DNA of 60,472 nucleotides from positions 1-60,472 of the forward strand of contig JAQXEE010000125.1 in the NCBI GenBank assembly GCA_029251005.1, given 5' to 3'. The notes beneath the pieces are model-generated. The model was not told the DNA's origin. It did no database searches and saw only the letters and a list, made by a program, of their open reading frames with translations. The stretch is from Flavobacteriales bacterium. GTDB lineage: Bacteria; Bacteroidota; Bacteroidia; Flavobacteriales_C; GCA-002722245. A program made the position numbers and the translations under genes. Positions 1-60,472 of this stretch are shown piece after piece. Position 1 is the first letter of the stretch. Every line of letters starts with the position of its first letter.

Positions 1-1549
1 CTTCTTCTAATGCTTGTGAGCTTGATAGTTTTATTTTGACAACCTTTTCAAATTCTTCGATTGCATTTGTCGAAGATTTTTTGATGTTTAATAAAGGCGT
101 TTCTAATTCAAATCCTTGCTTTTTATTTAGCCAATAGTAAGTGTCTAAAACATCAGTTGTTTTCCGAACAAGATCAACATAAAGATTATCGTAAGAATCT
201 TCTTTTTCTATTAATTTGATAACCTCTTTACACTCTGACATTGCTCTAACAACTTCCTTATTTCCAATTTTCGTTAGGAAACTATCAGAAGTATTTGCAA
301 CTAAAGATCCATCGTCTAAAAATGGAGTTGTCCATATTTGAATTGAATGATGAGCTTGTACTTCGTCTTCAGACTTGAAAAAACATAACTCTCCATTTTT
401 AAATAAAGAATAACCATGACAGATAATTGGCTTACCAATCTTTTGCTCAATTAGGTTGTAAGAGAGTAGGAGGTAAATCCCGTCTGGTTTATCATAAAAT
501 ATGTAAAGAAAATCCTCTCCATTAGGGGAGGCTATCCTTTTTTCGAATAGCATTCGCTCAAGATTAAGGTTGAATAATCTAACCTCTCCTGATTGTAAAT
601 ACATCCCTTGTGGGAATATTACACCATGATCATCCGGTAAAAGTGCACAACATTGTTCTATTCCATCAACTCTGGTAGCTTGTTTGATTTTATCGTTATA
701 TATTATGAAACGAGCTTCTTTTTCCTTGTAAGGAAGGATTTTCAGAAAGATTAAATTCTCAACGATCGCATAAGAAATATCTGCATCGTCAAGACCTTGT
801 TCTTTATAATTAACAGGTTCTGCGAAAATTCCTTTTCCCGAATCTGTATTATCTTCTATTTTAATTGTTAAGTCTCCACCAATTGTTTCAACAAAAAGTT
901 TGTCCTCAATAGATATATGTGGATGATTCCCATCTCGATACATATCCCGATTTGTTTTCTTCCAAACAAATTCATGTTGATCAGGATAAACTATCTCATG
1001 TGCACTTCTGTTGTCTACATACTTAAGGCTCTTTTCTTCCTTTTTCCATTTAAAAACCTTGACGTCTTCAATTCTTTTCCCAATTTGAAAAATCATGTAA
1101 ATAAAAGGTCCAATTTCTACAAATTTTAAAAATTGAGTTTCTCGGTAATATTGGTATAGGTTTTCAAAATCGGTAACAAAACGTTTGTCGTTTAATATCG
1201 AAGAAGCGCTTTTATGAAAGGAATGTGCGCCATAAAGTGTTACAGAGAAAACATCAGAAACTCTTGTGGTTGTTCTTAATCCGATGTGGACATTGTACCC
1301 GAAAATGAAGTCGTTACCAAAAGATATCATATCTCTTGGAATACATTTATTGTCTGTTGTAATACGTTCGTTGGCAACTAGCTCAGTTTCAATCGATCCA
1401 AAAACCTCTTTTCTAAGCGAGTTTAATTGGTTTAATTTTGACGCTAACTCATTAGCACCTTTTTGGAGTCTGCCTTTGATTATCTCATAAGTTCCCTCTT
1501 CTAAACTACTTTTTTTATCAACGCTATTTTGGTCTGCTTCTTCCGACAT
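1..1549 (-). CDS. DUF3686-family AAA ATPase ('DNA repair ATPase'), N-terminal part, cut by the window edge
   Basis: The frame is open from an ATG at 1549 to the window edge, giving 516 residues with no stop, so only the N-terminal half or third is visible. It begins MSEEADQNSVDKK and continues with a long region typical of proteins annotated as DNA repair ATPase (DUF3686), for example the stretches ISFGNDFIFGYNVHIGL and VIFPQGMYLQSGEV. The AAA ATPase core expected downstream lies outside the window, so Walker motifs cannot be checked. The gene is last in a row of minus-strand genes after YjfI, PspA-like, YqiJ-like and YqiK-like genes, an association known from other bacteria. A terminator-like hairpin lies between it and the flotillin gene, so it may be transcribed at a lower level or have its own promoter. 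The name 'DNA repair' is historical; given the neighbours, a role in remodelling the PspA/flotillin membrane scaffold is my inference. Confidence 0.72.
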   Translation of the reverse strand, partial: MSEEADQNSVDKKSSLEEGTYEIIKGRLQKGANELASKLNQLNSLRKEVFGSIETELVANERITTDNKCIPRDMISFGNDFIFGYNVHIGLRTTTRVSDVFSVTLYGAHSFHKSASSILNDKRFVTDFENLYQYYRETQFLKFVEIGPFIYMIFQIGKRIEDVKVFKWKKEEKSLKYVDNRSAHEIVYPDQHEFVWKKTNRDMYRDGNHPHISIEDKLFVETIGGDLTIKIEDNTDSGKGIFAEPVNYKEQGLDDADISYAIVENLIFLKILPYKEKEARFIIYNDKIKQATRVDGIEQCCALLPDDHGVIFPQGMYLQSGEVRLFNLNLERMLFEKRIASPNGEDFLYIFYDKPDGIYLLLSYNLIEQKIGKPIICHGYSLFKNGELCFFKSEDEVQAHHSIQIWTTPFLDDGSLVANTSDSFLTKIGNKEVVRAMSECKEVIKLIEKEDSYDNLYVDLVRKTTDVLDTYYWLNKKQGFELETPLLNIKKSSTNAIEEFEKVVKIKLSSSQALEE

Positions 1550-1611
1550 TTTACATTATAAATTTGAAACAATTTTGAAATTAAGTATGCTTATTAAAAT
1601 TATAAGCCACA

Positions 1612-1652
1612 CCAAAAAATAAAAGCTAGGTCATTTAATAAAACAACCTAGC
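1612..1652 (-). terminator. Terminator-like hairpin between flotillin and ATPase genes
   Basis: The arms GCTAGGT (1625-1631) and ACCTAGC (1646-1652) are perfectly complementary around a 14-nt loop. Read on the minus strand the hairpin is followed by a T-rich tract (complement of 1612-1624). It sits just past the stop of the flotillin gene, and could end transcription there or let only part of it read through into the ATPase gene. Confidence 0.5.
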
Positions 1653-1658
1653 GATATT

Positions 1659-3830
1659 TTATTTTTTAATTCCTAAAGCATCAGGAGTTAAGTTGCCAAC
1701 TCCGGCCTTATTTACAGTTTCAAGTAATGAGGCCAAAATTCCCTTCGTTTTAGAATCACCAGCTTCTTGGTTCATTCTAATTAAAAGATTGGCTACACTT
1801 AAGTTTTTCAAGTCTTCCGATGTTACGCCGAATTGACCAATTAATGATCTAATTTTCTCACCCATATTAGCTCCTTCTGAGTTGTCTAAAAGGTGATCTT
1901 TGACCTCTGTAAGAACAGGTGAGTTATTTAATGCTCTTTCAACATATTTTCCATTTGAAATGGCTCCAACAATTTTATCGAAGAATACTTGCTCACCACC
2001 TACGATATCAATATTAGCGGATTTTAAAGCAGTTGCTAAAACGGTAGCTTGTGCATCAGCAATGTCCTTTTGTATGTGAATTTGAGCCAAGTCAATCTCT
2101 TTGTCTTTATCTAATTTCAACTTGAATTCCTCATGTTCTTTTCCAACACCATCTAGTTTTTTCATTGCGGCAGCTTTCTCATCAATACCAATTGCTTCAA
2201 CATGATATTTCTCAGATGTAACGGCAGCTTCAGCCAATCCTTTTTCTTTCTCAGCCTCTGCAATTGCAGTAATGATTTCACTTTCAGCAAGACCTTTTTC
2301 TTTCGAAACTTTCGCAGCAGCTTCACCGATTTCTAAATCAGAAATTGCTTGAGCATGAGATTTAGCTTGGATTCCTTTTGCTTGAGCCAAAGCTTCAGCT
2401 TCAATTACAGCAGCATTCGCATCTCCTTCTTTCTCCCTCGCGGCAGCTTTAGCCTCCATTACTTGGGCTTCAGATATTCCAATCGCAGCTTCCTCGGCCG
2501 CTTTTGCATCAGCTAATGTTTTAATAGCTTGTGCTTTTTGGATCGATGCTTCTTGATCTGCTTGTGCGTCGATTACTTTTTGCTTTGCATTATGTTCGGC
2601 AGCTTCTTTACCAGCTTCTGCCTTTTTAATTTGTTGTACCAAAGCTGCTTCAGCTTCCTCCTCAGCTTTAGTTATCGCAACAAGCTTATCACGATCAGCT
2701 AATGATTTAGCTTTAGTATCTTTAATGCTTTCTTCTTCAACAACGACTGTTTTTTCAATCGCAACTCTTTCTCTAATTACTTCTTGAATGTTCTTTTTTT
2801 CTTCTTCAACAGCTTTTTCCTTTTCAATTTGAGCTAAAGTTACCACCCTTTCTCTCTCTGTTAATTCTAATAAACGGTCTTTTTCAACTCTTTCCGTTTC
2901 AACTGCTGCAGTTCTTTCTTTGTTTTTCGAAGCAACAATTACTTCTCTTTCCTTATTTTCTTCAGCAATTTGAAGTTCTTCCTCAACAGATATTCTCGTG
3001 TTTTCTGCTTTTAATCTTTCTTCTTCTGCTACTTTAGAAATTTCAGCTTCTTCACGTGATTTGATATTGGCGATTTCTCTTTTTTGTTGTTCTTCTTTTT
3101 CTGAAAGTTGTTTTTCAAGTTGTAGAATTGCTTCCCTCGCTTCAACATCTTGTTTTTTAATTACCTTTTCTTTATCTCTTTGGATAAGGTTTGCTTGAAC
3201 TTTCTCCCTGGAAGTGATATCTATGATCTTTTTAATACCCTCAGCATCCAAGATATTTGATTCACTTAATTGATCTAAAGGAGTTTGTTCCAAATAGTCA
3301 ATTGCAGCGTCATCTAATACATAACCATTTAAGTCGGTACCAATTGTGTTGATAATTTCTTGACGGAATTCATCACGCTTGTTGTACAGATCAACAAAAT
3401 CAAACTTTTTACCTACTGTTTTTAAGGCTTCAGAGAATTTCGAATCAAATAAAGATCCTAAAGCTGCAAGATCAGATGCCCTTTTACAGCCAACAGATTG
3501 TGCTACTTTTATAACATGGTCTGCTGTTTTGTTTACTCTTACAAAGAATACTACTTTGATATCAGCCCTCATGTTGTCTTTACAAACTAACCCATCATTT
3601 CCATTTCTTTCGATAATGATGTTTTTAAGCGAAATATCCATTAATTCTAACTTGTGTAAAACTGGAACAATAAGTATTCCATTGAAGGATACTTTTGTTC
3701 CTCCTACTCCTGTTTTAACTAAAGCTTGTCCTTGAGAAGTTTTGCGGTACCATTTGGCAATCATTGCGATTATTCCAAGTGCTACTAGAAGAACTCCTCC
3801 TCCTACTGTAAATAATAAATTGTCTAACAT
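1659..3830 (-). CDS. yqiK: YqiK-like flotillin (SPFH/Band 7 protein) with an extended coiled coil
   Basis: The 723-residue protein has one N-terminal membrane segment (about residues 5-26, rich in V, G, L and I), then an SPFH/Band 7 domain to roughly residue 200. A very long Glu/Lys/Ala-rich coiled coil follows to about residue 600, with heptad-like repeats such as KEKGLAESEIITAIAEAEKE. A globular flotillin-type C-terminus comes last. Flotillins oligomerise on the inner membrane and organise membrane microdomains. E. coli YqiK is about 550 residues, so this copy is longer, mainly in the coiled coil. It lies between the YqiJ-like and DUF3686 genes; the YqiJ-YqiK pairing is the same as in E. 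coli. The start ATG at 3830 fits the membrane anchor. Confidence 0.85.
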   Translation of the reverse strand: MLDNLLFTVGGGVLLVALGIIAMIAKWYRKTSQGQALVKTGVGGTKVSFNGILIVPVLHKLELMDISLKNIIIERNGNDGLVCKDNMRADIKVVFFVRVNKTADHVIKVAQSVGCKRASDLAALGSLFDSKFSEALKTVGKKFDFVDLYNKRDEFRQEIINTIGTDLNGYVLDDAAIDYLEQTPLDQLSESNILDAEGIKKIIDITSREKVQANLIQRDKEKVIKKQDVEAREAILQLEKQLSEKEEQQKREIANIKSREEAEISKVAEEERLKAENTRISVEEELQIAEENKEREVIVASKNKERTAAVETERVEKDRLLELTERERVVTLAQIEKEKAVEEEKKNIQEVIRERVAIEKTVVVEEESIKDTKAKSLADRDKLVAITKAEEEAEAALVQQIKKAEAGKEAAEHNAKQKVIDAQADQEASIQKAQAIKTLADAKAAEEAAIGISEAQVMEAKAAAREKEGDANAAVIEAEALAQAKGIQAKSHAQAISDLEIGEAAAKVSKEKGLAESEIITAIAEAEKEKGLAEAAVTSEKYHVEAIGIDEKAAAMKKLDGVGKEHEEFKLKLDKDKEIDLAQIHIQKDIADAQATVLATALKSANIDIVGGEQVFFDKIVGAISNGKYVERALNNSPVLTEVKDHLLDNSEGANMGEKIRSLIGQFGVTSEDLKNLSVANLLIRMNQEAGDSKTKGILASLLETVNKAGVGNLTPDALGIKK

Positions 3831-3849
3831 TTGATTTTGATTTTAGTTG

Positions 3850-4539
3850 TTAATCGATTGAAAAATGAGGTTCTACTAAATAGCAATCATCTTTTGATAT
3901 GAATTTTACAATCATTGCTTGTTCTCCTTTTTCAATATTCCCTTGATTAGTTTTTACATTTAATAAAAAGTTCCCTCCATTAATAAAAGCTTCCGCTTGA
4001 CCCATTTTTGTTTCTGTTATTGGGTATTTTATTGTTACGATTCTTCCTAGTAAATCTCCTGATGTTTCAGATTGATTTTCTAATGATCTAAAGATTTTTA
4101 CAAAAGGTATTGTTGTGAATTTAGCTATGAAAAGTGATACAAATCCTATTGGTAAGAGGGTGATTAATGAAAAGAAAAAGGATTGGATTCCTAAAATATC
4201 ATTAATATAAACTGTCCCAAATAATGTTGGAATCACCCAGAAGCTTAAAAAAACCATTAACGGTATGTCTCCTAGATTGAAAAACTTCAGCACATTATTT
4301 AAAAACGAAATATCATTCTCTCCAGTAGCCCCTAGCTCCGCTTCATAGTCCATTTCAACGTCTAGGCTTATGTCTGTTTCGAAATCGATATCTAGTTCAA
4401 CATCGAATGAACTTAAATCTAATGCTCCAAAAATCACCAAAACCCAATAGCTCATAACAAAGCAAAATATAAGTGTAGGTATGATATTAGCGGCGGAAAA
4501 TAGAATGTCAACCATCCCAGATAAAAATATTACAAACAT
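3850..4539 (-). CDS. yqiJ: YqiJ-like membrane protein with NfeD/OB-fold domain (DUF1449)
   Basis: This 229-residue protein has a hydrophobic N-terminal segment (about 10-40), an acidic stretch (DVELDIDFETDISLDVEMDY), and two further hydrophobic segments (about 95-150). The soluble C-terminal domain (about 165-229, starting near GDLLGRIVTIKYP and ending YLVEPHFSID) has the pattern of an NfeD/YqiJ OB-fold. NfeD-type proteins partner flotillins in the membrane, and the flotillin gene follows 19 nt downstream. The start could be M1 (4539) or M9 (4515); M9 would give the more usual short lead-in. The PspA-like gene ends 6 nt upstream, so the two are probably co-transcribed. Confidence 0.78.
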   Translation of the reverse strand: MFVIFLSGMVDILFSAANIIPTLIFCFVMSYWVLVIFGALDLSSFDVELDIDFETDISLDVEMDYEAELGATGENDISFLNNVLKFFNLGDIPLMVFLSFWVIPTLFGTVYINDILGIQSFFFSLITLLPIGFVSLFIAKFTTIPFVKIFRSLENQSETSGDLLGRIVTIKYPITETKMGQAEAFINGGNFLLNVKTNQGNIEKGEQAMIVKFISKDDCYLVEPHFSID

Positions 4540-4545
4540 GGTTAA

Positions 4546-5244
4546 TTATTTAGTTTTGTTAATGCTTATTTTTTGCTTTAAAGTATTCAAGTCTTCTTGT
4601 GTGTGATTTGCTTTTAAATTGTTATCTAGATTTATCGGATAATGTACTTTTGTTAAATCTTGATAAGATTTCAATAAAGCCTCTTCCTGAATTACTTCAT
4701 CTCTCAATTTGTTTAATAAAGTAATCGTATTATTTGAATTTAATAATGCCAATTGCTTGTTTAAGTTTTTTGTTGCGGTACTAATTTTGATTCTACCATT
4801 AAGTATTTTTAATTCATTTTCCCATTTTGAAATAGTTGATTTAATGATATAAATGTTTTTATTTAATTGTGTGTACTTTTTCTCAAAGTGGTTATGTTCG
4901 CTTTTGGCTTTCTTACTTAATTTAATTTGTAATGCTTTCTTTTGCAACGCTTCTACTGCTAGTTGATCTGCTTCAATTATTGACAGGGTTTTCTGTTGCC
5001 CTTTTTGAAGGATTAAAATAGCTTTTTGTTCATAGTCGTAACTATTCTTTTCAAACTTTTCAGCTTCGTTTTTGGCACGAATGGATAAGACTTTAATTTC
5101 AGCTAAAACCTCCCGGTTTTTTTTAATTTCAGACTTTAAGTTTTTAATACTTTCTTCGATAAAACTTATTGGTATTTCTAGATTATCTAAAATACTATTG
5201 GTTTTCGTTTCTATTGTTTTGAAAAACCTTTTAAAGAAGTTCAT
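4546..5244 (-). CDS. PspA/IM30-family coiled-coil protein (YjfJ-like)
   Basis: The protein (232 residues from the ATG at 5244) is almost wholly alpha-helical and rich in K, E, N, L and I. The N-terminal amphipathic helix (MNFFKRFFKTIETKTNSIL) resembles the membrane-binding helix of PspA/IM30/Vipp1, and a long hairpin of coiled coil follows. PspA-family proteins are ESCRT-III-like membrane remodellers that protect the inner membrane under stress. The frame also allows a TTG start at 5259 overlapping the YjfI stop, but the ATG 11 nt after that stop places the amphipathic helix at the extreme N-terminus as usual. It lies between YjfI and YqiJ-like genes, the order expected of this cluster. The C-terminal third is divergent. 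Confidence 0.78.
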   Translation of the reverse strand: MNFFKRFFKTIETKTNSILDNLEIPISFIEESIKNLKSEIKKNREVLAEIKVLSIRAKNEAEKFEKNSYDYEQKAILILQKGQQKTLSIIEADQLAVEALQKKALQIKLSKKAKSEHNHFEKKYTQLNKNIYIIKSTISKWENELKILNGRIKISTATKNLNKQLALLNSNNTITLLNKLRDEVIQEEALLKSYQDLTKVHYPINLDNNLKANHTQEDLNTLKQKISINKTK

Positions 5245-5255
5245 CAGGATAGAGT

Positions 5256-5651
5256 TCAAACCTTTGAAAACTCAAGAAGTCTATTCCCGTACTCAGATAA
5301 CAATAATGTAAGTGAGTTAATTGACCCTTCTAACTCATTTTGATCAAGATTCTCAATTTGCAAAGTGTCTCTAAAAATGATTTTTTCTCCAGTCTCATTA
5401 AGAACAAATGCACCATGAACAATGTCTCTGTTTTTTTGAAGCAACTCACGAAACATTTCATCATTTCCTGATTTAGTTTCAAAGATATATTGTTCGATGA
5501 TTAAAATAGGATCAGCACAACCAATCACTAGGTTTTTGATTCCCAAGTTTTCATTGTCAAGTAAGAAAATTTGGTCTTCAATATTTTCGTGGGTTATTGT
5601 GTGTCCTAGCTCAAGGATGTAGTTTTTGACTTTTTGGAAATTATCACTCAT
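5256..5651 (-). CDS. yjfI: YjfI family protein (DUF2170)
   Basis: This small soluble protein of 131 residues matches the DUF2170/YjfI pattern: a central NENLGIKNLVIGCADPILI segment, then VHGAFVLNETGEKIIFRDT and LQIENLDQNELEGSINSL near the end. No signal peptide or membrane segment is visible. Its molecular function is not known. In E. coli yjfI is followed by the pspA paralogue yjfJ, and the same order is seen here. It is the first gene of the minus-strand cluster and diverges from the XRE regulator, with about 207 nt of shared upstream DNA. Confidence 0.82.
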   Translation of the reverse strand: MSDNFQKVKNYILELGHTITHENIEDQIFLLDNENLGIKNLVIGCADPILIIEQYIFETKSGNDEMFRELLQKNRDIVHGAFVLNETGEKIIFRDTLQIENLDQNELEGSINSLTLLLSEYGNRLLEFSKV

Positions 5652-5745
5652 CTTTAATGATTGTTATTTGCAGTGTCTAATTTATTGCTTTCTAATTGAT
5701 TTTAAAGGATTATCTTAAATTTTTTTCGACAAATTGCTGAAAAAA

Positions 5746-5757
5746 CCACCAAGGTGG
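5746..5757. promoter_or_regulatory. Short inverted repeat in the divergent yjfI/XRE control region
   Basis: CCACC-AA-GGTGG forms a compact palindrome in otherwise very AT-rich DNA between the two divergent genes. It lies just upstream of the plus-strand TAnnTTTG-like box. An operator role is plausible but untested. Confidence 0.25.
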
Positions 5758-5769
5758 GTGAGTATTTTT

Positions 5770-5777
5770 TATTTTTG
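5770..5777 (+). promoter_or_regulatory. Bacteroidota -7 box candidate for the XRE regulator
   Basis: TATTTTTG matches the Bacteroidota -7 consensus TAnnTTTG. No convincing -33 TTG is seen at the usual distance. It would give a leader of roughly 75 nt before the ATG at 5859. Confidence 0.3.
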
Positions 5778-5826
5778 CTAACATAACTATACAAATATAT
5801 ATTAATTAATGTGTTTAAGCAAATTT

Positions 5827-5859
5827 AATTAGCTTTAAATACTAAAAAAATTAGCTTTA
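5827..5859. repeat. Direct repeat overlapping the XRE regulator start codon
   Basis: AATTAGCTTTA occurs at 5827-5837 and again at 5849-5859, offset by 22 bp, which is about two helical turns. The second copy ends on the A of the ATG. Phased direct repeats in this place are typical of binding sites for an autoregulating HTH protein; this is an inference. Confidence 0.4.
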
Positions 5860-6521
5860 TGTCGTTTATAGGAAGAAATATCAAAAAAATCAGAACAACA
5901 AAAGGTTTAAGTCAGACTGAGTTTGGTAAGATTTTTGGAATTACTAGAGGTTCAATTGGTTCTTATGAAGAAGGTAGGGCAGAACCTAAAATAGAAACCT
6001 TAAAAACGATTGCTAATAAATTTAGCATATCGCTAGACGCGATTATTACAGCTGAATTAACGGTAAATCAACTATCAGGTTTTAATCCTGATCAATTATT
6101 CGATAAAAATTCTTTAGAGTCTAATGAAAATGGTTTGCCTTCGGTTTTACCGAAATCTTTAATAGATAAGCACGGTGATTTAACACTATTAAGTCAAAAT
6201 ACTTTTTTTAAGACTTCCTTAAATTCAAAGGCTGATTTTAGTTTAACCTTTGATGAATCGATTGAATTATCCGGAGTAAATGCCACTAAGGGAGACGTCC
6301 TTTTTTGTAAAAAAGCATACGGTAAATCACCGTTTGGGTTTTTACTTTTGAAAGATAGTAAATTGTACTGGCAAGTACAGGAGCCTGACTTTACCGAAGG
6401 TGTGTTTTTTAAAGTAGTTGGATTACTTTCTTCTTCCTTTATGATCGAAAATAAAAATCCGCTTCAGCAGAAATTATCCGAATTAGAATTAAGGATTATT
6501 AATCTAGAAGCGAAGTCATAG
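5859..6521 (+). CDS. XRE-family transcriptional regulator with LexA/S24-like C-terminal domain
   Basis: The 220-residue protein starts with a clear HTH_3 domain (about residues 5-60; GLSQTEFGKIFGITRGSIGS then EEGRAEPKIETL). The C-terminal half (about 110-205) has the outline of the beta-rich fold of LexA/CI-type S24 proteins, with ATKGDVLFCKK where these proteins have GD-x-V. The Ser/Lys pair needed for self-cleavage is not apparent, so it may sense a signal without autoproteolysis. It is divergent from the YjfI-PspA cluster and its stop overlaps the end of the convergent cysteine desulfurase gene by 23 nt. Likely targets are itself, the divergent cluster, or more distant genes such as dinB; none is proven by sequence alone. 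Confidence 0.75.
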   Translation: MSFIGRNIKKIRTTKGLSQTEFGKIFGITRGSIGSYEEGRAEPKIETLKTIANKFSISLDAIITAELTVNQLSGFNPDQLFDKNSLESNENGLPSVLPKSLIDKHGDLTLLSQNTFFKTSLNSKADFSLTFDESIELSGVNATKGDVLFCKKAYGKSPFGFLLLKDSKLYWQVQEPDFTEGVFFKVVGLLSSSFMIENKNPLQQKLSELELRIINLEAKS

Positions 6522-7641
6522 CAACACTAAAAGAGTTTAGTGCCATATTTATTTCCTTTTGTGTTATTGCTGGTGAGAATGATAGTCTAAAGCTCGAAAA
6601 AGCTTCTTCTTTTGATTGTCCCATAGCTGTGAGTACATGGGAGGGATCTAATGTTTCAGATGTGCATGCAGAACCTAATGAGTAACTTATTTTCCTTGTA
6701 AGCTTTAAAAGGTTGTTGGCTTTAATACTTGGTATACATACGTTTAATACATGTTGAGATGTATTCGATTCTGCCTCATTAAATTTGGCGTTAAATTGAA
6801 TGAACAAAGTTTTGAATTGTGCTTTGATCTCTTGCAGTATTTTTGTGTTTGATTCTAAGTTTGTAATTGCGATTTCGATTGCTTCTCCTAATCCTACTAT
6901 ACTTGGCGTATTCAAAGTGCCTGCTCGTAATCTATTTTCCTGGTTTCCTCCTGTTATGAGCGACTCAAGTGTAATTCTTGGACTTTTTCGGCGAATGTAT
7001 AAAGCGCCAATTCCTTTTGGACCATAAAATTTATGCGCAGAAATTGGTAGCACGCCAATTTTATTATCCTGCATATCAATTTCCACTTTTCCTACAGCTT
7101 GTGTTCCGTCGCATAAAAAAGGGACATTGTTTTTAAATGCTATTTCGGATAATTCTTTAACATTTTGAATGACTCCAGTTTCATTATTAACCCACATTAC
7201 AGCGGCTAGTATAGTTGTAGGTTTAATAGCACTTTCAAAAGATTTCTTTGTAATAATCCCTTCTGAATTAACATCTAAATAGGTGATGTCGGCTCCCTCT
7301 TTTTCTAATGATTTAATGGTGTCTATAACAGCTTTGTGTTCCGTTTTACTTACAATAATGTGATTGCCTTTTTTATGATAAAGGTTGAATATTCCTTTTA
7401 TCCCTTGATTTATTCCTTCTGTTGCTCCTGATGTGAAAATAATCTCTGACTCTTCACAATTTATTGCTTTGGCAACTTGTTTACGGGCTCTTTTTATAGC
7501 TCCTTTAGTATACCATCCATGTTGATGCGTTGAGCTGCTAGAGTTTCCAAAATGTTCTGTAAAAAATGGAAGCATTGCTTTTAAAACATTTGGATGGACT
7601 GGAGTTGTCGCTGCGTAATCTAAGTAAATAGAATCTTCCAT
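6499..7641 (-). CDS. Cysteine desulfurase (NifS/IscS family)
   Basis: This PLP-dependent class V aminotransferase-fold enzyme removes sulfur from L-cysteine to give alanine and an enzyme persulfide for Fe-S clusters or tRNA thiolation. Its length (380) is normal. Visible features are the N-terminal YLDYAATTPVHPNV, the His in KTEHKAVID (H102), the cofactor Lys in SAHKFYGPKG (K204), GGNQENRLRAGTLN, and the catalytic Cys in SLGSACTSET (C326). No Isc or Suf scaffold gene is adjacent, so it may be a housekeeping NifS-like enzyme rather than part of an isc operon. The start ATG overlaps the stop of a possible decayed upstream frame in the arrangement TAATG, which suggests it was once the second gene of an operon. 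Confidence 0.9.
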   Translation of the reverse strand: MEDSIYLDYAATTPVHPNVLKAMLPFFTEHFGNSSSSTHQHGWYTKGAIKRARKQVAKAINCEESEIIFTSGATEGINQGIKGIFNLYHKKGNHIIVSKTEHKAVIDTIKSLEKEGADITYLDVNSEGIITKKSFESAIKPTTILAAVMWVNNETGVIQNVKELSEIAFKNNVPFLCDGTQAVGKVEIDMQDNKIGVLPISAHKFYGPKGIGALYIRRKSPRITLESLITGGNQENRLRAGTLNTPSIVGLGEAIEIAITNLESNTKILQEIKAQFKTLFIQFNAKFNEAESNTSQHVLNVCIPSIKANNLLKLTRKISYSLGSACTSETLDPSHVLTAMGQSKEEAFSSFRLSFSPAITQKEINMALNSFSVAMTSLLD

Positions 7642-7935
7642 TATTTTAGTTTCTTTTTAAGCCAGCTATTGTGATCAATCATTTCTGAGTATAATCGATT
7701 TTCCTTGTAATTGTATTCTTTTCCTTGTTTTTTTACTAAATCAAATAGTAAATGTTTTTTCGAATTTCAGTGGTAGAAATTCATTTCGAATAAAGTTTAA
7801 AGAAGCCAACTTTTTAATTTTAAAAAAAAATCTATTAAAGATTTTAAGTGGGTAAGATATCTTATTTAATGGGAAAATCCAAGGATGGTAATTTGTAAAA
7901 CGTAAGACATTATTAATAATATGAGAAATATAGTA
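7641..7935 (-). pseudogene. Possible frameshifted gene remnant upstream of the cysteine desulfurase
   Basis: On the minus strand, one frame is open from 7935 to 7744 and a second from 7766 to its TAA at 7643-7641, which overlaps the next ATG as TAATG. Removing one base from the A-run (complement of 7755-7760) would join them into a single reading frame, running through NEFLPLKFEK and HLLFDLVKKQGKEYNYKENR and ending SWLKKKLK. No good start codon is seen upstream. I do not recognise the protein. Open frames of this length occur by chance in AT-rich DNA, so the call is tentative; the TAATG junction is the best argument for it. Confidence 0.3.
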
Positions 7936-8215
7936 CTATGTGTTTGTGGTTTAATGACGCTTGTTTAATTGAATATAAGCTAGCTAATACTTTTTTATAA
8001 TTGAGTGAATTTAGTGTTTTGCAAACTGAAATTAAATTAGCTTCAATCAGAACTTTAAAAGGTTCAGTTATTAAATGTTATGTTTGATTTAACTTAAGAT
8101 AATTCCCCAATAATCATTATCTAATAAATGATTAGCTCGCTAGTCATTTAAGTTTTACAAAGCCTTTAATTAGTCAAAATAGATAAATAAAAGATTTCTA
8201 CTTAAACAAAGTTAA
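7936..8215. other. AT-rich intergenic region before ispG
   Basis: No gene was found here. A 15-codon frame at 7921-7968 (MRNIVLCVCGLMTLV) looks like a signal peptide followed directly by a stop. The region could hold the promoter for ispG or a short transcript ending at the hairpin at 8216, but no known RNA family was recognised. Confidence 0.4.
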
Positions 8216-8245
8216 AAAGCGTCGCTATCAACGAGGCTTTTTTTT
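8216..8245 (+). terminator. Terminator-like hairpin immediately upstream of ispG
   Basis: AAAGC-G-TCG (8216-8224) pairs with CGA-G-GCTTT (8232-8240) around a 7-nt loop with one internal G/G mismatch, and a run of T follows. It lies only 28 nt before the ispG ATG on the same strand, so either a short RNA ends here or it is a leader attenuator. Confidence 0.4.
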
Positions 8246-8268
8246 ATTTTTGAGGAAAATCAATCAAT

Positions 8269-10170
8269 ATGTCTGAGAAGAACTGGAAGTACTGTAACGA
8301 CTATACTAATTATTCAAGATTCGTTTCAAGAGAAGTGAACATTGGAGATGTGGCCGTTGGAGGTAACAATCCAATTCGTATTCAAAGTATGACTACTACG
8401 GATACAATGGATACTATTGGTACAGTCGAACAAACGATCAGAATGGTTGAGTCTGGTTGTGAGTACGTAAGAATAACAGCTCCGAGTATAAGAGATGCTG
8501 AAAATTTAGGTGTGATTAAAAAGGAATTGGTTGCAAGAGGATATAATGTGCCCTTGATTGCTGATATACATTACACTCCTAATGCTGCTGAAGTTGCAGC
8601 AAGATTGATTGAAAAGGTACGTGTTAACCCTGGTAATTACGCAGACAAAAAGAGGTTTCAACAGATAGATTATACTGATTCTGATTACAATGCAGAGTTG
8701 GATAGAATCCGTAGTAAGTTTACACCACTTGTTAAGATATGTAAGGAAAACGGAACTGCCATGAGAATTGGAACAAACCATGGTTCCTTATCGGATAGAA
8801 TATTAAGTAGGTATGGAGATACACCGTTAGGAATGGTGGAGTCGGCAATGGAGTTTTTGCGTATTTGTGAAGATTTAAATTATCATAATTTGATTCTTTC
8901 TATGAAGGCAAGTAATCCTAAAGTGATGGTAAACGCTTACCGTTTATTGGTGAAGAATATGATGGATTCGGGCATGAATTACCCTCTGCATTTAGGGGTT
9001 ACTGAAGCTGGAGATGGTGAGGATGGAAGAATTAAAAGTGCCGCTGGAATAGGCGCTTTATTAGAGGATGGTTTAGGAGATACAATTAGAGTTTCATTAA
9101 CCGAAGATCCTGAGTTTGAAGCTCCTATTGCAAAAGCATTAGCGGATAGATATAGTTTAAGATCTGCGGTTGAAAAGTTACCTCAAATAGAGAAAATAAC
9201 GATTAATCCTTTTGAATACAAAAGAAGGAAAACTACTTCAGTTGCAAATATTGGAGGAGCAGAAGTACCTCGCGTAATTGTTGATTTGAGTCATGTTGAT
9301 GAAATTAAACCGTCTCACTTATACCCATTTGGATATGTATACAATGTGCAGGATGATAAGTGGGTGATTCAAGATGTAGCTGTAGATTATGTTTACATTG
9401 GAGAGAAATCTATCAATTTTAACATCCCAGGGACATTAGGTGTTATTCAAAATAGAAGTGAGTGGGAGGAAAGTAAAGACAGACATTTTCCGATTTATGA
9501 ATTGGGTGATTATATCGATACAGATAAATTATGTTTTATTGAAGGTAAAACAGAAGAGGTTATTGGAGAAGAGTTTGAATTACCTGTTAATGCTGTGTTA
9601 ATTTTAACAACCACACATGAGCATGGTATGGCTGACCATCGAAGAGTATTCCATCAATTAATAGACCAAGGAAATACGAATCCTGTTATCGTTAAAAGAG
9701 GATATGAAGGATTAACCCACGAAGACTTTCAATTGTATGCTTCTACCGATTTTGGTGCTTTACTAATTGATGGATTAAGTGATGGAGTTTGGGTTGTGTC
9801 AGACTTGCCTGCTCAAAAAGTAATGGCTACTACTTTTGGTTTTTTTCAAGCTACAAGAACACGAATTTCAAAAACAGAATATATTTCTTGTCCGAGTTGT
9901 GGACGAACCTTATTTGACCTTCAAGAAACAACGCAGTTAATTCGATCGAGAACTTCCCACTTAAAAGGGTTGAAGATTGGAATAATGGGATGTATTGTAA
10001 ATGGTCCCGGTGAAATGGCAGATGCTGATTATGGTTATGTTGGATCGGGTGTTGGTAAAATTACACTTTACAAAGGACAAGAAGTTGTGAAAAAGGCATT
10101 GCCTTCTGATCAAGCAGTTGATGAATTAATTAATTTAATCAAAGAACATGGCGATTGGGTTGAGGCTTAA
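8269..10170 (+). CDS. ispG: 4-hydroxy-3-methylbut-2-en-1-yl diphosphate synthase, long form
   Basis: IspG (GcpE) converts MEcPP to HMBPP in the methylerythritol phosphate route to isoprenoids, using a [4Fe-4S] cluster. The 633-residue length is the long type with an extra central domain, usual for Bacteroidota, Chlamydiae and plants, rather than the roughly 370-residue E. coli type. The N-terminal TIM barrel shows IRIQSMTTTDTMDT and LIADIHYTP. The C-terminal reductase-like domain has the cluster cysteines in SCPSCGRTLFD and MGCIVNGPGEMADADYGYVG. It stands alone, with dinB about 200 nt downstream. UppS further along in the window uses products of the same pathway. Confidence 0.96.
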   Translation: MSEKNWKYCNDYTNYSRFVSREVNIGDVAVGGNNPIRIQSMTTTDTMDTIGTVEQTIRMVESGCEYVRITAPSIRDAENLGVIKKELVARGYNVPLIADIHYTPNAAEVAARLIEKVRVNPGNYADKKRFQQIDYTDSDYNAELDRIRSKFTPLVKICKENGTAMRIGTNHGSLSDRILSRYGDTPLGMVESAMEFLRICEDLNYHNLILSMKASNPKVMVNAYRLLVKNMMDSGMNYPLHLGVTEAGDGEDGRIKSAAGIGALLEDGLGDTIRVSLTEDPEFEAPIAKALADRYSLRSAVEKLPQIEKITINPFEYKRRKTTSVANIGGAEVPRVIVDLSHVDEIKPSHLYPFGYVYNVQDDKWVIQDVAVDYVYIGEKSINFNIPGTLGVIQNRSEWEESKDRHFPIYELGDYIDTDKLCFIEGKTEEVIGEEFELPVNAVLILTTTHEHGMADHRRVFHQLIDQGNTNPVIVKRGYEGLTHEDFQLYASTDFGALLIDGLSDGVWVVSDLPAQKVMATTFGFFQATRTRISKTEYISCPSCGRTLFDLQETTQLIRSRTSHLKGLKIGIMGCIVNGPGEMADADYGYVGSGVGKITLYKGQEVVKKALPSDQAVDELINLIKEHGDWVEA

Positions 10171-10348
10171 GGAATCTTTAGTACTTGAATTTTTCTTCGA
10201 AAGAGTCATCTTACGTTCATAATTTTATTCTCTATCGTTAAATAAAATAACTTTTTGTTTTCTCTAGAAGTGAGTAAAATAAAGGGTTAATTTTTTCATA
10301 TAAATCATTCTTAAAAAATAGCTTGTTTCTCTAATTAAATTGTCTTAT

Positions 10349-10373
10349 ATTTTGACAAAAATCTTGTCAAAAT
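10349..10373. promoter_or_regulatory. Perfect inverted repeat over the dinB promoter/start, probable operator
   Basis: ATTTTGACA (10349-10357) and TGTCAAAAT (10365-10373) are perfect 9-bp inverted copies separated by 7 bp. The right arm includes the first two bases of the dinB ATG, and the left arm lies within a TATATTTTG stretch resembling a -7 box. A dimeric repressor bound here would block transcription or translation of the dinB-dnaE pair. It does not match the classic E. coli LexA box. Confidence 0.55.
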
Positions 10374-11559
10374 GATAAATAGAGCAATAGCACATTTTGA
10401 CCTGGACAGCTTTTTTGTGTCAGTTGAACTACTGAAAAACAGCAGGTTAAAGGGTAAGGCGGTAGCGCTAGGTAGTAAAGAGGATAGAGGGGTGGTTACA
10501 TCTTGTAGTTATGAAGCTAGAACGTTTGGCGTTCGGTCTGGTATGCCTATGAGATTAGCTCGTCAATTGTGTCCGGAACTCATTCAAGTTCGGGGAGATA
10601 TGGATCAATACAGTTATTATTCAAATATAATTACAGAGATTGTTGCTGAAGATGTTCCGAAGTATGAAAAGACATCAATCGATGAGTTTTTTATTGATTT
10701 AACAGGAATGGATCGTTTTTTTGGAACGTACCAATTTACGCATGAATTACGTCATAAAATCATCAATGAGACTGGTTTGCCTATTTCGTTTGGCTTATCT
10801 GTTAATAAAACTGTAGCTAAAGTAGCGACTAACGAAGGGAAGCCTAACGGAGAGAAAAGAATTGAAATTGGAATGGAGCGTCCTTTTTTAGCGCCTTTGT
10901 CTATTAGGAAAATTCCTTATATCGGTAAACAAACAAGTGCTTTGTTAAAGCAAATGGGCGTTGAGTATGTAAAAACAATTCAAGCGATGCCTGCGGAGGC
11001 TTTTCAGCAGTTGTTAGGAAAGAGCGGATTAGGTTTATGGAAAAGAGCGAATGGGATAGATAATTCTCCTGTAGCGCCTTATTCGGAGCGAAAATCAATA
11101 TCTACTGAGCAAACGTTTCATCAGGATACGATTGATGTAAGCATGCTAAGTTCTGTTTTATTAGGGATGACGGAAAAGCTAGCCAGTCAACTACGTCGTG
11201 AGCAAAAACTAACTGCCTGTATCGCTGTGAAAATCAGGTATTCTAACTTTGATACGCACACGAAACAAATGCGGATTAGTTATACTTCTTGTGATCATAT
11301 TTTAATAAAAGGCGTTAAGGAATTGTTTAAAAAGCTGTACAGTAGACGTATGCTTATTCGCTTGATTGGGGTGAAGTTTAGTTACTTGGTTCATGGTAAT
11401 TATCAAATTGATTTATTTGATGATTCGGTAGATATGATTAACCTCTATAAGGCTATGGATAAAATGAATACACGCTTTGGGGATGGTTCTATTAAACGAG
11501 CAGCTGGTTTAAATCCGCGTAAAAAGTCATTTAATTCTTTTAACAGTCAACAGGATTAG
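10372..11559 (+). CDS. dinB: DNA polymerase IV-type Y-family translesion polymerase
   Basis: This Y-family DNA polymerase (395 residues) copies past lesions at low fidelity. The catalytic acidic residues are in AHFDLDSFFVSVE near the N-terminus and KTSIDEFFIDL around residue 103. Thumb HhH motifs and a little-finger domain follow, and QIDLF near residue 344 matches the beta-clamp binding motif. The stop overlaps the GTG start of dnaE by one base (TAGTG), so the two genes are translationally coupled. This resembles imuB-dnaE2 style mutagenesis cassettes, but the protein keeps the catalytic residues, unlike ImuB. A perfect inverted repeat covers its start, which points to repression. Confidence 0.92.
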   Translation: MINRAIAHFDLDSFFVSVELLKNSRLKGKAVALGSKEDRGVVTSCSYEARTFGVRSGMPMRLARQLCPELIQVRGDMDQYSYYSNIITEIVAEDVPKYEKTSIDEFFIDLTGMDRFFGTYQFTHELRHKIINETGLPISFGLSVNKTVAKVATNEGKPNGEKRIEIGMERPFLAPLSIRKIPYIGKQTSALLKQMGVEYVKTIQAMPAEAFQQLLGKSGLGLWKRANGIDNSPVAPYSERKSISTEQTFHQDTIDVSMLSSVLLGMTEKLASQLRREQKLTACIAVKIRYSNFDTHTKQMRISYTSCDHILIKGVKELFKKLYSRRMLIRLIGVKFSYLVHGNYQIDLFDDSVDMINLYKAMDKMNTRFGDGSIKRAAGLNPRKKSFNSFNSQQD

Positions 11560-14507
11560 TGCTTAATAATCATACATATTATAGTTTACGCTACGGAAGT
11601 TTGTCAACTAAAGAGTTACTGGAGCATGCCGTAAATGTGATTGATAGAGATGAAACAGGATGGGGAAGTTTTGTATTAACAGATATTAATACTACTTCAG
11701 CTGTCTTAGACTTTATTCGATTGTGTCCAGCCTATCATATTAGGCCAATTGTTGGCATCGATTTTAGAAACGGGATTGATCAACAATTTATAGGAATAGC
11801 ACAAAATAATAATGGATTTTTAGTTCTTAATCAATTTTTGTCAGAGTATTTAAAAAGAAAACAAGATTTCCCTGCTAGAGCTCCATCTCTTATGGATTGT
11901 TTTGTGATTTACCCATTGGAAAAATATTCAGGATTTCCTTTAAAACCTTGGGAATATGTAGGTGTTCGGTCAGATCAATTATTACGAAAACCAATTCGTA
12001 ATCATGAAATCCCATCACACCGTTTAGTAGCGCTTCAAACAGGAACTTTTAGAAACAAGAAAGACTTTAATGCGCATCGTTTATTAAGAGCGATTGACAA
12101 TAACACTTTACTGAGTAAATTACCGTTAGAGGAACAGGCTTTTGAATATGATACGATCTCTTCTTGGGATTCACTTTCTAAGCAATTCGCACTCTATCCA
12201 AGGTTATTAGAAAACACCAAAACAATTTTAGAAACTGCTTCGATAGAGTTTGATTTTACGACCTCTAAGAATAAAAAGGTTTTTGGTGAATCAAAAGATG
12301 CTGACTTTATTCAATTACAATCACTCGCTTATGTTGGTTTTTCAGAACGGTATGCTAATCCGGATGCGCCTAAGAAAGCAAGGTTGGATATGGAGTTAGA
12401 TACCATTTTTAAATTAGGATTTACTGCGTATTTTTTAATCAATTGGAATTTAACCCAATATGCTAAAAGCAAAGGTTATTACTACGTAGGAAGGGGAAGT
12501 GGCGCCAATAGTATGGTGGCTTATTGTATGTATATCACTAATGTCGATCCTGTTGATTTGAATTTGTACTTTGAGCGATTTATTAATAAATACCGAAAAA
12601 CACCTCCCGATTTTGATATCGATTTTTCATGGACGGATCGTGATGATGTGATTAATTATATTTTTAAAAAATACGGTACTTCAAACGTAGCAATGTTAGC
12701 TACGTATAATACATTTAAGTACAAATCTGCAATTAGAGAAATAGGGAAAGTCTTTGGTTTACCTAAAGGAGAAATTGACGTGCTAACGAGGTATGCTCCT
12801 AATAATTTGGATAACCTTTCACAATTAACGCTTCGATACAGCGAGGTTATTCAAAGTTTTCCAAATCATTTAGGAATTCATGCAGGAGGAATTGTAATAT
12901 CTGATTTACCAATTTATAATTATACAGCGCATAATTTTCCACCAAAGGGTGTGCCGATTACGCAGTTTAGTATGCATGAAGCCGAGGACATTGGATTGCA
13001 TAAATTTGACATCTTGAGTCAACGTGGATTAGGGAAGATTAAAGATGCAATCCAGTTAGTTCAACAGAATCATAATGTTGATTTATCTCGAAGTATTGAA
13101 AATGTAGAGCTTTTAAAAAAAGATCCTGAAATAAAGAAACAGTTGAAAAAGGGAAATACAGTTGGTTGCTTTTATGTGGAATCACCGGGTATGCGCATGT
13201 TATTGTCAAAACTAAAAGCGAATGATTATAGGCGACTAGTTGCTGCAAGTTCTATTATTCGTCCAGGAGTGGCAAAATCAGGAATGATGCGAGAATATAT
13301 CCAGCGTTTCAGATTTCCAGATAAGCGAAAATATACGCATCCAAAATTAGCTGAGTTAATGGAAGAAACCTATGGTGTAATGGTTTATCAAGAAGATGTA
13401 TTAAAAGTAGCACATTTTTTTGCTGGACTAACCTTGGAGGAAGCTGATGTTTTAAGAAGAGGAATGTCTCGGAAGTTTAAAGAACGGAATGAGTTTCATT
13501 TAATAAAGGATAAGTTTTTTAGTAATTGCGCTAAAAAAGGATATCCTCAAAACATCACAGCTGAGGTTTGGATGCAAATAGGGAGTTTTGGAAGTTATGC
13601 TTTTTCAAAAGGCCACTCAGCATCTTACGCTGTAGAGAGTTATCAGAGTTTATATATCAAAGCTTATTATCCTTTGGAATATATGGTAGCAACCATTAAT
13701 AATGGTGGAGGCTTTTACAGGCAAGAAAGTTATATTCACGAGGCGAAAATGCATGGGGGGAATATTCATGCACCTTGTGTGAATAATAGTAGGGGGTTAG
13801 TTACTATTTACGAAAAAGAAATTTTCCTGGGGTTATCAATGGTTCAGGACTTGGAATTTCGAATCATTAAGGCAATTGGAGAAAGTAAGGATCGAAATGG
13901 AAGTTTTACGGATTTGTATAATTTCATTAAACGAATTCCTATTTCTAAAACACAGTTGAATTTATTAATCAGGATAGGTGCTTTTCGATTTACGGGAAAA
14001 ACTAAAAAGGAGTTGCTGTGGGAAGGTTGTTTGAGTTTAGGTGAAAAACCAAAAGAAGTAAATGAGTTATTTAGCTTTAGACCTAGGCAATTTGAAATTC
14101 CTCAATTACACTATCATAACTTCGAGGATGCGCATGATGAAATAGAATTACTAGGCTTCCCTTTGTGTTCTCCGTTTAGCTTAGTTAAAAAAGAAAGGGA
14201 ACATTTTGTTATGGCTTCGGAAATGAAAAACCATTTAAATAAGGTAGTTGTAATGTTGGGTTATTTTGTTTTTGTAAAAACTACCAAAACCTCAAATGGC
14301 GATATAATGTATTTTGGAACTTTTGTAGACCCCAAAGGTGATTTTATTGATACTGTTCACTTCCCTCAAGTAGCTATTAACTATCCCTTTAGAGGTTTAG
14401 GTGTTTATGCTTTAAAAGGAAAAATAACAGAAGATTTTGATTTTTATAGTATAGAGGTTAACACCATGAATTATCTTCCTTATGCAGAAGATAAGCGCTA
14501 TGACTAA
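11559..14507 (+). CDS. dnaE: DNA polymerase III alpha subunit-like, short form (error-prone DnaE type)
   Basis: This C-family replicative-type polymerase of 982 residues is shorter than a usual DnaE (about 1,160). The N-terminal PHP domain is degenerate: where DnaE proteins have HxH and LTDH, this has NNHTYYSLRYG and LTDIN. The polymerase core is intact, with GRGSGANSMVAYC, the catalytic PPDFDIDFSWTDRD, VYQEDVLKVAHFFAGLTLEE and SFGSYAFSKGHSASYA. A C-terminal OB-fold follows (VVVMLGYFVFVKTT). Translation starts at GTG overlapping the dinB stop. Operon pairing with dinB suggests damage-induced mutagenic synthesis rather than chromosome replication; the main replicative dnaE is expected elsewhere. 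Confidence 0.88.
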   Translation: MLNNHTYYSLRYGSLSTKELLEHAVNVIDRDETGWGSFVLTDINTTSAVLDFIRLCPAYHIRPIVGIDFRNGIDQQFIGIAQNNNGFLVLNQFLSEYLKRKQDFPARAPSLMDCFVIYPLEKYSGFPLKPWEYVGVRSDQLLRKPIRNHEIPSHRLVALQTGTFRNKKDFNAHRLLRAIDNNTLLSKLPLEEQAFEYDTISSWDSLSKQFALYPRLLENTKTILETASIEFDFTTSKNKKVFGESKDADFIQLQSLAYVGFSERYANPDAPKKARLDMELDTIFKLGFTAYFLINWNLTQYAKSKGYYYVGRGSGANSMVAYCMYITNVDPVDLNLYFERFINKYRKTPPDFDIDFSWTDRDDVINYIFKKYGTSNVAMLATYNTFKYKSAIREIGKVFGLPKGEIDVLTRYAPNNLDNLSQLTLRYSEVIQSFPNHLGIHAGGIVISDLPIYNYTAHNFPPKGVPITQFSMHEAEDIGLHKFDILSQRGLGKIKDAIQLVQQNHNVDLSRSIENVELLKKDPEIKKQLKKGNTVGCFYVESPGMRMLLSKLKANDYRRLVAASSIIRPGVAKSGMMREYIQRFRFPDKRKYTHPKLAELMEETYGVMVYQEDVLKVAHFFAGLTLEEADVLRRGMSRKFKERNEFHLIKDKFFSNCAKKGYPQNITAEVWMQIGSFGSYAFSKGHSASYAVESYQSLYIKAYYPLEYMVATINNGGGFYRQESYIHEAKMHGGNIHAPCVNNSRGLVTIYEKEIFLGLSMVQDLEFRIIKAIGESKDRNGSFTDLYNFIKRIPISKTQLNLLIRIGAFRFTGKTKKELLWEGCLSLGEKPKEVNELFSFRPRQFEIPQLHYHNFEDAHDEIELLGFPLCSPFSLVKKEREHFVMASEMKNHLNKVVVMLGYFVFVKTTKTSNGDIMYFGTFVDPKGDFIDTVHFPQVAINYPFRGLGVYALKGKITEDFDFYSIEVNTMNYLPYAEDKRYD

Positions 14508-14604
14508 TTCTTGAAATGTCATTATAGTCTACGTAAGAATAGAAATTACCGATAAAGTTCCTGTAATTGATGAAAATAAAATACGATTAGCCTAGCTCAT
14601 TATT

Positions 14605-16458
14605 TTAATGTTTATTTAGAGTGTTGTAGATAAGGTTCGGATCTATTTTTGTTGCAGGTGTTTTAAATTGAAACCAATCTCGTGGATCCCAATCTAATCC
14701 CGCACCATTCATAAAGTTAAAAAGAGAAGTTTTTAAACCATCCGAAAATTGATCATGATTGGTTCCCGTTGGATCAGTGTGAAAAAGATCGTTGTCTGCA
14801 AATCCTTGAAATTTAGGACCGGTAATTTTAATCCCATATTTTTTAGGATTTAATCCTACTGGACTATGTGCTGTAGCAGTGAATAAATGCCAAAATCCAG
14901 ACTGGATACAACCGTTTTCAAACAGTTGTCGAACAATTTCTACAGCGTCAATTGTTTCTTGTTTTGTTTGTGTAGGAAACCCATACATTAAATAAGCATG
15001 GACTAAAATACCATGATCACTAAAGTTTTGACCAACTTTAGCTACTTGGCTAATATTTACACCTTTTTTCATCAATTTTAATAATCTGTCTGATGCAACC
15101 TCTAAACCTCCAGTAACGGCGATGCAGCCGGCTTCAGCCATGACTTGACAAAGTGCTGTAGAAAATGTTTTTTCAAAGCGAACATTCGTCCACCAAATTA
15201 CTTTAAGGTTTCGTTTAATAATCTCTTCAGATAAAGCTCGAAGCATTTTTGGGGGGGCGGCTTCATCTACAAAATGAAAGCCTATTTCTCCCGTTTGCTC
15301 AATAAGCTGTTCCATTTTATTTACTAAATCTTCTGCCGTTGTATTTTCATACCTGCCAATATAATCCAAGCTAACATCACAAAATGAACATTGAGCCCAG
15401 TAGCAACCGTGCGAAATTGTTAATTTATTCCATCTCCCATCACTCCACATTCTGTGCATTGGATTAAGTACATCTAAAAAAGCAACATAATCTTGTAACG
15501 GAAGTCCTTCATAAGAAGGAGCGGGGAGTTCTTTGTGTTTTAAGGCTGGATTATTTGTAATGTATTTAACGGAGTTGTTCTCTAGAATAAACGTTCTAAT
15601 TAATTGATCTTGGCTTGTTTCTTCATTTTGTAAATCAATTAATTTAGCAACTGAAGCTTCTCCGTCATCTAATGTTATATAATCAACATATTTAAAAATA
15701 GTTGTGTCTTTTAAGCTCCGAAGCTCAGTATTACAATATCCACCACCAAATGTGATTTTGATTTTAGGATAGTTTTTTTTTATGAATTGAGCACATCTAA
15801 GTGCTGAATATAAATTCCCTGGAAATGGAATTGTAAAACCAATTAAAGTAGGCTTTTCATTTTTTATTTTAAGATCTATTAACGCTATAAGTTCTTCAAT
15901 AATTAAACTTGGTTCAGCATTTAGTTTTTTCTCAATAGGAATAAAGGAAGTTGCTGTACGTGCAATTTTTTCGGCATATTTAGTAAAACCAAAATCTTCA
16001 TCAAGGTTAGCTTGAATGAAATCTCCTAGTTCCTCAATATAAAGTGTTGCAAAATATTTCGCTTTATCTAGCAGTCCCATATCTCCAAAAGAGAAGTCTA
16101 ATTCCGTTAGATTCTCGAATCGATGAAACTTCGGAAGAAATGAATTATTTAATATTTGATAAGCCGTAATAGTATTAGGGCGTTGTAAAAAAGCGATAAT
16201 AGTTTCGATAGAGCTGAGGTAATTCTTTTTCGCTTTATGGATTTCAGGGTATAAAAGGTTATCAATTTTGTTCGACTTAATGAATACTTTCTCCAGGAAC
16301 TCTTTAGAGAAAACTTTTAAGAAAAGTTCAATACTTAAATCAGCTTGAACACAATTGTATCCTTTTTTATCTAAGTATCCCTTTAAATAAGCTGTTGCCG
16401 GATATGGCGTGTTTAGTTGAGTAAAAGGTGGAGTGATTAAAAGAATCTTTTGCGGCAT
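14605..16458 (-). CDS. B12-binding-type radical SAM protein
   Basis: The 617-residue protein has an N-terminal Rossmann-like domain of the cobalamin-binding type (KILLITPPFTQLNTPYPATA) but lacks the DxHxxG motif that ligates cobalamin. The radical SAM core (about 340-560) carries cluster cysteines C352, C357 and C360 in GCYWAQCSFCD, spaced CX4CX2C rather than the usual CX3CX2C. Downstream are HFVDEAAPP and GLEVASDRLLKLM, typical of the TIM-barrel half. The substrate is unknown. The downstream neighbour on the plus strand is convergent dnaE, and a nitrilase gene ends-to-starts 6 nt upstream in the same direction, so the two probably form an operon. Confidence 0.82.
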   Translation of the reverse strand: MPQKILLITPPFTQLNTPYPATAYLKGYLDKKGYNCVQADLSIELFLKVFSKEFLEKVFIKSNKIDNLLYPEIHKAKKNYLSSIETIIAFLQRPNTITAYQILNNSFLPKFHRFENLTELDFSFGDMGLLDKAKYFATLYIEELGDFIQANLDEDFGFTKYAEKIARTATSFIPIEKKLNAEPSLIIEELIALIDLKIKNEKPTLIGFTIPFPGNLYSALRCAQFIKKNYPKIKITFGGGYCNTELRSLKDTTIFKYVDYITLDDGEASVAKLIDLQNEETSQDQLIRTFILENNSVKYITNNPALKHKELPAPSYEGLPLQDYVAFLDVLNPMHRMWSDGRWNKLTISHGCYWAQCSFCDVSLDYIGRYENTTAEDLVNKMEQLIEQTGEIGFHFVDEAAPPKMLRALSEEIIKRNLKVIWWTNVRFEKTFSTALCQVMAEAGCIAVTGGLEVASDRLLKLMKKGVNISQVAKVGQNFSDHGILVHAYLMYGFPTQTKQETIDAVEIVRQLFENGCIQSGFWHLFTATAHSPVGLNPKKYGIKITGPKFQGFADNDLFHTDPTGTNHDQFSDGLKTSLFNFMNGAGLDWDPRDWFQFKTPATKIDPNLIYNTLNKH

Positions 16459-16464
16459 ATTGTT

Positions 16465-17259
16465 TTATAGCTGAAAATCATCTGCATCTAAATGAGCAGG
16501 AAATTTTATTCTGTATTCATTGACTAAGTCCAAATTTAAGTTAATGTTTTCAACTGTGGCTGTATTGGGTTCGGTTGTACTAATTTTTTCTCCTAATGGG
16601 TTAAATACTGTTGAATCACCACTATATTTGACACCATTACCATCTTCGCCAATTCTATTTACTCCAATAACGTAAGCTTGATTTTCGATTGCTCTTGCTT
16701 TTAGTAATGTACTCCAATGATCTCTTCTTTTTTTAGGCCAGTTAGCAATGTATATAGCCGCATGATATTGTAGTTTGATATTTCTGCTCCATACCGGAAA
16801 CCTTAAATCATAACACACGAAAAATGCAATATTGAAATCACCAATTTTCACAATCAAATGTTTTAATCCGGGGGAGTAGTTTTCATGTTCGTTTGCATAT
16901 CTAAATAAGTGTTTTTTATCATAATATGTAACTTCTCCGTTTGGATCAGCAACGATTAAACGATTATAAAATAGGCTGTCTTCTTTAATTATAAGACTAC
17001 CTGTTATGAATTTATTCATTTGAGCAGCCTGTTGCTTCATCCATGTTACCGATTCACCATCCATCATTTCCGCAAAAGCAGTTGGATTCATGGAAAATCC
17101 GGTTGTAAACATTTCGGGTAATACAATCAATTTTGAATCATTTGAGACCTCGCTAAAGAGTTTTTCAAATAATTGAAAGTTTTGGGATTTGTCTTCCCAA
17201 ATTAAATCTGCTTGTATCGTAGAAATAATCAAGTTTAGAGTTTCCAACAATTTAAGCAA
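16465..17259 (-). CDS. Nitrilase-superfamily omega-amidase (YafV-like)
   Basis: This 264-residue carbon-nitrogen hydrolase shows the Glu-Lys-Cys triad: E49 in VLPEMFTTGFSMN, K115 in YDKKHLF, and C149 in FFVCYDLRFPVW. The motifs match omega-amidases, which hydrolyse 2-oxoglutaramate or 2-oxosuccinamate (metabolite repair of products of transamination). The extra residues before ISTIQADLIWEDK suggest that translation may start a few codons later than the first ATG. It lies 6 nt upstream of the radical SAM gene. A strong terminator separates it from the skp genes. Confidence 0.85.
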   Translation of the reverse strand: MLKLLETLNLIISTIQADLIWEDKSQNFQLFEKLFSEVSNDSKLIVLPEMFTTGFSMNPTAFAEMMDGESVTWMKQQAAQMNKFITGSLIIKEDSLFYNRLIVADPNGEVTYYDKKHLFRYANEHENYSPGLKHLIVKIGDFNIAFFVCYDLRFPVWSRNIKLQYHAAIYIANWPKKRRDHWSTLLKARAIENQAYVIGVNRIGEDGNGVKYSGDSTVFNPLGEKISTTEPNTATVENINLNLDLVNEYRIKFPAHLDADDFQL

Positions 17260-17273
17260 TATATAGAAAAGAA

Positions 17274-17297
17274 AAAAGTCCTCAATTGAGGACTTTT
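17274..17297. terminator. Bidirectional-type terminator ending the uppS-bamA-skp block
   Basis: AAAAGTCCTC (17274-17283) and GAGGACTTTT (17288-17297) are perfect 10-bp inverted arms around AATT, giving T-ended stems on both strands. It lies 25 nt past the stop of the last skp gene and before the nitrilase start. Confidence 0.75.
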
Positions 17298-17322
17298 AAA
17301 ATACTTTACGAAGTATAAAATA

Positions 17323-17817
17323 TTATAAACCTAATTCTTGTTTAACCAAATCAGTAATATCAGTTCCTGCAGCGTATAAAGCAGCATTAATATCAAGAAC
17401 GTAAGTGTAACCATTAGCCTTCCCAATTTTTTTAACAGCAGCTTCAATTTTACCTTCAACGGCCATTAATAACTTTCTTTGCTCAGCTTGAACTTGGGCT
17501 TGAAGTTGAGGAACTGTTTCTTGTTGAAACGCAGCCTGGTCAGCCTGAAGTCTTTTATATTCTCTTTGAACAATATTTGAATCAAGTGTTAAATAGGTTT
17601 TTTCAAATTGCGCTTGATCTTGAGCTAATCTTTGTTGTTCATATTGAAGTTCTTGTTGAACTTTCATCTGATATTGTTGGAATTTCATTTCAACTGAATC
17701 TTTAACTGCTAATTGAGCGGCTATAGTATCTGTATTAACGTGCGCTAATTTAATTTTTTGTGCAAATGCAGTCGAAGTCGAAATAACGATGATTGCAAGT
17801 AATATTAATTTTTTCAT
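17323..17817 (-). CDS. Skp/OmpH-family periplasmic chaperone (second copy)
   Basis: The 164-residue protein has an N-terminal signal peptide (MKKLILLAIIVISTSTAFAQ), then a beta strand (KIKLAHVNTDTIA) and two long Gln-rich helices forming the grasping tentacles. Skp binds unfolded outer membrane proteins after SecA/Sec export and carries them to the BAM complex. It is the last gene of a uppS-bamA-skp-skp row and is followed by a terminator. Tandem skp paralogues after bamA are common in Bacteroidota. It is richer in Gln than the other copy, which may mean a different client range. Confidence 0.88.
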   Translation of the reverse strand: MKKLILLAIIVISTSTAFAQKIKLAHVNTDTIAAQLAVKDSVEMKFQQYQMKVQQELQYEQQRLAQDQAQFEKTYLTLDSNIVQREYKRLQADQAAFQQETVPQLQAQVQAEQRKLLMAVEGKIEAAVKKIGKANGYTYVLDINAALYAAGTDITDLVKQELGL

Positions 17818-17863
17818 GGTAACTGTTTATAAGTGTTATATAATTCGATTTACAATAATACTA

Positions 17864-18367
17864 TTAAAATCCTAATTTTTTTAAAACATCCTCTGTTTTA
17901 TCATACTTGTCGCTATAGTAAAGTACAGCAAACTTTGACGAGGAGTCTAAAATAAAAGCAAATCTTCCGTCTTCCGCAACAGTTTGGATTGCTTTGTATA
18001 CTTTATCCTGAATTGGTTTAATTAACTTCTGCCTTTCTTTAAAGAGATCTCCTTTAGCACCAAATCTATTTTGTCTTATTTTCGAAAGATCATTTTCTGC
18101 TTGTTGTATTTCTTCCTTACGCTTCAACCTCATTGTTTTTGAGAGTAAAATTTTATCAGCTTGAAATGACGAATTTAGCTTGTTGACTTCCGATTGTTTA
18201 GCTTTAATTTCTTTCTGATACTGAATTGCTAACTCATCTAATTTTTCTTGAGCACTTTTGTATTCAGGGATTTTATCCAGAATCTTTTCTGTATCAACAA
18301 AAGCAATTTTTTGCGCTTGTCCAGAAAAGGCAAACAGTATACCAAAAATGAATATTAATTTTTTCAT
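17864..18367 (-). CDS. Skp/OmpH-family periplasmic chaperone (first copy)
   Basis: I place the start at the ATG at 18367 (167 residues), where MKKLIFIFGILFAFSGQAQ gives a proper signal peptide; the frame extends seven codons upstream into the bamA coding end. The mature part begins KIAFVDTEKILDKIPEY, a classical OmpH/Skp opening, then two basic helical arms and a closing AFILDSSSKFAVLY strand region. It acts in the periplasm as a holdase for outer membrane proteins. It follows bamA almost directly and precedes the second skp by 46 nt. Confidence 0.9.
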   Translation of the reverse strand: MKKLIFIFGILFAFSGQAQKIAFVDTEKILDKIPEYKSAQEKLDELAIQYQKEIKAKQSEVNKLNSSFQADKILLSKTMRLKRKEEIQQAENDLSKIRQNRFGAKGDLFKERQKLIKPIQDKVYKAIQTVAEDGRFAFILDSSSKFAVLYYSDKYDKTEDVLKKLGF

Positions 18368-18377
18368 GCTGTTAATT

Positions 18378-20957
18378 TTACCATCCACTCACATTTCCAC
18401 CGAACGTAAATGTAAACTGTCCTGGAAATGAAGAGAATGAAGGTTCGAGTGTTCTATTTGCTGCGTCAAATGGGAATCCATAATCAAATCCAAGCATTCC
18501 AAGCATAGGAAGAAAAAGACGAATACCAACTCCAGCAGTTTTCTTAACATCAAACGGATCAAATTGTTTTAGGGATTCAAAGGTGTTTCCTGCTTCAGCA
18601 AATGTTAATGCGTAAATAGTAGCTTGTTGTTGTAAACTAATTGGATACCTTAATTCAAATGTGTATTTAAGAGCCCCAACACCTCCGTTTAATCCGTCTC
18701 CTTTATAAACAACGTTAGATGAATTAGCTTCTGTAAACCCTCTTAATGGGATGATTTCTCTTCCGTCTATGTTAAACCCAGTTAAACCAGATCCACCCAT
18801 ATAAAATCTTTCAAATGGAGATGCTCCAATTGCTTTATTATAAGTCGCTAATAAACCAAAGTTTACTTTAGAATAAAGGACAAGGTTGTCTACTATTTTA
18901 TTGTACCAACCTGCGTGTAATTTATATTTGTGGTATTCTATCCATTTGTAACGATCAACTTCACTCATTGTAGCTATGTCATCCTGTGAGTTATTTAATG
19001 AAACAAATGGAAGTGTAAATTGTCCTGAAAGATTAAACTCTCCACCGGACCTTGGATAAATCGGTTGATCAATACTATTTCTAGAAAGGTTAAGTTTAAG
19101 GTTTAAGTTATTAAACTGTCCTTGTTCATCCGTAGCGATATTTAAACCGCTGAATTTAAATACGTTATATCGTTGATATCCTAGAGAAGTCTGAAATCTA
19201 AAAAAGTTATCAGGCCACTTAAGACGAGTTCCCCACCCAAGGCTTGCTCCTGTAATATTTTGATAACCACCAGTAGAAGTACTTTGTAATCTAGTGTGAT
19301 ATATTGAAGTACTTAATGAATTAGGTCTTTTTCCTCTAAACCAAGGTTCGACAAAGCTAAAGTTATACGATTGGTACTGGGTTCCGTTTGATTGAGCTCT
19401 TAAGCTTAATGTTTGTCCATCACCAGAAGGTATTGGCGCCCATGACTTACGTTTGAAAAATCGCTTAGTAGAAAAGTTGTTAAAGCTAAGTCCAAGTGTA
19501 CCTACAACTCTTCCAGCTCCAAAACCTCCTTGTAATTCAAATTGGTCAGAAGGTTGTTCTTCGACAACAAATTCGATATCAACTGTCCCTGTAGCAGGGT
19601 TTGGTTTTGGATTAACTTGAAGTTTTTCAGGATTGAAATATTTAAGGTTTGCTAATTCTCTTTGTGATCTAATGATGTCTGATCTTTTGAAAAGCTCACC
19701 AGGTTTCATATAGATTTCTCTTAAAATAACATGATCACTTGTTTTTGTATTTCCAACGATAGTAATTCTACCAACAATAGCTTGTTTTCCTTCAAAAATT
19801 TGAATTTCAAGATCTACAGAATCATTTTCAATTTTTACTTCTTTAGTATTTAGGTTAAAGAACAAATATCCATCATCAAGATAAAGTGAGCTAATATCCG
19901 TTTGTTGAGGATCCATTGATAAACGTTGGTTTAAACGTTGTTCGTCATAAATATCACCTTTCTTAATATTTAGATAGTTTAAAAGGAAGTCGCTTGTGTA
20001 TTTCGCGTTACCTACGAAATTAATGTTTCGGTAATAATACCTTTTTCCTTCATCAATTGTAATTTCTAGTTTAACTCTATTGTCCGAAGTTTTAATAATA
20101 GTATCAGAGATAATTTGCATATCTCTGAAACCATATTGCATATAAACAGCTTTAACTAGTTCTAAATCCTGATTATATTCGTCATCGATGAATTTAGAGG
20201 TTCTAAAAATATTCCACCAAATTTTTGTTTTGGTTTCTTTCATCGCTCTTTTTAATTTGGAATCAGGAAGAGCTCTGTTTCCTCTGAAAACAATATCCTC
20301 AACTTTTACTTTCGGACCTTCATCTATTTCAAAGAACAATATTAATTTATTGTTTTTTGTAGTGTCGTTTTTTGTGTAATGTTTTATTTGAGGATAAAGT
20401 TTTCCTTCTGAGAAATAAAAATTCTTGATAATTTCTTCTGCTCTGAAAATAACATTCGGACCGTAAGATCTGTAGGTTAGGTTTTTTAAATCGCCAGCTA
20501 AGTCTTCTCTTTCACTTTTACTAGGGTTTTTTCCTGTTTCAGCTTTTACAACAACAATCTTTCCTATTTGTGGAGATTCCTTGAATTTGAAAAGTAAGTG
20601 GATATTGTCGCCTTCAATTTTTGAGATATATAATTTTACATCTGTGAAAAGTTTAGAATCCCAAAGCTTTTTAATCGCATCAGAAGTAACATCACTAGGT
20701 ATTTTTATTTGATCTCCTTCTGCTAATCCACTTCGTAATAAGACAGCACTTTTATTTCTATTTGTTCCTTCAATTTCAATTGATTTGATTGTGTATACCT
20801 TAGGTATGTTTAGATTGAAAGCTGGTTTTTCTTTAAGCTTAATCTCTGCTCCAAGGGTAGAATCCAATGGATTTATTTGAACTGAATCACCAGTAACTTG
20901 TCCTGTAGAGACAAGCGTGAAGATTGCAAATAGAAATATTGTGAAATGTAGTTTCAT
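18378..20957 (-). CDS. bamA: Outer membrane protein assembly factor BamA
   Basis: BamA is the core of the machine that folds and inserts beta-barrel proteins into the outer membrane. This 859-residue protein has a signal peptide, a region of POTRA repeats (about 50-460; for example IKSIEIEGTNRN and VEDIVFRGNRALPDSKL), then a 16-strand barrel ending in a C-terminal aromatic (FTFGGNVSGW). GLTGFNIDGREIIPLRGF lies in the position of the VRGF-type lid loop. The start ATG overlaps the uppS stop (TAATG), and the two skp chaperone genes follow, so one transcript makes both the insertase and its chaperones. Confidence 0.95.
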   Translation of the reverse strand: MKLHFTIFLFAIFTLVSTGQVTGDSVQINPLDSTLGAEIKLKEKPAFNLNIPKVYTIKSIEIEGTNRNKSAVLLRSGLAEGDQIKIPSDVTSDAIKKLWDSKLFTDVKLYISKIEGDNIHLLFKFKESPQIGKIVVVKAETGKNPSKSEREDLAGDLKNLTYRSYGPNVIFRAEEIIKNFYFSEGKLYPQIKHYTKNDTTKNNKLILFFEIDEGPKVKVEDIVFRGNRALPDSKLKRAMKETKTKIWWNIFRTSKFIDDEYNQDLELVKAVYMQYGFRDMQIISDTIIKTSDNRVKLEITIDEGKRYYYRNINFVGNAKYTSDFLLNYLNIKKGDIYDEQRLNQRLSMDPQQTDISSLYLDDGYLFFNLNTKEVKIENDSVDLEIQIFEGKQAIVGRITIVGNTKTSDHVILREIYMKPGELFKRSDIIRSQRELANLKYFNPEKLQVNPKPNPATGTVDIEFVVEEQPSDQFELQGGFGAGRVVGTLGLSFNNFSTKRFFKRKSWAPIPSGDGQTLSLRAQSNGTQYQSYNFSFVEPWFRGKRPNSLSTSIYHTRLQSTSTGGYQNITGASLGWGTRLKWPDNFFRFQTSLGYQRYNVFKFSGLNIATDEQGQFNNLNLKLNLSRNSIDQPIYPRSGGEFNLSGQFTLPFVSLNNSQDDIATMSEVDRYKWIEYHKYKLHAGWYNKIVDNLVLYSKVNFGLLATYNKAIGASPFERFYMGGSGLTGFNIDGREIIPLRGFTEANSSNVVYKGDGLNGGVGALKYTFELRYPISLQQQATIYALTFAEAGNTFESLKQFDPFDVKKTAGVGIRLFLPMLGMLGFDYGFPFDAANRTLEPSFSSFPGQFTFTFGGNVSGW

Positions 20958-21709
20958 TAATTGTTTTTTTCTATTAGTTGTTCGCTTGTTTTCCCAAAAC
21001 GACGTTCTCGATTTTGGAAACTGATTAAAGCATCATAAAAGTCTTCGTCTCTAAAGTCAGGCCACAACTTAGATGTGAAATATAATTCTGCATAAGCTAA
21101 TTGCCAAAGTAGAAAATTACTAATTCTGTGTTCTCCTGAGGTCCTGATCATTAACTCAGGATTGGGTATTCCGGCAGTAGAAAGTGATTTGTCAATTAAC
21201 TCCTCGTTAATTTCGTGTTCACCGATACTACCTTCTTTAAATTTTAATGCAATTGATTTTACTGCATTGATTATCTCCCACTTTGCAGAATAACTAAGAG
21301 CTAAAATTAAAGTCATATGATCGTTAGAAGCTGTTTCATTGATAGCAGACTGAAGCTTTTCTTGTGCTTTTTTTGGTAATGAGTCTAAATCTCCAATTGC
21401 TTGTAAGCGAATTTTATTTTTGTTTAAAGTCTTAACCTCTTTTTTAATTGTGTCAACAAGTAGGTCCATCAAAGCGTTAACTTCAAATTTGGGCCGATTC
21501 CAATTCTCTGTAGAAAAGGCATATAAAGTAACGTATTTAACCCCAACTTTGGCCGCTCCTTCAATTGTAGACTGGACTGCTTTTACACCGCCCTTATGTC
21601 CGAAAACACGAAGTCTACCTTTTTGTTTAGCCCATCGCCCGTTTCCATCCATAATAATGGCTACGTGCTTAGGTATGTTGTTTTTATTTACTTCTTCAAA
21701 TTTAGCCAT
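20957..21709 (-). CDS. uppS: Isoprenyl transferase / undecaprenyl diphosphate synthase
   Basis: This cis-prenyltransferase of 250 residues makes undecaprenyl diphosphate, the carrier lipid for peptidoglycan and surface glycans. Signature motifs are VAIIMDGNGRWAKQKGR with the catalytic Asp, FGHKGG, LYAFSTENWNRP and RTSGEHRISNFLLWQLAYAE near the end. Length is normal. Its stop overlaps the bamA start, giving tight coupling. In P. gingivalis and other Bacteroidota a PorG-type gene, uppS, an omp85 and ompH genes occur in the same order. A TACTTTTG box lies on the minus strand 33 nt before the start. Confidence 0.95.
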   Translation of the reverse strand: MAKFEEVNKNNIPKHVAIIMDGNGRWAKQKGRLRVFGHKGGVKAVQSTIEGAAKVGVKYVTLYAFSTENWNRPKFEVNALMDLLVDTIKKEVKTLNKNKIRLQAIGDLDSLPKKAQEKLQSAINETASNDHMTLILALSYSAKWEIINAVKSIALKFKEGSIGEHEINEELIDKSLSTAGIPNPELMIRTSGEHRISNFLLWQLAYAELYFTSKLWPDFRDEDFYDALISFQNRERRFGKTSEQLIEKNN

Positions 21710-21742
21710 TAAACTTGTTAGTTTTGAATTAGCTTAAGCCCA

Positions 21743-21750
21743 CAAAAGTA
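21743..21750 (-). promoter_or_regulatory. Possible -7 box upstream of uppS
   Basis: The complement reads TACTTTTG, matching TAnnTTTG. No TTG is seen about 20 nt further upstream, so it may be only a weak internal promoter for uppS-bamA-skp. Confidence 0.25.
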
Positions 21751-21760
21751 GTGTTTTAAT

Positions 21761-22537
21761 TCATTTACGACACACCTCTTCAGGGGTTAAGTTTACAAAA
21801 ATTGTTAATCCAGTAAACACATACCAGTCTTTATTATATCGGTCACCTCTTTTTATATGGTCAACATTAGAATATTGTGTTGTATTCGCTATGCTTGCTT
21901 GACTTTCGGACGTTGTTGAGGCTTCTGGAATGTAATTCGTACTAATGTCGTCCATGTAGTCTGTAAAGGTTTTTCTGATTCCCCAATTTAAACCAACACC
22001 CCAATTATTAAATCTTGTTTTGATACCAACACCAAGTGGGATCACAAAAATATTTTTCGAAAATGCTTTTCCTTCGGTTTGAAGGTTAGCTGTGCTAATT
22101 GGAATCCCGTTAAAATTAGCTTTAGGATTATGGTTTGTAAAAGCAGCTCCAATAAAAAAATATGGAGTTGCCAAATACGAATTCGGGTCTAATGCTGAAA
22201 AAGAGAAAAAATTGAATTCACCAATAATAGATCCTTCAATTATTTGAGACGTAAAAGAAAAGTTTCGATCTTTGTTGAAGGAATTTCTACTACTAGCATC
22301 ATTTCCCTCTATTTTCCCTATTGTTAAAGCTGCTTTTAAGCTCAGGCGTTCATCATAATTATAACGAAGGAAGGGACCAAAGGCTAAGTTCAATGGAAAG
22401 ATATGTTTTTGGTTCGTTTCTCCCAAGTAATATGAATCACCTCCAAATGCCCCTAACTCCCAGCTAGAAGTTGGTGTTTGAGCCTGTAGAATAGAGATGG
22501 ATATGAAAAAAAATATATGGAAAAATAAACCTTTCAT
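21761..22537 (-). CDS. PorG-like outer membrane barrel protein (DUF6089 family)
   Basis: I start it at the ATG at 22537 (258 residues), which gives a clean signal peptide (MKGLFFHIFFFISISILQAQ). The mature protein reads as a small beta barrel: SSWELGAFGGDSYYLGETN near the N-terminus, alternating strands, WGVGLNWGIRKTFTDYMDDIS, and a closing WYVFTGLTIFVNL strand. This is the DUF6089 pattern of PorG, an outer membrane component of type IX secretion. Its place directly upstream of uppS-bamA matches the location of porG in P. gingivalis, so it is the more likely true PorG of the tandem pair. Confidence 0.72.
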   Translation of the reverse strand: MKGLFFHIFFFISISILQAQTPTSSWELGAFGGDSYYLGETNQKHIFPLNLAFGPFLRYNYDERLSLKAALTIGKIEGNDASSRNSFNKDRNFSFTSQIIEGSIIGEFNFFSFSALDPNSYLATPYFFIGAAFTNHNPKANFNGIPISTANLQTEGKAFSKNIFVIPLGVGIKTRFNNWGVGLNWGIRKTFTDYMDDISTNYIPEASTTSESQASIANTTQYSNVDHIKRGDRYNKDWYVFTGLTIFVNLTPEEVCRK

Positions 22538-22544
22538 AAAAAAC

Positions 22545-22572
22545 AAAACCTAAACGTAAGGGTTTAGGTTTT
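22545..22572. terminator. Perfect hairpin between the two PorG-like genes
   Basis: AAAACCTAAAC (22545-22555) and GTTTAGGTTTT (22562-22572) are perfect 11-bp inverted arms around a 6-nt loop. On the minus strand it follows the upstream PorG-like stop and ends 8 nt before the ATG of the next gene, so it could act as a partial terminator or mRNA stabiliser. No long T-run follows. Confidence 0.55.
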
Positions 22573-22593
22573 AGTATTTGAATTTTATTAATT

Positions 22594-23487
22594 TTATCTA
22601 AATTTAGGTAAACCACCTCTGGTAGTTTTTAATTTGTAGTTTGCACTTAAGAGTAAAAACATGTAAGTGTCGTTATCTGTAGGGTCTCCACGTTGTTCAT
22701 ATGAAGCAGCGCCAATCCAACTTCCTTGAGTAGGGTCAGCAGCTAAAGCAGCATCTGTTCCAAATGAGTCTTCAATTAAATTGTTAGGGTAGTAAGTAGT
22801 ACTCACATCGTCAATATAATCCGTGAATGTTTTTCTCAGCCCGTATTCTATACTAACTAACCATCTTCTATCAACAGCAACTTTTAACCCAAGACCCAAC
22901 GGAACGGCTAATTGAAACTTACTGTATGGTGTTCGAGTTGGAGTTAATGTTTGACCTTCTGTGTTATATTGTTTTAAGTAGTGCCATCCGTCACCGAATT
23001 TACCTTGTGGAGCAAAAAAGAATCCCGAAATCCCTAAAAACCCATAAGGATAAATTGCCATGCTTCTTAGTCCTCTTACTCCCCTTAATTTAAAACGGTG
23101 TCCTCTTTTTTCTTTCTTGAGATAGAATTCAAAATTATATCCTAACTCCAAAATAGGAGATCTGAAATTTAAATCTCTAGCTCTACGTACAGGGTCTTTA
23201 GTTTTCATATCGTCACCAGCAACAATTCCTGCAGTAAAGGCAATTTTATGAGAAATTTGCTGAGTTTGTTTGAACCTTAATCCTCCAGTAATAGCAAGTC
23301 TAGTTTTGGACCACTCTAAATCCTTCATGTAGTTCGTTCCTATTTGATCAGCACCTCCTAAATCCCCGAGGAAATTTGATGCGCCTATTCCAAAAATAGT
23401 TTCCCATCTATATCTTTTCCAACGCTGAGCTTCCGAGTTAAAACCAACTCCCAGAAGTATAATAATTAAAAGTAATTTAGCTTTCAT
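22594..23487 (-). CDS. PorG-like outer membrane barrel protein, divergent paralogue
   Basis: The 297-residue protein has a signal peptide (MKAKLLLIIILLGVGFNSEAQ), then WETIFGIGASNFLGDLGG, which aligns by eye with the opening of the adjacent PorG-like protein, and shares YGLRKTFTDYIDDVSTTYYP with it. The end is basic (KLKTTRGGLPKFR) rather than a barrel-closing aromatic. It is probably a DUF6089 paralogue made by tandem duplication. It is the first gene of the block and has the best promoter match in the window. Whether it serves type IX secretion is inference. Confidence 0.68.
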   Translation of the reverse strand: MKAKLLLIIILLGVGFNSEAQRWKRYRWETIFGIGASNFLGDLGGADQIGTNYMKDLEWSKTRLAITGGLRFKQTQQISHKIAFTAGIVAGDDMKTKDPVRRARDLNFRSPILELGYNFEFYLKKEKRGHRFKLRGVRGLRSMAIYPYGFLGISGFFFAPQGKFGDGWHYLKQYNTEGQTLTPTRTPYSKFQLAVPLGLGLKVAVDRRWLVSIEYGLRKTFTDYIDDVSTTYYPNNLIEDSFGTDAALAADPTQGSWIGAASYEQRGDPTDNDTYMFLLLSANYKLKTTRGGLPKFR

Positions 23488-23516
23488 TTTAAATGCTTTA
23501 AAACACTATAACCGGA

Positions 23517-23548
23517 CAAAGATATAAATTTCACCGTTTCTAATCCAA
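23517..23548 (-). promoter_or_regulatory. Promoter of the PorG-uppS-bamA-skp block
   Basis: On the minus strand TTG (complement of 23546-23548) is followed after 21 nt by TATCTTTG (complement of 23517-23524). This fits the Bacteroidota consensus TTG-N17-23-TAnnTTTG. The ATG at 23487 is 29 nt beyond the box. Confidence 0.55.
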
Positions 23549-23569
23549 TATGAATGAATTAAATATTAA

Positions 23570-24451
23570 TTAGTTTCGATTATCTAGTCCCCAATTCAAC
23601 TTATTTCGGATAGTACTAAAAAAGGAATGGTCAGAAGCCCTTACTACATTCATATAGTACTCACCATGTTCGATTACTAATTCCTCATCAATTTTAATAG
23701 GTTCACTCCTTGCATCCAAAGCAACAAGGAATTCATCATCTCTACCTTCTAATTTTAAAGTTATCTTTTTATGATCTGGAATAATTAAAGGTCGCACATT
23801 AAGGTTGTGTGGTGCAATAGGGGTAATAATGAAGACATCACTTCCAGGCATTACAATAGGACCAGAACAACTTAAGTTATAACCAGTTGATCCTGTTGGT
23901 GTAGATATAATTAATCCATCGGCCCAATAGGAGTTTAGGAATTTATCGTTTACATATGCGTGAATAATCATCATCGAAGATGAATCTTTTTTATGAACTG
24001 TAACTTCATTTAGAGCATAATTAATATCTCCAAAATGGTTTGATTTTGTAGATAATTTAAGGATACTCCTTCTTTCAGAGTTTATATTTCCAGCAAAAAT
24101 TTCTTCAAGAGGATTTTGAACATCTTCAGTAGAAATACTAGATAGAAATCCTAATCTACCGGTATTAATACCAAAAACAGGTACATTTGAATTTCTTACT
24201 ATTGAAAGTGAATCTAAAATGGAGCCATCTCCTCCTAAACAAATAAGTAAATCATAACCTTTAATCTCATCAGAATAGGAGAATTTACCAAAACCTTCAA
24301 TATCATTTACATTTCCAACTAGCTGCTTGTGCAATCCACTATAAATAGAAATGGTATTATCTGTAGATTTGGATTTTAAGAATGTAAAGAGGTTTTGAAA
24401 AGTACTTAGCTTCTCAGGATTAAATTTTATGCCGTAAACTCCTATTTTCAT
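23570..24451 (-). CDS. nadK: NAD kinase
   Basis: This 293-residue enzyme phosphorylates NAD to NADP with ATP. The family motifs are clear: LLICLGGDGSILDSL with the catalytic GGDG, GINTGRLGFLSS, ALNEVTVHKKD and STPTGSTGYNLSCSGP. Length is normal. It lies between the divergent PorG-like paralogue and an Omp85-type gene in the same direction with short gaps. NadK beside PorG-like and CBS genes is a recurring Bacteroidota arrangement from memory, not evidence of a shared pathway. Confidence 0.96.
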   Translation of the reverse strand: MKIGVYGIKFNPEKLSTFQNLFTFLKSKSTDNTISIYSGLHKQLVGNVNDIEGFGKFSYSDEIKGYDLLICLGGDGSILDSLSIVRNSNVPVFGINTGRLGFLSSISTEDVQNPLEEIFAGNINSERRSILKLSTKSNHFGDINYALNEVTVHKKDSSSMMIIHAYVNDKFLNSYWADGLIISTPTGSTGYNLSCSGPIVMPGSDVFIITPIAPHNLNVRPLIIPDHKKITLKLEGRDDEFLVALDARSEPIKIDEELVIEHGEYYMNVVRASDHSFFSTIRNKLNWGLDNRN

Positions 24452-24505
24452 AATTATGCAATATTACGTTTTATGTACGAATAAGTTTAACAGATGATTC
24501 GTTTG

Positions 24506-25882
24506 TTAGATTGGTGCAACAAAACTAATGTTAAAGTTATATTCACCCATCTTATTTGCTGAGTATTCAGTTCTGATAACCACATCATAATAAGTTATCC
24601 AGTCCAATCCAGTTCCTCCTCCAATGAGAAAGTTATTTATTAAGTCATTTGTCAACTGATTATTGTCAAATACATACCCCGCGTCGATGTAAGTGTTAAG
24701 GTAAAGTGCAAAATGTATTTTACTAAACTTTTTTATATTCTTAATAAAGGGTATTATATAGCTTTTAGGTTTTAGTAATTGAATTTTGAAGTTGTTTTTT
24801 ATTAAGCTAGAAGTTTTTCCCATGATTACATAGGGTTCATAACCTCTTACATAATTAGAAAAACCCAATCCATTCTTGAAAATAAAAGGAACGTTATTTT
24901 GCATGAACTGCCCAATATGAATACCTGAGGCCCAAAATAACCGGTTTTTTATTTGTGTGTAATATCTGTAGTTACTTTGAATATGTGTTACGGATAAATT
25001 AGAGTTGTCAATTTTATTTAGTCCAAACTGTTTTAATTGAACATCAAAAAAGAATCCTCTTAAGGGATAGTTTTGACTAAATCGCTTATCTAATTTATAC
25101 CTATAACTCAAAAAACCGTAGCGCAATAAATTATCAGACTGACCTAAATAATGATTATTTAAATTAGAAAGTTCATTTTGAGTTTTGATCTGAACGAATT
25201 CAGCATTGAAGTATTGATTTTGGTAAAATCCTTTTCGTCTAAAATATTCAAATTGAAAATTGAATCTTGAGTAAAGTGAAGTCGAGTCATTTTTTAAATA
25301 AATCATTTCATTATTACGAACTCCCGTGAAAATTTCGTTTCGAGTACTGTAGTTAGATGCAATCTTTAATCCGTCTTTGAGCTTTTTGTTAATGTAAGGT
25401 ACTTTGTATTTAAACCCGAATTTTTCGGTAAAACCTAGATAGCCACTTATCTGAAGTGTTTGATTTAAGCCTAAAAAGTTAAATTTATTTAAATGTACTC
25501 CTGCATCAATTCTACTTAAGTCCTTGTTTTTTTGCCATTCGGAAAAATTTCGATCTTGAAATTTAATTATTACCTCAGGCCATAAGTACCAACGTTCTTG
25601 AAGTTCAACTTCTACATACCATTTACCTAAAGTATCTTTAAAATTAACTGTTGTGAAATTGAATAAGGATGTATTAAATAAGTTGTTTTCTGAATTGGTT
25701 ATGTGCTTTGCTGTGTCTTTAGGAAGAATATTGTCTCCAACTATAAAAGTAAGTTCTCTGAAAATTATTTTAAGTTTGGTGGTCCTATTTCCAATAACAT
25801 TGATTTCTGCAATTTCTTGGGCAGAAACCGAACCATTAACAAATATGCTAAATATAACAAGGAATGAGAATAATCCTCTCAC
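24506..25882 (-). CDS. Omp85-family outer membrane protein with a single POTRA-like domain
   Basis: The 458-residue protein has a signal peptide ending near SVSAQ, one POTRA-like domain (about 22-100; IAEINVIGNRTTKLKIIFREL), and a barrel with FSNYVRGYEPYVIMG in the place of the VRGF-type loop of Omp85 proteins. It ends in an aromatic/hydrophobic strand (YNFNISFVAPI). It is much shorter than BamA, and is probably a BamA/TamA relative that inserts or translocates a special set of substrates, or simply a surface antigen. It starts 3 nt after the CBS-protein stop, so the two are co-transcribed. Confidence 0.75.
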   Translation of the reverse strand: MRGLFSFLVIFSIFVNGSVSAQEIAEINVIGNRTTKLKIIFRELTFIVGDNILPKDTAKHITNSENNLFNTSLFNFTTVNFKDTLGKWYVEVELQERWYLWPEVIIKFQDRNFSEWQKNKDLSRIDAGVHLNKFNFLGLNQTLQISGYLGFTEKFGFKYKVPYINKKLKDGLKIASNYSTRNEIFTGVRNNEMIYLKNDSTSLYSRFNFQFEYFRRKGFYQNQYFNAEFVQIKTQNELSNLNNHYLGQSDNLLRYGFLSYRYKLDKRFSQNYPLRGFFFDVQLKQFGLNKIDNSNLSVTHIQSNYRYYTQIKNRLFWASGIHIGQFMQNNVPFIFKNGLGFSNYVRGYEPYVIMGKTSSLIKNNFKIQLLKPKSYIIPFIKNIKKFSKIHFALYLNTYIDAGYVFDNNQLTNDLINNFLIGGGTGLDWITYYDVVIRTEYSANKMGEYNFNISFVAPI

Positions 25883-25885
25883 GGA

Positions 25886-26548
25886 TTAAATGTTTAAGTA
25901 TTTAATAAATTGATTATACCTTCTTTCTAAATCTTCTTCATATTCGCTTTCGTGAAAAGAAGCTTTGATCTCATAGTCATAGCGTGTGAAACTTGCTAAA
26001 ATTGAAGAAAGGTCAGACTTATTAATTTTTAAAACGATGTCCATTTTTAAAGAGTCATCTTGCGTGCTTGTGTAAGAAGAAAGAATTTTAGCATTTTCAC
26101 TTTCAATAATTTGAGCAATTTGTACCATAGAATAATCACGTATGTTTAAACCCAAAACAATTACACCACCAGGTTCTTTGGCATTGGTGAGTTTAGCCAA
26201 GGTTTTAACCAATTCTTCTTGCCCAATAACTCCAATGTATTGATCATTATCATCTAAAACAGGAAGTGCTGTAATGTTATTCTGAGAAAAAACAGACAGG
26301 ATGTCATAAATGTAGTCATACATTTTTACAGAAGGTCTTGTAAGTATAGGTTTTGCTTGATTTAAAGGCAGAAAGGTATCTTCTAAGTCAAGTATTTCAT
26401 TTTCAGATATTAAACCGTGGTATTCTCCATTATCAACAACCGGGATATGAGACACTCTGTTCTCGTCCATTAACCTCAAAGCTTTTTCAGCCTCATCGCT
26501 AAAAGAGATGGACGGTATGTGTATAGATATTAATTCTTTTGCGATCAC
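25886..26548 (-). CDS. CBS-domain protein (acetoin-utilisation AcuB-like)
   Basis: This soluble 220-residue protein consists of a pair of CBS domains (about 1-130; HIPSISFSDEAEKALRLMDE and ITALPVLDDNDQYIGVIGQE) followed by an ACT-like domain (about 130-200; GGVIVLGLNIRDYSMVQIAQ). CBS pairs bind adenine nucleotides and act as regulators. It precedes the Omp85 and nadK genes and diverges from pdxJ. The target is unknown; a link to NAD(P) or nucleotide status through nadK is only suggested by position. Confidence 0.8.
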   Translation of the reverse strand: MIAKELISIHIPSISFSDEAEKALRLMDENRVSHIPVVDNGEYHGLISENEILDLEDTFLPLNQAKPILTRPSVKMYDYIYDILSVFSQNNITALPVLDDNDQYIGVIGQEELVKTLAKLTNAKEPGGVIVLGLNIRDYSMVQIAQIIESENAKILSSYTSTQDDSLKMDIVLKINKSDLSSILASFTRYDYEIKASFHESEYEEDLERRYNQFIKYLNI

Positions 26549-26591
26549 AGTTAAATACTATTAAAATGATACTGTAAAAGTAGTATTTTTT

Positions 26592-26599
26592 TAGTTTTG
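26592..26599 (+). promoter_or_regulatory. -7 box candidate for pdxJ
   Basis: TAGTTTTG matches TAnnTTTG and lies 25 nt before the pdxJ ATG; no clear -33 TTG at the usual spacing. Confidence 0.3.
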
Positions 26600-26624
26600 T
26601 AGTTTTACAATAAGATAAACAGAA

Positions 26625-27359
26625 ATGATAGTACTTAGCGTTAACATAAATAAGATTGCCACATTAAGAAATTCTAGAGGAGGCGATGTGCCTAATTTAA
26701 TCAAAGTAGCTAAGGATTGCGAAAGATTTGGGGCTCAAGGAATAACTGTTCACCCAAGACCTGATGAGCGGCATATTCGTTATCAAGATGTAAGAGATCT
26801 TAATCCTGTGTTATCAACAGAATTCAATATTGAAGGATATCCTGGCGATGGTTTTATTGAATTAGTCAAAGAAAACAAACCTGCTCAAGTTACTTTAGTT
26901 CCTGATGGACCAGAGGCAATTACGAGTAATGCTGGGTGGGATGTAAAGAATAACTTTAAACTTTTATCAGAGGTAATAAAAGAATTTCAAAATGAAGGAA
27001 TCCGAGTTTCTATTTTTGTTGATCCTACTTTAGAACAAATTGAATGGGTGAAAAAAGCGGGCGCTGATCGAGTTGAATTGTACACAGAACAATTTGCACA
27101 TGAATTTTCAAAAGGAAATTTAGATTCGATTTTACCCTATAAAGAAGCTGCAGTATTTGCAAAAGATATAGACTTAGGCGTAAATGCCGGACATGATTTA
27201 AGTTTAGAAAACTTAAATTATTTTGCAAAAGAAATCCCTGAATTGGATGAAGTTAGTATTGGACATGCCTTAATTTCCGATGCCTTATATTTAGGATTGG
27301 AAAACACAATACAATTATATAGACGAGCTTTAAATACAGATAATGGGATTGAATTTTAA
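26625..27359 (+). CDS. pdxJ: Pyridoxine 5'-phosphate synthase
   Basis: PdxJ condenses 1-deoxyxylulose 5-phosphate with 3-amino-2-oxopropyl phosphate to form pyridoxine 5'-phosphate in the DXP-dependent vitamin B6 route. The 244-residue TIM barrel shows [39 protein letters not shown] and [12 protein letters not shown], all family signatures. It is the first gene of a plus-strand run. Its last 17 nt overlap the start of the next gene in another frame. The PLP it helps to make is needed by the cysteine desulfurase in this window. Confidence 0.95.
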
Positions 27360-28107
27360 GAAGTATGGAGAAGGTGAAACAGTTTTAGTTATTTTGCATG
27401 GTCTTTTTGGATCATTAGATAATTGGCAATCTCTGGGTAAGCAGTTTGGTGAACATTTCACAACCTATGTTTTGGATCAAAGAAATCATGGGAAGTCACC
27501 TCATTTTGATAAGCATAATTATAAAGCAATGGCTGCTGATTTATTGCAGTTTTTAGAGTCGGAGAATATTGAAGAAGCACATTTGTTAGGGCATTCAATG
27601 GGTGGTAAAACAGTAATGCAATTTTCTATAGAAAACCCTCAGTTTATTAAGAAGATGGTAGTAGCAGATATTGCTCCAAAGTACTACGCTCCGCATCATC
27701 AAAATATAATAGTAGCATTAGAATCTGTTAATTTCGAATTTATAACAGATCGAAAAGATGTTCAGGCTAAAATTGAAGAGTCTATTCAAGATCCGGGAAT
27801 CGTTCAGTTCTTAATGAAAGGAATAACAAGGAAAAATAAAAAAACATTAGGATGGAAATTCAATTTAAAAGTATTGAGTGCTCAAATTGAAAACATAGGA
27901 GAGGCGCTAGAAGGTTTCGCGTATTTTACAAATCCTACACTTTTTGTTCGAGGGGAAAATTCAAATTATATAACAGAAGATGATATTGATGTAATAGAGG
28001 ATATTTTTCCAATGGCACAATACACTACAATTGACGATGCTGGACATTGGCTACACGCAGAAAACCCGGTGCAATTCTTTGATGAGGTAATGAACTTTTT
28101 AAAATAA
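27343..28107 (+). CDS. Alpha/beta hydrolase (YbfF-like esterase)
   Basis: The 254-residue enzyme is an alpha/beta-fold hydrolase. The oxyanion region is [11 protein letters not shown], the nucleophile Ser lies in GHSMGGKTV (S85), and the base His in [12 protein letters not shown] near the end. The sequence is closest in feel to YbfF-type acyl-CoA/short-chain esterases. The start ATG overlaps the end of pdxJ by 17 nt, but the [11 protein letters not shown] opening is what is expected, so the overlap is probably real. Natural substrate unknown. Confidence 0.85.
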
Positions 28108-28151
28108 CATTTATATTTCCCTTTTAATATTTAACTTGCATTCGCAAAATA

Positions 28152-28877
28152 ATGTCGAACACTTTAATCATAATACCAACTTATAATGAAATTGAGAATG
28201 TCGAAGATATTCTTCGTTTGGTTTTTGGGTTAGAAAAATCATACCATGTTTTAGTAGTTGATGACGGCTCACCTGATGGGACAGCGAATATTGTTAAAAA
28301 GCTGCAACAAGAATTCCATGGTCAACTCCACATCGAAGAGCGAACAGGTAAATTAGGTTTAGGAACAGCTTATATTCATGGGTTTAAGTGGGCTTTGGAA
28401 CGCGATTACAATTACATTATAGAAATGGATGCTGATTTCTCTCATCCACCAAATTCGTTAATAGATCTTTATAACGCTTGTGAAATTGATGGGGCAGATG
28501 TTGCTGTTGGCTCGCGTTATATTAGTGGAGTAAACGTTGTAAACTGGCCAATGAGTAGAGTTTTAATGAGCTATTTTGCTTCTGTATACGTTCGCTGGGT
28601 AACTCGAATTCATGTGCGTGATACAACTGCAGGTTATGTTTGTTATCATCGTCGCGTTTTGGAACGAATTGATTTGAATAAGATCAATTTTGTAGGTTAT
28701 GCTTTTCAAATCGAAATGAAATTTACAGCATGGCGTTTAGGGTTTAAAATTAATGAAGTTCCAATAATTTTTACGGATCGTAAAAAAGGACAATCAAAAA
28801 TGAGTTCTTCTATCTTTAAAGAAGCAATTTTTGGTGTTTTATTTATGAAAATCAAATCTTGGTTTAAAAAGTATTGA
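28152..28877 (+). CDS. Polyprenol monophosphomannose synthase-like GT2 glycosyltransferase
   Basis: This 241-residue GT-A glycosyltransferase of family 2 has IIPTYNEIENVEDILRLVF, the nucleotide-binding VVDDGSPDGTA, the metal-binding MDADFSHPP, and DTTAGYVCYHRRVLE. It resembles the catalytic domain of dolichol-phosphate mannose synthase (DPM1), which moves mannose from GDP-mannose to a polyprenyl phosphate. No C-terminal membrane domain is present. A GDP-mannose-forming enzyme is encoded at 43765-44853 and UppS makes the lipid carrier, so the pieces for this reaction are all in the window, though the acceptor is not proven. Confidence 0.85.
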   Translation: MSNTLIIIPTYNEIENVEDILRLVFGLEKSYHVLVVDDGSPDGTANIVKKLQQEFHGQLHIEERTGKLGLGTAYIHGFKWALERDYNYIIEMDADFSHPPNSLIDLYNACEIDGADVAVGSRYISGVNVVNWPMSRVLMSYFASVYVRWVTRIHVRDTTAGYVCYHRRVLERIDLNKINFVGYAFQIEMKFTAWRLGFKINEVPIIFTDRKKGQSKMSSSIFKEAIFGVLFMKIKSWFKKY

Positions 28878-28939
28878 TCCGATTACCTATTTGTGGATAA
28901 ACAATCTCTAAACTATTACTCAATATTACTAAGTTCAAT

Positions 28940-28947
28940 TACCTTTG
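28940..28947 (+). promoter_or_regulatory. -7 box of the dihydroorotase gene
   Basis: TACCTTTG matches TAnnTTTG exactly and ends 20 nt before the ATG at 28968. The -33 element is not obvious. Confidence 0.4.
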
Positions 28948-28967
28948 TAGCTCAATAAAATTGGATT

Positions 28968-30317
28968 ATGAGCACATTATTCATTAAAAATGCAACAATT
29001 GTAAACGAAGGCGAAGAGTTTGTTGGGAGTTTAGTTGTTAAAAGTGGTAAGATTGAAGATGTCTTTAAAGGAGATGTAAGTTTTTCGGATAAAAACGCAG
29101 AAGTAATTGACGCCACTGGATTACACTTGTTACCAGGAATGATTGATGATCAGGTACACTTTCGTGAACCAGGATTAACGCATAAAGCTAATATTAGAAC
29201 TGAAAGTAGAGCAGCAGTAGCTGGAGGAATTACTTCTTTTATGGAGATGCCCAATACCAACCCGCAAACAACTACTCACGCAGAATTAGAAAACAAATTT
29301 AATATTGCATCTAAGGATGCTTTGGCAAATCACTCTTTCTTTTTTGGAGCAACAAACGAAAATATTGATGAGGTTTTAGCTGTAGACGGAAAGAACGTTT
29401 GTGGAATTAAAATATTCATGGGATCATCAACTGGAAACATGTTGGTTGATAATCGTGAGACTTTAAGAAATATCTTTGGAAAATGTGATTTGTTAATCGC
29501 AACTCATTGTGAAGATGAAGCCACTGTAAGAGGTAATGAAGCTAAATATAAAGCTCAATTTGGAGAAGACCTTCCAATAAAATATCATCCAATTATTCGT
29601 GATGCAGATGCTTGTTATAAATCAAGTAGTATGGCTGTTGAGCTAGCAAAAGAGTTAGATGCCCGTTTGCACATTTTACATATCTCAACAGCGAAAGAAA
29701 CTGAATTATTTAGAAATGATATTCCAATAAGTGAAAAACGAATTACTGCTGAAGCTTGTATTCACCATTTGTGGTTCACGGATGAAGATTACGACTCCAA
29801 AGGAACACATATAAAATGGAATCCTGCAGTTAAATCAAAAGTAGACAGAGATGCTGTGTTACAAGCAGTATTAGATGATAGAATTGATATTATTGCAACC
29901 GATCATGCGCCTCATACTCTTGAGGAAAAAAGTAATAAGTATTTTTCTGCACCATCAGGAGGCCCTTTGGTTCAGCATGCCATGGTTGGAGTTTTAGAGT
30001 TGGTTAGACAAGGAAAGATTTCAATAGTAAAAGCTGTTGAAAAAATGAGTCATTCTCCGGCAGTATTGTTTGAGATTCCAAATAGAGGATTTATTAAAAA
30101 AGGTTTTCAAGCCGATTTTGTATTAGTGAACTTAAACAACCCATGGACGGTTACTAAATCTAATATTTTATACAAATGCGGCTGGTCTCCTTTTGAGGGA
30201 CAAGAGTTTGCTGCTCAAATTAAATCTACGTTTGTTAATGGAGTAAAAGTTTACGAAGACGGACAAATCATTGAGCCTTCTTCAAATCCATCTCAAGCAT
30301 TAATATTTGCTAGATAG
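28968..30317 (+). CDS. pyrC: Dihydroorotase
   Basis: This amidohydrolase-family enzyme cyclises N-carbamoyl-aspartate to dihydroorotate in pyrimidine synthesis. At 449 residues it is the long, type I-like form. The metal site shows GMIDDQVHFREPGLTHKA, where the first His of the usual HxH is Gln (Q62, H64); the carboxylated Lys in CGIKIFMGSS; His in LIATHCEDE and LHILHIS; and the Asp in IATDHAPHTLEEK. I recall the DDQVHFRE form as common in Bacteroidota dihydroorotases, so this is probably not a dead enzyme. It has its own promoter-like box. Confidence 0.9.
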   Translation: MSTLFIKNATIVNEGEEFVGSLVVKSGKIEDVFKGDVSFSDKNAEVIDATGLHLLPGMIDDQVHFREPGLTHKANIRTESRAAVAGGITSFMEMPNTNPQTTTHAELENKFNIASKDALANHSFFFGATNENIDEVLAVDGKNVCGIKIFMGSSTGNMLVDNRETLRNIFGKCDLLIATHCEDEATVRGNEAKYKAQFGEDLPIKYHPIIRDADACYKSSSMAVELAKELDARLHILHISTAKETELFRNDIPISEKRITAEACIHHLWFTDEDYDSKGTHIKWNPAVKSKVDRDAVLQAVLDDRIDIIATDHAPHTLEEKSNKYFSAPSGGPLVQHAMVGVLELVRQGKISIVKAVEKMSHSPAVLFEIPNRGFIKKGFQADFVLVNLNNPWTVTKSNILYKCGWSPFEGQEFAAQIKSTFVNGVKVYEDGQIIEPSSNPSQALIFAR

Positions 30318-30367
30318 TTAAACCGATTGCATTTTGTGCTTTATGAGCGCGCAGCTTAAAATTTACT

Positions 30368-30375
30368 TACTTTTG
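30368..30375 (+). promoter_or_regulatory. -7 box of lepA, very close to the start codon
   Basis: TACTTTTG matches TAnnTTTG. It ends only 5 nt before the ATG at 30381, which would give an mRNA with almost no 5' leader. Confidence 0.4.
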
Positions 30376-30380
30376 TATTT

Positions 30381-32171
30381 ATGAAAAACATTAGAAACTT
30401 CTGTATTATAGCACATATCGACCACGGTAAATCTACTTTGGCAGATAGATTACTACAGGAGACTGGTACTGTGTCAGATAGAGATTTGCAAGAGCAAACT
30501 CTGGATGATATGGATATCGAACGTGAAAGAGGAATCACGATTAAATCTCATGCTATTCAAATGGATTATGAGCAAGATGGTGAACAGTATAAATTAAACT
30601 TAATTGATACCCCTGGACATGTTGATTTTTCATACGAAGTATCAAGAAGTATTGCTGCATGTGAGGGAGCTTTACTTATTGTAGATGCTGCTCAAGGAAT
30701 AGAAGCACAAACAATATCGAACCTTTATTTAGCCTTAGAGAATGATTTAGAGATTATTCCGATCTTAAATAAAATGGATTTACCTGGTGCTCAGCCTGAA
30801 GAGGTTGCCGATCAAATTGTTGATTTAATTGGCTGTTCAAGAGATAAAATTATTCCTGCATCTGGGAAAACAGGATTAGGAATAAAAGATATTTTAAAAG
30901 CTGTAATTAACGATGTTCCAGCTCCCAAAGGAGACCCTGATGCACCACTCCAAGCAATGGTTTTTGATTCTGTTTTTAACTCCTTTAGGGGTATTATTGC
31001 TTACTTTAGGATATTAAATGGGAGCATTAAAAAAGGAGACAAAGTAAAGTTCTTTAATTCTGGAAAAGATTATTTTGCAGATGAAATTGGGATTTTGCGT
31101 TTAGATATGGAACCTCTCAAAGAATTAAAAACGGGGGATGTTGGTTACATTATTTCAGGAATAAAAAGTGCTGCAGATGTGAAAGTTGGTGATACTCTTA
31201 CTAATTTTAATGCACCATGTGAGGCGGCTGTTGATGGATTTGAAGAGGTTAAACCAATGGTTTTTGCAGGGGTTTATCCTGTTGTAACAGAGGATTATGA
31301 AGATTTAAGAGCTGCAATGGAAAAACTGCAACTGAATGACGCTTCGTTAACTTTTGAAACCGAAAGCTCAGCAGCCTTAGGTTTTGGTTTCAGATGTGGA
31401 TTCTTAGGAATGTTGCACATGGAGATTATTACAGAAAGACTAGAGCGTGAGTTTGAGATGGATGTAATTACAACTGTACCCAACGTCTCTTACAATTGCG
31501 CTACGAGGTCTGGAAAAGAATTTATTGTTAACAATCCATCAGAATTACCCGATCCTTCAAGTATCGAGTGGATTGAAGAGCCTTACATAAAAGCACAAGT
31601 AATTACTAAATCTGAATTTGTTGGATCGGTAATGACTTTAGCAATCGAGAAAAGAGGAGAGTTAAGTAACCAAGTTTATTTAAGTGCTGATAGAGTTGAA
31701 TTAACTTTTGAGATGCCATTGGCTGAGATTGTATTCGATTTTTACGATCGATTAAAATCTGTATCAAAAGGATATGCCTCTTTTGATTACTACCCTTCAG
31801 GAATGCGTCAATCCAATTTGAAGAAAATGGATATACTTTTAAACGGAGATCATATTGATGCGCTTTCAGCATTAATACACGCCGATAATGCTTTTAATTT
31901 AGGTAAGAAAATTTGTAAGAAGCTAAAAGAATTAATTCCACGTCAACAATTTGTAGTTGCCATACAAGCAGCAATTGGTGCGAAAATTATTGCAAGGGAA
32001 ACTATTTCAGCATTAAGAAAGGATGTAACAGCAAAATGTTACGGTGGTGATATTTCTAGAAAAAGAAAATTATTAGAAAAGCAGAAAGCAGGGAAGAAGA
32101 AAATGCGTCAAATTGGTTCGGTAGAGGTACCACAAAGCGCATTCTTAGCAGTATTGAAATTGGATGATTAA
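30381..32171 (+). CDS. lepA: Elongation factor 4 (LepA)
   Basis: LepA is a translational GTPase that back-translocates or rescues stalled ribosomes. The 596-residue protein has the G1 motif [17 protein letters not shown]2/G3 with RERGITIKS and [11 protein letters not shown], and G4 NKMDLPGAQ. The EF-G-like domains follow, with the LepA-specific C-terminal domain ([33 protein letters not shown]). Length is normal. It is followed by a strong terminator. Confidence 0.96.
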
Positions 32172-32193
32172 CTAAAATGTTTAGTATAAGGTG

Positions 32194-32220
32194 AAGGGCT
32201 AATTTTAATTAGCCCTTTTT
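32194..32220 (+). terminator. Terminator of lepA
   Basis: AAGGGCTAATT (32194-32204) pairs perfectly with AATTAGCCCTT (32207-32217) and is followed by a T run. It lies 22 nt past the lepA stop. Confidence 0.85.
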
Positions 32221-32245
32221 TATGGATTAATTGTCATGTTACAAG

Positions 32246-32286
32246 TGTAAAATATGCCGATTTTACAGTGATTTAGCTTAAATTTG
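32246..32286 (+). promoter_or_regulatory. secA promoter region with an inverted repeat
   Basis: TAAATTTG (32279-32286) is a good -7 box. An inverted repeat TGTAAAA (32246-32252) and TTTTACA (32261-32267), spaced by 8 bp, covers the position of the -33 element. A regulator bound there could control secA. The leader to the ATG at 32342 would be about 50 nt. Confidence 0.35.
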
Positions 32287-32341
32287 ATTATTGCATCCTT
32301 TTTGATATTACGGATGGAAAAAACACCAAATTTATATAAAA

Positions 32342-35300
32342 ATGATTGGTTCGGTAGGAAAAGTAGTTACTAAGCTTTTTGGAAAGAAAAGTGATAAAGA
32401 TATAAAGGCTGTTTTGCCACTTGTTAAGCAGATTCTAGCAGAGCAAGAAAAGTTGAAATTAGTTTCAAATGATGAGCTGAGGGAAAACTCAAATAAGTTT
32501 AGAACTGAGATTAAAGCTTATATTAAAGCTGAAGAAGGTCAAATCGCTGAAATAAAGGTTAAAGCTGATACTTTAGGTTTACAAGTAAAAGAAAAAGAGG
32601 CTTATTATAAGCAAATCGATGAGATCAACAAATTGATTGATGGAAAGATTGAAGAGGTATTGAATCAAATACTTCCCAAAGCATTCGCAACAATTCGTGA
32701 AACAGCAAGAAGATTTAAGGATAACGATCAGCTAGAGGTTACAGCTTCTCAGTTCGATCGTGACCTTGCATCAGTTCGAAGTAATTTTAGTATTGAAGGA
32801 GATAAAGCCATTTATAATACAACTTGGGAAGCAGGTGGTAATGAAATTAAATGGGCAATGGAGCATTATCAAGTTCAATTAATTGGTGGAGTTATTCTTC
32901 ATTCTGGTAAAGCAGCAGAAATGGCCACTGGAGAAGGAAAAACTCTTGTAGCAACACTTCCTGTTTACTTGAACGCATTAGCTCAAAGAGGAGTTCACTT
33001 GGTAACGGTAAATGATTACTTAGCTACTCGTGATTGTGATTGGATGGCTCCTTTATTTGAATTTCATGGTATATCAATTGATTGTATCGACAAGTATCAA
33101 CCGAATAGTGAGGAAAGAAGAGCTGCCTATAATTGTGATGTCACTTACGGAACCAACAATGAATTCGGGTTTGACTATCTAAGAGATAATATGGCATCGG
33201 ATGTTGAGGAGTTGGTTCAGCGTAAGCATCATTATGCAATTGTTGATGAAGTCGATTCTGTTTTAATTGATGATGCAAGAACACCACTGATTATTTCAGG
33301 TCAAATGACCCGTGAAACAAACATGGAATTCGATAAATTAAAACCTTTTGTTCAGCAATTGTTTCAAGCTCAAAAGCAATTAATTACTAAGAAGTTATCA
33401 GAGTCAAAACGTCTCTTTAAAGAGGAAAAGACTAAGGAAGCTGGACAGGAACTTTTAAGAGCTTATCGTGGGCTACCAAAAAATAAGGCATTAATCAAGT
33501 TTTTAAGTGAGCAAGGAGTAAAGCAATTACTTCAAAAAACTGAAAATAATTACATGCAAGAGCAAGGTAAGCAAATGCATGTTATTGATGATGAGTTGTT
33601 TTTTGTAATTGATGAGAAGTCAAATACAATTGAATTAAAAGAACAAGGTATAGAATTGATTTCTAAGTCTATTGACGATAAAAATTTCTTCGTAATGCCT
33701 GATTTAGGTTTAATGTTAGCTGAGGTTGACAATACCCTAGTTTCAGATCAAGAAAAAGCTCAAGCTAAAACAAAAGTAACGCAGGAATACAGTATAAAGA
33801 TTGAAAGACTTCATACGATGCAGCAATTATTAAAAGCATATACTCTTTTCGAAAAGGAAAAGGATTATGTGGTTATGGATAATGCTGTTAAGATTGTAGA
33901 TGAGTCAACCGGTCGTATTATGGACGGTAGAAGGTGGAGTGATGGTTTACATCAAGCTGTTGAAGCAAAAGAGGGCGTTAAGATTGAGGCTTCATCTCAA
34001 ACTTATGCATCCGTAACATTACAAAATTATTTCAGAATGTATCACAAATTGAGTGGTATGACTGGTACGGCTATTACTGAAGCTGCTGAATTATGGGATA
34101 TTTATAAATTAGACGTAATTGAAATACCAACGAATAAGCCAATAGTTCGTGATGATCGTCAGGATAAAGTATACAAAACACAACGCGAAAAGTTTAATGC
34201 AGTAATTGAAGAGGTGACTGAAATATCAAAACAAGGTCGCCCGGTTTTAGTTGGAACGACCTCTGTAGAGATTTCTGAATTGTTTAGTAGGACGTTTAAA
34301 ATGCGGGGCATTAAACATAATGTGTTGAATGCGAAACGGCATGGGCAGGAAGCTCAAATAGTAAGAGAAGCTGGTAAAGCTAATATGGTGACTATTGCTA
34401 CTAATATGGCCGGTAGAGGGACAGATATTAAGTTGTCTGATGAAGTTAAATCCAAAGGTGGTTTAGCTATTATTGCAACTGAGCGTCATGAGTCAAGAAG
34501 GGTTGATAGACAATTAAGAGGTAGGGCTGGTCGTCAGGGAGATCCTGGGTCATCTCAATTCTTTGTTTCACTTGATGATAACTTAATGCGTTTATTTGGT
34601 TCTGAAAGAATTTCGAAATTGATGGATAGAATGGGATTAGAAGAAGGCGAAGTAATTCAGCATTCAATGATATCTAAATCTATTGAAAGAGCACAAAAAA
34701 AGGTAGAAGAAAATAACTTCGGAATGCGTAAGCGTTTATTAGAGTATGATGATGTGATGAATGCTCAAAGAGAGGTTATTTATAAAAAGCGTAGAAACGC
34801 ACTTTATGGAGACAGATTGAGTATTGATGTGTCTAATATGTTCATGGATGCTATTGAAGCGATTGTTTTAAGGTATACTTATAACAAAGATTTTGAGGCG
34901 TTTAAAGTTGATTTAATTACAAATTTAGGAATAGAGTCTCCATTAACCGAATCTGAATTTACGGATTCTTCTGATAAGAGCTTATTCGAAATTGTAGCTA
35001 AAACAGTTGTTGAAGCTTACAAGAATAGAAAAGATGGCTTGGCTCAGGCGACAATGCCATTTATCAAAGAGGTTTACGAAACGCAAAGAGGTCAGTTCTC
35101 AAGTATGAACGTACCTTTTACAAATGGATCTAAGGTTCTTCAAATATCAGTAAATATTGATAAGGCTTACGATTCTCAAGCTGCTGAAGTAATTAAGCAA
35201 TTTGAAAGATCAATTAGTTTAGCAATTATAGATCAAGAATGGAAAGAGCATTTACGTGAAATGGATGATTTAAGAACAAATGTTCAGAATGCATCTATGG

Positions 35301-35635
35301 AGCAAAAAGATCCTTTATTAGTGTATAAGAAAGAGTCTTATGACGTTTTCTTAATTATGATGGAGAAAATAAACTTGGAGATTGTATCCTTCTTAATGAA
35401 AGCCGGAATTTTACAGGACGATCCAAATGCGCAAAAACAACAAAGAAGAGTTGCGCCACCCCAATCACCAAAAGTTATTTCTTCACCAAAAGTAATGGCC
35501 TCAAGAGGGAACTTGGATGGGTCTATCGCTGAACAAAACAATTCTCCAGCTAAAGCTCAATTGGTTGTTGGACGAAATGACGCTTGTCCTTGTGGAAGTG
35601 GGAAGAAGTATAAGCAATGCTGCGGTAAGGCATAG
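32342..35635 (+). CDS. secA: Preprotein translocase ATPase SecA
   Basis: SecA is the cytoplasmic motor that pushes unfolded preproteins through SecYEG. At 1,097 residues it is longer than E. coli SecA (901), as is usual for Bacteroidota, with insertions in the first nucleotide-binding and preprotein regions. Visible are Walker A MATGEGKTLVATLP, DEAD-type YAIVDEVDSVLIDDARTPL, TNMAGRGTDIKLSDEV, RQLRGRAGRQGDPGSS, and the C-terminal zinc motif CPCGSGKKYKQCC (CXCX8CC), which binds SecB or lipid. Every signal-peptide protein in the window depends on this step, including the type IX substrate at the right edge. Confidence 0.97.
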   Translation: MIGSVGKVVTKLFGKKSDKDIKAVLPLVKQILAEQEKLKLVSNDELRENSNKFRTEIKAYIKAEEGQIAEIKVKADTLGLQVKEKEAYYKQIDEINKLIDGKIEEVLNQILPKAFATIRETARRFKDNDQLEVTASQFDRDLASVRSNFSIEGDKAIYNTTWEAGGNEIKWAMEHYQVQLIGGVILHSGKAAEMATGEGKTLVATLPVYLNALAQRGVHLVTVNDYLATRDCDWMAPLFEFHGISIDCIDKYQPNSEERRAAYNCDVTYGTNNEFGFDYLRDNMASDVEELVQRKHHYAIVDEVDSVLIDDARTPLIISGQMTRETNMEFDKLKPFVQQLFQAQKQLITKKLSESKRLFKEEKTKEAGQELLRAYRGLPKNKALIKFLSEQGVKQLLQKTENNYMQEQGKQMHVIDDELFFVIDEKSNTIELKEQGIELISKSIDDKNFFVMPDLGLMLAEVDNTLVSDQEKAQAKTKVTQEYSIKIERLHTMQQLLKAYTLFEKEKDYVVMDNAVKIVDESTGRIMDGRRWSDGLHQAVEAKEGVKIEASSQTYASVTLQNYFRMYHKLSGMTGTAITEAAELWDIYKLDVIEIPTNKPIVRDDRQDKVYKTQREKFNAVIEEVTEISKQGRPVLVGTTSVEISELFSRTFKMRGIKHNVLNAKRHGQEAQIVREAGKANMVTIATNMAGRGTDIKLSDEVKSKGGLAIIATERHESRRVDRQLRGRAGRQGDPGSSQFFVSLDDNLMRLFGSERISKLMDRMGLEEGEVIQHSMISKSIERAQKKVEENNFGMRKRLLEYDDVMNAQREVIYKKRRNALYGDRLSIDVSNMFMDAIEAIVLRYTYNKDFEAFKVDLITNLGIESPLTESEFTDSSDKSLFEIVAKTVVEAYKNRKDGLAQATMPFIKEVYETQRGQFSSMNVPFTNGSKVLQISVNIDKAYDSQAAEVIKQFERSISLAIIDQEWKEHLREMDDLRTNVQNASMEQKDPLLVYKKESYDVFLIMMEKINLEIVSFLMKAGILQDDPNAQKQQRRVAPPQSPKVISSPKVMASRGNLDGSIAEQNNSPAKAQLVVGRNDACPCGSGKKYKQCCGKA

Positions 35636-35654
35636 TATTAAAACTCATAAAATC

Positions 35655-35687
35655 AAAAAGAGTCTAATTTTTTTAGACTCTTTTTTT
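35655..35687 (+). terminator. Terminator of secA
   Basis: AAAAAGAGTCTAA (35655-35667) and TTAGACTCTTTTT (35673-35685) are perfect 13-bp arms around a T5 loop, and a further T run follows. Confidence 0.88.
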
Positions 35688-35690
35688 GTG

Positions 35691-36000
35691 CCAATTTGTA
35701 ATTAAACTTTCTGACAAAGTAATATGTTCAAAAACATACTGCTAAAGAATTGTTTACAATCCTTATCCCGCGATAAGTAGTGAAATTTAACATGTATTGT
35801 TTAGTACAAAAGAGTGTGTCATTAATGCGTTTTACAAACTTTATTGTTTAATGGATATGGATGATTTTAAGCCTTAGCTGTGCTTGAAATAATTACTGTT
35901 TTAATCTCTATTGCTAAGCGTTGTTTAAATTGTATCGATGCATTAATTAAATATAATAATAGGGTAGTAATACGGATATTCTGCAAATAAAAGTAAAGGC
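35691..36000. other. AT-rich intergenic region between convergent secA and ppiD-like terminators
   Basis: No gene was found. A small hairpin CTTATC-CCGC-GATAAG is present near 35765-35780. The stretch is flanked by terminators of both neighbouring genes, so it is probably untranscribed or carries only spurious transcription. Confidence 0.4.
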
Positions 36001-36003
36001 ACA

Positions 36004-36032
36004 AAAAAAGCCACTCCTATTGAAGTGACTTT
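36004..36032 (-). terminator. Terminator of the ppiD-like gene
   Basis: On the minus strand AAAGTCACTTC pairs with GGAGTGGCTTT around a 4-nt loop, an 11-bp stem with two G-T pairs, followed by T residues (complement of 36003-36009). It lies about 20 nt past the stop at 36053. Confidence 0.7.
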
Positions 36033-36052
36033 AATTTGAAAGTATTGTAAGC

Positions 36053-38281
36053 TTATCTTAATGTTTTTCTATTATCACTTAAATCTGATTTTTCAGTTAC
36101 ATACTCATCAAGTAATAAGCCTCCGATTCGTTGAGTTGTTCCTTTAATTTGGTTTTTTTCAACTTCAAAAGTATTATCTTCAGTAATTTCAGCGTTGTTT
36201 TCTTTCGCAACGTAAATTACGTAAACACCATATTCACCTTCAATTATCTCAGAAACTTCTCCAGCATTTAGGCCCGCAATTGCTCCAGTTACTTTTGATT
36301 CCCTTGAGAATTGAGAAACACCTTGTTTGATTTTTACAGCGGACGAATTGTTTACTAAACCGCCTTTGTACAAAGAAGGAAATTGAGTAATATTCTCAGC
36401 AGTAACTTCTGGAAAGTTTTTCAATACTTCTTTTCTTTGCTTACTTCTTCTTGCGTGATCTTCACAAGTGTATTTTACAGTTTCATCATCTAAAGACTTG
36501 TATTCACTCGAGTTTTCATCGGTAACAATGGCAACTAAATAAGAATTAGGAGTTGTGAATACATTTGATGGTTGATTTAACTCCGTATTGAACGCCCAGT
36601 TAATAACTTTTCTACTATCTAAAACACCTCTTAATGAGAATGTGGAGCCAGTAACATCTAAAGAATCCACTACAAACTGTAAACTGTCTCGTAAAGAAGT
36701 TATTTTAAAACCATCTTTTAAAGCAAAAGCAACTTGATTAGCTTTTCCCATATACTCATCTAAAGTTTCATCTCCAGGAGTAACGTTTTTGGTAATTACA
36801 CCAATTTGCATTTTCTTAACTTTTTCTCCGAACTTTTCAATGTGAAGAATTGAAAGGAATTGTTGGTTTCTTTGAAAGCTAACAGGAACAACTTTTACAT
36901 CACCAGTTTTTCCAAAGAAAACACTATCATTAAAGTTTTTACCGAATTCAAAGAAGTTAGTTTGAATCCATCCGATGTTTCCTTTCTTTTGAATTGCAAC
37001 AGTATCTAACCAAAAGTCTTTAGGGATAGTAGCAATAGAGGCAGGGTTAGCTTTAATTAATGCAGCTAAACTGTCAGCACCTTCTCTATAAGCTTTTCTA
37101 AAGTCAGCAGCTTGTTTTTGATCTTGTGGATCAGTGACAATTTTTTCATACCAAGTCATTGGTGAAATTAGGAATGAGTTGATTTTTGCTGAATCAGCTA
37201 AAAGTTTAACATCTAAAACTTTAGCAACTCCAAACTTCGATTGTGCAGGGTTTGTAAATGGACCGTATACATCTCCTTTATTAAGATTGAACATTAAAGT
37301 ATCAATTCCTGCAGTTTTATCTGTGAATTCACCTTTTTTGTAAAAATTAAGATCAATCGTAGTTTCACTTTCATTTTTTATGAAGAGCTTAGATTCTTTT
37401 TCTTCAATTAAAGTTTGTTTTAAACTCGCAACACTTTTAATTACATTCGATCTGTCAGTTTGTGAAGGTTGCAAGTCAAATTTTGCAAACAATAACTTTC
37501 TTGTTTCCTCTTTTTTAACAAATTGGGATTTCAGTTCATTGTAGGCAGCTTTTATATCAGAATCAGTCGGATTAGCAGATGAATCAGAAATAGTATTTAG
37601 ATTGACGTAAGCGATTTGAACGTCTTTTGTAGAATTATTACTTACGAATTCATCCTTAGCTAAGGATGAGGTAGTGTAAAAACAACTGGATAGAATTCTC
37701 TGAAATTTATCTTGAATTCTAAGTTTAACACCAAAATCCTTAACCCAGTAAGCGTTTTGACCTAAAGGGATTTCGTTAACAACTTGACCTTGCTGGTTTC
37801 GTTGACCTAAGTAAGCAAACTTTGCAAAGTTCGAAGGGTCTGATGAAATTTGTTGACGGTTTTGTTCGTATTTACTTTGCCCACCAAATAAGTAGTTGAC
37901 AAAAAATGGTGAAGGTTGTTGACCAGCTAACATATCCTCTTCTTCATTACCAGTAATTGTAATTCCAAGTTCTTTACATTCGTTCAGAAGGAAACGATCT
38001 CTAAGAATGCTGTTCCAAGTTTGATTCGTGTATTGACCTTTTTGAAAATCTTGAACACTACTAAAGTTTTGTCCAGGGTTTGTTAAGAAAACGATTTTTT
38101 CACGCTCGGCCCTAAAGTCCTCATTTGTTATTTCAACACCTTCGAATGAACCAACAGAGTTGTCAATTTTACTTCCAGGATTACTGCTTAAAAAATCTGT
38201 TAGGATGAAAGCAAAAACAGCTCCACCAATTACGATTAATGTTAATAAAGAATTGTCTCTAATTTTTTGAATCATTGCCAT
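36053..38281 (-). CDS. PpiD/SurA-type peptidylprolyl isomerase, inner-membrane anchored
   Basis: The 742-residue protein has one N-terminal membrane anchor (about 12-32, LLTLIVIGGAVFAFILTDFL) and a large periplasmic part. A SurA_N-3 type chaperone region comes first (VGSFEGVEITNEDFRAEREK), then parvulin-like rotamase repeats (about 240-365, with DSDIKAAYNELKSQFVKKEE and YGPFTNPAQSKFGVAKVLDV) and a further domain to the C-terminus. It helps newly exported proteins to fold next to the Sec translocon. It is the last gene of a minus-strand run starting with coaX and has its own terminator. Start could also be the second Met two codons later. Confidence 0.86.
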   Translation of the reverse strand: MAMIQKIRDNSLLTLIVIGGAVFAFILTDFLSSNPGSKIDNSVGSFEGVEITNEDFRAEREKIVFLTNPGQNFSSVQDFQKGQYTNQTWNSILRDRFLLNECKELGITITGNEEEDMLAGQQPSPFFVNYLFGGQSKYEQNRQQISSDPSNFAKFAYLGQRNQQGQVVNEIPLGQNAYWVKDFGVKLRIQDKFQRILSSCFYTTSSLAKDEFVSNNSTKDVQIAYVNLNTISDSSANPTDSDIKAAYNELKSQFVKKEETRKLLFAKFDLQPSQTDRSNVIKSVASLKQTLIEEKESKLFIKNESETTIDLNFYKKGEFTDKTAGIDTLMFNLNKGDVYGPFTNPAQSKFGVAKVLDVKLLADSAKINSFLISPMTWYEKIVTDPQDQKQAADFRKAYREGADSLAALIKANPASIATIPKDFWLDTVAIQKKGNIGWIQTNFFEFGKNFNDSVFFGKTGDVKVVPVSFQRNQQFLSILHIEKFGEKVKKMQIGVITKNVTPGDETLDEYMGKANQVAFALKDGFKITSLRDSLQFVVDSLDVTGSTFSLRGVLDSRKVINWAFNTELNQPSNVFTTPNSYLVAIVTDENSSEYKSLDDETVKYTCEDHARRSKQRKEVLKNFPEVTAENITQFPSLYKGGLVNNSSAVKIKQGVSQFSRESKVTGAIAGLNAGEVSEIIEGEYGVYVIYVAKENNAEITEDNTFEVEKNQIKGTTQRIGGLLLDEYVTEKSDLSDNRKTLR

Positions 38282-38380
38282 TTTTATCCAATTTTAAAAG
38301 GTGCACGAATATACTACAGTTTGATTGATAAATGAAAAAAAAGTAAGTTGATTTAACAGTTGAAGAACAATAATCCTGAT

Positions 38381-39649
38381 TTAATCTTCTGAGCCTTCTA
38401 GAGTAACGATTAATTTGATTAATTCGATGCGTGTTTCACTAACTTTTTCAATCAAAATTGAGAATTGATCTATCATAATAACGTCACCTTCTTTGGGAAT
38501 AGATTCTGTTTGTAGGAAGATATAACCAGCTATTGTTTCATAGCTTTCATTTGTAGGAATTCTCAAGTCATAATTTTCATTAAGATAGTCCACCTCCAAG
38601 CGACCTGAGAATAAAAATTCAAAGTCACTTAATTGCTCCTCTATTAAATCTATTTTGTCATGTTCATCTTCAATTTCACCAAGGATTTCTTCTAGGATGT
38701 CTTCTACAGTTAACATTCCAGCTGTTCCTCCAAATTCATCAACTACAATTAGAACACTTTTTCTTAATTGGATGAAATTGTTTAATGCACGCTGAGCTAG
38801 CATTGACTCAGGAATATAGCCCAGAGGAAGTAATATTGATCCAATTGTTTTGGGTTGTTTAAATACTTCTTTAGAATGCACAAAGCCAATAATTTCGTCT
38901 ATTGAATCTTTAAAAATTAGAATTTTAGAATGACCAGTTTCGATAAATACTTTGTTCAGTTTTTCAAGTGAGGTGTTGATTTCTAAGGCAATTATTTCTG
39001 TCCTTGGGACCATGCAATCTCTTACCTTAACGGACTGGAAATCTAAAACATTTTTATAATACTGAACTTCAGAGTCCAGCTTTTCTTCATCTTTAGTGTT
39101 GTTCGTTCTTGCATTTAAATATTGTTTTAACTCTATTCTTCCAAAGATGGGTTTGTCTTCTTTTAAATCTACGTTAAGACATTTCCTTAAAATGAATTTA
39201 GAGAAGCCTACAATACTGATTACAACCCACTTCAAACTCCAGAAAATTGCGTACATAGGGTATGAGAAAAACCTTAAAGTGAGATTAGGTTTTAATCTGA
39301 ATAATGTTTTTGGTAAATATTCTGCGAAAAGTAAAATAACAATGGTCGAAACGATTGTTTGTAGTAAAAGAATAAATAAAGTGTTTTCTGTGAATAATTT
39401 GAATTGTGGCTCCAGTAATTTCTCCATATAAACACCAAAGGTTACTAAGGCTAGATTATTACCAATTAAAAGGGTTGCTATAAACCGAGAAGGTGAACCT
39501 GTAAAAGCTGTTAATACTTTCGCTGTTATACCACCTTTTTTATTAATTATTTCCATTCGCATTTTATCCGCTGTGATAAAAGCAATTTCAAGCCCCGAAA
39601 AAATCGCAGATACTAGAATAGTAGAAATTATAATTAACCAATCGGTCAT
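38381..39649 (-). CDS. CNNM/CorC-HlyC family membrane protein
   Basis: The 422-residue protein has an N-terminal CNNM (DUF21) transmembrane domain (about 1-180; ISTILVSAIFSGLEIAFITA), then a pair of CBS domains (about 205-330; CMVPRTEIIALEI and VVDEFGGTAGMLTVEDILEE), and a C-terminal CorC_HlyC domain (about 345-420; SGRLEVDYLNENYDL). Relatives affect Mg2+/Co2+ balance; GldE of the gliding system belongs to the same family. The neighbours here (lptC, ppiD-like) are those of the housekeeping CorC copy, so I do not call it GldE. Its start overlaps the stop of the small membrane protein by 4 nt. Confidence 0.88.
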   Translation of the reverse strand: MTDWLIIISTILVSAIFSGLEIAFITADKMRMEIINKKGGITAKVLTAFTGSPSRFIATLLIGNNLALVTFGVYMEKLLEPQFKLFTENTLFILLLQTIVSTIVILLFAEYLPKTLFRLKPNLTLRFFSYPMYAIFWSLKWVVISIVGFSKFILRKCLNVDLKEDKPIFGRIELKQYLNARTNNTKDEEKLDSEVQYYKNVLDFQSVKVRDCMVPRTEIIALEINTSLEKLNKVFIETGHSKILIFKDSIDEIIGFVHSKEVFKQPKTIGSILLPLGYIPESMLAQRALNNFIQLRKSVLIVVDEFGGTAGMLTVEDILEEILGEIEDEHDKIDLIEEQLSDFEFLFSGRLEVDYLNENYDLRIPTNESYETIAGYIFLQTESIPKEGDVIMIDQFSILIEKVSETRIELIKLIVTLEGSED

Positions 39650-39843
39650 TTTTCTTCTTTTTCAAATTTACTACTTCGTTGTCTTTTAATTAAATAAAAG
39701 ATAATAGAAATAGGGATTATGATAATAAGTGGCTTAACAGTCTGAATTCCATAGTTGTAATAATAATAAATAAATGCAATTATTGCTAAAACAGCTATTG
39801 TTAGCCAAGTGTATTCTAAAATTTTATTTAGGCGATTTTTCAC
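39646..39843 (-). CDS. Small two-helix membrane protein
   Basis: I start it at a GTG at 39843 (65 residues), giving MKNRLNKILEYTWLTIAVLA and two membrane segments (about 12-30 and 37-55), then a basic/acidic tail (KRQRSSKFEKEEK). The frame is open further upstream, but that would overlap lptC by 98 nt. With the GTG start the overlap with the lptC end is 20 nt. It lies between lptC and the CorC gene with overlaps on both sides, so it is co-translated with them. Function unknown. Confidence 0.65.
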   Translation of the reverse strand: MKNRLNKILEYTWLTIAVLAIIAFIYYYYNYGIQTVKPLIIIIPISIIFYLIKRQRSSKFEKEEK

Positions 39844-40411
39844 GTTTAAATGGTAGTTCTCCGGTAATACCGGTGATTTGATAATTTTCAAAATTTTGAT
39901 CAGAAACCAAACTAGTTCCAATGATTTTTTGTCCGCTTGGTTTGGTTATAAGAACGGTTGTGTCGCAAATAATTTGTTTTGTTTTAGCGTCCCAAAGAAG
40001 TTTTTCAGTATTTAGTTTTTCACCTTCGTTATTAATTACGATCACATTACCTTTCGCATACATTTTTTCTGAGGCATGAAATCGAATAGCATAATCAGCT
40101 TTAAGTTCACTTGAAACTTCTTTTAATTGATTGTAAAATCGGATATGAACACTATCCTTCATAATGTCTTTACCTTCAACTTCTTTTGTCCCTGCATACT
40201 GCTCAAGTATTTCGCCAGTGATTTTAACTTTTAAAGCACCTGAATCAGAATAAGTGATATTAAAACTAGTATAATATGAATCAGGAATGTCTCCTTCAAT
40301 ATGAACCAATTGCTTCATGTTGTCTAAATCACTGGAACATGAAAAGACAAAAATTATAAGCATTGTAGTACTTATAATTTTAGTGAATATCTTTTTGAAT
40401 TGTGCGCTCAA
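39824..40411 (-). CDS. lptC: LptC-like LPS export lipoprotein
   Basis: LptC links the LptBFG ATPase to the periplasmic bridge that carries lipopolysaccharide to the outer membrane. This 195-residue protein has a lipobox ending IIFVFSCSSD, so it is lipid-anchored rather than held by a helix as in E. coli; I recall this form as usual in Bacteroidota. The beta-jellyroll is visible as alternating strands (HIRFYNQLKEVSSELKADYA, MYAKGNVIVINNEGEKLNTE). It starts directly after the TPR gene stop with no gap. Confidence 0.82.
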   Translation of the reverse strand: MSAQFKKIFTKIISTTMLIIFVFSCSSDLDNMKQLVHIEGDIPDSYYTSFNITYSDSGALKVKITGEILEQYAGTKEVEGKDIMKDSVHIRFYNQLKEVSSELKADYAIRFHASEKMYAKGNVIVINNEGEKLNTEKLLWDAKTKQIICDTTVLITKPSGQKIIGTSLVSDQNFENYQITGITGELPFKREKSPK

Positions 40412-41746
40412 TTATTTCTTTTCTCTAATGGTTGTTGAAGCATTAATCCAACACTCAACTTTATAGGAATCACCTGGATTTAAACTTTTAAGAAAAATAG
40501 CATTTTTAGCTGGAAAGTATGCTGAATACTTATCAGCTTTCTCAAGTGCTTTGGCTTTTGTCTTAGGTTCTTTTGCAAGCCTGGCTGCCTTATTAAAATA
40601 ATCAACAGCAACCCAAAACACTTCAGCGCCTCCAAAGGTTAAAGATTTACAGTTTGGAGAACCGTAAATAATCGAATTCCCAATGATCAGGTAAGCTTTT
40701 GCAGCTTGTGGGTTAAGTTTTATTATCTTGTTAGCTGTTGTTCTTGCTCCAGAATAATTGCTTGTGTTGTTTTGAAATTTAGCCTTTTTAATGAGGTGTT
40801 TTTCTAACTCAGAAGAATCTTTTTCAAGTGTAATCGCCTTATCAAAAAATGATAAAGCCTTTGTCTTGTTTTGTTTATTTGAAAAGTATTTTGCTAATGT
40901 AATTGCTGTTTTTGATGATGGAGCCGATTCAAACCTTTTCTCCAGCATTTTAACTAAGATCTCTTTTTTATAGCATTTCTTTTCTTTTAACAATTCAATT
41001 CCCCCATCAAGCCAAAGTGTGTCATTTTTACTTGATTCAAAATTTGTCGAATATAATGAATCTAATAGGTCACAATCTAAACAAGCATCTGCATACTTGA
41101 TTGATTTTTCTTTTAGTATTTGATATTTTTTGGGTTTAGCATCAATGTTAGCATCAACGATTTCCATCGTCTTTAAATAAGCTTGAATTACATCATAGCA
41201 ACTTAGCTTTCCTTTTTTATGCATAATCTTAACACTATACATGTAAGATTTAGCCGTAGTTGATTTAACTTTTGGGAACTGACTTGTAACAACTGTTTCT
41301 AATAAATTGAATGCTTCCTCATAGGAATCATTGATTCGAAATTGTGCAAGTGCTTTTCCTTTAGATTCTAATATCTTAATTTTTCCTTTAACATCATTAG
41401 AGAAGTGTTTCAGTCTTTTATCATATATCATTAATAATGTATCGATATAAGTAGATCGTAAGGCTTTATCTTCTTTAGATTCACTCATAAAGTTTTTCAT
41501 TATTTTCTCACCAACTATATATATGTTTTTTGAAGATTCAGGGCAGTTGTTAAAACACCACCTCCAAGTTCTTGCTGCATCTCTGTAAGATTTTTGCTTA
41601 TAATAAGTAAGCATGATTGTTAGATTTTTTTTACATTCATCAGGGTTTTCACCGTAGTTAACATCAGTTTGTTGTGCCTGAGATGATAATGAAATTAAGA
41701 AAGCAAGGAGGAGCGAGAAAAAAGTTTTTTGAGTAGTATTAATCAT
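40412..41746 (-). CDS. Secreted TPR-repeat protein
   Basis: The 444-residue protein has a signal peptide (FFSLLLAFLISLSSQAQQ) and a helical body with TPR-like repeats, for example KALSFFDKAITLEKDSSELE and ARTTANKIIKLNPQAAKAYL. It has several Cys, including NCPESSK, VIQA and a pair in ACLDCDLLDS. It lies between the FadL-like barrel and lptC in an operon-like row. The place is conserved in Bacteroidota from memory; an envelope scaffolding role is likely, but no function is proven. Confidence 0.72.
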   Translation of the reverse strand: MINTTQKTFFSLLLAFLISLSSQAQQTDVNYGENPDECKKNLTIMLTYYKQKSYRDAARTWRWCFNNCPESSKNIYIVGEKIMKNFMSESKEDKALRSTYIDTLLMIYDKRLKHFSNDVKGKIKILESKGKALAQFRINDSYEEAFNLLETVVTSQFPKVKSTTAKSYMYSVKIMHKKGKLSCYDVIQAYLKTMEIVDANIDAKPKKYQILKEKSIKYADACLDCDLLDSLYSTNFESSKNDTLWLDGGIELLKEKKCYKKEILVKMLEKRFESAPSSKTAITLAKYFSNKQNKTKALSFFDKAITLEKDSSELEKHLIKKAKFQNNTSNYSGARTTANKIIKLNPQAAKAYLIIGNSIIYGSPNCKSLTFGGAEVFWVAVDYFNKAARLAKEPKTKAKALEKADKYSAYFPAKNAIFLKSLNPGDSYKVECWINASTTIREKK

Positions 41747-41754
41747 ACTTAATA

Positions 41755-43062
41755 TTAATTAAATTTTCGTTTAACAAACCACTTATCGTTAAATACGACA
41801 CTAGCGTTTATGTTTAAGAAATTCTCTTGAATATTTATGTTATTGTTACTTCTGTGTAAATATCCAAATGATAAATAAATTGAAGAACCAAATGTTTCTG
41901 TTTGGTATTTAAATTTCTTTAACGGCATTCCGAATCCAATATTTATGCCAATTTCAGATAATTCATTATTGTCTATGAAAATTCCAGTTTGACCAATTTT
42001 CGCTCCGAAATTGTAATTAATTGTTTTCCAATAATTTGATCTACCTAGAGCTTTATTGTTTGGAATAATATTACCGCCAATTATAAAACCTTGGCTATTA
42101 CCGAGTTGAGTAGTAGCGGCGTTTAAGCTGAAATTTGAAAGACTTCTTGTTTTGTATTCTGCGGATAATTCCCATTTTTCAAATTTCCCAATCGAAACAC
42201 CAGATTGAAGCGTAGAGGGCATTTGTAAAATCCCTTTTGAAGCCTCATCTTCTGTATTAATAATAAATTCAGTTTCGTGAAATTCCGCATCAATTAAATC
42301 ACCATTTGCTTTTGTTGCTTCACCACTAGTAAAGTAATTAGCCTTCAGATAATTGTTAGTATTCAAAGATGATCCTAAGTCATAAGTTACACCATATGTA
42401 ATATAAAAATTAGTGTTAAATGATTTTTTGTATTGGGCTCCTGTATTAAAAGAAAAACCGGATACATTAGAAAAATTTTGGAATCGAACACTCTTAAATT
42501 CATCAGAACTGTATTTAACTTTTGAGATGTCGTTTAATCGACCAAAGATATATTTCCCATTTACACCAAAAGCAAATCCATTTTTTTCAAAACCAGTACC
42601 AAAAAAAACTTCAGATAAACCGCCATTACCTTCATAAACGTAATCAACTGCAGATCCGTCGCTTAAACTATCACCGAATGAGTTGGAATAATTTTGTTTA
42701 GAAAGAGGAGTTAATCCTAAAGCAAGCCCCCAATTATTTCCAAGCGGAAAACCAAGCCCAAATACGGCTAAATTGGTATTGTTTATAATGTCGTCTTTCG
42801 TTTCTGTAGAAACCCAGTTTGTGCTAGAATATAGGCCTGCTTCTCCAGTTGTCAAGGTTAATTGAGAATAAGAACTAGGATTTAGTGGGTTTAATGTGTT
42901 AGATGAATAATTACTTGCTCCAATTCCACTTTTAGCGAAATTCGATTGAAAATTACTTTCGTAGAAGTCACCTGGTCCAAATTGAGAAAAGGGAGAGTTT
43001 CCTTGGGATACAAGCATTATATGCGAGCACACAAGTATAATTGTAGTAAGTTTAATTTTCAT
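41755..43062 (-). CDS. FadL-like outer membrane barrel protein
   Basis: The 435-residue protein has a signal peptide (LTTIILVCSHIMLVSQ) followed by NSPFSQFGPGDFYESNFQSN, an opening common to a Bacteroidota family of FadL/PorV-like outer membrane proteins. Many amphipathic strands follow (GLALGLTPLSKQNYSN, FAFGVNGKYIFGRLND) with a basic, aromatic end (FNDKWFVKRKFN). It probably forms a transport channel for hydrophobic substrates. It overlaps the end of coaX by 11 nt and is followed 8 nt on by the TPR gene. Confidence 0.78.
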   Translation of the reverse strand: MKIKLTTIILVCSHIMLVSQGNSPFSQFGPGDFYESNFQSNFAKSGIGASNYSSNTLNPLNPSSYSQLTLTTGEAGLYSSTNWVSTETKDDIINNTNLAVFGLGFPLGNNWGLALGLTPLSKQNYSNSFGDSLSDGSAVDYVYEGNGGLSEVFFGTGFEKNGFAFGVNGKYIFGRLNDISKVKYSSDEFKSVRFQNFSNVSGFSFNTGAQYKKSFNTNFYITYGVTYDLGSSLNTNNYLKANYFTSGEATKANGDLIDAEFHETEFIINTEDEASKGILQMPSTLQSGVSIGKFEKWELSAEYKTRSLSNFSLNAATTQLGNSQGFIIGGNIIPNNKALGRSNYWKTINYNFGAKIGQTGIFIDNNELSEIGINIGFGMPLKKFKYQTETFGSSIYLSFGYLHRSNNNINIQENFLNINASVVFNDKWFVKRKFN

Positions 43063-43765
43063 TTAATTGAATTAATTTATTTAGTCCTTTTAACACTAAA
43101 TATGGGTCTACAAAGATGTCATTTTTTAATTCATCACCCAAAAAAATAGCGTCTCCTCCTGTTAAAAAAATAGTAAGGTTTGGACTTAGTATTTTAAAAC
43201 GTTTAATAAAACCGGTTATTTCTGAAACGAGTCCGTTAATAACACCTGACTTCAGGCATGATTCCGTTGAATTTCCAATCAAGTGAGGTCTAGTTTCAAA
43301 CGAATTTATTAACGGTAGTTTCTCTGTGAAATTGTTCATTGATTTAAATCGAAGCGATAGCCCAGGGGAAATTGCCCCTCCTAAATATCCTTTTTCATCA
43401 GAAACGTAATCATAAGTAACACAAGTTCCCGCATCAATTATTAAATAATCTTGGTTGTGATGGTAATTAGAAACACAAGCGACTATTCGATCAATTCCTA
43501 ATGTTTCCGGCGTTTCGTAATTAATATTAAAAGGAAAAATTGATTTATGGTTTATTACTATGTATTTCACGTCAGGCAATCCAGAAATATTTATATCTGA
43601 AAGCACACTACATGAAATAATCACTTTTATTTGACTGAGTTCATCAGCACAAATTAAATTGGCAATATTCTCGTGATTAAATAAACTCCCGCTTTTAATA
43701 AGTTTATCCTCATCAAACAACCCAAATTTTATTCGAGAATTTCCAGCGTCGAGTGCGAGCTTCAT
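43052..43765 (-). CDS. coaX: Type III pantothenate kinase
   Basis: CoaX phosphorylates pantothenate, the first step to coenzyme A, and is not inhibited by CoA. The 237-residue protein shows the ASKHA-fold motifs LALDAGNSRIKFGLFDED, LGIDRIVACVSNY, LIIDAGTCVTYDYV, GGAISPGLSLRFKSMN and FLTGGDAIFL. Length is normal. It follows the sugar-nucleotide gene with a 1-nt overlap and leads into the FadL-like barrel gene. Confidence 0.94.
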   Translation of the reverse strand: MKLALDAGNSRIKFGLFDEDKLIKSGSLFNHENIANLICADELSQIKVIISCSVLSDINISGLPDVKYIVINHKSIFPFNINYETPETLGIDRIVACVSNYHHNQDYLIIDAGTCVTYDYVSDEKGYLGGAISPGLSLRFKSMNNFTEKLPLINSFETRPHLIGNSTESCLKSGVINGLVSEITGFIKRFKILSPNLTIFLTGGDAIFLGDELKNDIFVDPYLVLKGLNKLIQLNEN

Positions 43766-44853
43766 TATATGAATTTCTTATATTCTTTTGTTGATCCTAA
43801 GTCGGTAACAAATTGCTTAATTTTTTGTTCATTGTCTTTTTTACAAATAAGTAAAGCATCCGATGTATTAACGACTATATAATCTTCAAGTCCATCAATA
43901 ACTATTAATTTATCTGTGGGATTGGAAATAATATTTTTCACTGAATTATAAAGTTTGACAGATTTGCCAACAATTGCATTGTCTTTTGAATCCTTTTCAA
44001 CTTGATTATAAAGAGCCCCCCAAGTTCCTAAATCGGTCCAACCTATGTCGCAGGGCAAAACGTATACGTTGTCGGCTTTTTCTAGAATAGCGTAATCAAC
44101 AGATATATTTACACATTGAGCATAAATTTCTTGGATAAAATCATGCTCTTTATCTGTGCAGTAAATTCCAAATCCATCTTTGAATAAATCATGAATTTCA
44201 AACATATTTTGTTTAAACGAATTTACAATGCTTTTTGAACTCCAGATAAACATTCCTGAATTCCATGAGAAATCACCACTTTCAAAAAACACTTCAGCTA
44301 ACTCTTTATTTGGTTTTTCTGTAAAGGTTTTTACTTTTAATAAATCCTTATTAGATTCCAGCGAAATTTCTGTAGCTTGTATATATCCATATCCAGTATC
44401 GGGTCTTGTAGGCTTAATTCCTAATGTAATTAAGATATCCTCATGCGCACAAGAACTAAAAGCTGCACGAATAGCATTTAAATAATCTTCTTCTTTTATG
44501 ATTAGATGATCACTTGGTGCAACTAAAATTTTGGCGTTTGGGTTTTTATCGTGGATTTTGTAACAGCCGTATGCCACACAGGGCGCCGTGTTTCTTCTAA
44601 CAGGTTCAAAAAGAATATTGTCTTTTGGAATTTCTGGAAGTTGTTTATCAATTAAATCTGCATAATCATCATTGGTAACAACGAAAATTTGATCTTTTGG
44701 ACAAACTTTGGATAATCTTTCAAAAGTTAGTTGAATTAAACTTTTTCCAATGCCAAGAATATCTAAAAATTGCTTTGGGTTTTCTTGTGTGCTAAAAGGC
44801 CAAAATCTACTTCCGACTCCTCCGGCCATTATAATTGCGTAATTATTCTTCAT
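43765..44853 (-). CDS. Mannose-1-phosphate guanylyltransferase
   Basis: This 362-residue nucleotidyltransferase makes GDP-mannose from GTP and mannose 1-phosphate. It has IIMAGGVGSRFWPFSTQENP with KQFLDILG directly after, FVVTNDDYADL, ILVAPSDHLI, FTEKPN and SWNSGMFIWSS. It lacks the C-terminal isomerase half found in bifunctional ManC/AlgA enzymes, so it is the single-function form. It heads the minus-strand row with coaX and faces the small lipoprotein gene divergently. It can supply the DPM1-like glycosyltransferase at 28152. Confidence 0.92.
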   Translation of the reverse strand: MKNNYAIIMAGGVGSRFWPFSTQENPKQFLDILGIGKSLIQLTFERLSKVCPKDQIFVVTNDDYADLIDKQLPEIPKDNILFEPVRRNTAPCVAYGCYKIHDKNPNAKILVAPSDHLIIKEEDYLNAIRAAFSSCAHEDILITLGIKPTRPDTGYGYIQATEISLESNKDLLKVKTFTEKPNKELAEVFFESGDFSWNSGMFIWSSKSIVNSFKQNMFEIHDLFKDGFGIYCTDKEHDFIQEIYAQCVNISVDYAILEKADNVYVLPCDIGWTDLGTWGALYNQVEKDSKDNAIVGKSVKLYNSVKNIISNPTDKLIVIDGLEDYIVVNTSDALLICKKDNEQKIKQFVTDLGSTKEYKKFI

Positions 44854-44970
44854 AATAGGTTGCGTAAAAATACTAATTGAAAGTTAATCTCTTAACAATT
44901 TACATTTTTAATACTTTTCTATCGAGTAACTTCATATAATTTGGTTATTTTAACTGTAAATTATTTCAGT

Positions 44971-45099
44971 ATGAAGACAGTGATTTTTGTTTTTTCTTTA
45001 ATTCTTTCATTTTCAGTTTTATCGTGCAAAAGTGGCGATAAATGTGGGACATGTCCAACTTTCAGTAAAACACAAAAAGTTGATTCGAAGCAAGTTTAA
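44971..45099 (+). CDS. Small secreted lipoprotein with a CGTCP motif
   Basis: A 42-codon frame encodes a complete lipoprotein signal (MKTVIFVFSLILSFSVLSC) followed by KSGDKCGTCPTFSK and a short basic tail. The lipobox Cys is C19; two more Cys at 25 and 28 form CGTC, like a redox or metal motif. I recall similar tiny lipoproteins with Cys and Pro close to the lipobox in Flavobacteriales. Its 3' end overlaps the SprT-like gene in another frame. Confidence 0.65.
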   Translation: MKTVIFVFSLILSFSVLSCKSGDKCGTCPTFSKTQKVDSKQV

Positions 45100-45652
45100 T
45101 TTAGATTTCCTCCCTCGGGATTTTCAGAACTTAATTCTTTCAAAAATTAAGTTAGAAGAAATTCATTTTAGAATTTCTTCACCCAGAAAATCTAAATTAG
45201 GTGATTATAAACATAATTTCCGAACAGGTTCTAACTCGATCTCTGTGAATTTAGATCTAAGTGAAATTCAGTTTATGATCACTTTTTTACATGAGTTAGC
45301 ACATAAAAAATGTTATGATCTATACAAAGGCAAAGTAAATGCACATGGGTTGGAGTGGAAGGCATTATTTGTTGAGCTTTTAGTTGAAGCGAAAGGTATT
45401 CTTGTCTTAAGCGTTGAGGCTGAGACTGAATTAAATAAAGTGATTTTAAAACCTAAAGCGACATCTAATCCGATTGATGACGGCGGATTAAAAGTGAAAG
45501 AAATAAAAGTTAATGATTGTTTTGAGTTAGATAGTGGGAGAAGGTTTAAGCTGATTAAAAAGAGGAGAACACGGTTTTTGTGCTCAGATTTAATTACAGG
45601 TAAGCTTTATGCAGTTTCAGGAGAAGCAACAGTAAATCAATTATTAGATTAA
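45080..45652 (+). CDS. SprT-like zinc metalloprotease-domain protein
   Basis: The SprT-like domain carries the zinc-binding FLHELAHKKC with a downstream His in NAHGLEWK, preceded by RISSPRKSKLGDYKH, a family signature. The frame extends back to a GTG at 45032, but that overlaps the lipoprotein gene by 68 nt; TTG at 45080 gives 190 residues and a more usual N-terminus. GTG at 45044 is a third choice. Eukaryotic Spartan/SPRTN in this family cleaves DNA-protein crosslinks; the bacterial function is unproven. The C-terminal half has Cys (NDCFELDSGRRF, RFLCSDLITG). It is followed 7 nt on by the aldo/keto reductase. Confidence 0.75.
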   Translation: MIRSKFNLDFLPRDFQNLILSKIKLEEIHFRISSPRKSKLGDYKHNFRTGSNSISVNLDLSEIQFMITFLHELAHKKCYDLYKGKVNAHGLEWKALFVELLVEAKGILVLSVEAETELNKVILKPKATSNPIDDGGLKVKEIKVNDCFELDSGRRFKLIKKRRTRFLCSDLITGKLYAVSGEATVNQLLD

Positions 45653-45659
45653 AATTTAA

Positions 45660-46694
45660 ATGAAAAAGAATAAATTAGGATTATCCGATTTAAGCGTTAG
45701 TAAGATTTGTTTGGGGACAATGACTTTTGGTGAACAAAATAATCAAGATGAAGCCTTTGCTCAAATGGATTATGCTGTTGAAAAAGGAATAAACTTTTTT
45801 GATACTGCTGAAATGTATCCAGTTCCAGGAAAACCTAAAACAAAAGGGATAACGGAGAAAATCATCGGGAATTGGTTGGAGGAAAGTGGTAAAAGAGATG
45901 AATTATTTTTAGCTACAAAAGTAGTAGGTAACGGAATTCAATATATTCGTAATGGGCCTAATTTTTCAAAAGACCAAATAAATAAAGCATTAGAAGGAAG
46001 TTTAACACGTTTAAAAGTTGATGATGTAGACCTTTATCAATTACATTGGCCAGAGCGAAGTAATAATAGGTTTGGTCAACGAATTTATCCGTGGAAAAAA
46101 AACTCAGACTATAAACATAATTTCATGAAGGTTATTGAAACTATGGTGGAGTTAGTTGAATCGGGAAAAATTAAAAATTGGGGAGTTTCAAATGAAACTT
46201 CTTGGGGGATGATGAAAATACTACAACTTTGTGAGCAATATGGTTTGCCTAAACCAGTTTCAACACAAAATGCATATAGTTTATTAAATAGATTGTATGA
46301 GTATGGATGTTCTGAAGTTTCTCAATTTGAGGGTATTGGATTAATGGCTTACTCTCCTTTAGCTTTCGGAGCATTAACAGGTAAGTATTTAAACAATGCT
46401 AAGCCAAAAGGAGGGAGGTTGACTGATTACCCCATTTTTGGAAGGTATTTAAACCCACAAGCTCAATTGGCTGTTGGGGCCATTGAAGATGTTGCAAAAA
46501 AGAATGGGCTATCTACAGCAGAATTGTCTCTTGCATTTGTAATGTCAAGGCCGTTTGTTAACACTACTATTATTGGAGCAACAAAAATGAGCCAACTAAA
46601 AGAGAATATAGAATCCGCGTATATTGAATTACCGGAAGTTTTATTACAAGAAATTGAAGATGTATTCACAAAATATCCAGACGCGGCTGTTTAA
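45660..46694 (+). CDS. tas: Aldo/keto reductase, Tas-like
   Basis: This 344-residue NADPH-dependent TIM-barrel oxidoreductase has GLSDLSVSKICLGTMTFG, the catalytic Asp and Tyr in FFDTAEMYPVPGKPKTKG, Lys in LATKVVG, and His in LYQLHWPERS. MYPVPGKP with IRNGPNFSKDQI matches E. coli Tas more closely than generic reductases. The physiological substrate is unknown. Its stop overlaps the murI start (TAATG), so the two are coupled. Confidence 0.87.
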   Translation: MKKNKLGLSDLSVSKICLGTMTFGEQNNQDEAFAQMDYAVEKGINFFDTAEMYPVPGKPKTKGITEKIIGNWLEESGKRDELFLATKVVGNGIQYIRNGPNFSKDQINKALEGSLTRLKVDDVDLYQLHWPERSNNRFGQRIYPWKKNSDYKHNFMKVIETMVELVESGKIKNWGVSNETSWGMMKILQLCEQYGLPKPVSTQNAYSLLNRLYEYGCSEVSQFEGIGLMAYSPLAFGALTGKYLNNAKPKGGRLTDYPIFGRYLNPQAQLAVGAIEDVAKKNGLSTAELSLAFVMSRPFVNTTIIGATKMSQLKENIESAYIELPEVLLQEIEDVFTKYPDAAV

Positions 46695-47509
46695 TGAGAG
46701 ATAATAGACCAATTGGAATTTTTGATAGTGGTATTGGTGGACTAACTGTAGCCAAGGCTATTAATGATTTGTTACCAAACGAACAATTAGTTTATTTTGG
46801 TGATACCGCCCATTTCCCATACGGAGATAAATCTCCTGAATCTATTGAGTTATATTCAGAGAAAATAAGTAATTTTTTATTAGCTCAAAACTGTAAAGCA
46901 ATTGTTATTGCTTGTAATACGGCTTCTTCATTAGGGAGGAAGAAAGTTTTGGAAGTATTGCCTTCCGATATTCCTTTAGTTGATGTGATTGCTCCAGTAG
47001 CTAATTTTTTTAAATCAACGAAATCTGAGGTTGCTGGTGTTATCGCTACTAAAGGAACTATCGGCTCAGGAGTTTACAGGGAGTTCATCAATAAAATAAA
47101 CCCAAAAGTAGAAGTGAAATCTCTAGCAACACCTTTGTTGGCTTCCATGATTGAGGAAGGTTTTTTCAATAATACCATTTCTGCTACTGTAATAAGGGAG
47201 TATTTATCACATGAAATTTTGAAAGATATCGATACGTTAATTTTGGGTTGTACTCATTATCCAATTATCGAAACTGAAATCTTAAAATATTATAATCAGT
47301 GCTCAAAAACTATAAGAGTATTGAACAGTGCTAAAATTGTTGCGCAAGAAGTTAAAACTAGATTGATTTCCAAAAATATGATTAATGCTAATAAAGGTGC
47401 TGTTAATCATCATTTTTTTGTTTCAGATTTCACTAATTCTTTTGAAAAAAGCACCAAGATTTTCTTTGGAGATCAATTGAAATTGGAGAAGTTGAATTTT
47501 TGGAAATAA
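46694..47509 (+). CDS. murI: Glutamate racemase
   Basis: MurI interconverts L- and D-glutamate for peptidoglycan. The 271-residue protein has the paired catalytic Cys in VIACNTASSLG and LGCTHYPII, and the N-terminal IGIFDSGIGGLTVAKAIND and YFGDTAHFPYGDKS. The start ATG overlaps the reductase stop by one base. It ends one nt before the convergent SIMPL-like gene stop, with no room for a separate terminator. Confidence 0.95.
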   Translation: MRDNRPIGIFDSGIGGLTVAKAINDLLPNEQLVYFGDTAHFPYGDKSPESIELYSEKISNFLLAQNCKAIVIACNTASSLGRKKVLEVLPSDIPLVDVIAPVANFFKSTKSEVAGVIATKGTIGSGVYREFINKINPKVEVKSLATPLLASMIEEGFFNNTISATVIREYLSHEILKDIDTLILGCTHYPIIETEILKYYNQCSKTIRVLNSAKIVAQEVKTRLISKNMINANKGAVNHHFFVSDFTNSFEKSTKIFFGDQLKLEKLNFWK

Positions 47510-47510
47510 C

Positions 47511-48473
47511 TTAAAAAGTTACTTCCCTCATTTTGCCATTTTTATCAAGAATAAAAATATTCTTCTTTGTTTTTCGTTCCTCAACTCTTAATTCCTTTAA
47601 ACGAGCTTCCTCTTCACGGTCTCTTTTTATAAAACCATAGTTTATTTCATAAATAAATTGAATCACGGGTTTTACTTCTTTGGAATTAAAAACAAAATCA
47701 GCATCTCTTAAATCTAAGTTGTAGTAAGCGTCAATTTCCACTCTACGGTTGTAGTTAATAGTTGAGTTTTGAGAAATGTGATGGCGGTATAAACTGGTGT
47801 TTTGAATAAATGACTTTAGATATCGCTCACTCGGAAATATAGTATTCCTTGTCTTTTCAAAGGATGCTTTTCCATCATTAATACTATACCCAATTTCTTT
47901 AGCAAGCTTCTTTTTTTGATTTAGAACTTCGATTGCTTTTTTGGATAATGAATCTTCAATCATTTTGGATGAATTAATATAAGGCACGATGTCAATTATA
48001 TCATAAATGTTATTTTTAAAACAAATCTTAGACAGTTGATCAACTGTTTCGATTCCTTCAATATTAAAAGTGATGTTGTGGGTAGATTTAAAACCGGTTG
48101 GGATATTTACATTGAAGGAATCTGAATTTAAGCTGAAAATTGGATCCAAGCCAATTACATCTACAATTACATCATTGGGTTTTATATTTAATTTTTTGAT
48201 GCTTTTAATTATAGCGTCTTTCTTTATTGTTGTTTCCTCCTCCAAAGCCTCGATTGACGAGCTAATTGAAGTGTATGTATACGTGATGTGATAGCCATTT
48301 GGGATAGCATTATATATTATTTTCGTGTTAATTTTCAGTCTATTTCCAGTGACTTTGATTGATTGCTTGTTGTTGGAAGAAAATTCGGTAGCTGAATTGT
48401 AGCTTTTATTTATTGTTTGAGAAAATGTTGTTGTGTAAAGAGTTAAAAGTACAATAGATATTATCGTTTTCAT
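47511..48473 (-). CDS. Secreted protein with a divergent SIMPL (DUF541)-like domain
   Basis: The 320-residue protein has a signal peptide (MKTIISIVLLTLYTTTFSQ). The body has alternating strands and helices like a SIMPL/DUF541 domain: IKVTGNRLKINTKI, DAIIKSIKKLNIKPNDVIVD, GLDPIFSLN, ITFNIEGIETVDQLSKICF, then AIEVLNQKKKLAKEIGYSIN. The end is strongly charged (RDREEEARLKELRVEERKTK) with a coiled-coil character. The family assignment is from pattern only. It may lie at the periplasmic face or outer membrane. Upstream is a bidirectional terminator that ends glyS. Confidence 0.5.
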   Translation of the reverse strand: MKTIISIVLLTLYTTTFSQTINKSYNSATEFSSNNKQSIKVTGNRLKINTKIIYNAIPNGYHITYTYTSISSSIEALEEETTIKKDAIIKSIKKLNIKPNDVIVDVIGLDPIFSLNSDSFNVNIPTGFKSTHNITFNIEGIETVDQLSKICFKNNIYDIIDIVPYINSSKMIEDSLSKKAIEVLNQKKKLAKEIGYSINDGKASFEKTRNTIFPSERYLKSFIQNTSLYRHHISQNSTINYNRRVEIDAYYNLDLRDADFVFNSKEVKPVIQFIYEINYGFIKRDREEEARLKELRVEERKTKKNIFILDKNGKMREVTF

Positions 48474-48523
48474 AGTTATATAGTTTACTATGATAACCCA
48501 AGTTTAAAGAAACGTTACAAAAA

Positions 48524-48560
48524 TAAATGGGTCCTTCTGAAATTCAGAAAGACCCATTTA
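48524..48560. terminator. Terminator of glyS
   Basis: TAAATGGGTC (48524-48533) and GACCCATTTA (48551-48560) form perfect outer arms; an inner TTCTG/CAGAA stem continues after one mismatch. It lies 21 nt past the glyS stop and 50 nt before the SIMPL-like gene start. Confidence 0.75.
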
Positions 48561-48581
48561 TAAATTTGACATTATGAATAC

Positions 48582-50129
48582 TTAATTCAGTTTTTTCAAA
48601 ATATGTTTGACGTTAACACTATCGCCAATTAGTTTTTCTAAGTGATCAATAGCAACTCTTTCTTGCTTCATTGTATCTCTTTCTCGTATGGTAACAGTAT
48701 TATCTTTTAAAGTTTGATGGTCAACAGTAATACAAAAAGGTGTACCAATTGCATCTTGCCTTCTATATCGTTTTCCTATTTGATCTTTTTCCTCATAATA
48801 GCATTCAAAATCATATTTCAATGTATTTATTATTGCTCTTGCTTTATCGGGCAAGCCATCTTTTTTAGTTAACGGAAGCACAGCTACTTTGTATGGAGCT
48901 AAAAAAGAGGGAAATTTAAGAACTATTCTTTCAGATCCGTCCTCTAACTTTTCTTCTGTAAATGCTGTGCTTAAAACTGCTAAAAACATTCTATCAACTC
49001 CTATAGAAGTTTCAACTACATTAGGTACATAGCTTTCATTTAATTCAGGATCAAAATATCTTAACTTCTTTTTTGAGAATTCTTCATGTTGTGTTAAATC
49101 GAAATTACCTCTTGAGTGCACACCTTCTAATTCTTTAAATCCAAAAGGGAATTTAAATTCAATATCAGCTGCAGCTTTTGCGTAATGCGCAAGCTTTAAA
49201 TGATCATGGAACTTATGACTGCCTTCTGAGAAACCTATAGCTTTATGCCATCTCATTCGAGTTTCTTTCCAGTATTCGTACCATTTGTTTTCTTCTCCTG
49301 GACGAACGAAAAATTGCATTTCCATTTGTTCAAATTCTCTCATTCTAAAAACAAATTGCCTCGCAACGATTTCATTTCTAAAAGCTTTACCTATCTGAGC
49401 AATTCCAAAAGGAATTTTCATTCTTCCAGTTTTCTGAACATTTAAATAATTCACAAAAATACCTTGAGCTGTTTCAGGTCTTAGATAAATTTTAGTTGAA
49501 CCGTCAGATAATGACCCAATTTCTGTAGAGAACATTAAATTGAACTGACGAACATCTGTCCAATTTTTACTTCCCGAAACTGGACAAGGAATCTCTAAGT
49601 CAACAATGAGCTGCTTAAACCCTTCCATGTCCTCCTCTTCTTGAACTTTCTTCAAGCGGGTTTCAACATTGTTAATTTTTTCAAAATACCCCAAAACTCT
49701 TGGGTTTGTTGTCTTGAATTCAGTTTCATTAAACGATTCTCCAAATCTTTTCGCCGCTTTTTTAACTTCTTTGTCAATCTTGGCTTCTAGTTTATTTTGA
49801 ATATATTCTTCTACTAGAACATCAGCACGATATCTTTTTTTGGAATCTTTATTGTCAATTAATGGATCGTTAAAGGCGTCAACATGCCCTGAAGCTTTCC
49901 AGGTTTTTGGATGCATGAATATAGAAGAATCAATTCCAACTATGTTCTCATTCATCTTAACCATTGCATCCCACCAGTAATCCTTAATGTTTTTCTTTAA
50001 TGCAGATCCTGTTTGACCGTAGTCGTAAACTGCGCTTAAACCATCATAAATTTCACTAGACTGGAAAACAAACCCATATTCCTTAGCATGGGAAGTAACT
50101 TTTTTGAAAACGTCTTCTTGTGTTGCCAT
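48582..50129 (-). CDS. glyS: Glycyl-tRNA synthetase, single-chain class II type
   Basis: This 515-residue enzyme joins glycine to tRNA-Gly. It is the alpha2 form, not the alpha2beta2 form of E. coli. Motif 2 has FGIAQIGKAFRNEI, motif 3 has VVETSIGVDRMFLAVL, and LRPETAQGIFVNYLN and HSRGNFDLTQHEEFS are family signatures. The C-terminal anticodon-binding domain begins near VAVLPLTKKDG. A -7 box lies only 4 nt before the ATG. Confidence 0.96.
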   Translation of the reverse strand: MATQEDVFKKVTSHAKEYGFVFQSSEIYDGLSAVYDYGQTGSALKKNIKDYWWDAMVKMNENIVGIDSSIFMHPKTWKASGHVDAFNDPLIDNKDSKKRYRADVLVEEYIQNKLEAKIDKEVKKAAKRFGESFNETEFKTTNPRVLGYFEKINNVETRLKKVQEEEDMEGFKQLIVDLEIPCPVSGSKNWTDVRQFNLMFSTEIGSLSDGSTKIYLRPETAQGIFVNYLNVQKTGRMKIPFGIAQIGKAFRNEIVARQFVFRMREFEQMEMQFFVRPGEENKWYEYWKETRMRWHKAIGFSEGSHKFHDHLKLAHYAKAAADIEFKFPFGFKELEGVHSRGNFDLTQHEEFSKKKLRYFDPELNESYVPNVVETSIGVDRMFLAVLSTAFTEEKLEDGSERIVLKFPSFLAPYKVAVLPLTKKDGLPDKARAIINTLKYDFECYYEEKDQIGKRYRRQDAIGTPFCITVDHQTLKDNTVTIRERDTMKQERVAIDHLEKLIGDSVNVKHILKKLN

Positions 50130-50133
50130 ATCA

Positions 50134-50141
50134 CAAAAGTA
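50134..50141 (-). promoter_or_regulatory. -7 box of glyS, next to the start codon
   Basis: The complement reads TACTTTTG, matching TAnnTTTG, and ends 4 nt before the glyS ATG at 50129. This would leave almost no 5' leader. Confidence 0.35.
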
Positions 50142-50343
50142 GAATATTATTGCTTGTTTACAGTGTCTAATTAAAATACAATCAGCATAAGATGAAAAAA
50201 AAACTGTGACTTTTTGATAAATCTACATTATGATTATTGAAAGGGTGCTTGAAACACCAAACATCCACAATTTTCAGAGGTTAAAAATTTTTAAATTTTG
50301 TTGCCAAAAAAAATATGATTAGTTTTATTGGTTGTTTGTAGTG

Positions 50344-50351
50344 TATGTTTG
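50344..50351 (+). promoter_or_regulatory. -7 box of the porP-gldKLMN cluster
   Basis: TATGTTTG matches TAnnTTTG and lies 25 nt before the porP ATG at 50377. The -33 element is not clear. Confidence 0.4.
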
Positions 50352-50376
50352 GGAATGTAAACGAAATGTAATTAGT

Positions 50377-51348
50377 ATGAAAAGGGTCTTATTAGCAGCA
50401 ATAGCTTCGGTTTTCACACTTGTGGGGAATGCTCAACAGGATGCGCAGTTTTCTCAAAACATGTTTTTGAACAATGCAATCAATCCAGGAGCTACTGGTA
50501 TTAAAGGAATGCATTGCTTCAATCTTGTTGCTCGAGAGCAATGGTTGGGGTTTGAAGGTAGGCCCGAAACAGGAATGTTTAACTACAGTGGTATAGTCCA
50601 AAACTTTGGCGTAGGTGCTGTAATTGTATACGATAAAATTGGACTTGAGCAAAATGTTGATTTGAAAATAAATGGTTCTTACCACTTAAACATTGGGGAT
50701 AAGGGTAAATTAGGTCTTGGACTAGATTTAGGATTCTTGCAAAAAGGATTCTCTAACGGTTCCATGGCTGGGAACCCTAATGACGCAATAGTGATTGGTC
50801 TATCGGGTGCATCAGATGTAGCTTTTGACCTAGGTGTTGGGGCTTTTTATTATGTTCCTGGAAAATTATATTTTGGTATTTCGGGTCAAAAGCTTCTACC
50901 ACAAAGTTTTTCATTGAGTGCTGCAAACCCAAAGGTCCGACCGCATTCTTACATTACGGCGGGTTATTGTCATCTTATTCCGAACACAAAAATAGAACTT
51001 AAACCAAATATGTTAGTCAAAACAGATTTGTCAACAACTCAATTAGATGTTAATTTGACTGCTGAATTCAATAAATTATTTTGGTTAGGAGGAAGTTATA
51101 GAGTCCAAGACGCAGTTGTAGCAAATTTTGGTTTTAACTATAACCTATTAAAAGTAGGGATTGCTTACGATTTTACAACGCACCGTTTAAGAGATGAAGG
51201 TGAATTTACTTTTTGGAAAGATGGACAAGTAAATAATGTTAAACAAAATAACAGAAGTTTTGGTTCAGTTGAGTTATACTTGGGTTATTGCATAATGCCT
51301 CGCCCAATTCCAGAATTTGATACTTATGTTGATCCATTATTCCTTTAG
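50377..51348 (+). CDS. porP: PorP/SprF-family type IX secretion outer membrane protein
   Basis: I start it at the ATG at 50377 (323 residues), giving the signal peptide MKRVLLAAIASVFTLVGNAQ. The mature start QQDAQFSQNMFLNNAINPGA is the hallmark of the PorP/SprF family; a barrel of repeated amphipathic strands follows. PorP-type proteins are needed for type IX secretion or for placing its adhesins. Its place just before gldK is the same as porP before porK in P. gingivalis, which is why I prefer PorP to SprF. Confidence 0.88.
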   Translation: MKRVLLAAIASVFTLVGNAQQDAQFSQNMFLNNAINPGATGIKGMHCFNLVAREQWLGFEGRPETGMFNYSGIVQNFGVGAVIVYDKIGLEQNVDLKINGSYHLNIGDKGKLGLGLDLGFLQKGFSNGSMAGNPNDAIVIGLSGASDVAFDLGVGAFYYVPGKLYFGISGQKLLPQSFSLSAANPKVRPHSYITAGYCHLIPNTKIELKPNMLVKTDLSTTQLDVNLTAEFNKLFWLGGSYRVQDAVVANFGFNYNLLKVGIAYDFTTHRLRDEGEFTFWKDGQVNNVKQNNRSFGSVELYLGYCIMPRPIPEFDTYVDPLFL

Positions 51349-51417
51349 GGAATTGGTGTGACTAGTGTTTTTTAGGCGTTAATTGTTTTTTATTTCGTGT
51401 GTGTTACGAATGTAAAG

Positions 51418-51448
51418 TTGATTTTTTAGAAAAAATGTTTTAATTTTC
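51418..51448 (+). promoter_or_regulatory. Possible internal promoter before gldK
   Basis: TTG (51418-51420) is followed after 20 nt by TAATTTTC (51441-51448), one base off TAnnTTTG. The gldK ATG is 26 nt on. It would allow gldKLMN to be expressed apart from porP. Confidence 0.35.
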
Positions 51449-51474
51449 CGATTGCGGATTTAAACTAGTGATGT

Positions 51475-52824
51475 ATGAGAAAGTTACTTTTAGGTTGTGT
51501 TTTACTTACTACGGTGCTGATTACAAGTTGTAGTCCTGCTGGTAACGGTGAATTAGTAGGTACAGGTAGAGAACCTTTTTTTCAGGAGGATCCGTTTGGA
51601 ATGTTGTTCATTCCACTAGGTTCATTCCACATGGGACCTAGTGATCAAGAAGTCACTTTTGCTTTGGCATCTCAGAAAAAAGTTGTGTCTATTCAATCGT
51701 TTTACATGGATGAAACTGAAATAACAAATGACGAATACCGTCAGTTTGTTTATCACGTAAGAGATTCCTTAGCCTTGACAATTCTAGGAGAAGACGAGCC
51801 TGATAAGTTTTTCTATGATGAAGGAGAATTTGCCCAAAGGTTAAATTGGAGAAGAGTTCCTTGGGAAAACGAAGATTACGCAGAATTATTAGGACAGTTA
51901 TATTACGGTGAGAATGACGAGCGTTTTTATAAAAGAGCTCAATTAGACGCTCGTAAGTTTAATTTCGAGTACTGGTGGATTGATTTTAAAACTGCTTCTG
52001 GAAAAGTTAATAGATTCAATCATCCGAATATCGACGAAGCATCCGCATCATCTGAATCTTGGAAATATGGTGAGGGAATTACAGATAGAAGCGAATTTAT
52101 AAAAAGAGAGGTTATAAATGTTTATCCAGACACTTTATCTTGGGTTCATGATTTTACATATTCGTGGAATGAACCAATGACTCAAATGTATTTTTGGCAT
52201 CCAGTTTATGACCACTACCCAGTTGTAGGAGTATCATGGAAACAAGCAACAGCTTTTTGTATTTGGAGAACCCACCTGATGAACGACTTTAGAAGTTCAA
52301 GAGGAAAAGTAATTGTAAATGATTTCCGTTTACCAACTGAAGCTGAGTGGGAGTATGCATCAAGGGGTAATTTTGATCAATCACCATACCCATGGGGAGG
52401 ACCTTACATTCGTAACAGAAGAGGTTGTTTCTTAGGTAACTTCAAACCATTAAGAGGTAACTATGTTGATGATGGTGGGATGCATACAATTGTTGTTGCT
52501 CATTACTGGCCTAACGGGTTTGGATTATACGATATGGCAGGAAATGTTTCTGAATGGACAGCAAATTCTTATGAAGAGGCGGCATACAATTTTGCTCATG
52601 ATTATAACATGGATTATAGATATGAAGCAACAGATAAGGATCCTCCTGTTTTAAAAAGAAAAGTAATTCGAGGTGGTTCTTGGAAAGATATAGGTTATTA
52701 CATGCAAACAGGTGCCAGAACTTACGAATACCAAGATACTGCTAAGTGTTATGTTGGATACAGATGTGTTGAAACATACCTTGGTCGAAAGAAAGGAGAT
52801 ACTAGAGATTCTCAAGTATATTAA
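51475..52824 (+). CDS. gldK: Gliding motility / type IX secretion lipoprotein GldK
   Basis: GldK (PorK) is an outer membrane lipoprotein that forms a ring with GldN on the periplasmic face, part of the type IX secretion motor-to-channel link. The 449-residue protein has a lipobox ending VLITSCSP, then an FGE/sulfatase-modifying fold: LFIPLGSFHMGPSDQEVTF, MDETEITNDEYRQFV, FRLPTEAEWEYASRG, GLYDMAGNVSEWTANSY and KVIRGGSWKDIG. A perfect hairpin follows the gene before gldL. Confidence 0.93.
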   Translation: MRKLLLGCVLLTTVLITSCSPAGNGELVGTGREPFFQEDPFGMLFIPLGSFHMGPSDQEVTFALASQKKVVSIQSFYMDETEITNDEYRQFVYHVRDSLALTILGEDEPDKFFYDEGEFAQRLNWRRVPWENEDYAELLGQLYYGENDERFYKRAQLDARKFNFEYWWIDFKTASGKVNRFNHPNIDEASASSESWKYGEGITDRSEFIKREVINVYPDTLSWVHDFTYSWNEPMTQMYFWHPVYDHYPVVGVSWKQATAFCIWRTHLMNDFRSSRGKVIVNDFRLPTEAEWEYASRGNFDQSPYPWGGPYIRNRRGCFLGNFKPLRGNYVDDGGMHTIVVAHYWPNGFGLYDMAGNVSEWTANSYEEAAYNFAHDYNMDYRYEATDKDPPVLKRKVIRGGSWKDIGYYMQTGARTYEYQDTAKCYVGYRCVETYLGRKKGDTRDSQVY

Positions 52825-52834
52825 GCTTTTCAAA

Positions 52835-52856
52835 AGACACCATATTTATGGTGTCT
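52835..52856 (+). other. Perfect hairpin between gldK and gldL
   Basis: AGACACCAT (52835-52843) and ATGGTGTCT (52848-52856) are perfect 9-bp arms with a 4-nt ATTT loop. No T-run follows, so it is more likely an mRNA processing or stability element than a full terminator. Confidence 0.55.
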
Positions 52857-52923
52857 AATCTCAGACTTTTAATTAAGTACACTATATTAATCATTATTGT
52901 TAATTTTTTAAATCAGTTCAGTT

Positions 52924-53772
52924 ATGTCAGGAAGTTACAAAAAGAAAAAATTTATGAATATGGTTACGGGGTTTGGTGCAGCCATCGTAATTATTGGAGC
53001 TATGTTTAAGATTCAGCATTGGCCAGGAGCAACAATTGCCCTTATTGGTGGGTTATCTGTTGAAGCGGTATTATTTATCTTAGGAGCTTTTGAGCCACCA
53101 CACATGGAAACAGATTGGTCATTAGTTTATCCAGAACTTGCAATTTCTCATGATGGTGAAGACGAGTTAGATGCTCATTCTGATGATGAAGAGGCAGATG
53201 CTTCCCTTTCAACTACTATTTCTGCAGGTGATGCTAACGGAGACCCAGTTTCGCAAAAACTAGATCAAATGCTAATGGATGCTAATGTAGGTTCTGAGCT
53301 TATTGAATCTTTAGGTGAAGGATTGAGAAATTTTGGAGAAACGGCACAAAATTTGAACACTGTTGGTACTGCAAGTCAAGCAACTGAAGGTCTAGTTGCT
53401 TCTTTGGAAGGTGCTTCACAAAACGTCGATAAAATGTCTAACGCTTACTCTAAGGCATCTGAGTCATTAACTGAAATCACAGATCTTAAAGGAGAAGGTA
53501 CTTCATACGCAGAACAATTAGTTTCCATGACAAGAAATTTAGGAGAATTGAATGGTGTTTATGAACAACAAATCGAAGCGAATAATAGCGGAATGAAGTT
53601 GTCTGCAGATGTTCAATCAAACATAAACGAGTTATTAACGAACTTGAGTGATTCTGTTGAAGACACAAAACGATACAAAACAGAAGTTGCCGCATTAGGG
53701 GAGAACTTATCTAAACTAAATACTGTTTACGGTAACATGTTATCTGCTATGAGTGTTGGTGGTCAAGCATAA
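52924..53772 (+). CDS. gldL: Type IX secretion motor protein GldL
   Basis: GldL (PorL) with GldM forms the proton-driven motor in the inner membrane. The 282-residue protein has two membrane helices (about 13-30 and 36-55). The Glu in GGLSVEAVLFILGAFEPP (E47) matches the membrane Glu known to be essential in F. johnsoniae GldL. The cytoplasmic C-terminal half is an acidic linker (DGEDELDAHSDDEEADAS) and coiled coil. No signal peptide is expected. It lies 99 nt after gldK and 45 nt before gldM. Confidence 0.95.
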   Translation: MSGSYKKKKFMNMVTGFGAAIVIIGAMFKIQHWPGATIALIGGLSVEAVLFILGAFEPPHMETDWSLVYPELAISHDGEDELDAHSDDEEADASLSTTISAGDANGDPVSQKLDQMLMDANVGSELIESLGEGLRNFGETAQNLNTVGTASQATEGLVASLEGASQNVDKMSNAYSKASESLTEITDLKGEGTSYAEQLVSMTRNLGELNGVYEQQIEANNSGMKLSADVQSNINELLTNLSDSVEDTKRYKTEVAALGENLSKLNTVYGNMLSAMSVGGQA

Positions 53773-53817
53773 TCAAGAATTTTTTAAAAATATTTTTAAC
53801 CTAAAAATTAAGTAATT

Positions 53818-55494
53818 ATGGGAGGAGGTGGAACCCCAAGACAACAGATGGTTGGTATGATGTACCTTGTACTACTAGCAATGTTGGCAATGAACGCGTC
53901 AAAAAGTTTATTAAATGCATTCGTAATGTTAGAAAATGGTATTAATAAAACCGTTAATAATTTTGCAAATGCAAATACTGCTTTTTACACAACAATTGAA
54001 AAAGCTGCAGCTTCAAGTCCGGCATATCAAGCTAAACTTGATGGAGCCCTTGAACTTAAAAAGAAAGCGGATGAAGTTGTTGCTCTAATAGCAGATGATA
54101 AAATAAAGTTGACTTCAGGGTTAATTTTAACAGGAGTAGCTGATACTGCAAATGGTGGTTTAAAACCATTTTTAGATGATGGTGGAATTCCTTTAAACAA
54201 GGATAACCAAGATTTAGGAGCTCAATATTATGTTCCAGGTGGTGCTCCAAGTCAGTTCGGAACAGCTCTTACAAAAGCTGTTGATGAATTTAGAGATTTA
54301 GTAATCAAAACTATTGATAACGATGGCGATAAGGACAATGATTATTTATTGGCTAGATATCAAAAGTTGTTAGATACCTCTATAAAACCTGATCCAAATG
54401 ATCCAAGTGTTAAAACTACTTTTGCCTCTAGAATTTCTGAGCATTTACCACTTGCATCTGTAACAGCTAATCTTACTTTGTATCAATCATACATAAGAAA
54501 TGCAGAAGCCGATGTTGTTGGTCATATTGCATCAAAAATGGATGGTGAAGGTATGGTTGTTGATAAATCAATAGGGCTAGTTAATTTTGACAATGGATAC
54601 GTTTTGAAAAGCGACAGCGTTACTGCTGAGATTTATTTAGCTGCATACAACAGTAAATCAAGCTCAGAAATTATTATTGGTGAGGTTGATACTTTAAAGT
54701 TTGGCGGAAAAGATCAAATTCAGTTGCCTCCCGGACAAGTTGCTAAAGCGCCTATGCTGAGTGTTACACAAACACTTAAATCAAGTAACGGAGCTGCTAA
54801 GTGGTCTAAGATCGCAGATGAAACTGGTGCGCACTTTGTAACAGGAGTTATTAAGAATGTTTCTTCAAAAGGAACATTTTTTACAAAATTTAAATCAAGT
54901 TACATGGTTGCTGAACCATCGGCAACAGTTGCTGCTACTAAAATGTCTGTGTTTTATGTAGGTGTACCTAACCCTGTTAGTGTATCTGCTCCAGGTGTAT
55001 CAGTTGCTGATATTGAAGTGTCCGCTCCAGGTTTAGCTTTTAAGAACGACAAAAAAGCGGGTTCTTATATTGTCAGACCTTCTAAGGCTACCAATAAGAA
55101 AGGGGTTGATGTTGTTGTTAAAAATAAAAAGAGTGGAGCCATTTTAGGGAAGAGTAACTTCCGTGTAAAAAGACTACCTGATCCTGCTGCTTCCGTATTG
55201 GGTTCTAAAGAGGGCTTAATCTCAAAAGGAAAGTTAAGAGCGATTTCAAGAGTTGATGCAAAAATGGAAAACTTTGATTTTGACTTAAGTGTTAAAGTTA
55301 AACAATTCACGTTGACGGTTAAGTTAGGTACTGATTTAATGTCTTTTAAATCTAAAGGAAATAAGTTGACACCTGCAATGAAAAAAGTTCTTACAAAAGT
55401 AGGAAGAGGTTCAAGAATTTATTTTGAAGAAATAAAAGTTCAAATGCCTGGAGGTGCCCGTAAAGTTCCTTCTTTGATCTTTAAAGTTAAATAG
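53818..55494 (+). CDS. gldM: Type IX secretion motor protein GldM
   Basis: GldM (PorM) spans the periplasm as a dimer and transmits motor rotation from GldL to the GldK/GldN ring. The 558-residue protein has the N-terminal motif GGGGTPRQQMVGMMYLVLLA with its one membrane helix (about 10-30), then helical and beta-rich periplasmic domains with YVGVPNPVSVSAPGV and a C-terminal GARKVPSLIFKVK. It is longer than F. johnsoniae GldM (about 513). A hairpin lies between it and gldN. Confidence 0.95.
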   Translation: MGGGGTPRQQMVGMMYLVLLAMLAMNASKSLLNAFVMLENGINKTVNNFANANTAFYTTIEKAAASSPAYQAKLDGALELKKKADEVVALIADDKIKLTSGLILTGVADTANGGLKPFLDDGGIPLNKDNQDLGAQYYVPGGAPSQFGTALTKAVDEFRDLVIKTIDNDGDKDNDYLLARYQKLLDTSIKPDPNDPSVKTTFASRISEHLPLASVTANLTLYQSYIRNAEADVVGHIASKMDGEGMVVDKSIGLVNFDNGYVLKSDSVTAEIYLAAYNSKSSSEIIIGEVDTLKFGGKDQIQLPPGQVAKAPMLSVTQTLKSSNGAAKWSKIADETGAHFVTGVIKNVSSKGTFFTKFKSSYMVAEPSATVAATKMSVFYVGVPNPVSVSAPGVSVADIEVSAPGLAFKNDKKAGSYIVRPSKATNKKGVDVVVKNKKSGAILGKSNFRVKRLPDPAASVLGSKEGLISKGKLRAISRVDAKMENFDFDLSVKVKQFTLTVKLGTDLMSFKSKGNKLTPAMKKVLTKVGRGSRIYFEEIKVQMPGGARKVPSLIFKVK

Positions 55495-55505
55495 TTTTAT
55501 ATTTT

Positions 55506-55540
55506 AAACCTTCTGTATGAGATATTGTGCAGAAGGGTTT
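55506..55540 (+). other. Hairpin between gldM and gldN
   Basis: AAACCTTCTG (55506-55515) pairs with CAGAAGGGTTT (55530-55540) with one bulged G and a 14-nt loop. ACTTTTT follows, so it could act as a weak terminator that lowers gldN transcription or shield the gldM 3' end. Confidence 0.45.
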
Positions 55541-55559
55541 ACTTTTTAAAGTGTGTGTT

Positions 55560-56405
55560 ATGAAGTCTATTAAGTTAATTGCTGGTTTAGTTTTGTTAGG
55601 AGTGCTTTTTTCTAACGATGTCGCTGCTCAAGATATTTTAGATGGTACTTATGTAAGAGAACACCGTGTTTCTAAAAGGGTGATTCCTTATACTCCGTTA
55701 AGAGAGGCAGATGTCATGTGGATGAAAAGAATCTGGAGAGTTCTTGATCTAAGAGAAAAGATTAATCACCCATTATATTTTCCAACGGAAAAAATAATGG
55801 ATCGTCAGAGCATGACTCAATTAATTTATGATGCTGTTACTAACCCCGCTGCTTTGGTCACTATTACACCCTATGATGTTTTAGATGATGAGTTCACAGT
55901 TAGATTAACTGTTGCAGAAGTTGAGCAAAAAACAACAAAAATTGATACTGAATTTGTTGAAGATGAGAATGGGGATTTAAAACCACTTCCTATAAAGGAA
56001 GATTTTTCTCCACATGCTGTTAAAAGATACAGGTTAAAAGAAGAGTGGTTTTTTGATAATCAAAAATCAGTTTTAGAACCTAGAATCATTGGAATGTGTC
56101 CTGTTCAGGAAAAATTTGATGAGATGGGTGAGTATAAAGGGGAGATGCCTTTGTTCTGGTTATATTTCCCAGAGGCTAGGGTTGCATTCGCAACAGTGCC
56201 TGTTTACAACCCCAAAAATGATGCTGAGAGAAGAACACTTGAAGATATTTTTTGGAAGCGTAAATTTTCTTCTTACGTATTCAAGGAAACGAATGTTTAC
56301 GATAGAAAAATCGATACTTATAAGCAAGATTTAGATTTATTGCTTGAATCTAAAAGAATAGAGCATGAAATATTCCAGTTTGAGCAAGATCTTTGGGAAT
56401 ATTAA
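55560..56405 (+). CDS. gldN: Gliding motility / type IX secretion protein GldN
   Basis: I start it at the ATG at 55560 (281 residues), which gives MKSIKLIAGLVLLGVLFSND and a signal peptide ending near VAAQ; the frame extends 11 codons upstream to a GTG. GldN (PorN) sits in the periplasm and forms the ring with GldK. The sequence DILDGTYVREHRVSKRVIPY and ADVMWMKRIWRVLDLREKIN are typical. It closes the porP-gldKLMN cluster and is followed by a strong terminator. Confidence 0.94.
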   Translation: MKSIKLIAGLVLLGVLFSNDVAAQDILDGTYVREHRVSKRVIPYTPLREADVMWMKRIWRVLDLREKINHPLYFPTEKIMDRQSMTQLIYDAVTNPAALVTITPYDVLDDEFTVRLTVAEVEQKTTKIDTEFVEDENGDLKPLPIKEDFSPHAVKRYRLKEEWFFDNQKSVLEPRIIGMCPVQEKFDEMGEYKGEMPLFWLYFPEARVAFATVPVYNPKNDAERRTLEDIFWKRKFSSYVFKETNVYDRKIDTYKQDLDLLLESKRIEHEIFQFEQDLWEY

Positions 56406-56412
56406 AAACACC

Positions 56413-56458
56413 ATTTAAAACAAAAAAAGGACCATAAGGTCCTTTTTTTGTTTTAAAT
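56413..56458. terminator. Terminator of the gldKLMN cluster
   Basis: Perfect inverted arms of 21 bp around ATAA (core AAAAAAAGGACC / GGTCCTTTTTTT) make a very strong stem, T-rich on both strands. It lies 8 nt after the gldN stop. Confidence 0.88.
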
Positions 56459-56759
56459 AGTGTTTAATAATTTCTTGGGTTTTGGGTTATTGAATTCTGT
56501 TATAAGTATAATAAGCTTATTAAAAATAAGTGTAATCTATTTTTACATTATAGCAGGAGGTAATTTCAAAGTTTTTATTCTAAAAGCATCATGAATGTAA
56601 TAATTTACTCATTTATACCGTATATTTTTTTGCCGTTACTTCATCATGTAGCTGGGTTTTGATCTAATTTTGTATTAAATTTTCTTCTAATTAAGATAAG
56701 TGTTACATATACATTTATTTATTTTTTAGTTGGAGTTTCTATTTAATTGCAAATATCTA
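56459..56759. other. AT-rich intergenic region between convergent gldN and the OmpA-like gene
   Basis: No gene was found. A palindrome AATAAGCTTATT is present near 56510-56522. No clear terminator for the minus-strand OmpA-like gene was identified here, so it may use the strong gldN hairpin. Confidence 0.4.
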
Positions 56760-59162
56760 TTAATCAAATATTATTTCCATTTCAACTCTTCTGTTAATAG
56801 CTCTGTTAAGTGCGTTGTTATTTTTAACAATAGGTTTCGTTTCTCCAAAATACTTTAAGATTAAAGAATCCTTTGAGACACCTTTATTTACCAAATATTT
56901 TTTTGTGACTTCTACTCTATTTTTTGAAAGTAATAAATTGTTTTGAGCATCTCCAATGTTATCAGTATGGCCTCGGAGCAGGAGAATCCAAGTTTTCTTT
57001 TCAATCAACATTTCTGCTAATGCGTCTAATGAAGGGAATGATTTTTCTAAAATTGTTGATTTTCCAGTTTCAAAATTTAAATTTTTAAAGGCAAATTCAA
57101 TCACCTCTTCATCTTCATCATTTATAAATGGACAGCCATTATTTAACGGATCTCCTTTTGTTTTTGGACAGTCGTCTTCATCATCGGGCAAACCATCTAA
57201 ATCTTGATCTATTAATGGGCAGCCATTGTTTGATTTACTGCCAAATAAAGACGGACATTGATCAATTTGATCATTAATTCCGTCACCATCTTTATCTTTA
57301 TAAGGACAGCCATTATTATCATCATAACCTTTTGTATAAATGCAACTATCTTCAAAATTGAAAATTCCATCTAAGTCTGAGTCAGGGCAACCAAGATTTA
57401 TTAGTTCTCCAATTAAATCAGGGCATGCATCTAAATAATCTGCGACACTATCTCCATCTGTATCTGGACAACCTTCGAACAAAGCTAAGCCAATTTGATC
57501 TGGGCACTTATCCATCGCATCTCTAATTCCGTCGCCATCTTTATCTGGACACCCTTTCAGCTTTTTAATTCCTGGTAGTTTTGGACATTCGTCCTGCAAG
57601 TCTGCTATTCCATCTAAGTCAGTATCTGGGCATCCTTTGAATTTTTTCAATCCTGCTGTTTCCGGACATTTATCACTTGCATCAGGTATACTGTCTCCAT
57701 CTTGGTCTGGACAGCCTTTAAAAGACCAAATACCCTTGAGCTCTGGACATTTGTCTATTTTATCAGAAACACCGTCTTTATCAAAATCTTCTGGTCTATA
57801 ATGAAGTGAGGTCACCTTAACTCCTAAGTGGATGTTTCCAAAATAGTTTTCTTCTTTCCACAAGAAAGTTCCTATGTCTCTAGTACCAATAAGAAAAGGT
57901 CCAAACATTATGTTTAAACCCAAGTGTTTATTGCCTTCTGAGGTTATAGAATATGGTAAATAAGCCCCCATCCATTTCCAGTCCCATCTAGGCGTAATTG
58001 TGAACCTTGAGTTGTAATTTATTTGAACAACTCCATTTTTTTTAATACTGTTAAAGTATGTAGCATTTATGTAAATCCCTTTGTAAATATTATAATCCAT
58101 TTGGGTGCTAAATGAGGTTGGGAGTCCAATAATCATATTTTTCTTTTCATTAGAACTTGAGAATTCACTATTAATAGCGTCTTCATAACCCGACAAAGTA
58201 CTTAAGTTAAATGAGTTAGGGTTCCAACTATCACTTAAAGCATTTAATTTTCCTGAAGAACCAGATTTGAATTTAATATATCCAATATCAGAAACGGTTA
58301 GTCCGATTCTTAACTTATGTTTACTAACTTCTCTGGAAGAATTTAACTTTCCGTCCATTTTGTACACACATGAATCTGGTTGAGATCGCCATTCGTAATT
58401 AAAACCTAGGTCTACTCCAAATCCAAGTCCATTGAATTTAGTGATATTTGATTTCCAAGTTTCAGATAAATTTTGGGATGTAAAATATTCTACATCTTGT
58501 CCATTAACAAGAACAGTAGAATCATTATTTAACTCCGTATAAAGGTTTTTTATATTAATACCTGCAGCTTGAATTCCCTGCGTAATTTTTGGCTTAATCC
58601 CGAAACTTAACCAACTATGATTTTTCTTGAAAATTTCCTGTCCATAAACGACACCGAATTCACTCCACATTACGTTCGATATATTTGAATTTTCAGTTGT
58701 AATTGGTAATCCCGTTAAGTTATTGTCTTCTAGATTTGTATAAAATAGGTTCGCAAAACCTTCTGAGATATTAGTGAAATTTGAAAGAGTTCTAAACTGG
58801 CTTGTAAAACCTATACTTTTTGTTTCATCTATCGTGAAAAGAAAAGAAGGACCTAGTATGTCTGCATTCAAATAAATATTTTTGTTTGTGCCGTCGTTAT
58901 TTAATACAGACTTCTCCAATAAGAAAGTGTCCATAGGATTAGGGAAGTTTGTAGTTAAGCCGAGAAAATTATTATCTATTGTAGTACTAAGCGTGAAAAA
59001 ATTAATGTCTAGTTTTATTCTAGTATCAACGGTGCTGGCAGGATTGTAATTGATGCCACTTACGCCTGCGTAATTACTTGTAGCATAACCTTCCATATAC
59101 TGTGCATTAGACAAGGTAAGAGCAAATATAAAAAGGCAGAAAAGTTTTAACTTCAAATACAT
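56760..59162 (-). CDS. DUF5723 / thrombospondin type 3 / OmpA-domain outer membrane protein
   Basis: I start it at the ATG at 59162 (800 residues), which gives MYLKLKLFCLFIFALTLSNA as a signal peptide. The N-terminal half (about 20-450) is a DUF5723-type barrel (QYMEGYATSNYAGVSGINYN). Next comes a run of Asp-rich thrombospondin type 3 calcium-binding repeats (about 455-665; units such as CPDTDGDSVADYLDACPDL). The C-terminal OmpA domain (about 680-800) has WILLLRGHTDNIGDAQNNLL with SKNRVEVTKKYLVNKGV and NRAINRRVEMEI for peptidoglycan binding. It probably anchors the outer membrane or a surface complex to the wall. It is convergent with gldN. Confidence 0.85.
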   Translation of the reverse strand: MYLKLKLFCLFIFALTLSNAQYMEGYATSNYAGVSGINYNPASTVDTRIKLDINFFTLSTTIDNNFLGLTTNFPNPMDTFLLEKSVLNNDGTNKNIYLNADILGPSFLFTIDETKSIGFTSQFRTLSNFTNISEGFANLFYTNLEDNNLTGLPITTENSNISNVMWSEFGVVYGQEIFKKNHSWLSFGIKPKITQGIQAAGINIKNLYTELNNDSTVLVNGQDVEYFTSQNLSETWKSNITKFNGLGFGVDLGFNYEWRSQPDSCVYKMDGKLNSSREVSKHKLRIGLTVSDIGYIKFKSGSSGKLNALSDSWNPNSFNLSTLSGYEDAINSEFSSSNEKKNMIIGLPTSFSTQMDYNIYKGIYINATYFNSIKKNGVVQINYNSRFTITPRWDWKWMGAYLPYSITSEGNKHLGLNIMFGPFLIGTRDIGTFLWKEENYFGNIHLGVKVTSLHYRPEDFDKDGVSDKIDKCPELKGIWSFKGCPDQDGDSIPDASDKCPETAGLKKFKGCPDTDLDGIADLQDECPKLPGIKKLKGCPDKDGDGIRDAMDKCPDQIGLALFEGCPDTDGDSVADYLDACPDLIGELINLGCPDSDLDGIFNFEDSCIYTKGYDDNNGCPYKDKDGDGINDQIDQCPSLFGSKSNNGCPLIDQDLDGLPDDEDDCPKTKGDPLNNGCPFINDEDEEVIEFAFKNLNFETGKSTILEKSFPSLDALAEMLIEKKTWILLLRGHTDNIGDAQNNLLLSKNRVEVTKKYLVNKGVSKDSLILKYFGETKPIVKNNNALNRAINRRVEMEIIFD

Positions 59163-59557
59163 TAGGTTCCAGTTTCCAAATACTACCTTCAATTTAGATA
59201 AATGTTTTATTTTTTCAGTATTAATTTTCAATTATCTATTCTCAAGTATAATTTAATATCTCTGTGCAGTATTTAGTAGCGAATATTAAGTGGGCTATTA
59301 ACGGCATTAATAATTCACAATCAACTGGAAGTTCCCATCCCAAAAGAATTTATGAGTTTGATTGGTTAATTAAGTGAACAAAGCTTTAAACAGGAATTAT
59401 CAAACATAAAAAGATAGGAGTTTAAAATTAAGAATGTATTGTTGTTTAATAATGAGATTAATGAATATCCTTTACCATTCTTTTTTATTGCAAAGTCAAT
59501 TTATTTAATTAAGTTTAAATCTCAGTAATTTCACACATTATTATCAAAAATAATTTC
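59163..59557. other. Intergenic region between the OmpA-like and adhesin genes
   Basis: No gene was recognised. The two flanking genes are divergent, so promoters for both should lie here; the plus-strand TAAGTTTA (near 59511-59518) is one base off the -7 consensus for the adhesin. A short frame around 59315-59380 is open but too short to support. Confidence 0.35.
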
Positions 59558-60472
59558 ATGAAAAAATCAGTTCATATAATTTTTTTATCTTTTTTCCTTT
59601 TTTCAAACATAAGTTTAAAAGCTGAATGTTTTGGTAATGTTGATTTTAGTGTTACTAAAATAATCAATCAATTTAATAAATTTGAGTTCAGAATCCAATC
59701 TGAGGTTGATTTTACTCAGGTGCTATGGGATTTTGGTGATGGGAATAGTTCTTCTGAACTAGGTCCAAACCATACGTATTTAGGAGCAGGTTTTTATAAT
59801 GTTAGCTTGCAATATTATCATTCTAACGGTTGTGATAGTATTTTGTTTAAATCTATTTTTATTGAAGAAAGTTCGGGCTTTGATTGCTCCGATTTTAATT
59901 CTAGTCCTACAAATATTAAAAACGTTACTTGTTTTGGAGGTTCCAATGGCTCAGCAACTATTACTACAATGGGCGGAACAACTCCTTATAGTTATGATTG
60001 GCATGATGGTACAGGTCAAAGTTTAGATTCGACCTTAAATAATTTGTCACCTGGGACATATAATGTAACTGTAAGTGATTTAAATGGCTGCTTAGATTCA
60101 GTAAATTTTTATATTAACCCACCCGAAGAATCAAATCTTCCAAATTTTGATTTAGGTCCAGATAGAATAATTTGTTCAGGAGATAGCACTTTGTTGAATG
60201 CAGGAGAAGAATGGGAGAGTTATTTTTGGAGCACAGGATTCACAAACCAAGTAATTAACGTTAGTGAAGCTGGAACTTATACTGCTACTGTTACGGATTT
60301 TAATGGTTGTGAAAACCAAGATTCAATTACTTTGTCGTTTTATACTCTTCCAAATTTTGATTTAGGTCCAGATAGAACAATTTGTTTAGGAGATAGCACT
60401 TTGTTGAATGCAGGAGAAGAATGGGAGAGTTATTCTTGGAGCACAGGAAACACAAAAATCCGAAACAGTAGC
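59558..60472 (+). CDS. Large secreted adhesin-like protein with PKD, SprB and Ig-like repeats, cut by the window edge
   Basis: The frame is open from the ATG at 59558 to the end, giving 305 residues. The signal peptide is about 1-23 (KSVHIIFLSFFLFSNIS). A PKD domain follows (about 25-105; VLWDFGDGNSSSELGPNHTY), then a SprB repeat (about 110-190; NVTCFGGSNGSATITTMGGT and GTYNVTVSDLNGC), then Ig-like repeats each opening PNFDLGPDR-x-IC and ending GTYTATVTDFNGC. This is the build of type IX secretion cargo and gliding adhesins. The C-terminal sorting domain lies outside the window. Located close to the gldKLMN machinery that would export it. Confidence 0.82.
   Translation, partial: MKKSVHIIFLSFFLFSNISLKAECFGNVDFSVTKIINQFNKFEFRIQSEVDFTQVLWDFGDGNSSSELGPNHTYLGAGFYNVSLQYYHSNGCDSILFKSIFIEESSGFDCSDFNSSPTNIKNVTCFGGSNGSATITTMGGTTPYSYDWHDGTGQSLDSTLNNLSPGTYNVTVSDLNGCLDSVNFYINPPEESNLPNFDLGPDRIICSGDSTLLNAGEEWESYFWSTGFTNQVINVSEAGTYTATVTDFNGCENQDSITLSFYTLPNFDLGPDRTICLGDSTLLNAGEEWESYSWSTGNTKIRNSS
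60136..60448 (+). repeat. Tandem 210-bp repeats inside the adhesin gene
   Basis: Positions 60136-60238 and 60346-60448 (offset 210 bp, 70 codons) are 103-bp copies differing at only three bases that I count. The intervening part of each unit is less conserved. The array may continue past the window edge. Confidence 0.85.

Follow-up and report, generated by a model that had tools for sequence, protein, structure and literature searches.

Our preferred explanation for the five minus-strand genes at the left end of the window, the 60,472-nucleotide stretch of DNA analyzed here, is a flotillin-YqiJ membrane platform with an AAA+ machine of its own, extended in Bacteroidota by a CesT-PspA repair module under XRE control. 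We give this explanation, including the mechanism that we infer for it, about an even chance of being right. The five-gene set itself is not new, as it has already been published (Ravi et al., 2024; PMC11237479). The comparison of genomes reported below points the ATPase towards flotillin rather than PspA, and thereby touches open questions about the energy-using partner of bacterial flotillins and the Vps4 equivalent of bacterial PspA systems.

Genes of the locus

The first base of the window is also the first base of its contig (C157), which belongs to a 2.9-Mb assembly of 161 contigs. The row of five minus-strand genes described in an earlier note on this DNA was confirmed, with all five open reading frames following one another leftwards from position 5651. 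Their order, called tight in that note, is indeed so for four of them, with gaps of 11 bp between CesT and PspA, 6 bp between PspA and YqiJ and 19 bp between YqiJ and flotillin. It is less so for the ATPase gene, because the 109-bp gap that separates it from the flotillin gene contains a terminator-like hairpin (1625..1652, minus strand) of 12 pairs followed by TTTTATTTTT. In relatives this last gap is often large, ranging from 28 to more than 3,000 bp. Conservation of the gene order across genomes is far above chance, as had been anticipated.

The first gene (5256..5651, minus strand) encodes a CesT/Tir-type small chaperone-like protein of 131 aa. It had been taken for DUF2170/YjfI, a label that is wrong at the family level because the product matches CesT_Tir_1 (PF22550, E=1.4e-54) and gave no match to DUF2170 (PF09938) at E≤0.1 in a Pfam profile search. 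Both families belong to the CesT/Tir superfamily, and a role as adaptor or chaperone is plausible. Of the 19 loci with PspA, 17 have CesT, and a contig edge cuts one of the two exceptions. DUF3686, the ATPase family, was found in 10 of 395 genomes sampled at random from the phylum, and a strong CesT_Tir_1 gene lay within a few kb in all 10 (Fisher p ~1e-13, a value that ignores kinship). CesT and PspA share one reading frame at loci L009, L011 and L012. Searches of PDB sequences with the CesT, YqiJ and flotillin proteins found relatives for none of them.

The second gene (4546..5244, minus strand) encodes an unusually divergent PspA/ESCRT-III-like protein, in which the PspA_IM30 profile (PF04012, E=8e-20) spans residues 8-228, the full-length match that marks the ESCRT-III superfamily. 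A TTG start listed at 5259 is probably not used, the ATG at 5244 being preferred because it aligns with relatives. The ortholog in genome G004 matches solved Vipp1 (9e-16). With its counterpart in the same genus, the window PspA shares 45.7% identity, compared with 86% for flotillin (measured against G004), 79% for the ATPase, 73% for CesT, 70% for the XRE regulator and 66% for YqiJ. The window PspA is also basic (pI 9.6, net charge +14 versus about -3) and its gene is low in G+C; two Rufibacter PspAs lack part, and indeed much, of the central hairpin. Divergence, basic charge, low G+C and the degenerate Rufibacter copies together suggest that PspA is under weaker constraint than its operon neighbors. 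The same genome carries a second CesT-PspA locus (L012), with DUF4178 and AdoMet decarboxylase genes, which resembles the second group of Ravi et al.

The third gene (3850..4539, minus strand) encodes a YqiJ/NfeD-like membrane protein of 229 aa with a C-terminal OB-like domain. Its own match to YqiJ_N is weak and below the cut-off (E=0.0041); among 24 proteins, relatives and window protein together, YqiJ_N was matched in 11 (best 7.5e-6) and NfeD in 2 (best 0.0022). The fourth gene (1659..3830, minus strand) encodes a flotillin of 723 aa, with a transmembrane segment, a Band_7/SPFH domain (Band_7 E=1.1e-10, residues 1-230) and a coiled coil. The suggestion in the earlier note that PspA, as an ESCRT-III-like protein, acts together with a flotillin/NfeD-type platform is in line with links in the literature (PMC8581546, PMC11222466). 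In Bacillus subtilis, the SPFH protein YdjI recruits PspA and is required for its membrane foci (PMC8581546).

Architecture of the DUF3686 ATPase

The fifth gene (2..1549, minus strand) is open at the contig end and encodes the N-terminal 516 aa of the ATPase (DUF3686, PF12458, E=1e-181), predicted to comprise a long helix, a beta-propeller and further helices. The remainder lies on the minus strand of another contig of the same assembly (C75, L008:7976-12085), where the frame extends over 1,369 aa, bringing the whole protein to ~1,626 aa. The end of C75 overlaps positions 1-778 of the window end-to-end, over 778 bp without gaps and at 94.7% identity, and the codon differences in this overlap are 34 synonymous versus 7 nonsynonymous. 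From these sequences we read the two contig ends as parts of a single gene that strain variation interrupted during assembly, leaving a small residual chance that C75 holds a copy of its own and that one of two ATPase genes is truncated. A TerB-like gene follows the ATPase gene in C75.

An ATPase domain had been expected past the left edge of the window, and C75 indeed carries a complete AAA+ domain (Pfam AAA 6e-7, AAA_5 5e-6); both Pfam models match all 56 family members tested. The motifs SPPGYGKTT, DDIQH and AGNP, the arginine of an NR motif and GSYR are invariant in 80 of 80 relatives. The NR arginine occupies the arginine-finger position, and all members have DD in place of DE at the end of Walker B.

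AlphaFold2 modelled the N-terminal 516 aa with a mean pLDDT of 88, and propellers are among the leading Foldseek matches of this model, with low TM-scores. The C-terminal model (782 aa) has a pLDDT of 84, falling below 50 just before and over the P-loop. In it, strands 516-521 and 524-529 pair into a hairpin that separates the Walker B helix from the sensor-1 strand, as in AAA+ proteins of the pre-sensor-1 hairpin group. Among the Foldseek matches listed for this model, the nearest are RuvB, MCM, CbbQ/NorQ and Clp proteins; their E values are only about 1e-3, and the P-loop region is of low confidence. MoxR AAA+ proteins were considered and rejected, as the AAA_3 model was unmatched in all 56 members and CbbQ/NorQ are only weakly similar in fold.

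Vps4 was absent among the 50 Foldseek matches listed for the C-terminal model, and neither the portion on C75 nor two full-length relatives gave a Pfam match to MIT or Vps4_C. Vps4, as a classical AAA protein, has no pre-sensor-1 hairpin and no sensor-2 arginine, whereas here the hairpin is modelled and the GSYR arginine is present in 80 of 80 sequences. Profile matches to p97 cover the Walker A region only and leave the clade undecided. Judging from sequences and models, the AAA+ core appears non-classical and the ATPase is not, strictly speaking, a homologue of Vps4; action on polymers is still conceivable for it.

Distribution of the ATPase and its partners

We found 80 relatives of the ATPase in named genomes, of which 59 had at least 6 kb of upstream sequence and served as testable loci. 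PspA was adjacent in 18 of the 59 and missing from the neighborhood in 41; in 34 of these 41, YqiJ, flotillin and the ATPase were found together. Such PspA-free loci occur in Planctomycetota, Verrucomicrobiota, Acidobacteriota, Calditrichota and Desulfobacterota, among others. A genome-wide search with PF04012 found no PspA at all in 10 of 36 genomes that have the ATPase and no adjacent PspA, at least four of these ten being metagenome-derived and possibly incomplete. The ten comprise five Pontibacter (L020, L021, L022, L026 and L028), Persicirhabdus (L088), three Planctomycetota (L037, L038 and L040) and a member of the Saprospiraceae (L067), and all were confirmed as negative by our own PspA profile, which does detect a degenerate Rufibacter copy. 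On an approximate ATPase tree (FastTree), the presence of PspA changes at least seven times.

The flotillin behaves differently: a flotillin of the same subfamily was present in all 7 tested ATPase genomes in which none had been called beside the ATPase gene. It was absent from all 4 genus or family relatives of the window genome that were checked, all of them ATPase-free. On this comparison of sequences the system has YqiJ, flotillin and the ATPase as its core, with CesT-PspA as an addition common in Bacteroidota, because genomes without PspA still retain the ATPase together with flotillin and YqiJ.

An XRE regulator and candidate operators

Divergent from the five genes lies a gene for an XRE/Cro-type HTH regulator (5859..6521, plus strand; Pfam HTH_3 7e-13), the predicted controller of the operon. 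A divergent XRE gene accompanies 15 of the 18 DUF3686 loci that contain PspA versus none of the 41 that do not. In further genomes, with 1.5 kb of flank seen, it was present in 9 of 9 five-gene loci (one of which, L120, is the same genome as L011) versus 0 of 20 CesT-PspA loci without the ATPase operon.

The intergenic region holds a candidate operator, ACTAAAAAAATTAGC (5841..5855), which fits the palindrome GCTMAn5TKAGC with one mismatch, and a second one, GCAAATTTAATTAGC (5819..5833), which overlaps the predicted -33 box. The latter belongs to a promoter-like pair read from the sequence and directed towards CesT (5792..5823, minus strand), made of TTTG (5823-5820), which the second site overlaps, a spacer of 20 nt and TATATTTG (5799-5792), and is a candidate promoter of the Bacteroidota type. 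The palindrome has 18 matches versus 0.4 expected in 16 XRE-CesT intergenic regions, the same regions from which the motif was derived. Sites were present in 7 of 9 later loci versus 0 of 15, or in 6 of 8 without L120, which was part of the derivation set. The motif is not enriched over the whole window (5 matches versus 4.8 expected, one mismatch allowed), and only the local intergenic enrichment counts, because perfect matches genome-wide equal those of a reversed-pattern control (6 versus 6). Among 35 loci without PspA, the motif was seen upstream of YqiJ on 4 occasions, and two Aureivirga account for 3 of these. A perfect site also lies upstream of the second CesT-PspA locus, L012.

Discussion

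In the mechanism that we propose, YqiJ and flotillin would form an oligomeric inner-membrane scaffold that collects membrane or damaged proteins. The ATPase would bind this scaffold or its clients via the beta-propeller and long helix, and might spend ATP to extract, unfold or rearrange them. Under envelope stress, the presumed signal, the XRE regulator would release or activate the operon by way of the palindromes in the shared promoter region to which it is predicted to bind. CesT may hold PspA in check until it is needed, and PspA could then polymerize at the platform and seal the membrane, by analogy with the recruitment of PspA by an SPFH protein in B. subtilis.

Several observations count against this reading. 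ATP hydrolysis may be slow or absent, because Walker B ends in DD and not DE. Given the large, variable gap and the hairpin, the ATPase may be expressed separately from flotillin. The CesT-ATPase link is strong in the sampled part of Bacteroidota, because it holds in every ATPase genome of the random sample. Finally, the FloA-NfeD complex of Staphylococcus aureus stabilizes unfolded proteins without ATP (PMC11222466).

A more general proposal, to which we hold tentatively and with slightly less confidence, is that DUF3686 is a dedicated AAA+ motor family of flotillin-YqiJ assemblies, following a logic like that of HflKC-FtsH with no protease and a non-Vps4 core, and that the XRE-controlled CesT-PspA module was added by Bacteroidota and repeatedly lost. 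Pontibacter species that have or lack the PspA module, and Persicirhabdus, in which no PspA was found, lend themselves as test pairs for separating these functions.

The main competitor, which we consider unlikely though worth keeping in mind, is that the two halves are co-regulated and mechanically separate, XRE switching on CesT-PspA for sealing and YqiJ-flotillin-ATPase for another task, with no common machine. The coming and going of the PspA module while the rest stays would fit this, as would the hairpin and variable gap ahead of the ATPase gene. It sits less well with the physical links between an SPFH protein and PspA in B. subtilis (PMC8581546) and with the co-occurrence of flotillin and ATPase even when they are not adjacent.

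We think it distinctly improbable that the locus encodes a bacterial ESCRT-like cycle, in which the ATPase would recognize a short C-terminal helix of PspA and take PspA polymers apart at the flotillin platform, in the manner of Vps4 acting on ESCRT-III, and CesT would be an adaptor. PspA and the ATPase do share one operon in many Bacteroidota, and ATP-dependent remodelling has been suggested for PspA/AAA+ pairs (Ravi et al., 2024; PMC11237479). The operon PspAs also share a conserved C-terminal tail, [DE]LxALKxKLGL-like, that loosely resembles the MIM1 motif; we dropped it as a MIM motif and a sign of Vps4-like action because the PspA of the polyamine operon, with no ATPase beside it, ends similarly. 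The proposal of the earlier note that the ATPase drives PspA turnover like Vps4 is disfavored by the retention of the ATPase in PspA-free genomes and by its apparently non-classical features, namely no MIT or Vps4_C domain, a modelled pre-sensor-1 hairpin and an invariant sensor-2 arginine. The incomplete hairpin of the Rufibacter PspAs, and the fast divergence of the window PspA beside a conserved ATPase, argue in the same direction. Since PspA is optional in the genome comparison, the ATPase is probably not a Vps4-like PspA-recycling motor. A DNA-repair or anti-phage ATPase beside unrelated membrane genes, to which the name given to the family in Pfam, 'ATPase involved in DNA repair', and the weak structural similarity to RuvB and MCM might point, is very improbable, as PADLOC matched none of the five proteins, the membrane-gene neighbors persist in several phyla and the RuvB/MCM likeness is one that this part of the AAA+ fold shows in general.

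Comparison with known systems

The proposed flotillin-YqiJ platform with an added PspA module has partial counterparts elsewhere. Like the window, the ESCRT-III/Vps4 system pairs an ESCRT-III-superfamily protein with an AAA+ ATPase, here encoded nearby; unlike Vps4, the window AAA+ is without MIT and Vps4_C, appears non-classical and occurs in PspA-free genomes. YjfI-YjfJ of E. coli and BacA-BacB of Pseudomonas aeruginosa likewise have a CesT-fold protein encoded beside a PspA homologue, but it is of the DUF2170 and not the CesT_Tir_1 family, and no flotillin or AAA+ partners are described; BacA, a CesT-fold YjfI protein, was reported, as unpublished data, to bind its PspA partner. FloA-NfeD of S. 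aureus and YqiJ-YqiK of E. coli share the flotillin and its NfeD/YqiJ partner, whereas their operons as described are without the ATPase or PspA module, and FloA-NfeD is ATP-independent (PMC11222466). The pspA-ydjGHI operon of B. subtilis resembles the window in that PspA and membrane anchors occur together with an SPFH protein (YdjI), and differs in having no AAA+ ATPase, CesT or YqiJ and in the location of its SPFH protein in fluid regions.

The closest relative is the operon of Ravi et al. (2024; PMC11237479), in which CesT/Tir-PspA stands with Band-7/flotillin, YqiJ and a beta-propeller AAA+ protein, and of which abbreviated versions without PspA were also described. The window has the same gene set and domain architectures: an adjacent CesT/Tir-PspA dyad (PF22550 1.4e-54 and PF04012 8e-20, 11 bp apart), a flotillin with Band_7 on its first 230 aa, and a modelled propeller (pLDDT 88) joined to the AAA+ domain on C75, with motifs invariant in 80 relatives. 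For the YqiJ/YuaF-type 3TM protein of that operon the window offers a candidate, whose own YqiJ_N match lies below the cut-off. The main text of that paper, as searched, makes no mention of the divergent XRE gene, the palindrome or the TerB-like gene; it leaves the AAA+ clade unplaced and includes no test of genomes that lack PspA. To this published operon the present analysis adds that the ATPase is retained where PspA is absent, that an XRE gene with a candidate operator is associated with the five-gene form, and that the AAA+ core apparently falls outside the Vps4 group.

Window positions 1-778 overlap the end of the contig that holds the remainder of the ATPase gene (G000:C75:46307-47084, in the same assembly) at 94.7% identity. 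Most of the differences are synonymous, and we read this overlap as a strain-variant break in the assembly. Immediately 3' of the ATPase lies a TerB-like gene, both in the window's genome (L008:7542-7940, on G000:C75) and in the locus from the same genus (L009:15307-15711); the same succession was observed in loci L013, L024 and L076. On the other side of the ATPase, variable small genes separate it from the flotillin gene in L010, L020-L028, L032 and other loci, those of L010 being two genes with lipoprotein-like starts.

A small GC hairpin followed by TTTTTT (5746-5761) lies in the CesT leader, downstream of the predicted promoter, and is a possible attenuator. A perfect match to the candidate operator palindrome at 6012-6026 falls within the XRE coding sequence and may be a chance occurrence. 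The window's genome carries a further CesT-PspA locus (L012, G000:C8:40468-50468), which has a perfect palindrome upstream of CesT and includes genes for DUF4178, AdoMet decarboxylase and a synthase-like protein with multiple TM segments.

PspA is shortened in the Rufibacter loci L017 and L042. The XRE-CesT-PspA module is missing from most Pontibacter (L020-L028), unlike in P. chinhatensis (L027), which retains it.
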